Shown: positions 1 through 27,335 of the stretch, piece after piece
Layout: each line of letters begins with the position of its first letter
Position numbering within the stretch: the first letter of the stretch is position 1
Virus record (IMG/VR): IMGVR_UViG_3300035670_001057
Coordinates: 1 to 27,335 of that record
Reading direction: 5' to 3' (one strand)
Origin: a virus
DNA length: 27,335 nucleotides
Position numbers and translations under genes: made by a program
Notes under the pieces: model-generated
Seen by the model: only the letters and a program-made list of their open reading frames with translations
Database searches by the model: none
What the model was told of the DNA's origin: nothing

Positions 1-2046
1 GAAGCGCTCAGGCGCTTCTTCCTTCCATTGATTCAATGCGGCGGAAATATCCTCTTCATCAATGAGAGAAGCCTCATCAATATCAGCAAGAATGAGACCG
101 CTTGTTTTCAATGGTTCAATTGCGTCTGTTTTACTGCTGACCATTTTTGCAGGCCCCTTACGCTCTGGGTCAGGATCGGCGACACGTTTGCGACGCACGA
201 TGGTTTGACGCTCTTCTTTGCTCATGGCTTGAGCTTTTGCCTGTGGAAGACACTTTGGCTTACCTTCCTTTTCTTCACGAGCGCCGCAAGGGCCGAGGAT
301 TTCACCATTAGCTCCGATTCTCACCCATTTTTCCTTGAACCATTTGTCGAGATCATCTGCATGTAAATCGCCTTCATCGCTTTTGAAGGCGCCACTTAAA
401 GAGCCATGCTTTTTCTTGTACATCTGCTTGTACTGTTGCACAACATATCCGCTTGCATAAGCAGAAGGCCATACTTTGAACTTAGCCTTCGCAGCACTCA
501 CAGCACGGGAATGAAGCTCTTCATCCGTAAACTTCACATCGCCACGAATTTCTTCAAGATCGCGAGGCAAGAAAAGCCCTGCGGCGGAGTCTTCTACTTC
601 CCGACTTCCATCCATAGGAAGCGTGCCGTTTTCTTCATTTAAAGGATCACGGCCACCAGGAGGAACAGCTAGACCTTCACCCCCAGATTGAGTGGAGCCA
701 CCCCCACCTTGAGTGGGAAGCTGGCGAATGACAGAAGGATCCAGAGTAAGCTCCATGCTCCACTCAGAACCGCCGTAACGGGCGTCCGCCACTTCCTTGG
801 GACTCAGTACGCCAAGTTGAATGTAACGGCCATCTACAGCCGCCACGCGAGCCCTTACGTCAGCCATTTCGCGCTCATTCAGCTCGAACAATGGATTGAA
901 GGAGATGCGCCACGATTCAGGAAGCTCGCCTTTTGTCGGGCCGTCCTTGCTCAGCATGATGTATTCCATCAGCTTCTTGACAGGGCGCTTGAAATGCGTG
1001 CCTTGATAATCCGCCAAGGTTTTTGCAAAATCACGCTCTTCGCTGCGACCAGTGGAGCCCAGGCCGCCAGGACTTTCACCAAATAGAACAGTATGAGGAA
1101 TTTTGCTGGCGCCAATAATATCCACGCGAAGCTTTTCAAGGATTTCTCCAATGCCACCAAAGTTGCGACTAATAAATTCAAGCTCTTCCTTTTCAGCGTC
1201 AATCGCGTAGCCACGATAAATGCTCTTGCTCATGTCATTCACTTGCAAGCGATCACGAATGGAGCTTTCTTTCCCAGCCGCAAGCATTGCTGCTAAGCCC
1301 CTCACTTTATGAACAAAAATATCAAATTCAGTGAGAAGAGTTGCTGCAGAATTGAGGCCAGTCCAGTAATGACGGAAGCTGTCATAAACAGTTTGCAAAC
1401 TGCTCATACCCCAACCATAGTTACGTTGCCTAACGCGATAAGGCAACCAGTCACCATCAAAGCGCAGAATCCTATCTTTGTGAATATAAGAAAGCGTGGG
1501 CTCGTTAATTAAATCTCCAGAGATGATCTGATAATAAGTGGCTTTTGAATAGTCGTATAAGTTTTCTTCGTTGATAACTGGTGCAATTTGCCATCGATCA
1601 AGGCATTCAATTTCTTCAATGCGACGGATGTTACGTTTATCGACAGGCATGTAAGCGGGACGCCCATCGTCAATAAAGAGAAGTAGACAAGCACCCCCAT
1701 AAAGGCGGGAGTTTTTGGCTGCGAGGTTGAGCTGTTCAAGAATGTAGAGGTCTTCAATCGTTTGTTCAATGCCTTGTACTTCTTCGGCTCTTACGCCATC
1801 ACCACCGAACAACACTTTAAAGCCCTTTCGCGTGGCTTGATCTGCGTAAATGTCGACAATGCGACGAGGAAGCCATTCTCCATAGAGATTTTCAAGATCT
1901 TCTTGCGGCAGGAAAACAGTGGCAGTAGTTTTGGTGTACTGACTCTTGTCGCGGCCAGTGCCCATGCCAATTAGCACGTTTTGAAGGCCGTCTGCGCGAA
2001 TGCCACCTGCCGTGGCGTGCCCTAAATCAATTGCTTCGCCTTCCAT
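1..2046 (-). CDS. Phage portal protein (DUF1073-like) with C-terminal DUF5872-like extension, 3' end cut
   Basis: Read on the minus strand from ATG at 2046, this frame stays open for 682 codons to the left edge, so the protein is incomplete at its C-terminus. Residues about 1-430 match the DUF1073 portal family in character: an N-terminal stretch with LPRRIVDIYADQATRKGF, and FGESPGGLGSTG at about 321-332, the loop typical of these portals. By family knowledge it forms the dodecameric channel at the head vertex through which DNA is packaged. A Gly/Ser-rich linker near 445-460 is followed from about 505 by a domain with FKVWPSAYASGYVVQQY (523 onward), KWVRIG, GPCGAREEK and KCLPQAKAQAMSKEER, which resembles DUF5872, a small basic domain seen in marine phages. 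DUF1073 proteins are sometimes named Acb1-family in databases; nothing here shows a phosphodiesterase site. It diverges from the nuclease/terminase pair. Confidence 0.9.
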   Translation of the reverse strand, partial: MEGEAIDLGHATAGGIRADGLQNVLIGMGTGRDKSQYTKTTATVFLPQEDLENLYGEWLPRRIVDIYADQATRKGFKVLFGGDGVRAEEVQGIEQTIEDLYILEQLNLAAKNSRLYGGACLLLFIDDGRPAYMPVDKRNIRRIEEIECLDRWQIAPVINEENLYDYSKATYYQIISGDLINEPTLSYIHKDRILRFDGDWLPYRVRQRNYGWGMSSLQTVYDSFRHYWTGLNSAATLLTEFDIFVHKVRGLAAMLAAGKESSIRDRLQVNDMSKSIYRGYAIDAEKEELEFISRNFGGIGEILEKLRVDIIGASKIPHTVLFGESPGGLGSTGRSEERDFAKTLADYQGTHFKRPVKKLMEYIMLSKDGPTKGELPESWRISFNPLFELNEREMADVRARVAAVDGRYIQLGVLSPKEVADARYGGSEWSMELTLDPSVIRQLPTQGGGGSTQSGGEGLAVPPGGRDPLNEENGTLPMDGSREVEDSAAGLFLPRDLEEIRGDVKFTDEELHSRAVSAAKAKFKVWPSAYASGYVVQQYKQMYKKKHGSLSGAFKSDEGDLHADDLDKWFKEKWVRIGANGEILGPCGAREEKEGKPKCLPQAKAQAMSKEERQTIVRRKRVADPDPERKGPAKMVSSKTDAIEPLKTSGLILADIDEASLIDEEDISAALNQWKEEAPERF

Positions 2047-2071
2047 AACCAATGCTAATGGCTAAGTTGTA

Positions 2072-2100
2072 TTGCTTTCAGTCTAATTCCTGGATACATT
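2072..2100 (+). promoter_or_regulatory. Putative sigma70-like promoter for nuclease-terminase operon
   Basis: TTGCTT (2072-2077), a 17-base spacer and TACATT (2095-2100) precede the ATG at 2121 and would give a leader of roughly 14 bases. The match to consensus is moderate. It lies in the short divergent gap between the portal and the nuclease. Confidence 0.45.
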
Positions 2101-2120
2101 GTCCGTAGAAGCTAGCCATT

Positions 2121-2621
2121 ATGGACTGGTTGATGCCCCTCACTTTCGCTTTCACGCCCGATCAGCGGCAACGCGCTCGCGACGAAGCTTTTCGCCGTCA
2201 AGCTGTCAACGAAAAGCAAGGCAGAAAGGGCAGGAACAATGGAGCCGAGAATGGCGAGTTGGCTCTGCGTCATCATTTGCTCGGCGCTGCTGGAGAAATG
2301 GCCGTAGCCGTAATGCTCGGCATGGAAAACAAGCTCTACCAAGAGACAGAAGCAAAACGCGGCTCCGCAGATCTTCCTCCAAATATTGACGTTAAAACTC
2401 GCTCTAAGCATTACTACGATTTAATAGTGCAACTAGATGAAAACCCAGATAAGATATTGGTGCTTGTCACAATTGAAAATCGCATTACTCTCATCCATGG
2501 CTGGATAAAAGCTGCTGATGCGATGAAGGAGCAATGGAAAAAAGACCCAGCGGGAGGGCGCCCTGCGTACTTTGTGCCTAAAACTGAACTACTTTCCCTA
2601 TCTTTGTTGAAGCACAAGTGA
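2121..2621 (+). CDS. PD-(D/E)XK-like nuclease preceding the large terminase
   Basis: 166 residues. After a basic, helical N-terminus (1-50) comes GAAGEMAVAVML (55-66) with Glu59, then Asp84 and the IDVKTR strand with Asp90 and Lys92. Glu, then D-X-K on a beta strand, then a hydrophobic strand (ILVLVTIE) is the usual order in restriction-endonuclease-fold proteins of phages, so a metal-dependent DNA nuclease is likely. The later segment HGWIKAADAM is also common in this group. Its TGA overlaps the GTG start of the terminase, implying translational coupling. Position next to terminase suggests a role in packaging or in processing concatemers, but degradation of host DNA or branched DNA is equally possible. 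The fold assignment rests on motif order alone. Confidence 0.65.
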   Translation: MDWLMPLTFAFTPDQRQRARDEAFRRQAVNEKQGRKGRNNGAENGELALRHHLLGAAGEMAVAVMLGMENKLYQETEAKRGSADLPPNIDVKTRSKHYYDLIVQLDENPDKILVLVTIENRITLIHGWIKAADAMKEQWKKDPAGGRPAYFVPKTELLSLSLLKHK

Positions 2622-3988
2622 ACCTTACTTGCAGTCAATTTGCTAAACATGCTCTCGGTTTAGAGCTTTATCCAGCGCAAGCTCGCATTTTGGATGAATT
2701 CTTTCAGCCAGGCAAATCTCATGCAGTGTGGGCTTTGGGACGAAGAAGCGGCAAAACCTTGATGGCTGCCGTGGCGTGCCTCTATATGTGCTTTGTCCTG
2801 GAAGAAGAATATCGCCGCAAAGTTAGAAAAGGGGAGCGATGGTATGTGGTGACGGTGGCAAACAGCCAAGACCAGGCTCGCATTGCTCTTAACAACATCC
2901 GCCAACTAATCATTGAAAGCCCCTTCGCCCAAGAGATTGTTCGCGAAACCGCTGACATCATTGAACTCAGTAACAATTGCGTATTTAAAGCCATCCCTAC
3001 ATCAGGCCGTGCTGCTCGTGGTCTTGCTTGCGCTGGTGCAGTGTTTGACGAACTTGCATTTGCTACTGAAGGCGATGCAAATAGTGGAGGGCGTGGCATC
3101 TATGACGCACTATCCCCCGCCATCGCTCAGTTCGGAGGCAAAGGACGCATCCTCGAGCTGTCTTCTCCATGGCTCACGGACGGTATCTTCTATCAGCATT
3201 TCAAAGAAGCATCGTCAGGACGTTTTCCTTTCATGCAGGCAGTGAATCTTCCAACGTGGGAGATGAACCCAAATATTTCGCAAGAGTTTCTTGACACAGA
3301 GAGACAGCGCGACCCCGAAAAGTTTAAGGTTGAGTATGGAGCACAATTCGCCTCCAACCTTTCGGCGCTAGTCAATAGCGATGTGATTGATGCCTGTATT
3401 GATGATCGCCGCGCAGCATTACCACCACGCCCTGAATTCCAGGGAGCTTACGTCCTTGCCCTTGACCCCGCCCGTGGTGGCGTTGGCCGCGACGACTACA
3501 CTGCTTGTATTGTTCACTACGAAAACGGCACTCTTGTCGTGGATAAGTTCCATTCGTTCGTAGCTGATTTTGAAATCAATGGAAGGAAGGAAGTGAATAT
3601 CAATGCAGTGGAAGATTGGATTAAGGAACAACATCGCCTATATGTGTTTGACACCATTGTGATGGACCAGTTCAACAGTGCTGGCACCATTCAAAGCTTA
3701 GCCAGCGATTTGCCCATTACAGAACTCACTTGGACTGTTAGCTCAAAAATGAAAGCTTTCAGCAAAATGCGAGAACTTTTTAATGCAGGACAAATCAATG
3801 TCTATCGCCACGAGAAGGCAATTATGCAGCTCAAAAATTTAACAGTGGTCTATAAACCAAGCGGGCAATGGAGTGTAACTGGTGGTAAAGCCACTGGTAT
3901 TGACGACTTGGCATTTGCAATGGCTGGCGCCATTCTTGCTGCAAGTAAAGACGATGATATTGGCTGGATCGAAAGCTTAATCTCCTAG
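2618..3988 (+). CDS. terL: Terminase large subunit
   Basis: 456 residues, a normal length for a phage packaging ATPase-nuclease. The N-terminal ATPase shows Walker A GRRSGKT (41-47) and Walker B AVFDE (141-145) with the catalytic Glu145. The C-terminal RNase H-like nuclease shows ALDPARGG with Asp283, VMDQFN with Asp350, and GIDD with Asp429/430, the expected three metal-binding carboxylates. The product would pump DNA into the prohead through the portal and cut it. The start is GTG at 2618, inside the stop of the preceding nuclease gene (GTGA arrangement); no ATG lies upstream in frame within the nuclease that would fit better. The small subunit is not adjacent; a candidate is the HTH protein at 21569-22318. 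Confidence 0.95.
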   Translation: MNLTCSQFAKHALGLELYPAQARILDEFFQPGKSHAVWALGRRSGKTLMAAVACLYMCFVLEEEYRRKVRKGERWYVVTVANSQDQARIALNNIRQLIIESPFAQEIVRETADIIELSNNCVFKAIPTSGRAARGLACAGAVFDELAFATEGDANSGGRGIYDALSPAIAQFGGKGRILELSSPWLTDGIFYQHFKEASSGRFPFMQAVNLPTWEMNPNISQEFLDTERQRDPEKFKVEYGAQFASNLSALVNSDVIDACIDDRRAALPPRPEFQGAYVLALDPARGGVGRDDYTACIVHYENGTLVVDKFHSFVADFEINGRKEVNINAVEDWIKEQHRLYVFDTIVMDQFNSAGTIQSLASDLPITELTWTVSSKMKAFSKMRELFNAGQINVYRHEKAIMQLKNLTVVYKPSGQWSVTGGKATGIDDLAFAMAGAILAASKDDDIGWIESLIS

Positions 3989-4040
3989 TATGATTTTCAA
4001 ACAATAGTTCTGTCATGAAGTGACTTATTGCAAATTAACT

Positions 4041-4283
4041 ATGCAGGAAACCAAATTCCTCGTAGCACTATTAGAAAACGCTCCCACTAGCAAGCAAACT
4101 TCTCTCCAGCTTCTTGCTGCCGAGCATCTATACATCCCCACATTACTCCCGAAGCTCAAGGCCCATGCCAAGCGACTGAAGGAAGAGGAGCAGCTTGAAC
4201 GCTCTTGGGAGGCGGAGGCTACTACTGATGACTACATGCCAGACCATGACGGCAGTGAAAGCTTAAGAGAATATGATGCCTGA
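4041..4283 (+). CDS. Small hypothetical protein downstream of terminase
   Basis: The frame is open from GTG at 4020, but the first ATG at 4041 gives an 80-residue product and is my preferred start; neither has a clear Shine-Dalgarno site. The protein is helical and charged, with a Leu/Lys-rich middle (LLPKLKAHAKRLKEEEQLE) and an acidic tail. It follows terL by about 50 bases on the same strand and is probably co-transcribed with it. No family recognised. Confidence 0.55.
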   Translation: MQETKFLVALLENAPTSKQTSLQLLAAEHLYIPTLLPKLKAHAKRLKEEEQLERSWEAEATTDDYMPDHDGSESLREYDA

Positions 4284-4319
4284 CCATCGTCGTGTTATGA
4301 TTTCAAAGCTTTCGCGAAG

Positions 4320-4338
4320 CACGCTGGCCAGCGTTTTA
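4320..4338 (+). terminator. Palindromic hairpin with short T-run after the terminase operon
   Basis: ACGCTGGCCAGCGT (4321-4334) is a perfect 14-base palindrome followed by TTT and A-rich sequence. As RNA it gives a 5-bp stem with a GGCC loop and a short U-tract. It is the first hairpin after the plus-strand terminase operon, so a weak intrinsic terminator is plausible. Confidence 0.4.
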
Positions 4339-4341
4339 AAA

Positions 4342-4365
4342 GAACAGTATCGGGGGATGCTGTTC
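4342..4365 (+). other. 10-bp hairpin with GGGG loop
   Basis: GAACAGTATC (4342-4351) pairs with GATGCTGTTC (4356-4365), nine Watson-Crick pairs and one T-G pair, around a GGGG loop. No T-run follows on the plus strand, so it is not a standard terminator. It lies between the terminase operon and the structured element before tRNA-Leu. Confidence 0.5.
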
Positions 4366-4378
4366 GTTGCCACAAAAT

Positions 4379-4458
4379 GGAGCCAAGGCTATGGGTCGAC
4401 CCATGGTTAAAAGCTGTACAACGGCGGATTGAAGCCCCGCCCTCAGCACCTTTGCTCC
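4379..4458 (+). ncRNA. tRNA-sized structured element of unknown type
   Basis: GGAGCCAAGG (4379-4388) pairs with CCTTTGCTCC (4449-4458) with one mismatch. Inside lie the palindrome ATGGGTCGACCCAT (4391-4404) and GGCGG/CCGCC (4423-4427 with 4437-4441). The 80-base size and position directly before tRNA-Leu suggest a tRNA relic or tRNA-like RNA. I could not fit a T-loop (TTCRA) or a 7-base anticodon loop, so I do not call it a tRNA. Confidence 0.35.
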
Positions 4459-4462
4459 TTAC

Positions 4463-4547
4463 GCCCTTGTAGCAGAACTGGTTTATGCAACGGATTTAAA
4501 ATCCGTAGAGGACTCTCCTCATGTGGGTTCAAATCCTGCCAGGGGCA
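4463..4547 (+). tRNA. tRNA-Leu(UAA)
   Basis: The acceptor strands GCCCTTG (4463-4469) and CAGGGGC (4540-4546) pair, with one G-T pair; A4547 is the discriminator. The anticodon stem ACGGA/TCCGT (4490-4494, 4502-4506) encloses the loop TTTAAAA, with T at position 33 and anticodon TAA at 4497-4499. A long variable arm and the T-loop TTCAAAT mark a class II leucine tRNA. CCA is not encoded. Phage tRNAs usually supply codons that are rarer in the host. Confidence 0.88.
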
Positions 4548-4566
4548 TCATGCTAAGCTGAAGATA

Positions 4567-4620
4567 CGTTCGCTCCAGCGATGGAGTGCATGACAATGCG
4601 GCAGGGAACGGGGCCGCATT
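4567..4620 (+). promoter_or_regulatory. H-type pseudoknot leader, possible riboswitch, before the 39-aa peptide
   Basis: CGTTC (4567-4571) can pair with GAACG (4606-4610). Between them, CTCCA/TGGAG (4573-4577 with 4582-4586) form a GCGA-loop hairpin. AATGCGGC (4595-4602) pairs perfectly with GCCGCATT (4613-4620), and this 8-bp helix crosses the first. A crossed helix just upstream of a short ORF is the layout of cyanobacterial/cyanophage glutamine-II (glnA / Downstream-peptide) RNAs; the conserved core sequence as I remember it is not obviously present, so class and ligand are open. Confidence 0.45.
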
Positions 4621-4635
4621 TCATCGGGAACTCTC

Positions 4636-4755
4636 ATGAACCCCCTCGCTCTGATCAAGCAGCAGCTTGAAAAAGCTGCGCGTCTGAAAGAAGCTCAACA
4701 TGCTTCTCTTGTTTATCGCGGCGTTGCCTACGTGCCTAAGCCTCACTGGTTCTGA
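4636..4755 (+). CDS. 39-residue peptide with DUF4278-like YRGVAY motif
   Basis: The ATG at 4636 lies 15 bases after the pseudoknot helix and the frame ends with TGA at 4753-4755. The product has a charged helical N-terminus (LIKQQLEKAARLKEAQ) and ends in LVYRGVAYVPKPHWF. The YRGV-Y segment resembles the short DUF4278-type motif common in cyanobacterial small proteins. A strong terminator follows at 4776, so the leader, ORF and terminator form a compact transcription unit of about 240 bases. The function is unknown; a small regulator or inhibitor under leader control is a guess. Confidence 0.65.
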   Translation: MNPLALIKQQLEKAARLKEAQHASLVYRGVAYVPKPHWF

Positions 4756-4758
4756 GGC

Positions 4759-4965
4759 TTATTGCTGAAGACAAGAGCCCGCTACGGCGGGCTTTTCTTT
4801 TGGCCAGTGGACAATCGCATTGGCAATGATGAAGCAATTGGTAATGAGATAAGAAGCAAAAATAAACGTACGGACAATTGCCACTGTATCTGCTTCCTTA
4901 TCGCAGTTACTCTCTTTGCTCCCCAGAGCCTTTGCCCACACTCTCCATAGCTTCTTCCTGCGCAT
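4759..4965 (-). CDS. Possible small single-pass membrane protein
   Basis: The frame from ATG at 4965 gives 68 residues with a basic N-terminus and one hydrophobic stretch, VAIVRTFIFASYLITNCF, followed by a short polar tail. The hydrophobic segment looks like a real transmembrane helix. Against it: the ATG lies within the upstream gene (59 bases of overlap), and the last codons run through the terminator of the opposing peptide gene. A later GTG start is possible. Small phage membrane proteins of this size can be holin-like, but nothing specific shows that here. Confidence 0.3.
   Translation of the reverse strand: MRRKKLWRVWAKALGSKESNCDKEADTVAIVRTFIFASYLITNCFIIANAIVHWPKEKPAVAGSCLQQ
4776..4802 (+). 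terminator. Intrinsic terminator after the 39-aa peptide
   Basis: AGCCCGC (4776-4782) and GCGGGCT (4787-4793) form a 7-bp stem with a TACG loop, followed by TTTCTTTT. This is a textbook plus-strand Rho-independent terminator. Confidence 0.85.
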
Positions 4966-5143
4966 AAATCCAAGCCTTTAGTTCTGTTACATACTGTCTA
5001 ATGATGGCAGCTTTTTCAAGATGCCAATGGTCCATGGTTAGGAAAAATTGAGCATTGTGCCAATCAATGGCTCTCAATGATTGATAAATGATTGGGTTGA
5101 GCGGTTCACGCAGGGGCGTATTGAACGTTCGACGCTCGCTCAC
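4907..5143 (-). CDS. Small hypothetical protein coupled to the phosphoesterase
   Basis: 78 residues from GTG at 5143, overlapping the 3' end of the phosphoesterase gene by 38 bases. The protein is helical, with DWHNAQFFLTMDHWHLEK and a segment IIRQYVTELKAWIYAQEEAM. An internal ATG (at about Met37) would give a much shorter protein. No family recognised. Confidence 0.6.
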   Translation of the reverse strand: MSERRTFNTPLREPLNPIIYQSLRAIDWHNAQFFLTMDHWHLEKAAIIRQYVTELKAWIYAQEEAMESVGKGSGEQRE

Positions 5144-5678
5144 GACGGAAAAAGTCTTTTATATCTTCAAATGCTACTGGAGAAAAATTGTTCCTTTCTA
5201 GGCATGCATTGAAATAGCGTTTATCTACGTGCCCGTCATCAGTGAAGATTTGATGGCAATGCAAATGGCCATGTACATTGCCCGTGTAATGCCCAGAAAG
5301 GCACGATGGATGTACAGGGATGTGCGTAAAGATTAATCCGCCAGGAAAAGTGCTATCACAAGGATGGAAAAAAGCTCCTCTCACATCTTCAAAATATGGC
5401 AAATAGTCTTTCAATGCGCCCTGATCATGGTTGCCACGAACGAGAATCTTCCTTCCATTGAGACGGGCAAGAAGCTTTAACGATGCACGAGGAATGACTA
5501 CATCCCCAAGATGGTAAACCGTGTCACGTTTGCCCACTTTTGCATTCCACCGTTCAATAATTGCTTCGTCCATTTCTTCACACGATGCAAAGGGACGCAA
5601 TGGTTCACCATCAGGGCGAATAAAGTCAATCATCTTCGCGTGACCGAAGTGAGTATCTGACGTAACGAACGCGCTCAT
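5106..5678 (-). CDS. Calcineurin-like metallophosphoesterase
   Basis: 190 residues with the full metallophosphatase signature: SDTHFGH (Asp8, His10), HLGDVV (Asp59), RGNHD (Asn83, His84), FTHIPVH and NVHGHLHCH near the C-terminal half. These residues bind two metals and cleave phosphoester bonds. Proteins of this size and layout are frequent in phages; substrates are mostly unknown, with nucleic acid ends, cyclic nucleotides or nucleotide-protein links all possible. ATG at 5678 overlaps the TAA of the upstream 67-residue gene by one base (TAATG), so translation is probably coupled. Confidence 0.92.
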   Translation of the reverse strand: MSAFVTSDTHFGHAKMIDFIRPDGEPLRPFASCEEMDEAIIERWNAKVGKRDTVYHLGDVVIPRASLKLLARLNGRKILVRGNHDQGALKDYLPYFEDVRGAFFHPCDSTFPGGLIFTHIPVHPSCLSGHYTGNVHGHLHCHQIFTDDGHVDKRYFNACLERNNFSPVAFEDIKDFFRRERASNVQYAPA

Positions 5679-5881
5679 TATTTATATTCACCCACCACGC
5701 CAGTTTTTACAAAAGGCCGCTCAAGGCTTTCGATTAATTTAATCGTCCACTCTTCTGCTTCATTTAAATCGTTAAACACATTGCGAAAATTCCACCACCA
5801 CAGCTCTTTTTCTTGCACTTCATACATTGGAATACGCGGGTCCATTACTGAAGGCTTTTGGACGATGCGAAACCGTGCCAT
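5678..5881 (-). CDS. 67-residue hypothetical protein upstream of the phosphoesterase
   Basis: Starts at ATG 5881 and shares one base with the phosphoesterase start. It is rich in aromatic residues (EKELWWWNFRNVFNDLNEAEEW) and has a mixed alpha/beta look. It is first in the three-gene minus operon that ends at 4907 and lies about 30 bases downstream of the tRNA-like element. No family recognised. Confidence 0.75.
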   Translation of the reverse strand: MARFRIVQKPSVMDPRIPMYEVQEKELWWWNFRNVFNDLNEAEEWTIKLIESLERPFVKTGVVGEYK

Positions 5882-5910
5882 GGTTCAATGGAGAAGAAGA
5901 ATCATCATAG

Positions 5911-5979
5911 GACAGCCCCAGGAATCGAACCTGGCATTCTGGGCTATCTGCCCAACGTGTACCACAACACTTAACCGTC
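5911..5979 (-). tRNA. tRNA-like element, possible tRNA-Ile(GAU) with A at position 33
   Basis: On the minus strand GACGGTT (5979-5973) pairs with GGCTGTC (5917-5911) through three G-U and four Watson-Crick pairs. Then come a D-arm GTGT-TGTGGT-ACAC, an anticodon stem TTGGG/CCCAG, a 4-base variable loop and a perfect T-arm CCAGG-TTCGATT-CCTGG. The 7-base anticodon loop reads CAGATAG, giving anticodon GAT but A rather than the near-universal U at position 33. The total is about 69 bases and no CCA is encoded. It may be a decaying tRNA or a tRNA mimic. Confidence 0.55.
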
Positions 5980-6211
5980 AGGGCCCCTCCTGTTTGTGCA
6001 TCATCCCTAAAGACCATTTTGTTGGCGCCAACAATATGGTCCCCGTCTGGGAGCTAAGCATGGAGGGAAGTGATGGAGCAAGCGTGACTGGCCTACCGAC
6101 AATCGGGCTGTGAGTTAACCAGGCGTATCCAAGCAGAGGCTTGCCCTCTATCAAAACGCAAGCCAGGAAAGGCACTCCACAACCAACGGTGGACCTCAGA
6201 ACTGGCTGCAC
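5978..6211 (-). CDS. Doubtful 77-residue hypothetical protein
   Basis: Open from GTG at 6211 to a TGA that touches the tRNA-like element. The middle reads like protein (GVPFLACVLIEGKPLLGYAW, then THSPIVGRPVTLAPSL). There is no ribosome site, no ATG near the start, and no overlap with another gene to support it. Confidence 0.35.
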   Translation of the reverse strand: MQPVLRSTVGCGVPFLACVLIEGKPLLGYAWLTHSPIVGRPVTLAPSLPSMLSSQTGTILLAPTKWSLGMMHKQEGP

Positions 6212-6280
6212 ACTGCCGACAGAGCAGCAGTGGTGGTGATGCCCGATGCAAAAGCAGAGCGGGAACTCAACAAATATAGC

Positions 6281-6303
6281 AAAAGGCGCCCCGAAAGGCG
6301 CCT
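6281..6303 (-). terminator. Terminator after ribonucleotide reductase beta
   Basis: Two GGCGCC arms (6285-6290 and 6297-6302), extended by flanking A/T pairs, form an 8-bp stem. Read on the minus strand the hairpin is followed by TTTTGC. It lies about 35 bases beyond the beta-subunit stop codon. Confidence 0.75.
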
Positions 6304-6335
6304 TGCTTCAAATTGGGAAGAGAGGCGAGGGGTCT

Positions 6336-7064
6336 CTAAGAATACATAGGAAGCGAGGTGTTCGGACTTTCAAAGAAACTAATCGCCCGACTGTTCCTGC
6401 TAACTGCCATATCAGGAGCCTTGCCCGTCCAGAACAAGCTCTTCGATTGGCGCAACCAAAAATCCTTGTTTAACCATTGATTAGACGATGCGCCAAGATC
6501 ATCAAAAAGCCAAGCAGCAGTGGCGGCACGAAGCTTATCAAGGCTTTGGCTTTCTTTCTCGCCCAGCTCTTTGCTCACCATGGCATTGGCCACTGTGTGA
6601 ACCCTTTCATCCCTACTGATGTCTTGCGACACAGTGCGCATACCAACGTCACCAGTTTGGCGAAAGAACGGAAGCGCCACAAAGAAAATAGAGCGCTCCA
6701 TAATGCCTGCCTTCAAAATGGGATGAGCAGGATGTTCATTCCATGCCTTCAAAATGTTCATCACTTCTTTTTCAGCTTTCTCGTCCGTGCCATGGGCATC
6801 AGCCACATAGTTCAATGCATCCAAATGGCGATCTTCATCCTCCTGATTGGAACGAAGAGTTTCAATGATGCCAGGCGTTGAAGGAAGCTCGCGTTGCATG
6901 CCTTGCTCCAGCAGCTCCTTCACTGGAATCTCCAGATGGCGCAGCGCAAGCGCCTTGAATAGCGTCGCCTCGGCTCCTTCAGTGACTTTCCCCTTGGCCA
7001 CGGCAACGGGCTGCCAAGAGCGCTTCTTGGTAAGCAAATTGAGATAGGGGCTTGCAACAGTCAT
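6336..7064 (-). CDS. nrdB: Ribonucleotide reductase class I beta subunit, short form
   Basis: A ferritin-like helical protein of 242 residues from ATG at 7064. The di-iron (or other metal) ligand pattern is visible: an early acidic residue in TEGAEATLF, ExxH in EDRHLDAL, Glu in MERSIFF, and a second ExxH in DERVHTV. This is much shorter than classical NrdB (about 370) but fits the short beta subunits described for cyanopodovirus/siphovirus ('Cyano SP') class I enzymes. It would generate the oxidant or radical for the neighbouring alpha chain. The frame stays open upstream to an ATG at 7124 overlapping the alpha stop, but that start would place the alpha terminator inside the gene, so I choose 7064. 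Confidence 0.8.
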   Translation of the reverse strand: MTVASPYLNLLTKKRSWQPVAVAKGKVTEGAEATLFKALALRHLEIPVKELLEQGMQRELPSTPGIIETLRSNQEDEDRHLDALNYVADAHGTDEKAEKEVMNILKAWNEHPAHPILKAGIMERSIFFVALPFFRQTGDVGMRTVSQDISRDERVHTVANAMVSKELGEKESQSLDKLRAATAAWLFDDLGASSNQWLNKDFWLRQSKSLFWTGKAPDMAVSRNSRAISFFESPNTSLPMYS

Positions 7065-7094
7065 TTCAATAAACAATGCGAAGGAAAATTGGGC

Positions 7095-7117
7095 AAGAAA
7101 AGGGCCGCAAGGCCCTT
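7095..7117 (-). terminator. Terminator between the two ribonucleotide reductase genes
   Basis: AGGGCC (7101-7106) and GGCCCT (7111-7116) around a 4-base loop give, on the minus strand, a stem followed by TTTCTTG. It lies immediately after the alpha stop codon, so beta should need read-through or its own promoter. Confidence 0.65.
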
Positions 7118-7120
7118 GTC

Positions 7121-8566
7121 TCATTCAGCGCAGCTAGAACAAAAACCACCGTCTAATGAACAACTTTCAGAAGCATTTTTGGCATCATCGTCGAAGCCAA
7201 ACATGCTCTTGAAATCTTCATCAAGCGCGGCGTATGCGTCATCTTTACGCTGCATGTCTGGAAGAACTTGCAGGCTGTAATAGATGCTTGTCTGAGGAGA
7301 TTCTAGCCAATCACGCAGGAATGCTTCATCGTAAGTGACCAAATCTCCCCAAGTATTCATGGAATAACCATGGAAAAGGCCAGTACTTTGATAAAGAGAA
7401 ACAATGCCATTTGCTACTTTGAAGAAAGTTTCCCAGCCCACTTCAGCAGCAATTTCCACTTCCCCATAGTCAAAACTTTCTACGCCAAACGTGCCACTGT
7501 CGCGATCAACCATGCGCCCAATAGGAGGAGCAATTTCAGGAGCAGTGGTGAAACCACGGGAGTCAAGGTAGCGATAGGAGCACGATGCAGTGGGGGCAAT
7601 GCAGAAAGCACGTTCCATGCCATACTCGCGGGCGATTTCAGCAGCAGCTCGAATGCCTTTGTCGAAAGCGTAGACGGCTTTTCCAGCCACGGTATCCGTC
7701 CAATGGTGAGACCAGGGATGGGGGTCTTCAATTAAATAGGCTTCAAGAGCATCGCCAAAGTCTTTATAACTGATGCCATGGATGGCGAGGAAATTGGCCA
7801 AACCCAGCACGCCCAAGCCAATTTGTTTGTCAATGGAAGGGGGAAGATATTCACCAGTGTCGCCAACGCCAGTATTGGGATGGAGATCAACTAGCTGTTG
7901 CATTCCTTCCGCGAACGCTCCTCCAATATTGTCAATGGTGCAAGCACCAAGATTTACGTGCTGTAACAAGCAAGTGCCACGATGCTTTAGCCAAATCTCT
8001 TCACAGACATTAGGCCAGATACGCTCCCCTTTCGCATCAAAACGCTTCTTAGTTAGCCACATATCACCATTGGCAATTGCCTTCAAAAGAGCGGCAATAA
8101 GCTCGGGCGATGCTTTATCTAGAAAATCATTATCAACAGTAATAGAGCGCTTCACCCAGGGAAGATCTTTGCGGGAAGCTTGAATAAATTTAATTGCGTC
8201 TGGATGATCATAATCAAGATGCAAAGTAACAGCGCCATTCTTAAACGCGCCGCCACGACGCAACACTTCATTCAACTTGCTGTATAAGCCAGCAAAGCTT
8301 ACTGGGCCACTAGCAGTAAGGCCGCGTCCATTTTCAGAGCCTTCAGGGCGAAGCTTTGACAAATTAACGGCAGCGCCAGCGGCATTGCGAAGAGCATGTG
8401 AGACAAAGCGCCACGATGCTTCAATACCATCTGGCCCTTCCATTGAATCTTCCACTACAAACGTAGTGCAGCTAACGGCTAGGCGCCCTTCAGGATTATC
8501 CAGCCAATCCTGCACCCTACCAGTGCGTGCAATTGGCTCACATTTTGCTTTTTCTTTCAGGCTCAT
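7121..8566 (-). CDS. nrdA: Ribonucleotide reductase alpha (catalytic) subunit, compact
   Basis: 481 residues, far below the 700 or more of standard alpha chains: the N-terminal ATP-cone and first helices are missing. Catalytic features are all present: first redox cysteine Cys33 in LAVSCTTF, the active site N-x-C-x-E as NVCEE (186-190) with thiyl Cys188, second redox cysteine Cys209 in NLGACTIDN, phosphate-loop segments RGLTASGPVSF and PTASCSYRY, and a C-terminal re-reduction pair CSSC (476-479). It converts ribonucleoside di- or triphosphates to deoxy forms for phage replication. The linked beta gene argues for class I rather than the B12-dependent class II that short cyanophage enzymes were once called. 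Start at ATG 8566. Confidence 0.93.
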   Translation of the reverse strand: MSLKEKAKCEPIARTGRVQDWLDNPEGRLAVSCTTFVVEDSMEGPDGIEASWRFVSHALRNAAGAAVNLSKLRPEGSENGRGLTASGPVSFAGLYSKLNEVLRRGGAFKNGAVTLHLDYDHPDAIKFIQASRKDLPWVKRSITVDNDFLDKASPELIAALLKAIANGDMWLTKKRFDAKGERIWPNVCEEIWLKHRGTCLLQHVNLGACTIDNIGGAFAEGMQQLVDLHPNTGVGDTGEYLPPSIDKQIGLGVLGLANFLAIHGISYKDFGDALEAYLIEDPHPWSHHWTDTVAGKAVYAFDKGIRAAAEIAREYGMERAFCIAPTASCSYRYLDSRGFTTAPEIAPPIGRMVDRDSGTFGVESFDYGEVEIAAEVGWETFFKVANGIVSLYQSTGLFHGYSMNTWGDLVTYDEAFLRDWLESPQTSIYYSLQVLPDMQRKDDAYAALDEDFKSMFGFDDDAKNASESCSLDGGFCSSCAE

Positions 8567-8574
8567 GAGACGAC

Positions 8575-8594
8575 AAAGCCCCGCTCAGCGGGGC
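8575..8594 (-). terminator. GC-rich hairpin just upstream of nrdA
   Basis: GCCCCGC (8578-8584) and GCGGGGC (8588-8594) form a 7-bp stem. On the minus strand it is followed by TTTGTCG and then, 8-9 bases on, the nrdA ATG. It may end transcripts of the 63-residue gene upstream or attenuate nrdA. Confidence 0.5.
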
Positions 8595-8650
8595 GCGATC
8601 AACCAAAGCAGGCTAGCTCAAACGGAACGATGGAAAAGGGAAATTTTCCT

Positions 8651-8842
8651 TTAGTCGCATAAGTTCTCAGGATCCTCGTTTGAGACCAAATCTTTAATAA
8701 ACAACTTGGCTTCGTTAAGGCTACGGAAATAATGGGGAGAGCCTTCTATTGCTGCAAACCATTGAAATTCTGGCCTGCTGAAACACGGCCAAAGCTTTAC
8801 GCCTCCATAGACGAAAGGTTGCCTTTCAGGAAGACCGAACAT
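8651..8842 (-). CDS. 63-residue hypothetical protein upstream of nrdA
   Basis: Starts at ATG 8842. It is rich in aromatics and Pro (FVYGGVKLWPCFSRPEFQWF) and ends with a helix NEAKLFIKDLVSNED. It is followed by the hairpin at 8578-8594 and then nrdA. No family recognised. Confidence 0.7.
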   Translation of the reverse strand: MFGLPERQPFVYGGVKLWPCFSRPEFQWFAAIEGSPHYFRSLNEAKLFIKDLVSNEDPENLCD

Positions 8843-9085
8843 GGTAATAGCTCATAGTTTTACCACGCTAGTTCTTCTCATAAACTGCGCATGCATTATT
8901 TAATACATTCTTCAGCAAACCGCCATCCACTGTCTGAATCCTTAAGAAATTGCGAAGATTTTTAGGTTTTTGTATCACCACGATACGAAAAAGCCCACAT
9001 TTTGCTCACACCACGAGATACGATAGCCGTAAGCGGAGCATCGCTTAAATTTACCAAGCGCTTCGCAAGCCAGTGCAGGCATGAT

Positions 9086-9230
9086 TAGCCGCGCTTCTAG
9101 ACCAGTGAGCCCCCAAGGCGAACGTTCTATACAAGCAGCGGAAATCAAAAGGCTTGACTAGCTGCGTTCTCTAAACCACTGAGCCCCCAAAGGGCGAAGG
9201 TCTCAGACGAGCAGCGAAAATCAAAAGCCC
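9086..9230 (+). repeat. Two tandem copies of a structured ~70-base element
   Basis: Copies at 9086-9154 and 9159-9230 share TAGCYGCG, a TCTARACCASTGAGCCCCCAA core, GGCGAA, AGCAGCG and AAATCAAAAG in the same order, with scattered differences. Each can close on itself (for example GCTGC with GCAGC in copy 2) with GCCC/GGGC as an inner stem. The core GAGCCCCCAAGGGCGAA recurs in inverted orientation near 23087 and 23189. Confidence 0.65.
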
Positions 9231-9334
9231 GCGCAAGAAAGGCTGGTCCAGCTCCTAAGTAATGGGCCGCCCATAGTGTGCGTAGCATCCAGGAAAACGC
9301 TTTTTTTGTTTTGACTATCTTTAAAAGCTTGAAC

Positions 9335-9359
9335 GGCGGCCTTTGAGGGCCGCCTTTTT
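9335..9359 (+). terminator. Plus-strand intrinsic terminator
   Basis: GGCGGCC (9335-9341) pairs with GGCCGCC (9348-9354) and is followed by TTTTT. There is no plus-strand gene upstream within 4.5 kb, so it probably ends a non-coding transcript covering the repeats at 9086-9230. Confidence 0.8.
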
Positions 9360-9381
9360 GCTAAAAACAATGGAAAGGAGA

Positions 9382-9447
9382 ATGCGCGATCTTGTGCGTC
9401 ATTACGACGGCTTGGGGCCGTCTCCATTGGAGAAGCTAATCGTCTGA
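9382..9447 (+). CDS. Possible 21-residue leader peptide
   Basis: ATG at 9382 follows AAAGGAG very closely (one-base spacing, which is not ideal). The frame encodes MRDLVRHYDGLGPSPLEKLIV and ends at TGA 9445-9447, two bases before the next small ORF starts. It includes the hairpin GACGGC/GCCGTC. Confidence 0.25.
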   Translation: MRDLVRHYDGLGPSPLEKLIV

Positions 9448-9448
9448 A

Positions 9449-9535
9449 ATGCCTCAAGCGGCGTCTTTCAGACTTGCTTTCGGCATAGTGCCATTAGGTT
9501 TTGCTGGCTATAGTCTTGCAAATGCTTCTTGCTAA
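9449..9535 (+). CDS. Possible 28-residue hydrophobic peptide coupled to the HNH gene
   Basis: ATG at 9449; the peptide contains FRLAFGIVPLGFAGYSLAN and is hydrophobic. Its TAA (9533-9535) overlaps the ATG of the HNH gene by one base (TAATG), an arrangement used repeatedly in this genome for coupled genes. GTCTGAAA (9442-9449) and TTTCAGAC (9466-9473) form an 8-bp stem around the start codon, which could regulate initiation. Confidence 0.4.
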   Translation: MPQAASFRLAFGIVPLGFAGYSLANASC

Positions 9536-10020
9536 TGGCTGCCTTGTTGACAAAACGCTGCGCTAGGTGTGGCATTATTAAAAATATTGAAGAATTCAGT
9601 CTTCAAAAAGATACCCGCGATGGACGACGTTGCCATTGCAAAGAATGCACTACAAGCTACCGACGAGATAATCCAGTGATAGTGCAAACTGGCAACATGG
9701 TTAAAAATGCTCGTCAACGAGCAAAAGATAAAAACCTGGCATTTAATATTGACAATGATTACATCCGCTCAATAACCCCCTCGCATTGTCCAATTTTTAA
9801 TACCAAGCTTGAATGGTCCGTTCACCGAGGTAATGGTCATCACTCTCTTCCAAATAGCCCATCCCTAGATCGCATCGATCCCTCAAAAGGATACGTGAAA
9901 GGCAATGTCTGGATAATTAGCAACAGAGCAAATACAATCAAAAGCGATGCCTCTCATGAAGAGCTAAAACTAGTCACAGAAGCCGTAGGACGCGCCATCG
10001 TTAATTCGCTTGATTGGTAG
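9535..10020 (+). CDS. HNH-type endonuclease with N-terminal zinc motif
   Basis: 161 residues from ATG 9535; a TTG at 9529 is also possible, but TAATG coupling favours the ATG. The N-terminus has Cys9-x2-Cys12 and Cys35-x2-Cys38, a zinc-binding arrangement. The C-terminal part SLDRIDPSKGYVKGNVWIIS and SNRANTIKSDAS is the hallmark of a free-standing phage HNH nuclease family (Asp and Asn of the beta-beta-alpha metal site). Such proteins cut DNA and often act as selfish homing endonucleases; some assist packaging. It is the only plus-strand gene of size between 4.8 and 25.8 kb, flanked by non-coding DNA, consistent with insertion as a mobile gene. Confidence 0.88.
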   Translation: MAALLTKRCARCGIIKNIEEFSLQKDTRDGRRCHCKECTTSYRRDNPVIVQTGNMVKNARQRAKDKNLAFNIDNDYIRSITPSHCPIFNTKLEWSVHRGNGHHSLPNSPSLDRIDPSKGYVKGNVWIISNRANTIKSDASHEELKLVTEAVGRAIVNSLDW

Positions 10021-10182
10021 GTATAAATACTTAGGCGAAAAAAGGAGATGAAAAATTGCACCACTTTTTTTGGTGTATACCCCCGCCCCCCAAACAAAAA
10101 CAGCCGGGTTACCGCACCACGGCTCAAATGTCAAGCGTTGTCACAATACGTTACAAAGTGAGTCTCAAATGAGTCTCAAGAG

Positions 10183-10204
10183 TTTTCCACAGCCCTGTGG
10201 AAAA
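10183..10204. promoter_or_regulatory. Inverted pair of DnaA-box-like sites
   Basis: TTTTCCACAG, then CC, then CTGTGGAAAA. Each arm contains TTTTCCACA, one base from the general DnaA box TTATCCACA and, as I recall, close to the form reported for cyanobacteria. Chance occurrence of a 20-base perfect inverted repeat is unlikely, but the binding role is inferred. Confidence 0.45.
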
Positions 10205-10231
10205 GATGTTCCCTTTAGCTGCGCACAATAA

Positions 10232-10255
10232 AGGCCTGTCAGTACTGACAGGCCT
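10232..10255 (-). terminator. 24-bp perfect palindrome, probable terminator of the 10279-11609 operon
   Basis: AGGCCTGTCAGT and ACTGACAGGCCT are exact reverse complements. On the minus strand the hairpin is followed by TTATTG and lies about 24 bases after the last stop codon of the minus operon, so termination is the simplest reading. Its full dyad symmetry also suits a protein binding site. Confidence 0.6.
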
Positions 10256-10278
10256 GCGGATGATGCCACCCTAAGAGG

Positions 10279-10446
10279 CTACTGGCGAGCCTCCAGTGCT
10301 TCCCTAGCGGTGCTGTATGGGGCTGCGCAGCCACTAGCCAGTAGGCGACCGTATGGCGCTTCCAGGCATGCGGGAAGGGCTTCCAGGGCTTCCAGCGCTG
10401 CTAGCAAGTGCAGCGCTTGCTGTTCGGACAATTGGATGCGAATCAT
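10279..10446 (-). CDS. 55-residue Leu/Ala-rich helical protein
   Basis: ATG at 10446 overlaps the TGA of the 203-residue gene (ATGA). The product is a run of Leu/Ala/Glu heptads (SEQQALHLLAALEALEALPA) followed by a Pro/Gly-containing tail. It probably folds as a short helical hairpin. No family recognised. Confidence 0.65.
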   Translation of the reverse strand: MIRIQLSEQQALHLLAALEALEALPACLEAPYGRLLASGCAAPYSTAREALEARQ

Positions 10447-11054
10447 GCTGCGAGCTCCTTAGCAATGCGGTGCCATGCTGTCCACGTGATCGCCTGCACT
10501 TGCGCGGCATTGTAGGCGGTGCCCATAACTGCGTTGATCGTGCTAGCGGCGTTGCGATAATCGGACGCAATTGCAGCGTAAAGTTTGGGCGATATTTTAG
10601 GGGTCTTGGTCGTTGGGATTCTCTCGCCCTTCCATATGGCGAACGCGTGGCCATCAACGCATACGGAATCATCCCCAAGAATGCAACTATAAAAAGCCCT
10701 TACTTTGAGGCCGCCTAGTGCTTCCAGTGGCGCGATGCCTGACAATATCTGCAGCGCTTTTTGTTTGTTGCCATTGAACGTGCTTACTTTACACTGCGCG
10801 GCATCGTCGTAGCCACCCAAGGTATAGAGTCTGCAGATATTGTCGGCATCGATAATGTTTCGCTGCCATTTATTGTTGGGCGATAATGCTGCAATAACGC
10901 CGGCCACAGTATCAACCGGCAGACTGTAGGACTGCGCAATTGTCTCGCATGCCGCTAGCGCGTCAGGGTACCAACGGCTGCCATGCTGCAGTTCTGCAGG
11001 GTTAGCAGCAAAGAACACGGCCAGAATGTTGCCGTGTGAGAGGGTGAGTGTCAT
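10443..11054 (-). CDS. Conserved phage protein, possibly HhH-GPD/DNA-glycosylase-like
   Basis: 203 residues from ATG 11054. Segments GSRWYPDALAACETIAQSYS, VAGVIAALSPNNKWQRNIID, NKQKALQIL and VCVDGHAFAIW recall a family of phage proteins of similar length. The order helix - ALSP - KA..IL - VDGHA resembles helix-hairpin-helix DNA glycosylases, where an Asp in a VD-x-H stretch is catalytic, so DNA base excision is one possibility; this is inference without a search. It sits in a three-gene minus operon, 45 bases after the preceding gene across a purine/pyrimidine tract, and is coupled to the 55-residue gene. Confidence 0.8.
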   Translation of the reverse strand: MTLTLSHGNILAVFFAANPAELQHGSRWYPDALAACETIAQSYSLPVDTVAGVIAALSPNNKWQRNIIDADNICRLYTLGGYDDAAQCKVSTFNGNKQKALQILSGIAPLEALGGLKVRAFYSCILGDDSVCVDGHAFAIWKGERIPTTKTPKISPKLYAAIASDYRNAASTINAVMGTAYNAAQVQAITWTAWHRIAKELAA

Positions 11055-11099
11055 TGGAGAGGGAATGAGAGGGAATGAGAGGGAAGGGAAGGGAAGCGC
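11055..11099. repeat. Purine-rich tract with GAGAGGGAAT repeats
   Basis: The plus strand is nearly all purine with repeats of GAGAGGGAAT and AGGGA; in the minus-strand transcript it is a pyrimidine-rich leader directly before the ATG at 11054. It contains no Shine-Dalgarno site for that gene. Confidence 0.6.
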
Positions 11100-11609
11100 T
11101 TAAAGGCCTGGCATGCGCACAAGCTTTTGTGGTTGGAATCTACCGGTAAAGATGCATGCTGCGGCTTGAAGTGCAATCTCACTAAACAACATCCACTTAA
11201 TCTCTTTAGGGGCATGCTTTGCAGCATGCTCAAAAGTGGCAAGCTCACCGGCAAAGGTGGAATCTGCGCCAGTTACCACATGGTGCCAATCATGCACCGC
11301 GCGGAATTTGGCATTGGTGAAGCCTTCTAGGAAGGGATGAGAATTGTGCGCAATGCTGATTAGCAGATCGCCAGCGCTGCGCAGTGTGGCGAGCATCTCC
11401 GGCAGATCAACGTCAGAGGCGGTGAACCTTACTGGAACTGGAATCTGCCGGAATTCCGCATCGATCCAGGCATTCAGCATCGCGAGCTCGCGATCTGTGG
11501 GGATGACGGCTGCACCATTGATAAAGGCGCGCGCCAGCTTGCCAACAATGGAAGCGCTAGGCAGCAACGGCTCAATCGAGCGGCCAGGCTTGGCAGTAGT
11601 GGCATTCAT
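11100..11609 (-). CDS. Conserved phage protein with HDWHH motif
   Basis: 169 residues from ATG 11609. The conserved-looking core is FRAVHDWHHVVTGADSTFAG, then ELATFEHAAKH, EIALQAAACIFTGRF and QPQKLV at the C-terminus. Clustered His, Asp and Glu in a helical context suggest metal binding. I recognise the pattern from many phage genomes but know no proven function. It is first in the operon; no clear promoter was found upstream, only the repeat region. Confidence 0.8.
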   Translation of the reverse strand: MNATTAKPGRSIEPLLPSASIVGKLARAFINGAAVIPTDRELAMLNAWIDAEFRQIPVPVRFTASDVDLPEMLATLRSAGDLLISIAHNSHPFLEGFTNAKFRAVHDWHHVVTGADSTFAGELATFEHAAKHAPKEIKWMLFSEIALQAAACIFTGRFQPQKLVRMPGL

Positions 11610-11839
11610 CGGACTAGTTCAGAGAACACGCCCATATAAAGGGAATCCAGTGCCAAAAGCTAGTGCTGATCAGCCATAGTGATCGTTCAACCCTGGTTTG
11701 GCCACTTATAAGCGCCTACGCTTATCAGTGCCCGATCTGCAGCGGAATGAAAAGCCAGGCTTATCAGTGGAACGGCCTTTATCACGAGACGCGGCGAAAA
11801 CGCCAACGGCTTAACGTATTGAAATATATATACTCAACG

Positions 11840-12090
11840 CTGAACAGTAGGCAACAGCTAACGCCGAACAGTAGGCAACAGCTAACGCGCAACGGTGAGG
11901 CTCACCTAGTAGCGCACAGTAGGGCTTACCTAGCGGCGCACGGTGAGGCTCACATAACGCGCAACAGTAGGGCTCACATAGGCTCAAGCAGTAGGGCTCA
12001 CATAATGGCGCACAGTAGGGCTCACCTAGTACGGAACAGTAGGGCTCACTTAGCACGGAACAGCAGGGCTCACTTAGCGGCGCACAGAAT
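11840..12090. repeat. Array of about ten ~24-base degenerate repeats
   Basis: Units vary around RCRCACAGTAGGGCTCACNTAG, starting with two copies of AACAGTAGGCAACAGCTAACG. Spacing is mostly 22-27 bases. On the minus strand each unit reads GTGAGCCCTACTG. The regular period of about two helix turns suits an array of protein-binding sites. Confidence 0.8.
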
Positions 12091-12116
12091 CAGGCCAGTT
12101 AGCGTAGGCAACCGCG

Positions 12117-12146
12117 CGCAGCAGTTGGGCTCACCTAACTGCTGCG
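12117..12146. repeat. 10-bp perfect inverted repeat
   Basis: CGCAGCAGTT (12117-12126) and AACTGCTGCG (12137-12146) flank GGGCTCACCT, which is the core of the preceding repeat array. One repeat unit is thus displayed in a hairpin loop. Confidence 0.75.
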
Positions 12147-12177
12147 GAATCACGCCAGTAGGTGAGCAGAACTGGCA

Positions 12178-12229
12178 CGCCACCAGTAGGCTACATTTAA
12201 GGTCGCCACCAGTAGGCTACATTTAGTGG
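12178..12229. repeat. Two direct copies of a 26-base repeat
   Basis: CGCCACCAGTAGGCTACATTTA occurs at 12178 and 12204, identical over at least 22 bases. It shares CAGTAGG with the upstream array. Confidence 0.85.
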
Positions 12230-12235
12230 GGCAAA

Positions 12236-12392
12236 TCAGGCCGCCAGGCTATTTAGCACGAGATGCTAGAAATCTGGCGCGAAACGCTATTTAGCATGAG
12301 ACGCTAGGAATCTAGTATTTAGCATGAGATGCTAGAAATTTAGCACGAGATGCTAAATGCTAAACATTTAGCGCCTGATGCTAAATGCGGCT
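12236..12392. repeat. Cluster of TTTAGCA hairpin repeats
   Basis: About five or six copies of ATTTAGCAYGAGATGCTA or shorter forms. Several are self-complementary, for example ATTTAGCA-CGAGA-TGCTAAAT. The cluster is AT-rich compared with its flanks. Confidence 0.8.
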
Positions 12393-12401
12393 ATGCACAT
12401 A

Positions 12402-12550
12402 CCTTGATACGATCTTGGCCAGTTCCTTGATACGCCGCTGGCCAGTTCCAATTTTTTTACTGATAGAAAGCTGGCCGTGTCCAATTTTCTCATAAATACA
12501 AGACCAGCTAGTTCCAATTTTTATAGATACAAAGCTGGCCAATTTCTGCC
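12402..12550. repeat. Four to five copies of a ~33-base CTGGCCAGTTCC repeat
   Basis: Each unit has CTGGCCAGTTCC (or a variant), CAATTTTT and a TANATANAAAG segment. CTGGCCAG is itself a palindrome. This is the fourth repeat type in a row before the terminator at 12567. Confidence 0.75.
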
Positions 12551-12566
12551 AACCATAACCATCAAA

Positions 12567-12585
12567 AGCCGCCTTAAAGGCGGCT
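12567..12585 (-). terminator. Terminator after the DUF3293-like gene
   Basis: AGCCGCC and GGCGGCT arms around a short loop form a 7-8-bp stem; on the minus strand TTTTGATGG follows. It lies about 10 bases beyond the stop codon at 12595 and closes the long minus-strand gene run. Confidence 0.75.
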
Positions 12586-12594
12586 TCTTCGCTT

Positions 12595-12948
12595 TCAACA
12601 AGCCAACACTGTCCTGCCCTGCTCGTCAAAGCGAAACACTGCCCATTGCTGATAAAACCTGCCCAAGCGCTTCGCTTGTCTTTCTGTGATGCCATAAATG
12701 GCCCAACAAGGTTCTCGCCATCCTCCGTCAGGCGATTGCCCAATGATCTCCTCATGAGATGCGCCTAGTAGATCCAACCAGCCTTTCATTTCGCGGTGAA
12801 GAGCAGAGTCACGAGCAGAGTCAAAGGGCAGACTGTAGGGGCAGCAAGCAGAAATGACAAAACAAGGCAAAGAAGAAGGCTTCCATGGGGAGCCTGAAGG
12901 AGAGACAATAATGGCGCTTTCAAAGGCCTGCCGAAGCTTTTTGTTCAA
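12595..12948 (-). CDS. DUF3293-like protein
   Basis: 117 residues. The sequence FVISACCPYSLPFD, then ALHREMKGWLDLLG, GGWREPCWAIYGITERQA, LGRFYQQWAVFRFDEQGR and a final TVLAC matches the order of the DUF3293 family: an initial strand, the L-x-x-x-L helix, GW-E, and Q-AVF-FD-G ending in L-C. Function is unknown in bacteria and phages. The start is TTG at 12948 whose bases overlap the upstream TGA (TTGA), matching the coupling style of its neighbours. An alternative frame at 12381-12755 is judged a shadow because it runs into the repeat array. Confidence 0.8.
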   Translation of the reverse strand: MNKKLRQAFESAIIVSPSGSPWKPSSLPCFVISACCPYSLPFDSARDSALHREMKGWLDLLGASHEEIIGQSPDGGWREPCWAIYGITERQAKRLGRFYQQWAVFRFDEQGRTVLAC

Positions 12949-13355
12949 CTAAAGTCTCCAATGATGTAGTCAAAAGGTCCTTCACCATGGCCAATGCAAT
13001 GCCCTGCAAGTAAAACATGCCTGGCAAGACCGTAAGGCCCTATCTCTGCATAGTTATCCCTTAGCCATTTCTTGTCGAAAAGCCTACCGGGCTTGCCGCT
13101 CCTGTCCCAAGCAATAGAGAAGAACTTTACATTGTCAACAAAGTCTCCATATTCATCTCTTATTTCATAGTCATGATCTTTCGTTAAATAATCAATGCGG
13201 CTCCATAGCTGCTGCCAATTACTAATGCCATCTTCTGGATATACGTGGAGGCCAAAGCACCAGCCGTAAGAGCTTTTACCAAGATGCAAAGGAGGCTCTT
13301 CTTCTTTGCCGCAATGAGGGCATTTAGGAGCGTGAAGATAGTAGTTGCAGCCCAT
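12945..13355 (-). CDS. Conserved phage protein with MGCNYYL start and CxxC
   Basis: 136 residues from ATG 13355, which overlaps the upstream TAA by one base; the frame extends further upstream, but MGCNYYL is the typical start of this phage family. It has KCPHCGKEEEPPLHLGKSSY, a zinc-ribbon-like half site with His, and further on EIRDEYGDFVDNV. Proteins of this kind occur in many phages, with unknown function. Confidence 0.8.
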   Translation of the reverse strand: MGCNYYLHAPKCPHCGKEEEPPLHLGKSSYGWCFGLHVYPEDGISNWQQLWSRIDYLTKDHDYEIRDEYGDFVDNVKFFSIAWDRSGKPGRLFDKKWLRDNYAEIGPYGLARHVLLAGHCIGHGEGPFDYIIGDFS

Positions 13356-13654
13356 TACTTTACTGCCTCCTGAAGCCTCTTCCACATCCATTGCTCCTTA
13401 GTGTCAGGGCGCATCAGCTCATAGCCTTCATGATCAATGATGGCATCACCAGCGCTGTCTATGTGGCCTTCAACATCCCTGCGCCAGATGCCCTTACAGG
13501 AGCCTTGCTGGTCAAAGATGGCAATAGTGTCCTCCCGGTCCTCCATGGCAAGCCTGACGTGGAAGAGAAGGTCTCTCAAGCGGGCCGCTTGGTAGCGGCC
13601 CTTGCTAGGAGGGAAATACGGGCCGTTGTCTTGATAAGTGGAAATGGTCAGCAT
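13355..13654 (-). CDS. 99-residue hypothetical protein
   Basis: ATG at 13654. It has an alpha/beta look: RLRDLLFHVRLAMEDREDTI then AIFDQQGSCKGIWRRDV and a C-terminal helix. The coding region includes a GGGCCGCT/AGCGGCCC hairpin (13582-13601), a type repeated elsewhere in the window. The stop is coupled to the next gene. No family recognised. Confidence 0.75.
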   Translation of the reverse strand: MLTISTYQDNGPYFPPSKGRYQAARLRDLLFHVRLAMEDREDTIAIFDQQGSCKGIWRRDVEGHIDSAGDAIIDHEGYELMRPDTKEQWMWKRLQEAVK

Positions 13655-13657
13655 GGT

Positions 13658-13885
13658 TCAAAAAGCAGAACGGTCGAGAATGGTTTCAGGCTCTTCTTCA
13701 ACCTCATGGACAATTTCTTTGAGCTGATCAATAACACAACGAATAGCGTAGGCAGCTCCTGGCCCCACATTGTCTAATGCTTCGTCCATAGTCCTAATTT
13801 CATCATGCACTTCTTGAATGGTTTCAAAAGTCTTAAGGGCGTAAGGTACGCCCCATTCATCATCAACAATGAGAGAATAAGGCAT
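13658..13885 (-). CDS. 75-residue acidic hypothetical protein
   Basis: ATG 13885 is preferred over TTG 13891. It is an acidic protein with two predicted helices (TIQEVHDEIRTMDEAL and CVIDQLKEIVHEVEEEPE). It starts two bases after the upstream stop and ends three bases before the next gene starts, so the cluster is tightly packed. No family recognised. Confidence 0.75.
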   Translation of the reverse strand: MPYSLIVDDEWGVPYALKTFETIQEVHDEIRTMDEALDNVGPGAAYAIRCVIDQLKEIVHEVEEEPETILDRSAF

Positions 13886-13887
13886 GA

Positions 13888-14229
13888 TCAAAGCTCCTTG
13901 TCTTGTTCAATGTAATTAGCAATATCTTCAAAGCTTGCATCATAATTGTCGTTGTGATCAGTGGCCCTGTCATGCAAAATTGTGGGATTGGGCACGTCAA
14001 GGCCGGCCCATTTTTGTACTGAACGAGGAAGCACTCCCCCTTCTGTTTCAAAGTTCCACAGATAAACGCTTTCTTGATTCCATTGAAGACCATGCTCTTT
14101 GATATAGAGATCAGTGAGCACGCCTAAGCAACAGAATTTGCCGCAATGGTAAAGACTTTCTTTACCTTGCTGGTACTCTCCAGAGCGAAGAGCTTCTATC
14201 CAGCGTTGCTTGATTTCTTGGTTCATCAT
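13888..14229 (-). CDS. Conserved phage protein with CCLGVL motif
   Basis: 113 residues. The sequence WIEALRSGEYQQGKESLYH, then KFCCLGVLTDLYIKEHG, LPRSVQKWAGL and SFEDIANYIEQ is a pattern common in unrelated phages and occasionally bacteria: a 'gYxQgkg-L--CCLGVL' core followed by 'LP--V--WaGL'. Function is unknown. It is flanked by other small coupled genes. The start at 14229 could also be the second Met. Confidence 0.85.
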   Translation of the reverse strand: MMNQEIKQRWIEALRSGEYQQGKESLYHCGKFCCLGVLTDLYIKEHGLQWNQESVYLWNFETEGGVLPRSVQKWAGLDVPNPTILHDRATDHNDNYDASFEDIANYIEQDKEL

Positions 14230-14232
14230 GAT

Positions 14233-14415
14233 TCAGTCCTCAATAATGCGAAAATCAGGGTCGTTGTTGCGTTGTATCCATCTGCATTGATTTAATTCAG
14301 GCCACACTACGAAAAGCTTATCGTGATGATCCTGTTCAACAATGGCAGTGGTGAGTTTAGTGCCGATGCGTGATTTGCCTTTCTTTGAAAGAGCAATAAT
14401 GTTGATTGCTTTCAT
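14233..14415 (-). CDS. 60-residue hypothetical protein
   Basis: ATG 14415 gives a short beta-rich protein (LTTAIVEQDHHDKLFVVWPE, then LNQCRWIQRNND). The longer frame upstream is rejected because it would span the hairpin at 14434-14452 and overlap the previous gene out of frame. No family recognised. Confidence 0.7.
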   Translation of the reverse strand: MKAINIIALSKKGKSRIGTKLTTAIVEQDHHDKLFVVWPELNQCRWIQRNNDPDFRIIED

Positions 14416-14433
14416 TGTTTTATAGAGGGGAGC

Positions 14434-14452
14434 GGGCCGCTTGTGGCGGCCC
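14434..14452 (-). other. GGGCCGC hairpin between genes
   Basis: GGGCCGC (14434-14440) pairs with GCGGCCC (14446-14452). It lies 9 bases after the stop at 14462 and has no T-run on the minus strand, so termination is uncertain. Same family as hairpins at 13582 and 22894. Confidence 0.5.
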
Positions 14453-14461
14453 TTGTGCGAA

Positions 14462-14746
14462 TCAGGCGGCTTGCATTGACCATTGCTTGTCCATCCAACG
14501 CTGGCGATCATCAGCGCTTTCAAAGAGAGCAACGGGCTCATCGCTGTTGGGCTTGGTGCAGAAAAACTTGCTGGTGAGCAGTTTGCTGGTGCGAGCATCG
14601 CGGAAGTCTGCTGTCCAGAGCCAGAAGCCCTGGCAAGAAGCAACAAGCTTCACGCGTCGCTCAGTGCCCTTAGGAGCGCAGGAACGCCACCACTGCCCCT
14701 GCGTGGGGGAGAAGGCAGCCATGGTGAAGATAAGACGGTCAGTCAT
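14462..14746 (-). CDS. 94-residue hypothetical protein
   Basis: ATG 14746 is used because the frame upstream only reads through the intergenic hairpin cassette. The product has QGQWWRSCAPKGTERRVKLV then SCQGFWLWTADFRDARTSKL, suggesting a small beta-barrel or SH3-like fold. Its leader carries the CTGTATTGTT cassette. No family recognised. Confidence 0.7.
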   Translation of the reverse strand: MTDRLIFTMAAFSPTQGQWWRSCAPKGTERRVKLVASCQGFWLWTADFRDARTSKLLTSKFFCTKPNSDEPVALFESADDRQRWMDKQWSMQAA

Positions 14747-14829
14747 TGGAAGAAGAAAGGAGGGGCTCGCGCCTCGTTGGAACAACAATACAGCATGAAG
14801 GCCCCTTGAAAGGGGCCTGTTACAAAGCT
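14747..14829 (-). promoter_or_regulatory. Intergenic hairpin-promoter cassette, copy 1
   Basis: In minus-strand order: TTTGTAACAG after the upstream stop, hairpin GGCCCC/GGGGCC, CTGTATTGTT (TATTGT at 14790-14785) as a -10-like element, then a GGGGC/GCCTC hairpin and a CU-rich leader to the ATG. Copies 2-5 follow the same plan. Confidence 0.6.
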
Positions 14830-15120
14830 TCACACAAGCTCAATCCGATCAATGGCGAAATCGGGGTGGAGCTGCTGGCAGACGGAACGGGCCTGGTCAG
14901 CAGAGAAAGCGATGTAGGCAAGCGCGTCATAACGCTGGTTTCTACGGCAGAAACCATGGCATACGAACTTACGCTCTACAGGCTCAATGGTTTTGATGAT
15001 GTAGTGAGGGCGGGAATCTGCTACGTGCTGCGTGGCCTGCTCCGGAGAGGCAGCATCAATGAGAAGCTCGCACTGGCCACCATTGCGGGAGTTGGTGCAG
15101 AGGATGGAATAGGAAGTCAT
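14830..15120 (-). CDS. 96-residue hypothetical protein
   Basis: ATG 15120 after the cassette. The sequence SYSILCTNSRNGGQCELLID, then PEQATQHVADSRPHYIIKTI and FSADQARSVCQQLHPDF suggests two alpha/beta repeats of similar design (strand, then a helix beginning PEQA or ADQA). No family recognised. Confidence 0.7.
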   Translation of the reverse strand: MTSYSILCTNSRNGGQCELLIDAASPEQATQHVADSRPHYIIKTIEPVERKFVCHGFCRRNQRYDALAYIAFSADQARSVCQQLHPDFAIDRIELV

Positions 15121-15214
15121 TGGTCTTGAGAAGGAGAGGCTCGCGCCTCGGAACAAAGGAATAATACAGAAGAAAGGGGGCCAGAAGCCCCCTGTTCATG
15201 AATCGTTACAAAGC
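15121..15214 (-). promoter_or_regulatory. Intergenic hairpin-promoter cassette, copy 2
   Basis: GGGGGC/GCCCCC hairpin, CTGTATTATT with TATTAT (15166-15161), the closest to consensus of the set, and a GAGGC-GCGA-GCCTC hairpin (15136-15149) before the ATG at 15120. Confidence 0.65.
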
Positions 15215-15430
15215 TCAGGCTTGTTGGATCAGGGTCACCCAATAGCAATCAGGAGCTTCTTCATCTTGGTAGGAATGCACTAGTCCCTTGCTGATCAGAG
15301 CGCCCAGCACGCCAGCGCAGGTGTGACTATTGTTGAATGGGTCGAGTTCATGAAGCCAGCCGCAGCCAGGCTCATCCATGCCTTCTTGGATGGAGCTGTA
15401 GAGAAGCTGTTCTTTGTCGGTGAGGGTCAT
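15215..15430 (-). CDS. 71-residue protein, winged-helix-like
   Basis: ATG 15430. LTDKEQLLYSSIQEG, then CAGVLGALISKGLVHSY and CYWVTLI resemble a small winged-helix domain: two helices, a recognition helix and a beta hairpin ending in a hydrophobic strand. DNA binding is therefore possible but unproven. Confidence 0.7.
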   Translation of the reverse strand: MTLTDKEQLLYSSIQEGMDEPGCGWLHELDPFNNSHTCAGVLGALISKGLVHSYQDEEAPDCYWVTLIQQA

Positions 15431-15641
15431 TGATCTTGGAAAGGAGAGGCTCGCGCCTCAATGAACCAACAATACAGTCTGGAGGGCCTGCAATGCCCGT
15501 CTGTTACAAAGCTTCATAAAGAGGAGAGGGCTGCGGGGGCAGCCCTTGGCTGAGCTAGGCCAAGCTTCACGAGGCAAGGCTTTAACGACACTCAGTTGCC
15601 GGTAACGCTCCAATGAAGAAAAATTGGGCGAAGCGATACTA
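15431..15641 (-). promoter_or_regulatory. Intergenic cassette, copy 3, with extra hairpins
   Basis: TATTGT at 15474-15469 and the GAGGC/GCCTC hairpin (15446-15459) precede the ATG at 15430. Upstream are GGGCTGC/GCAGCCC (15528-15545), a terminator-like hairpin followed on the minus strand by TCTCCTCTTT, and CTTGGC/GCCAAG just beyond. No ATG-started gene is seen. Confidence 0.55.
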
Positions 15642-15899
15642 TCACATTTGATCGCAGATGCCCATCAACACTTCACCCACATATTTCCTTGCTGCTTCAA
15701 TGTGACCAAAGGCTTCGGAGCGTTCATCGCGGGCCTGATAGTAAGCATCAGGGCCTTGTGGATAGAAATCTCGCCCGTTACACGTTGTAGAAGCAAAAGC
15801 TTCTAGGGCTTTGGTGAGCGCATCGTAAGCAGCAGCGTATTCATCGCGGAGAGTGGTCTTGCCAGTGCCGTTGAGATGAAGAGTGGGAACAGTTGCCAT
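15642..15899 (-). CDS. 85-residue hypothetical protein
   Basis: ATG 15899. A helical protein: TLRDEYAAAYDALTKALEAF, then DAYYQARDERSEAFGHIEAA and RKYVGEVLMGI. Probably a two- or three-helix bundle. The longer upstream frame overlaps the previous gene and is not used. Confidence 0.7.
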   Translation of the reverse strand: MATVPTLHLNGTGKTTLRDEYAAAYDALTKALEAFASTTCNGRDFYPQGPDAYYQARDERSEAFGHIEAARKYVGEVLMGICDQM

Positions 15900-15936
15900 T
15901 AGGGAGGTTGCGGAAAGTGAGGAGGGTAAGGAGGGC

Positions 15937-16158
15937 TCAGCCGTGGATGATGCTGTTGAAATATTGTTCGGCCTCCCATTTCCGATCAAAAAGGCCGTAG
16001 CTCGTGTCGTGAAGCTGGAATTCAGTGATGCGTTCCCAGCCATAAGCTTCCCACTTCGTGGAACCATCTGCGCAGAGGAAAGGGCGAATGCCGTAGCCGC
16101 TGTGCTGTGCCTGACGGTCAGCTTCGAGACGGGCCTCGTAGGAAGGATAGTGATTCAT
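15937..16158 (-). CDS. 73-residue hypothetical protein
   Basis: ATG 16158. The sequence YEARLEADRQAQHSGYGIRP, then FLCADGSTKWEAYGWERITE and DRKWEAEQYFNSI looks like a compact alpha/beta protein. It is preceded by cassette copy 4. No family recognised. Confidence 0.7.
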   Translation of the reverse strand: MNHYPSYEARLEADRQAQHSGYGIRPFLCADGSTKWEAYGWERITEFQLHDTSYGLFDRKWEAEQYFNSIIHG

Positions 16159-16238
16159 TGATTCGGAGGGGCATCGCTGCCTGAACTGAGAGAACAATAC
16201 AGCAGAAAGGCCCTGTTTCCAGGGCCTGTTACAAAACT
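16159..16238 (-). promoter_or_regulatory. Intergenic hairpin-promoter cassette, copy 4
   Basis: TTTTGTAACAG, hairpin AGGCCCTG/CAGGGCCT, then CTGTATTGTT (TATTGT at 16199-16194) and a CU-rich leader to ATG 16158. Confidence 0.6.
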
Positions 16239-16448
16239 TTACGAAGCGTGGAGGCTTTCAATGCGAAAGGGACCAAGGCGGCCTATTCTTAATGCTTTTT
16301 CCTTGACAAATTGCTGACTGTTGGTTTTAGTGTTTTTAATTTTGTATAAACCAGTTTCAGGAATGGCCTTGACAATAATATACTCCCCCCTCCATTGTTT
16401 AAAGCCAAAGTCATACAAATCGACAATAGTGCCAACGGAGAATTTCAT
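16239..16448 (-). CDS. 69-residue protein, small beta-barrel-like
   Basis: ATG 16448 overlaps the upstream TGA (ATGA). KFSVGTIVDLYDFGFKQWRG, then EYIIVKAIPETGLYKIKN and a tail RIGRLGPFRIESLHAS suggest an SH3/KOW-like barrel. No family recognised. Confidence 0.7.
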   Translation of the reverse strand: MKFSVGTIVDLYDFGFKQWRGEYIIVKAIPETGLYKIKNTKTNSQQFVKEKALRIGRLGPFRIESLHAS

Positions 16449-16636
16449 GAGGACAATAGACGCTTGATGTCGCGCTCTACATTCTTCAATGCTCGCCAAT
16501 CAGTGCAGCTTGTGCTGCAAACAAGAGTCTTGCCAGAAGAATGCTTAAACACATAATGTTTGTTCTTTCTGTGAAGAACAAAGCCATGTTGTTTAACAAG
16601 CTCAAACAATGCGCGTCTATTATCCTTTAATGCCAT
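16445..16636 (-). CDS. 63-residue HicA/YcfA-like protein
   Basis: ATG 16636, sharing one base with the upstream TAA. ALFELVKQHGFVLHRKNKHY, then VFKHSSGKTLVCSTSCTDWR and a C-terminal helix LKNVERDIKRLL follow the small double-stranded-RNA-binding-like plan of HicA toxins (helix, G-x-x..H-x-V-F-x-H, strand, helix). The partner it overlaps is not recognisably HicB, so a toxin-antitoxin pair is not supported; an RNA-binding role is possible. Confidence 0.6.
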   Translation of the reverse strand: MALKDNRRALFELVKQHGFVLHRKNKHYVFKHSSGKTLVCSTSCTDWRALKNVERDIKRLLSS

Positions 16637-16875
16637 TATAAAAAGCGCCAGATATCGTCTTGCATGCTGTCAGCAAGCGTTAGGAAGAAAGCTTTTGTAC
16701 GCTTATTTGGTTGACTTGCTGGGGCATACTGAGGGGCTTTATGAACAAGGGCCAGAAGCTTAGAGCGAGCAGCAGCGCGATCATCACGAGAATAGCTTGA
16801 CAAAGAATAGCCAGAGTCCTGCACCATGCGAGCAATGGCACGTTGGGAGCGAGTGAGAAAGGGAGTGTAAGTCAT
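16636..16875 (-). CDS. 79-residue hypothetical protein
   Basis: ATG 16875 overlaps the upstream TGA by four bases (ATGA) and its TAA overlaps the next ATG. It is basic and helical (LTRSQRAIARMVQDSGYSLS, RAAARSKLLALVHK). No family recognised. Confidence 0.75.
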   Translation of the reverse strand: MTYTPFLTRSQRAIARMVQDSGYSLSSYSRDDRAAARSKLLALVHKAPQYAPASQPNKRTKAFFLTLADSMQDDIWRFL

Positions 16876-17234
16876 TGTTCGTCAGAGAGTTGTTCAAGAG
16901 CGCGGCGAACAACGTTAGCAACATCTGCTGCTATACGATAATCAGCAACAGCCGTGTCAATGGCTAACAGTGCTTGCTTCTTCAAGCTTGGCGGCTTGGG
17001 GTGGCGGGCGGCGCGGAGTCTGCTGATGGCTGTTCCGTAACCATTGAGCATCAGCCACTCACAGCACGCCTGTAGCTCCTGGTCTGCGCCCGTTCGATAT
17101 GCAAGCCTGGCAACTTCACCAGCGATGAAACCAGTCGATTCTGCGGGGTGCAACCGCTTGGCCTCAGCGAGCCACTCGGCAAACAGCTCAGGCGGTGGAG
17201 TTATGGGATGATTGCAATCATTAGAAATGTTCAT
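16872..17234 (-). CDS. Cyanophage-type hypothetical protein, paralogue of 19161-19505
   Basis: 120 residues with PPPELFAEWLAEAKRL, TGADQELQACCEWL, AARHPKPPSLKKQALLAI and a C-terminal RALEQLSD. The second copy at 19161-19505 has the same elements in the same order. The same arrangement is familiar from cyanophage genomes, where several copies per genome occur. The conserved Cys-Cys-Glu-Trp and PKPPSLK are the best landmarks. Function unknown. Confidence 0.8.
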   Translation of the reverse strand: MNISNDCNHPITPPPELFAEWLAEAKRLHPAESTGFIAGEVARLAYRTGADQELQACCEWLMLNGYGTAISRLRAARHPKPPSLKKQALLAIDTAVADYRIAADVANVVRRALEQLSDEQ

Positions 17235-17237
17235 TGA

Positions 17238-17516
17238 TCAAAAGACGAGGGTTTGACCGTTAGCTTTGATGCTCAACACGCGCTCACAATCAAACGAGCG
17301 CCATGCACCTTCGCCTGCAGTGCGGGCAATAGTGAAATCACGACAGCGAATGATCGACGGCTTCTTTACGGCAGTGCCAGTGCCTTTAATTTCTTTGGTG
17401 TCGCGAGGATTAAAGCAAAGGCTACGAACAGAACCGTCTGCTTTTACAAAACGCACGTTCACAATGCTACTGCCAGCATTGAAGATGAAGCTTTTAATTT
17501 TGTCAGTTTTAGTCAT
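17238..17516 (-). CDS. 92-residue protein, WYL_2/DUF2693-like
   Basis: ATG 17516. IVNVRFVKADGSVRSLCFNP, then GTGTAVKKPSIIRCRDFTIA and GAWRSFDCERVLSIKANGQT match the phage pattern 'V-F-K-DGs-R--cf ... v-D-----WRsi--d-v--i--nG', which I associate with the WYL_2/DUF2693 small-barrel family. Possibly nucleic-acid binding. A good promoter lies upstream (17592-17620). Confidence 0.7.
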   Translation of the reverse strand: MTKTDKIKSFIFNAGSSIVNVRFVKADGSVRSLCFNPRDTKEIKGTGTAVKKPSIIRCRDFTIARTAGEGAWRSFDCERVLSIKANGQTLVF

Positions 17517-17591
17517 TGGAGGAGCCATCGCTGGCAAAGGACTAGAGAAGGAAAGAGGCCCCCGAAGGGGCCGTCCCGCGTTCCCGAGGGA

Positions 17592-17620
17592 ACAATAGAG
17601 CTACTGCACGGCGTTGTCAA
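17592..17620 (-). promoter_or_regulatory. Strong sigma70-like promoter, cassette copy 5
   Basis: Minus strand TTGACA (17620-17615), a 17-base spacer and TATTGT (17597-17592). It identifies TATTGT as a real -10 element. It sits in the 3' end of the 63-residue gene and is followed by GTTCCC/GGGAAC and GGCCCC/GGGGCC hairpins before the ATG at 17516. Confidence 0.75.
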
Positions 17621-17792
17621 GGGGATCAACTGGGAAGCCGTTGGCAATGCGGCAATAGCGTTCTGGGTGGAGCTTTAGGCATTTTGTCAAGCCCTCTTGG
17701 TTTGGCATTGCTTGAGGAGCAGCCACCAGAGCAAAGGCACCAAGCCCAAGGGCGCAGGTGACAAGCATGAAAGAAGCAAGGTTTTTAGCCAT
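17601..17792 (-). CDS. 63-residue exported small protein
   Basis: ATG 17792. The N-terminus (KNLASFMLVTCALGLGAFAL then VAAP) is a signal peptide or anchor; cleavage after Ala-x-Ala is plausible. The mature part is about 40 residues with two cysteines (KCLKLHPERYC) that could form a disulphide in the periplasm. It starts four bases after the RlpA-like gene, so the two are probably expressed together and act outside the cytoplasm. No family recognised. Confidence 0.7.
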   Translation of the reverse strand: MAKNLASFMLVTCALGLGAFALVAAPQAMPNQEGLTKCLKLHPERYCRIANGFPVDPLDNAVQ

Positions 17793-17796
17793 GATT

Positions 17797-18153
17797 TCAG
17801 AGGCGAGCGATACAGACGCGGGCAGTGCCTTGGCTGGGTGAAGCAATCTTTGAGAAGCTGCCATAGGACAAATCGATCATGCGTCCCCCGTAGTATGGGC
17901 CGCGATCAAGGATGGTCACCACAGTCTGCTTTCCATTGTCACGGTTCGTTACAAGGAGGCGTGTGCCAAATGGAAGCGATGGGTGGGCGGCAATGGAGCC
18001 GTAGGCATTAAATCGAGCACCACTAGCGGTGCGCTGTCCGTCGTAACCATCTCCAATGCCATAGTGCGAGGCGGTGCCGCATTGCCTTGCATGAGCAGGC
18101 GTTGGGAAAAAGGGAGCGAGGAGCAGAAGAGAAAGAAGAAATCGTGAAAGCAT
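17797..18153 (-). CDS. RlpA-like double-psi beta-barrel protein with signal peptide
   Basis: 118 residues from ATG 18153. Residues 1-22 form a signal peptide (LSRFLLSLLLLAPFF..PAHA). The rest carries the RlpA/DPBB pattern: GTASHYGIGDGYDGQRTASG, RFNAYGSIAAHPSLPFGTRL, VTNRDNGKQTVVTILDRGPY and GRMIDLSYGSF. The Asp of ILDRGP and of MIDLS are the residues usually placed in the active groove. RlpA proteins cut peptidoglycan glycan strands lacking stem peptides; the SPOR domain is missing. In a phage, a role in lysis or wall remodelling is likely. It begins a two-gene exported operon. Confidence 0.88.
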   Translation of the reverse strand: MLSRFLLSLLLLAPFFPTPAHARQCGTASHYGIGDGYDGQRTASGARFNAYGSIAAHPSLPFGTRLLVTNRDNGKQTVVTILDRGPYYGGRMIDLSYGSFSKIASPSQGTARVCIARL

Positions 18154-18199
18154 CAAGCTGGTGAAAAGAACTAGAGAGGCCCATCGCCATCGCTGACGA

Positions 18200-18228
18200 C
18201 AGTCTTACCATTGTGCCATGGCTGTCAA
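18200..18228 (-). promoter_or_regulatory. Putative promoter for the RlpA operon
   Basis: TTGACA (18228-18223) on the minus strand, followed at 16 bases by AAGACT. The -10 match is weak, but NANACT-type -10 elements recur in this window (CATACT, CACACT). The -35 overlaps that of the divergent plus-strand promoter. Confidence 0.4.
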
Positions 18229-18250
18229 GGGGCTTGCTGGGTGCTATGCT
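18222..18250 (+). promoter_or_regulatory. Putative promoter of the plus-strand ncRNA
   Basis: CTGTCA (18222-18227), a 17-base spacer and TATGCT (18245-18250), with TG two bases upstream of the -10. Predicted start near 18257. Confidence 0.55.
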
Positions 18251-18256
18251 TTGAAA

Positions 18257-18473
18257 GCAGTCGGTTCTAGCGGCTTAATTGCTGCTCCTGTCGTAAGGCG
18301 GGCCGTGAGGGTGAACGGGCATAGGCAGTGTGGGTGATGCCGTATGGCTTCGCCAAGGAGCTAGTCATTCTCCTGAGAGGCACACTGCCCTTCTAGGCGA
18401 GGAGATTTCCCCTAGTTGTTTTTGTTCATCGGAGGCTGCGCAAGGGAGGGAGGGCGAAAGCCCTCCTTTCTTT
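18257..18473 (+). ncRNA. Candidate ~217-nt structured non-coding RNA
   Basis: Bounded by the promoter at 18222-18250 and a strong terminator at 18449-18473. GCAGTC (18258-18263) can close with GGCTGC (18434-18439). GGCAGTGTG (18324-18332) pairs perfectly with CACACTGCC (18381-18389), enclosing two hairpins, GGC-TTC-GCC (18346-18354) and AGGAG/CTCCT (18356-18374), as in a three-way junction. A further stem CTAGG/CCTAG follows. No convincing ORF: the only ATG frame (18218-18337) begins inside the promoter. It does not match a class I can name; 6S-like or phage-specific RNA are options. Confidence 0.6.
18449..18473 (+). terminator. Intrinsic terminator of the ncRNA unit
   Basis: GGAGGGC (18449-18455), loop GAAA, GCCCTCC (18460-18466), then TTTCTTT. 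Confidence 0.88.
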
Positions 18474-18480
18474 GTGCCTA

Positions 18481-18509
18481 TACACAGCCAGCCGACAGTA
18501 GGCTATACA
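18481..18509 (+). promoter_or_regulatory. Putative promoter of the 66-residue plus-strand gene
   Basis: TACACA (18481-18486), a 17-base spacer and TATACA (18504-18509), ending 17 bases before the ATG at 18527. It comes directly after the ncRNA terminator. Confidence 0.5.
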
Positions 18510-18526
18510 GGATCAGCCGATTTTCC

Positions 18527-18727
18527 ATGGAAAAGAAACTGTCTAAAGAGCAAGAGCGTGAACGCCTTGCACGATGGCTAGGAAAAGGAGAAGTTTATAT
18601 TCCACCGAGCGAAGAAGTTTATGATCCTCGCAATGAAGATGATTTTGATACGTGGTCTGTAGGCATGGAGCCTATTCCTGGCGATCATACGTGGGCAAAA
18701 GAAAAGGCTCCTGATGGAGCCTTTTGA
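18527..18727 (+). CDS. 66-residue acidic hypothetical protein
   Basis: ATG 18527. The N-terminal half is a charged helix (KLSKEQERERLARWLGKGEV) and the rest is acidic with VYDPRNEDDFDTWSVGMEP. The last codons (KAPDGAF) form the arm of the bidirectional terminator, so coding sequence and terminator overlap. It is an isolated plus-strand gene between minus operons. No family recognised. Confidence 0.7.
   Translation: MEKKLSKEQERERLARWLGKGEVYIPPSEEVYDPRNEDDFDTWSVGMEPIPGDHTWAKEKAPDGAF
18702..18725. terminator. Bidirectional terminator
   Basis: AAAAGGCTCC and GGAGCCTTTT flank a 4-base loop. The T-run serves plus-strand transcripts (TTTTGATT) and, read the other way, minus-strand transcripts (TTTTCTTTTG) from the convergent operon that ends at 18748. 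Confidence 0.88.
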
Positions 18728-18747
18728 TTAGACATTAGCGAAGGTGG

Positions 18748-18996
18748 CTATTGAGATTCAAGCTCATCAGCGATAGCGAGGAGTTTTTCACGGACGGGAT
18801 CATACTTTTCGTATTGAAGTATTTTCCCGTCGGTCCACACGTCCTCATAATTAAGGGGCGCCACTTGATCTGCAGCGGCTCGCAGGGTAGCGGCAGCGAT
18901 CCATCGAGATTCATTGAGGCAATCATCTGAGCCATAGGATTGGGCACCATGAGCGGCATCCAGCACTGCCTGCGCGGCGGAGGAGAGTTTAGTCAT
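18748..18996 (-). CDS. 82-residue cyanophage-type helical protein
   Basis: ATG 18996. TKLSSAAQAVLDAAHGAQSY, AAATLRAAADQVAPLNYEDV and REKLLAIADELESQ follow a pattern frequent in Synechococcus phage and host small proteins ('SpAAQAV-DAA ... ALRAAADQV ... LLaIA-ELE'). Function unknown. Its 5' end overlaps the zinc-motif gene by 8 bases. Confidence 0.75.
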   Translation of the reverse strand: MTKLSSAAQAVLDAAHGAQSYGSDDCLNESRWIAAATLRAAADQVAPLNYEDVWTDGKILQYEKYDPVREKLLAIADELESQ

Positions 18997-19168
18997 CAGG
19001 GTGTTCTTCCGCAAGCGGTAGTGAGGGACCAAGGCTTTCAAGCCAACACAACATGCACCAATGACCTTCGTAGCTTTCGATGTTGCTGCTGATGTGGTAC
19101 TCATGCGTACCATGCTTGGGACACACAATTTGCTTTTGAGAAATCTTCAGATTCAAGAAATCAGTCAT
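18989..19168 (-). CDS. 59-residue zinc-ribbon-like protein
   Basis: ATG 19168. Cys-Pro-x-His and Cys-x2-Cys (QIVCPKHGTHEYH, then HWCMLCWLESLG) could bind one zinc ion. It overlaps neighbouring genes by 8 bases on each side, indicating coupled translation. Confidence 0.75.
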   Translation of the reverse strand: MTDFLNLKISQKQIVCPKHGTHEYHISSNIESYEGHWCMLCWLESLGPSLPLAEEHPDD

Positions 19169-19505
19169 TGAGTTGCTCAAGTGCGCGATGGATGATGTCG
19201 ATATCTTCAGGCTCAAGCTCCATGCGTCCGTCCAATGTGTAGCCAGCTTCGAGAAACACTTGCATAGCCTGCTGCTTCAAGCTCGGTGGCTTGGGTCGAC
19301 GTGCGGCAAGAAGTGCTTGATGTTCATACTCGTGACCTTCTAACTTCAGCCATTCACAGCACGCCTCCAGCTCTTGGTCGCTGCCCCAGCGGGCGGCTTG
19401 AGTGGCAACGTGGTCAGCGGCAAGTCCGCGTTCGTACTCTTCGCTTAACCACTGTCGCACCAACTCAGGCGGTGGGACGATAGGGAAAGAATGATTTTCA
19501 GTCAT
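19161..19505 (-). CDS. Cyanophage-type hypothetical protein, paralogue of 16872-17234
   Basis: 114 residues from ATG 19505. It shares with the other copy PPPELVRQWL, a GSDQELEACCEWLKLEG core, ALLAARRPKPPSLKQQAM and the ending RALEQLND. The copies differ enough to be old duplicates or independent acquisitions. The frame continues upstream of ATG 19505 but overlaps another gene, so this start is favoured. Confidence 0.8.
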   Translation of the reverse strand: MTENHSFPIVPPPELVRQWLSEEYERGLAADHVATQAARWGSDQELEACCEWLKLEGHEYEHQALLAARRPKPPSLKQQAMQVFLEAGYTLDGRMELEPEDIDIIHRALEQLND

Positions 19506-19719
19506 TTTCAATACCAATAGCCTGTTTGTTTGCATAATCACTGTGCAAATATTGCCAGCGAAGAAGCGATGGAATGGAAGCTGGTTCAACGCCCATGTCT
19601 TCCAGCAGAAGTTCAAACCATTCTGCCATTGCGTCAATTACTTCCACCACCTGCTGATCATCGGCCCTCTTGTTAAGAGCCTCTCCCAGCATTTCTTGAA
19701 GCTTCGTGAATTGGCTCAT
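19498..19719 (-). CDS. 73-residue hypothetical protein
   Basis: ATG 19719. Helical and acidic: KLQEMLGEALNKRADDQQVV, then AMAEWFELLLEDMGVEP and LLRWQYLHSDY. Overlaps the next gene by 8 bases. No family recognised. Confidence 0.75.
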   Translation of the reverse strand: MSQFTKLQEMLGEALNKRADDQQVVEVIDAMAEWFELLLEDMGVEPASIPSLLRWQYLHSDYANKQAIGIEND

Positions 19720-19721
19720 AA

Positions 19722-19895
19722 TTAAATGCCAGTGGCAGCACGGTAAAGTTTAAGGCACATATCCTCATGCTTTTGTTTCCATAGCTCTAAACGACCCTCC
19801 AGTTGCTGGAGAGAAAGCTGTCTGTTTAAGCGTTGAGGGCGTTCCCAGTCAAGCTCAGGATCGTTGTCGTAATCACCATCAGTAAAGAAGGCCAT
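19722..19895 (-). CDS. 57-residue hypothetical protein
   Basis: ATG 19895 to TAA 19722. The start is acidic (FFTDGDYDNDPELDWERP) and the rest is a helix with LSLQQLEGRLELWKQKHED. It starts two bases after the upstream stop and ends two bases before the next start, filling an otherwise empty gap. Acidic-then-helical design suggests a small adaptor or inhibitor; speculative. Confidence 0.65.
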   Translation of the reverse strand: MAFFTDGDYDNDPELDWERPQRLNRQLSLQQLEGRLELWKQKHEDMCLKLYRAATGI

Positions 19896-19897
19896 GC

Positions 19898-20233
19898 TCA
19901 CAAAGCTCCTTCTTTGACGGCACGTGCATAAGAAAGCAAATATTCTTCCAGATCTGCGCCAGTAGGAGCTTCTTCGACAAGGGCTTCATGGTCTTTCTTG
20001 TGGTGCTGCAGGGCTGCTTCAAATACGTGGCGAATAACATCAAGAGCAAATTGTTGCACAGCATTAGGCTCTTCGTCAGAAGCCTTTTCTAATGTGCAGA
20101 TAAATTCTTGTAGTTCTTGAAGGCTGATATTGACATTGACCATGGGAGAGCCGAGGCTCATCACAAGATTGTTGCCATGAAAGGCGCTAATACCGCCTTC
20201 TTCGCCTAACCAATGATAGAACCTTGTAGTCAT
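19898..20233 (-). CDS. 111-residue hypothetical protein
   Basis: ATG 20233 follows the promoter at 20280-20308. TTRFYHWLGEEGGISAFHGN, a strand LVMSLGSPMVNVNISLQELQ and helices AVQQFALDVIRHVFEAALQH and LEEYLLSYARAVKEG. First gene after that promoter. No family recognised. Confidence 0.75.
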   Translation of the reverse strand: MTTRFYHWLGEEGGISAFHGNNLVMSLGSPMVNVNISLQELQEFICTLEKASDEEPNAVQQFALDVIRHVFEAALQHHKKDHEALVEEAPTGADLEEYLLSYARAVKEGAL

Positions 20234-20252
20234 TGCTTTAAAGAGAAAGGGC

Positions 20253-20275
20253 ATGCAAGCTCTCGCCCGCATGCC
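20253..20275 (-). other. Leader hairpin GGGCATGC/GCATGCCC
   Basis: An 8-bp perfect inverted repeat (about 20258-20276) lies between the promoter at 20280 and the ATG at 20233, so it would be in the 5' end of the transcript. Possible mRNA-stabilising or regulatory hairpin. Confidence 0.5.
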
Positions 20276-20279
20276 CAGT

Positions 20280-20308
20280 AGTATGCCGCCTTCAGCAGGG
20301 CAGGTCAA
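20280..20308 (-). promoter_or_regulatory. Sigma70-like promoter
   Basis: Minus strand TTGACC (20308-20303), a 17-base spacer and CATACT (20285-20280). Good spacing and near-consensus -35; drives the genes from 20233 downward. Confidence 0.7.
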
Positions 20309-20745
20309 GCGTTGTAACAATTCTTAACAGAGCCTGCCTTCTCCCTCAGTTCAAGCGTGGTGCGATACGCAGCCTTATGGCTTGGCAATGGCCTGTCACG
20401 CCATTTGGTGGCAATGCAGTGGCAAGCGCCCATAGGCTCTAGCACAACATGCCTGTTAGTCCTGTCAAGCAGAATTTGCAAGGCCTGGCGCTTCCGCTTG
20501 GAAAGATTAGGCTCAGGCTCTTCAATGCCCACCCTTGCATAGTCTGCCAGCTCAGACAGATCGTCCAGCAAGTTGGTCGTTATCACGAAATGACGACCGC
20601 GATGCTGTGCTTTAGACCATGCAGGATGCACGTTTTCTGCCGCTAGAGCCTTGGCATCTTCTTGAAGCTCAGGAGGAAGCACAATGTGAACTGTGGGGGC
20701 CAGTGGTGTGCCTTCAACAATGAAGGAAGGCTGGTGCGTGTCCAT
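20305..20745 (-). CDS. 146-residue hypothetical protein
   Basis: ATG 20745. N-terminal strand region (PTVHIVLPPELQEDAKALAA), then NLLDDLSELADYARVGIEEP, a basic helix SKRKRQALQILLDRT and a Cys/His-containing part ACHCIATKWRDRPLPSHKAA. Could bind nucleic acid or act as a regulator; no family recognised. The last codons contain the promoter of the next operon. Confidence 0.75.
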   Translation of the reverse strand: MDTHQPSFIVEGTPLAPTVHIVLPPELQEDAKALAAENVHPAWSKAQHRGRHFVITTNLLDDLSELADYARVGIEEPEPNLSKRKRQALQILLDRTNRHVVLEPMGACHCIATKWRDRPLPSHKAAYRTTLELREKAGSVKNCYNA

Positions 20746-20751
20746 GAAGAA

Positions 20752-20919
20752 TCAATGGAAAAGGAATTCACGGCTTTTGAAGATAATCAATGTATTGCCC
20801 CATGTGCGACGCGGGAGCAATGCTTGAGCACCTAAGCTATTTTGCCAACTAATAGAAAGCGGGCCGAACCACATTGTTCCCCAGTCGCTTGTGCAAATTA
20901 AACCAATGAAATCATTCAT
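20752..20919 (-). CDS. 55-residue hypothetical protein
   Basis: ATG 20919 overlaps the upstream TGA (ATGA) and the frame ends at TGA 20754-20752, just before the next gene. The product is rich in Trp and hydrophobic residues (LICTSDWGTMWFGPLSISWQ, TWGNTLIIFKSREF). The start coupling makes it a real gene although it is short. Confidence 0.65.
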   Translation of the reverse strand: MNDFIGLICTSDWGTMWFGPLSISWQNSLGAQALLPRRTWGNTLIIFKSREFLFH

Positions 20920-21092
20920 TGCAATTCCTCGGGAAGGTCTTCAGGAAGAGGCTTGATTTCTTCAATCAAAGCAATTTTAATGTCGGGGCGCATTGCAAGC
21001 ATAAAATGTTCAGCTTGTTTAGGAGACATTGCGCCCAAAGCAATAGTTTTACCTTCGGAAGTAGTTATCTTCCAAGTGCGACATGGAGTCAT
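20916..21092 (-). CDS. 58-residue hypothetical protein
   Basis: ATG 21092. A compact alpha/beta design: CRTWKITTSEGKTIALGAMS, helix PKQAEHFMLAMRPD, strand IKIALIEEIKPL. Similar in plan to the 96-residue protein at 14830 (strand, helix beginning P-x-Q-A, strand). Overlaps both neighbours by four bases. Confidence 0.7.
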   Translation of the reverse strand: MTPCRTWKITTSEGKTIALGAMSPKQAEHFMLAMRPDIKIALIEEIKPLPEDLPEELQ

Positions 21093-21523
21093 AAACAATC
21101 TTCCTCGATGTGTTCAAGAATGGCTTGAGAGAGTTCCTCTTCCAGCATAATTTTCCAATCTTGATCACCGCCGAGACTTCCCACTTCACAAACAAGATGA
21201 AGAGAGTCTGAAATACGAGTGGCATCCATCATGCAAGCCACTGCTTCTGGCATTTGACCAGTGCCAAACAGATCTTCTGCTGCCTCCGTATGGGCTTCAA
21301 ACCATTTACCCAGACAGTAAAGCGCCACTTGCCTGTAGGTCTCATCTCCATAGCGCTCTAGGAGCTTGTCGATGCTCTGGTGGAGCTTAGGCGGAATACC
21401 TACAGTGCCATGATCAGCAAGGTGGGGAGCAATGGAAGCGGAGATGGCATCACGCTTATTTTGCTTGGCTGCAGCAGCCTCTCGCAGAAAAGCTTCGGCA
21501 GTGGAAAAGGTGAAATCAGACAA
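21089..21523 (-). CDS. 144-residue hypothetical protein
   Basis: TTG start at 21523; no ATG fits near the N-terminus. An all-helical protein: AEAFLREAAAAKQNKRDAIS, IPPKLHQSIDKLLERYGDET, YRQVALYCLGKWFEAHTEAA and ELSQAILEHIEEDCL. First gene after the promoter at 21544-21572. No family recognised. Confidence 0.72.
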   Translation of the reverse strand: MSDFTFSTAEAFLREAAAAKQNKRDAISASIAPHLADHGTVGIPPKLHQSIDKLLERYGDETYRQVALYCLGKWFEAHTEAAEDLFGTGQMPEAVACMMDATRISDSLHLVCEVGSLGGDQDWKIMLEEELSQAILEHIEEDCL

Positions 21524-21543
21524 GAGAGGAAGGCAACGATGAC

Positions 21544-21572
21544 AGTGTGCCTACGCTAGCGGCGTTTGTCAA
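21544..21572 (-). promoter_or_regulatory. Sigma70-like promoter
   Basis: Minus strand TTGACA (21572-21567), a 17-base spacer and CACACT (21549-21544). It overlaps the last codons of the HTH gene and drives the 144-residue gene. Confidence 0.6.
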
Positions 21573-22318
21573 TAGTCGTCTTTATTAATTGTTTGTAAAG
21601 GAATGGTTTCAGGCCATTCTTCTTTTTCTGGCTCTGCATCAAAACTTACTTCCGCCGATGCAGGCAAGGAGTTCTTCCTGCGTTCTTCAGTGGCAGTGGC
21701 TTCTTTTTCTTTTGCGATGGTGGTGGAAAGATCCTTCAGGAATTTCCTGTAGGAATTGTCTTGTTGTGATTCTTGTTTGATCTCATTGAGACCGAGCAGT
21801 TTCGCTTGCTCAACCAGGGAGTTCTTTGCCACATTGAGAAACGATGCGTCGCCAGCACTTTCTTCGATTTTGATCATCTCCTTGCTTCCATCATCGCCAC
21901 CTTCCATCATTGTTATCACGCGCTTCCTTTTGCTCTTTTCAAAGCTATCCAGAGCCAGGTCTTTCAAGTCCATTTGCTCTTTCAAAAGACGTGCCCTGTG
22001 CACGTCTTGGTTCTTGAGAATTTCTTCAGTGTATAGTTGCCTATTGAAATGTCTATCTCCATTGACTGTTTCTTTGCTTAGCTTTAGAACATTTGCTATT
22101 TGACGATTACTCATCTTTGCAGCAAGAAGCTCTTGCACCATCCATCGCCTAAGACCAAGCATTTCTTTTGAATAGCCAGCAGCGCCATTGCCACCATTCA
22201 CTTTTGTTTCCCTTACGGCCTCAAACTGAGTTAAACTGACGCCTGCTTTTTTCAATGCATTGGCAGCATATTCAAGCTCTTCTTCTGGTGAGGTAAATTC
22301 AATCTCAGGCTTAGCCAT
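21569..22318 (-). CDS. HTH DNA-binding protein, candidate small terminase subunit or regulator
   Basis: 249 residues from ATG 22318. Residues about 58-92 hold a clear helix-turn-helix: LRRWMVQELLAAKMSNRQIA followed by NVLKLSKETVNGDRHF. Long charged helices follow (RARLLKEQMDLKDLALDSFE), then a Ser/Glu-rich disordered tail. N-terminal HTH, central coiled region and acidic tail is the usual plan of phage TerS proteins, and no other TerS candidate was found, but it lies about 18 kb from terL on the other strand. A sigma- or repressor-like regulator is the alternative. Confidence 0.65.
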   Translation of the reverse strand: MAKPEIEFTSPEEELEYAANALKKAGVSLTQFEAVRETKVNGGNGAAGYSKEMLGLRRWMVQELLAAKMSNRQIANVLKLSKETVNGDRHFNRQLYTEEILKNQDVHRARLLKEQMDLKDLALDSFEKSKRKRVITMMEGGDDGSKEMIKIEESAGDASFLNVAKNSLVEQAKLLGLNEIKQESQQDNSYRKFLKDLSTTIAKEKEATATEERRKNSLPASAEVSFDAEPEKEEWPETIPLQTINKDDY

Positions 22319-22334
22319 TACTTAGCTCTATTCT

Positions 22335-22511
22335 CTAACGAATTGTATCTCCTTTTCCATGGAGAGAACGGACAAAAAGCTCAGTGAAACGTTCCATTTT
22401 TGCAGTGGCAATGCTTGCTGGGTAGCCATCAATGGCTTCTTTCAAACTGCACAGCTCTTGCCATTCTTCTTGCGAAAGCTCTTCTTCTGACGATGCAGGG
22501 AAAATGGTCAT
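22335..22511 (-). CDS. 58-residue hypothetical protein
   Basis: ATG 22511, three bases after the U-run of the terminator at 22514-22537. Acidic and helical: SEEELSQEEWQELCSLKEAI, ASIATAKMERFTELFVRSLH. No family recognised. Confidence 0.65.
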   Translation of the reverse strand: MTIFPASSEEELSQEEWQELCSLKEAIDGYPASIATAKMERFTELFVRSLHGKGDTIR

Positions 22512-22513
22512 AG

Positions 22514-22537
22514 CAAAAGGGGCGCCCAAAGCGCCCC
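22514..22537 (-). terminator. Intrinsic terminator between small genes
   Basis: GGGGCGC and GCGCCCC arms (22519-22525, 22531-22537); the minus-strand product ends in TTTTGC. Confidence 0.75.
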
Positions 22538-22548
22538 GTTCTAGAAGA

Positions 22549-22785
22549 TCAATGATACTGCCAGAAGACTTGATCCATCAAGGCATCTAGCTCAACTAGG
22601 CGCTTGGGACAATATTTCCTTACAAACTCCTCCATTTCTCCATGGAAGGAACTGACAATTTCCGCATAGGCAGCATCAAGCCCAGCAGGAATTAGCTCTT
22701 CGTCTGTTTCACGACGATAGGCAACTGCCATGCAGGATTTAGGACTCTCACAATATTCGTTTTTCATTGCCTTTTCATTCTGCAT
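22549..22785 (-). CDS. 78-residue hypothetical protein
   Basis: ATG 22785 (overlapping the previous stop by 11 bases); a second Met at residue 7 is an alternative. CESPKSCMAVAYRRETDEEL, then LDAAYAEIVSSFHGEMEEFV and ALMDQVFWQYH suggest a helical protein with an N-terminal Cys pair. Followed by the terminator at 22514. Confidence 0.65.
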   Translation of the reverse strand: MQNEKAMKNEYCESPKSCMAVAYRRETDEELIPAGLDAAYAEIVSSFHGEMEEFVRKYCPKRLVELDALMDQVFWQYH

Positions 22786-23014
22786 CGCTCTGCTCCCGAG
22801 CAGCAAAACCACTATCAATCAGCTTTTCAATTTCATGCAGGCTAGAGCGCCAGTGGCGCTCTCCATTGTTATCCCGTGCTCCATAAAGCGTACGGGCCGC
22901 TGGTTGCGGCCCTTTCCTAGGAGAAGAAAAACCATAGTGAACAATAGGCAAAATTTCAGTGCCGTTATGTTCAAGCAAGGGCAAGTGATCTACTGCTCGT
23001 GGAGCGTTAAGCAT
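22775..23014 (-). CDS. 79-residue hypothetical protein
   Basis: ATG 23014 overlaps the upstream gene by eight bases. HLPLLEHNGTEILPIVHYGF and RHWRSSLHEIEKLIDSGFAA read like protein. The middle (SPRKGPQPAARTL) is encoded by a GGGCCGC/GCGGCCC hairpin (22894-22912), the same palindrome type found in the 13355 gene. No family recognised. Confidence 0.65.
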   Translation of the reverse strand: MLNAPRAVDHLPLLEHNGTEILPIVHYGFSSPRKGPQPAARTLYGARDNNGERHWRSSLHEIEKLIDSGFAAREQSDAE

Positions 23015-23234
23015 TGTTCAGGATTTTATCCTTGAGAATGCTAGGGAGAGTTTTGTTCATTGAAGGCTTCTTTGCCTTGTGTAATGAACGTTTCGCCCTT
23101 GGGGGCTCCACTCTGGCTTGAGCGGCATTGCGGAGATGCCTGGTCTTGTGCAGGCTTTTGTTCTTTTTAGGGAATCTTGGCCTACTGGACTGAACGCTCC
23201 GCCCTTGGGGGGCTCCGCTCTGGCTGGTGGCCAT
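23007..23234 (-). CDS. 75-residue basic low-complexity protein
   Basis: ATG 23234. Very rich in Lys/Arg, with two related segments (NKSLHKTRHLRNAAQARVEP and AKRSLHKAKKPSMN). Two ~35-base repeats at 23087-23121 and 23189-23228 encode parts of it in different frames, so the ORF may be partly a by-product of repeat insertion. It overlaps the next start by eight bases. Confidence 0.45.
   Translation of the reverse strand: MATSQSGAPQGRSVQSSRPRFPKKNKSLHKTRHLRNAAQARVEPPRAKRSLHKAKKPSMNKTLPSILKDKILNNA
23087..23121 (-). repeat. Dispersed repeat, inverted copy A
   Basis: On the minus strand: CCAGAGTGGAGCCCCCAAG, then GGCGAAACGTTCA. Shares its core with the tandem repeats at 9086-9230 and with copy B at 23189. 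Confidence 0.65.
23189..23228 (-). repeat. Dispersed repeat, inverted copy B
   Basis: On the minus strand: CCAGAGCGGAGCCCCCCAAG, then GGCGGAGCGTTCAG. About 102 bases from copy A, with further similarity in the intervening DNA, suggesting a tandem duplication. Confidence 0.65.
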
Positions 23235-23355
23235 GCCTGAGGAGGCTGGAGAGTCGAGCACTGGATTTTTGGGTGCGCTCGGGACTTTCCGTAACCAGTC
23301 TATGCACAGCCGCCAAATTTTTACAAGCGGGCCAGTCGTAAAAGCGTCACAGCAC

Positions 23356-23377
23356 AAAAAAGCGGCCCTCAGGCCGC
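23356..23377 (-). terminator. Strong intrinsic terminator
   Basis: GCGGCC (23362-23367), loop, GGCCGC (23372-23377); minus-strand product ends in TTTTTT. It directly follows the 45-residue gene. Confidence 0.88.
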
Positions 23378-23381
23378 CTGC

Positions 23382-23519
23382 TCATTCTTCGTCGTCGTCT
23401 TCTTCTGCTGCAATCTCCGCTTGCATCTCAGCAAAGAATCGTTCAATTTCAGCTTCAGTCTCAAGAACAAGCGGCGCTACGGGCGCTGCGCTCTCGCTAT
23501 TGTCCCAAATGATTTTCAT
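23382..23519 (-). CDS. 45-residue acidic peptide
   Basis: ATG 23519 to TGA 23384-23382. The C-terminal half is strongly acidic (AEMQAEIAAEEDDDEE), like several phage proteins that mimic DNA or bind host polymerase, though that is only a resemblance. A strong terminator follows at once, so it is a compact unit. Confidence 0.6.
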   Translation of the reverse strand: MKIIWDNSESAAPVAPLVLETEAEIERFFAEMQAEIAAEEDDDEE

Positions 23520-23593
23520 GGTTCAAACCATTCTTTCCTCCATCGTACTAAAAAAGCTAAACTATTGAAAGCTGCTCGCTACGGTAAGCAGCG

Positions 23594-23618
23594 GGGAGGC
23601 TGTGCAATAGAGCCTCCC
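23594..23618 (-). other. Hairpin after the primase-helicase gene
   Basis: GGGAGGCT (23594-23601) pairs with AGCCTCCC (23611-23618); a second stem GCTGCT/AGCAGC (about 23571-23592) follows and ends in TTTC on the minus strand. Possible weak tandem terminator. Confidence 0.45.
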
Positions 23619-23634
23619 TCCTATTGCGAGAGAG

Positions 23635-25671
23635 TTAGAACCAATCCTCCTGGTCTTCCTTTTCGGGAAGATTTTCATTGGGAACAATGGAAACAGGTGG
23701 AATAATTGGTAGCTCTTCCTTATCGGGAACAATATTCTGCTCTTCATTGGGAGAACTAAAATTCAGATCGGGGCCTTGGTAGTCCCATGAGTGGTACATA
23801 CGTGTGCGTTCATCGTGAGGGCCAACGATGAAGCTGCTAGTAATAAGCCCTTGACGGCGTGCCATCTCCAAAAGCTTGCCCGTGGTGACATTTTCATTCA
23901 TGCCAGTTCCCAGCGAAACCTGCTGCTTGCTGAACCGCTCATGCGGACGCATATTCACATAGTTTGCCACGCGATCAAGTTCAGCAATGGAATTACCAAG
24001 CGGGCCAGCGTAGTCCCATCCATAGTTCACGGCATTGCGTTTCAGAACGTGCTTGCCAGCCAAGCCGCTCCTGCTCTTCACCCATTCAAGGACAAACTGG
24101 TTTTGATCAAAATTGCCCTCTTGGCGATAGAGCTTCACCACTTCACTTACGTTGTCAACAAAGCTAGAGCTATCACGAAGTCCGCCTTGACGGTTTAAGT
24201 GGTGAAGAATGACGATAGAGCATTTGTAAACATTGGCCATGTCGCGCAATGCATAAAGAGAATCGCCCGCATTACTCTTGATGAGATCAACATTCATGCC
24301 AGCGAAACATGCAGTGAGCGAGTCAATGACGACAAACACTGGGCGGTGCTTTTTAATGAAACGCTCAAGCTGTTGCATATGAGCAAAGCGCCAGGTTTCC
24401 CAGAAGGAAATCATGCCAGGCTGAATGTTGGCTTCTTGGTAGCCAATGATGGAAAGCTTCTCCTTTGTGTCTGACAATGGTTCGTCAGCAGAGATGAGCA
24501 GGCATTTGCCAGGCAAGCAACGCCGCCCAGACCATGATGAGCCAGTGGCCACGCCAAGAGCCCAGTTGTAAACCAAGCTTGTCTTTCCTGTCCCGCCCTG
24601 CGCAGCAAGGAGAGTGACGCTACCAAGCGGAACGATGCCAGCAATCAGCCATTCACGAACGGAATCATCATCAATTAATTGCAGCACGTCAATAGTCTCG
24701 ATTTCTTCCTTGCCAAACAAACGAGAACGTGCCTCGTCAATCATCTTGTCAATATTTGCTTGCGCCATCTTCACGCCATGAGCTTCTAGCCATTTAGAAG
24801 CTTCAAACGCCACGCGAGCATCATTATCAAACAGTCCGACCATACGCTCGAAGGTGCCAATGATTTCCTCGTAGGAAGGAAGGCCATCTTTGCCTTCATG
24901 GCGATCCTTTGAAACAATGGAGGAAAGGATAAGTTCTTGATCTGCACCATCATCAAGCCAGTCAGCTAAGTCATAGCCTCCGTTCTGAGGCAGACTGTCC
25001 CATTCAAAATTGCCAGGATCGGCATAAAGCCATTGCGCCCCAGGATTATCTGATGCCACTTCCCGCATGAGGGCAATGCCAGGCTCATCACGATCAGGGC
25101 ATAGAACAATCTTCTTGCCGCGAAATAATAGGGAGTAGTCGCCGTTGGCCCGATACTGACCGCTGCCACCAAGGAAGGTGACCGAGGGAATCCCGATCTC
25201 CCATAGCCTGTCACAGGTGAGTTCCCCTTCAACAATGAAGATGGGAAGTCCAGTCACCTGTGAAGCAGTCAGAGCTTCATCAAAGCGATAAGGAAGAATG
25301 GTGCTTCTTATTTCATCAATGTATGCTTTACGTTGATGCGTGCCTTGAGGCACCGAAGGATAGCTTTGTTTAATTGTTTTCTTGCCACTTGCATCATCAC
25401 GATGCACGTTAATAGTAGTTTCGCCTTGCCTATTTTTGTACGGGAAAGTGTAAGATTGTGGTTCACGAAGAGGGCGCTCCCAACGATCAAGCGGAGCAAG
25501 GATGTTGCGAATTTCGGCGCGGTGCTTTGCTGAATCATCATTGAAACAGTTGTAGGCACCATTGTTGGTGTTGATGGAGAGGTCATTGCCTCCGCATGCT
25601 GGACAGATGTATTTCCCTGGATGATCGCTTGTCTCAAGCTTCTCAATGTGGTCCAGGATGGAGAATGCCAT
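23635..25671 (-). CDS. Primase-helicase (TOPRIM plus RecA-like ATPase)
   Basis: 678 residues from ATG 25671 (the frame is open to 25719, but this Met directly precedes the conserved part). An N-terminal zinc motif Cys23, Cys26, Cys42 (CPACGG...YNCFND) is followed by a TOPRIM primase domain with VEGE (147-150) and PDRDEPG (Asp193, Asp195). The C-terminal half is a RepA/DnaB-like ATPase: Walker A QGGTGKT (358-364), Walker B VFVVIDS with Asp450, and ILHHLNRQGGLRDSSSF (the H-motif and arginine loop). The end is a winged-helix-like region and a Pro/Glu-rich tail. It would prime and unwind at the fork. Divergent from the annealing-protein operon. Confidence 0.9.
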   Translation of the reverse strand: MAFSILDHIEKLETSDHPGKYICPACGGNDLSINTNNGAYNCFNDDSAKHRAEIRNILAPLDRWERPLREPQSYTFPYKNRQGETTINVHRDDASGKKTIKQSYPSVPQGTHQRKAYIDEIRSTILPYRFDEALTASQVTGLPIFIVEGELTCDRLWEIGIPSVTFLGGSGQYRANGDYSLLFRGKKIVLCPDRDEPGIALMREVASDNPGAQWLYADPGNFEWDSLPQNGGYDLADWLDDGADQELILSSIVSKDRHEGKDGLPSYEEIIGTFERMVGLFDNDARVAFEASKWLEAHGVKMAQANIDKMIDEARSRLFGKEEIETIDVLQLIDDDSVREWLIAGIVPLGSVTLLAAQGGTGKTSLVYNWALGVATGSSWSGRRCLPGKCLLISADEPLSDTKEKLSIIGYQEANIQPGMISFWETWRFAHMQQLERFIKKHRPVFVVIDSLTACFAGMNVDLIKSNAGDSLYALRDMANVYKCSIVILHHLNRQGGLRDSSSFVDNVSEVVKLYRQEGNFDQNQFVLEWVKSRSGLAGKHVLKRNAVNYGWDYAGPLGNSIAELDRVANYVNMRPHERFSKQQVSLGTGMNENVTTGKLLEMARRQGLITSSFIVGPHDERTRMYHSWDYQGPDLNFSSPNEEQNIVPDKEELPIIPPVSIVPNENLPEKEDQEDWF

Positions 25672-25784
25672 GGAGGGGAGTGGGAATGCCTCCGTTGTAG
25701 CAAGGAAATCAAGAAGCAACAGACTTATAAGCTAAAACCATGCGAGACGGGAGAAACGATAAGCAGCGACAATGCTTTAGATGG

Positions 25785-25813
25785 TTGGCAAGGCTGAAAA
25801 CTATGGCTAGTCT
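25785..25813 (+). promoter_or_regulatory. Sigma70-like promoter of the annealing-protein operon
   Basis: TTGGCA (25785-25790), a 17-base spacer and TAGTCT (25808-25813). It lies 27 bases before the membrane peptide ATG at 25840. Confidence 0.6.
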
Positions 25814-25839
25814 GGCCATGTTCCCGATGCCTCTCGTCA

Positions 25840-25914
25840 ATGGAACTACTTCTGGCCGCCATCATCGGCATTTCTTTTGCCTACCTCGTTGTCTCCGTGA
25901 TGTATGACGAATAG
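25840..25914 (+). CDS. 24-residue membrane peptide
   Basis: ATG 25840 encodes a single hydrophobic helix (LLLAAIIGISFAYLVVSVM) with an acidic end (YDE). It overlaps the next gene by 11 bases and stands first after the promoter. The clean transmembrane design and operon position make it likely real despite its size; another ATG frame at 25818 is less protein-like. Confidence 0.5.
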   Translation: MELLLAAIIGISFAYLVVSVMYDE

Positions 25915-26146
25915 TAACAAAGAACTGAAGAAGGGCAGGCATTTCAGCTTGACTGACACTGCCTACGCCCATCTTGGCAACATCGCCCACGAAGCTCGAT
26001 TGAGCCTCAGCGAAACCCTAGAGCGCCTCGTTCGCTCTACGCCCATCTGGGAAGGTAGTGCCACCTTGGCAAACGGCGCCTTCGATCTCATCGAAGACTA
26101 TTCCACGTCCCTTGAAACTGATTTCAATGAAAGTTTCCCAGCTTAA
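25904..26146 (+). CDS. 80-residue protein, ribbon-helix-helix-like
   Basis: ATG 25904. GRHFSLTDTAYAHLGNIAHE, then ARLSLSETLERLVRST has the strand-helix-helix shape of ribbon-helix-helix DNA binders (a beta strand, helix A with Ala/Leu, then S-x-S-E-x-L-E-R-L). The C-terminal half is acidic. It may regulate its own operon. The stop overlaps the next gene by 20 bases. Confidence 0.7.
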   Translation: MTNSNKELKKGRHFSLTDTAYAHLGNIAHEARLSLSETLERLVRSTPIWEGSATLANGAFDLIEDYSTSLETDFNESFPA

Positions 26147-26390
26147 ACTTGCTTGCGAAGAATTTCTTCTTGACCATGGTGATCAGGAAGTGAGGCTTCT
26201 ATGGGAACAAGGGGCCATTGATGAAGGCTTCGATCCTAAATACTATGAGCTTCCCACTGACATTCGTGCAGTTGCAGATTGGCCGCTGCCTGGCAAGAGC
26301 ATCATCACCAAGAACGAAGGCTCTGAAATTACCATGCATTTCGTCATTATGTACGGCGAATATGCATGTCTTCCGCAATCCAAGCAATGA
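26127..26390 (+). CDS. 87-residue hypothetical protein
   Basis: ATG 26127. KVSQLKLACEEFLLDHGDQE, LLWEQGAIDEGFDPKYYELP, WPLPGKSIITKNEGSEITMH and FVIMYGEY suggest an alpha/beta protein. The stop TGA overlaps the next ATG by three bases (ATGA). No family recognised. Confidence 0.75.
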   Translation: MKVSQLKLACEEFLLDHGDQEVRLLWEQGAIDEGFDPKYYELPTDIRAVADWPLPGKSIITKNEGSEITMHFVIMYGEYACLPQSKQ

Positions 26391-26575
26391 ACAAGCCTGA
26401 TCTCACGACAAGCGAACTTGCTGCAAGGCTTAAAAAGCTTGATTTTGCCATTGTCCATCGGTTCGACGAATTTGCTTCTGACACTGGCGTTGACATCGCT
26501 GAATTGCGCATTGAATATGACTATGACAATGATCAATTTGTCATGGACTATCGCCTTGTATTCCCAGAAGAATGA
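26387..26575 (+). CDS. 62-residue acidic hypothetical protein
   Basis: ATG 26387, coupled at both ends by ATGA overlaps. LTTSELAARLKKLDFAIVHR, FDEFASDTGVDIAELRIEYD and a strand DQFVMDYRLVF. The tight coupling to the annealing protein suggests a related role, but nothing specific is visible. Confidence 0.75.
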   Translation: MNKPDLTTSELAARLKKLDFAIVHRFDEFASDTGVDIAELRIEYDYDNDQFVMDYRLVFPEE

Positions 26576-27335
26576 ACCATTCTTTTATGCTCTACTCCCC
26601 GTCTGATTTTTCTTCCATGGACCCTGCCAAACAAGCCGCAATGGACCGTTACAACGGCATCTTCTCCCCTCTGGAGATCAGCGCTGAAGCCTTCAAGGCT
26701 GCTTACGATACGCCTGACATCGGGCCTCACATCGAGAAGGACTACAAGGGCTTGTCCTATCTGTCCTGGCCTTTTGCCTATCGCTATTTGAAGGAGCATT
26801 TCCCTACGTATTTTGTCGCCTTTGAAGAGAAGACCGTTGGCGAAGTAGTGTTTGGCACACCAGGCGCCTACTATCTCCGCCCCTACCTCACTGATGGCTG
26901 CCGCCGTACTGTTGCCTTGATCTTCCCGATCATGGACAGGAAGCATAATTCCATTAAGGAGCTTGATGGTCGTGCCATCTCTGACAACTGCCAGCGTGCT
27001 GCTGTAAAGGCTATTGCCACTTTCACTGGTCTTGGCCTGCGTCTCTATGCAGGTGAAGACATCCCTAAAGAAGATGAAAAAGGAACGCCCAAACTCCCGC
27101 TCCAACAGGAAGCTCCGAAGCAAACTACGCGGGCAAACAAGGCGCCAACGGGAACTAAAGCTCCTTCTGAGCCTGCTGGAGAAGGAGGGAATGCTCCCAC
27201 CGCTGCGGCAGGGACCAGTGATGAAGCATTTGATGCCAAAACTGCCCTGACCACCATTTGCAAAGCCAATCCATTTGGTTATGCCGATGAGAAGAACAGC
27301 ATGGCTCTTGGTAAGGCTGCGCTGGAAGCTATCGG
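26572..27335 (+). CDS. Sak/DUF1071-type single-strand DNA annealing protein, 3' end cut
   Basis: Open from ATG 26572 to the right edge (254 codons), with other in-frame ATGs at 26587 and 26617. The core shows GLSYLSWPFAYRYLKEHFP (Trp66), a beta-sheet part ending IFPIMDRKHNSI, the helix SDNCQRAAVKAIATFTGLGL and RLYAGEDIP (153-165). 'YLSW ... pVmD ... RC-tKAiA--GLGLyvYaGEDlP' is the signature of DUF1071 recombinases in the Rad52-like superfamily. The residues after 165 are Pro/Ala/Lys-rich and disordered, as often seen in these proteins. It anneals complementary strands in phage recombination and replication. Confidence 0.88.
   Translation, partial: MNHSFMLYSPSDFSSMDPAKQAAMDRYNGIFSPLEISAEAFKAAYDTPDIGPHIEKDYKGLSYLSWPFAYRYLKEHFPTYFVAFEEKTVGEVVFGTPGAYYLRPYLTDGCRRTVALIFPIMDRKHNSIKELDGRAISDNCQRAAVKAIATFTGLGLRLYAGEDIPKEDEKGTPKLPLQQEAPKQTTRANKAPTGTKAPSEPAGEGGNAPTAAAGTSDEAFDAKTALTTICKANPFGYADEKNSMALGKAALEAI

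Follow-up and report, generated by a model that had tools for sequence, protein, structure and literature searches.

What lies between the gene for an exported RlpA-like protein and the next gene of the opposite strand in a Synechococcus phage relative? The sequence-only reading of this locus described a plus-strand unit bracketed by a promoter and a terminator, with strong pairing around two hairpins, without a credible open reading frame (ORF) and divergent from the RlpA-like gene. The window, i.e. the whole stretch of DNA analyzed, is a virus record of 27,335 bases whose large terminase (TerL) is 77% identical to its homologue in Synechococcus phage S-CBS4, which identifies it as an S-CBS4-like siphophage. 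Comparison with relatives indicates that the window encodes here a discrete, non-coding structured RNA of ∼217 nt, the length originally proposed, and it is close to certain that this RNA is conserved and structured. The same comparison points to a conserved fold, promoter element and terminator, with neither a conserved reading frame nor a fixed neighbor. Coordinates are collected in Table 1.

Table 1. Features of the RNA locus in the window and, in the last rows, of an element found in related loci
Feature	Position	Strand	Remarks
Structured non-coding RNA (predicted)	18257..18473	+	CM match 18249-18480, 213.6 bits; covariation; ends approximate, from sequence
-35-like CTGTCA	18222..18227	+	weak; 17-nt spacer to -10; not conserved in relatives
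Extended -10 promoter element TGCTATGCT	18242..18250	+	motif and register conserved in relatives
P1, 5′ strand GCAGTC	18257..18262	+	pairs with 18434-18439 GGCTGC
P2, 5′ strand GTTC	18264..18267	+	pairs with 18313-18316 GAAC
Hairpin P2a	18269..18286	+	from alignments
Hairpin P2b	18287..18302	+	from alignments
Hairpin P2c, CC-GNRA-GG	18303..18310	+	CC/GG pairs invariant in all aligned sequences
P3, 5′ strand	18317..18322	+	pairs with 18423-18427
Stem GGCAGTGTG	18324..18332	+	exact pairing with CACACTGCC 18381-18389, enclosing two hairpins
Hairpin P3a	18333..18354	+	from alignments
Hairpin P3b	18356..18374	+	loop GUCAUU in window, GCAUGG-like in most relatives
Junction strand AUCGGA, P3 to P1	18428..18433	+	identical in all aligned sequences
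Intrinsic terminator	18438..18477	+	also conserved by comparison
Exported RlpA-like protein, divergent	17797..18156	-	Pfam DPBB_1, E 1.4e-20
Small protein with EPIPGD motif	18527..18727	+	next downstream gene; neighbor, not part of RNA
∼78-nt element, L059	4565-4643	-	
∼78-nt element, L101	11963-12039	+	
∼78-nt element, L146	2909-2985	-	
∼78-nt element, L086	1921-1997	-	
∼78-nt element, L136	5853-5928	-	
∼78-nt element, L133	2023-2087	-	

The overall fold is a closed three-way junction of helices P1, P2 and P3, in which P2 comprises three hairpins, one of them the invariant CC-GNRA-GG, and P3 two or three. Compensatory double changes are found at five of the six P1 pairs, at all five P3 pairs and, among relatives, at six of the eight aligned pairs of the GGCAGTGTG/CACACTGCC stem, the pairing noticed at the outset, which proves exact; a comparable 9-bp repeat arises in 1.7% of dinucleotide shuffles. 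Within P1, 66 of 68 sequences form a U-G wobble at one of the pairs. P2 takes the forms GUCC/GGAC, GUUC/GAAC and GCUU/AAGC in relatives and, judged by eye, GCUC/GAGC in marine members. The invariance of the AUCGGA strand is an unbiased result in the set found through RlpA only, since the patterns that retrieved the later members include ATCGGA. Mutual information revealed no convincing additional helix or pseudoknot.

A check of the structure on homologues had been advised, and it bears the fold out. In an alignment of 34 homologues made by sequence only, standard pairs fill 98.8% of the cells at 47 core pairs, against a mean of 84.2% in shuffled controls and at most 48.7% for slid structures, and 32 of these 47 pairs show compensatory double changes; none of 500 shuffles reaches the real value on any of five measures. 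As the structure was derived from this very alignment, the comparison favors it over its slid versions. A further alignment, whose 68 distinct rows were fitted to the model and hence lean towards it, displays double changes at 48 of 58 pairs and a covariation score of 0.640 versus 0.239. Folding energy is less informative: the z of -4.1 for the whole unit is mostly owed to the terminator, while the body without it is unremarkable (z = -1.4 in the window; mean z of -0.9 over 26 diverse members), which rules out folding energy as proof of an RNA. It is covariation in the aligned sequences, and not folding energy, that is taken here as the proof of a structured RNA.

The promoter and the terminator of the unit are also retained. 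Of 65 distinct upstream regions, 91% contain an extended -10 element, in the variants TGCTATGCT, TGTTATGAT and TGCTACTAT, at 7-10 nt 5′ of where the aligned RNA begins, compared with 1.8% of random 36-mers; no conserved -35 was found among the same 65 regions. Generic scans for promoters and terminators missed both signals of the RNA, so that the case for a transcription unit rests on comparison. No conserved reading frame was found across the homologues, and the 39-aa frame at 18218-18337, which starts 5′ of the -10 and is not conserved, can be discarded as a product, in agreement with the sequence-only reading. The opposite promoter, supposed to overlap at the -35, is a more nuanced case. 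The minus strand does contain TTGACA at 18228-18223, but no -10 hexamer follows at a distance of 16-18 nt, and the overlap is thus not established; instead, an extended -10-like TGnCACAAT at about 18218-18210 recurs, by eye, in many relatives. As the annotation of S-CBS4 includes no RNA polymerase gene while this phage carries a putative Srd anti-sigma factor, the host RNA polymerase is the likely transcriber, and the RNA is probably made by it.

About 100 viral records carry the RNA, according to a hand tally over several searches, one of them based on TerL. Around RlpA relatives from viral contigs, it lies divergent from and adjoining RlpA in 46 of 80 loci; an RlpA-independent pattern scan added a second subfamily, and the marine members (L264, L268, L275 and L288), which are relatives of L130 and L162, came from two looser scans. 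Each of the 25 records tallied holds one strong match, and of the nine TerL-positive records that reach 66 kb or more, eight contain the RNA. The ninth is devoid of the RNA, of RlpA and of a neighboring gene, which suggests that this record lacks the region altogether. The RNA constitutes a family strongly supported by covariation, and one clade of Synechococcus phages carries it throughout in a single copy. Among other annotated phages and plasmids, the RNA was found in S-CBS4 only; a match in a Serratia phage is a 30-nt terminator. The S-CBS4 copy (HQ698895, 64496-64734, minus strand) is flanked by gp092 and the ‘rare lipoprotein A’ gene gp093, in an interval without any annotated feature. 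S-CBS4 is the sole isolate with the RNA, and as it was isolated on strain CB0101, the making, timing and binding of the RNA are directly testable there. On chromosomes, a pattern that misses divergent members, and by which alone the Synechococcus genomes were covered, gave 14 matches in 84,980 genomes, one of which is the RNA. This copy (NYTN01000042.1, 20.5 kb; L162) belongs to a ‘Rhodobiaceae’ MAG and is accompanied by S-CBS4-like phage genes, which makes a binning artefact likely, the other possibility being a hint of a wider host range.

Neighboring genes are less constant than the RNA. RlpA adjoins it divergently in 85 of 93 loci and is not beside it in L130, L133, L264, L268, L275 and L288; its place is taken in L130 and the marine members by the gene of a small, probably exported Cys-peptide. 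Reciprocally, five cyanophages carrying RlpA (S-CREM1, S-PM2, S-CRM01, DSL-LC07 and S-CBWM1) match the RNA model with less than 19 bits or not at all, compared with 186 bits for S-CBS4. RlpA is thereby ruled out in both directions as an obligate partner, and the co-regulation envisaged earlier is not supported as an obligatory link. The EPIPGD gene shares the direction of the RNA in 70 loci and is inverted in 14; in nine others it was not found, although these contain enough sequence. The next gene on the downstream side is often convergent. Since many loci have the downstream gene inverted or lack it, and some lack RlpA, no gene qualifies as a single cis target. The RNA is the constant element while its neighbors change, so that it would most likely be free-standing and act in trans.

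Several small elements accompany the RNA. A small protein with a DPRN...EPIPGD.TW motif occurs beside it in either orientation, and the copy in the window has no Pfam or PHROG match. At 17601-17864 (minus strand), the window encodes a small Cys-containing peptide (...LHPERYCRIANGF...), probably exported, and a divergent ORF resembling it is present in L130, L264, L268, L275 and L288. Directly 3′ of the RNA terminator, six loci share a second conserved element of ∼78 nt with a core hairpin AGAGC-AAUCA-GCUCU, in which no conserved ORF and no Rfam match were seen.

The RNA had been called unassigned, and it remains so after a search of all Rfam. At gathering thresholds, Rfam 15 yields no match at the RNA in the window and 11 related loci, and low-threshold searches return sub-gathering matches alone, mostly on the terminator. 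Neither ARAGORN nor Rfam detects a tmRNA or a tRNA at this place, and no open-access paper combining S-CBS4 with ‘non-coding RNA’ was found. Against Rfam 15 and the open-access literature, the family is new by its fold and sequence; novelty is claimed for these and not for a kind of function. Cyanophage RNAs present in Rfam comprise wcaG, manA, PhotoRC-II, glutamine riboswitches, abiF and CFrI, which are likewise structured and found in phages of picocyanobacteria (PMC2864571, PMC9964418). They are, however, mostly cis-regulatory and from T4-like phages, whereas the S-CBS4-type RNA comes with a promoter and a terminator of its own and is not tied to one downstream gene. Phage T4 itself encodes, in its tRNA cluster, the stable RNAs C and D, for which no function is firmly known; they are smaller than the S-CBS4-type RNA, and no sequence or structure match to them was found.

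How such an RNA may act can be outlined from its conserved motifs and structure. The host RNA polymerase with its primary sigma factor would start transcription, which we infer from the sequence, at the extended -10 promoter, and the intrinsic terminator would release an RNA of about 215 nt. This RNA would fold into the closed three-way junction, with the invariant AUCGGA joining strand, the invariant CC-GNRA-GG hairpin and an apical loop of GCAUGG type, and would then bind a protein or a complex, most likely of the host transcription, translation or RNA-decay machinery. Its branching and its invariant junction motifs are in keeping with recognition in three dimensions. Action in trans, as a decoy or scaffold that binds a protein of the host machinery, is given about an even chance. 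Tentatively, and with somewhat lower odds, it may represent a new functional class, namely a compact, tertiary-folded phage RNA that takes over a host ribonucleoprotein or polymerase complex in trans, or that is catalytic, and that would be unrelated to any RNA family described so far.

Other explanations have been weighed against this decoy or scaffold. Stable small RNAs with terminators commonly act by base-pairing, and the P3b loop is kept as GCAUGG in most relatives, so a trans-acting antisense RNA whose exposed loops pair with mRNAs of the host, or of the phage, close to their start codons comes next, although it is rather unlikely: the loop differs in the group of the window itself, and conservation lies mostly in junctions and helices. 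Stretches complementary to the RNA are not in excess in the phage's own genome (window and S-CBS4), which speaks against antisense action on that genome. A catalytic RNA or a packaging RNA is more doubtful still. The invariant AUCGGA, the U-G wobble of P1 and the GNRA hairpin suggest a tertiary fold, and the packaging RNA of phi29, a structured phage-encoded RNA containing a three-way junction, is of similar size. Yet phi29 is a phage of a different type, no Rfam ribozyme or pRNA matches the S-CBS4-type RNA, and the latter is not beside the terminase genes but, in S-CBS4, far from them (terL at 5.4-6.7 kb, RNA at 64.5 kb).

The sequence-only reading had proposed binding to the host RNA polymerase as a test of a 6S-like role, in which the RNA would mimic an open promoter. 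Both RNAs measure ∼200 nt, stand alone and are made by the host polymerase, as predicted for the phage RNA, and such a role would suit a phage that relies on this polymerase and has a putative Srd anti-sigma factor. The idea is nevertheless improbable, as 6S RNA (RF00013) is a rod with a large central bubble whereas the phage RNA is a three-way junction with side hairpins, and as no Rfam 6S match appears at E≤10 in the window or at gathering in the 11 related loci. No better prospects are given to a cis-acting leader, riboswitch or attenuator of the EPIPGD gene: its multi-helix, aptamer-like fold, the terminator directly after it and the prevailing co-directional arrangement speak for it, but the loci where this gene is inverted or absent, and those where the next gene is convergent, largely refute it. 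Finally, chance inverted repeats and a terminator in an intergenic region, with no functional RNA at all, would agree with the non-significant folding energy of the body, but this reading is hardly credible in view of covariation beyond both controls, the fixed register of the promoter and the persistence of the element next to changing neighbors.

Elsewhere in the window, an extended -10 of the same type as the RNA promoters (GTGTTATGAT, 4292-4301, plus strand) is located ∼160 nt upstream of a tRNA-Leu (4463-4547), a glutamine-II riboswitch (4564-4619) and a short ORF; taken alone, its occurrence is within chance expectation. A tRNA-Ile called by ARAGORN at 5910-5979 (minus strand) is not confirmed by Rfam and is possibly false. 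Degenerate tandem repeats of 24 nt occupy positions 11836-12087.
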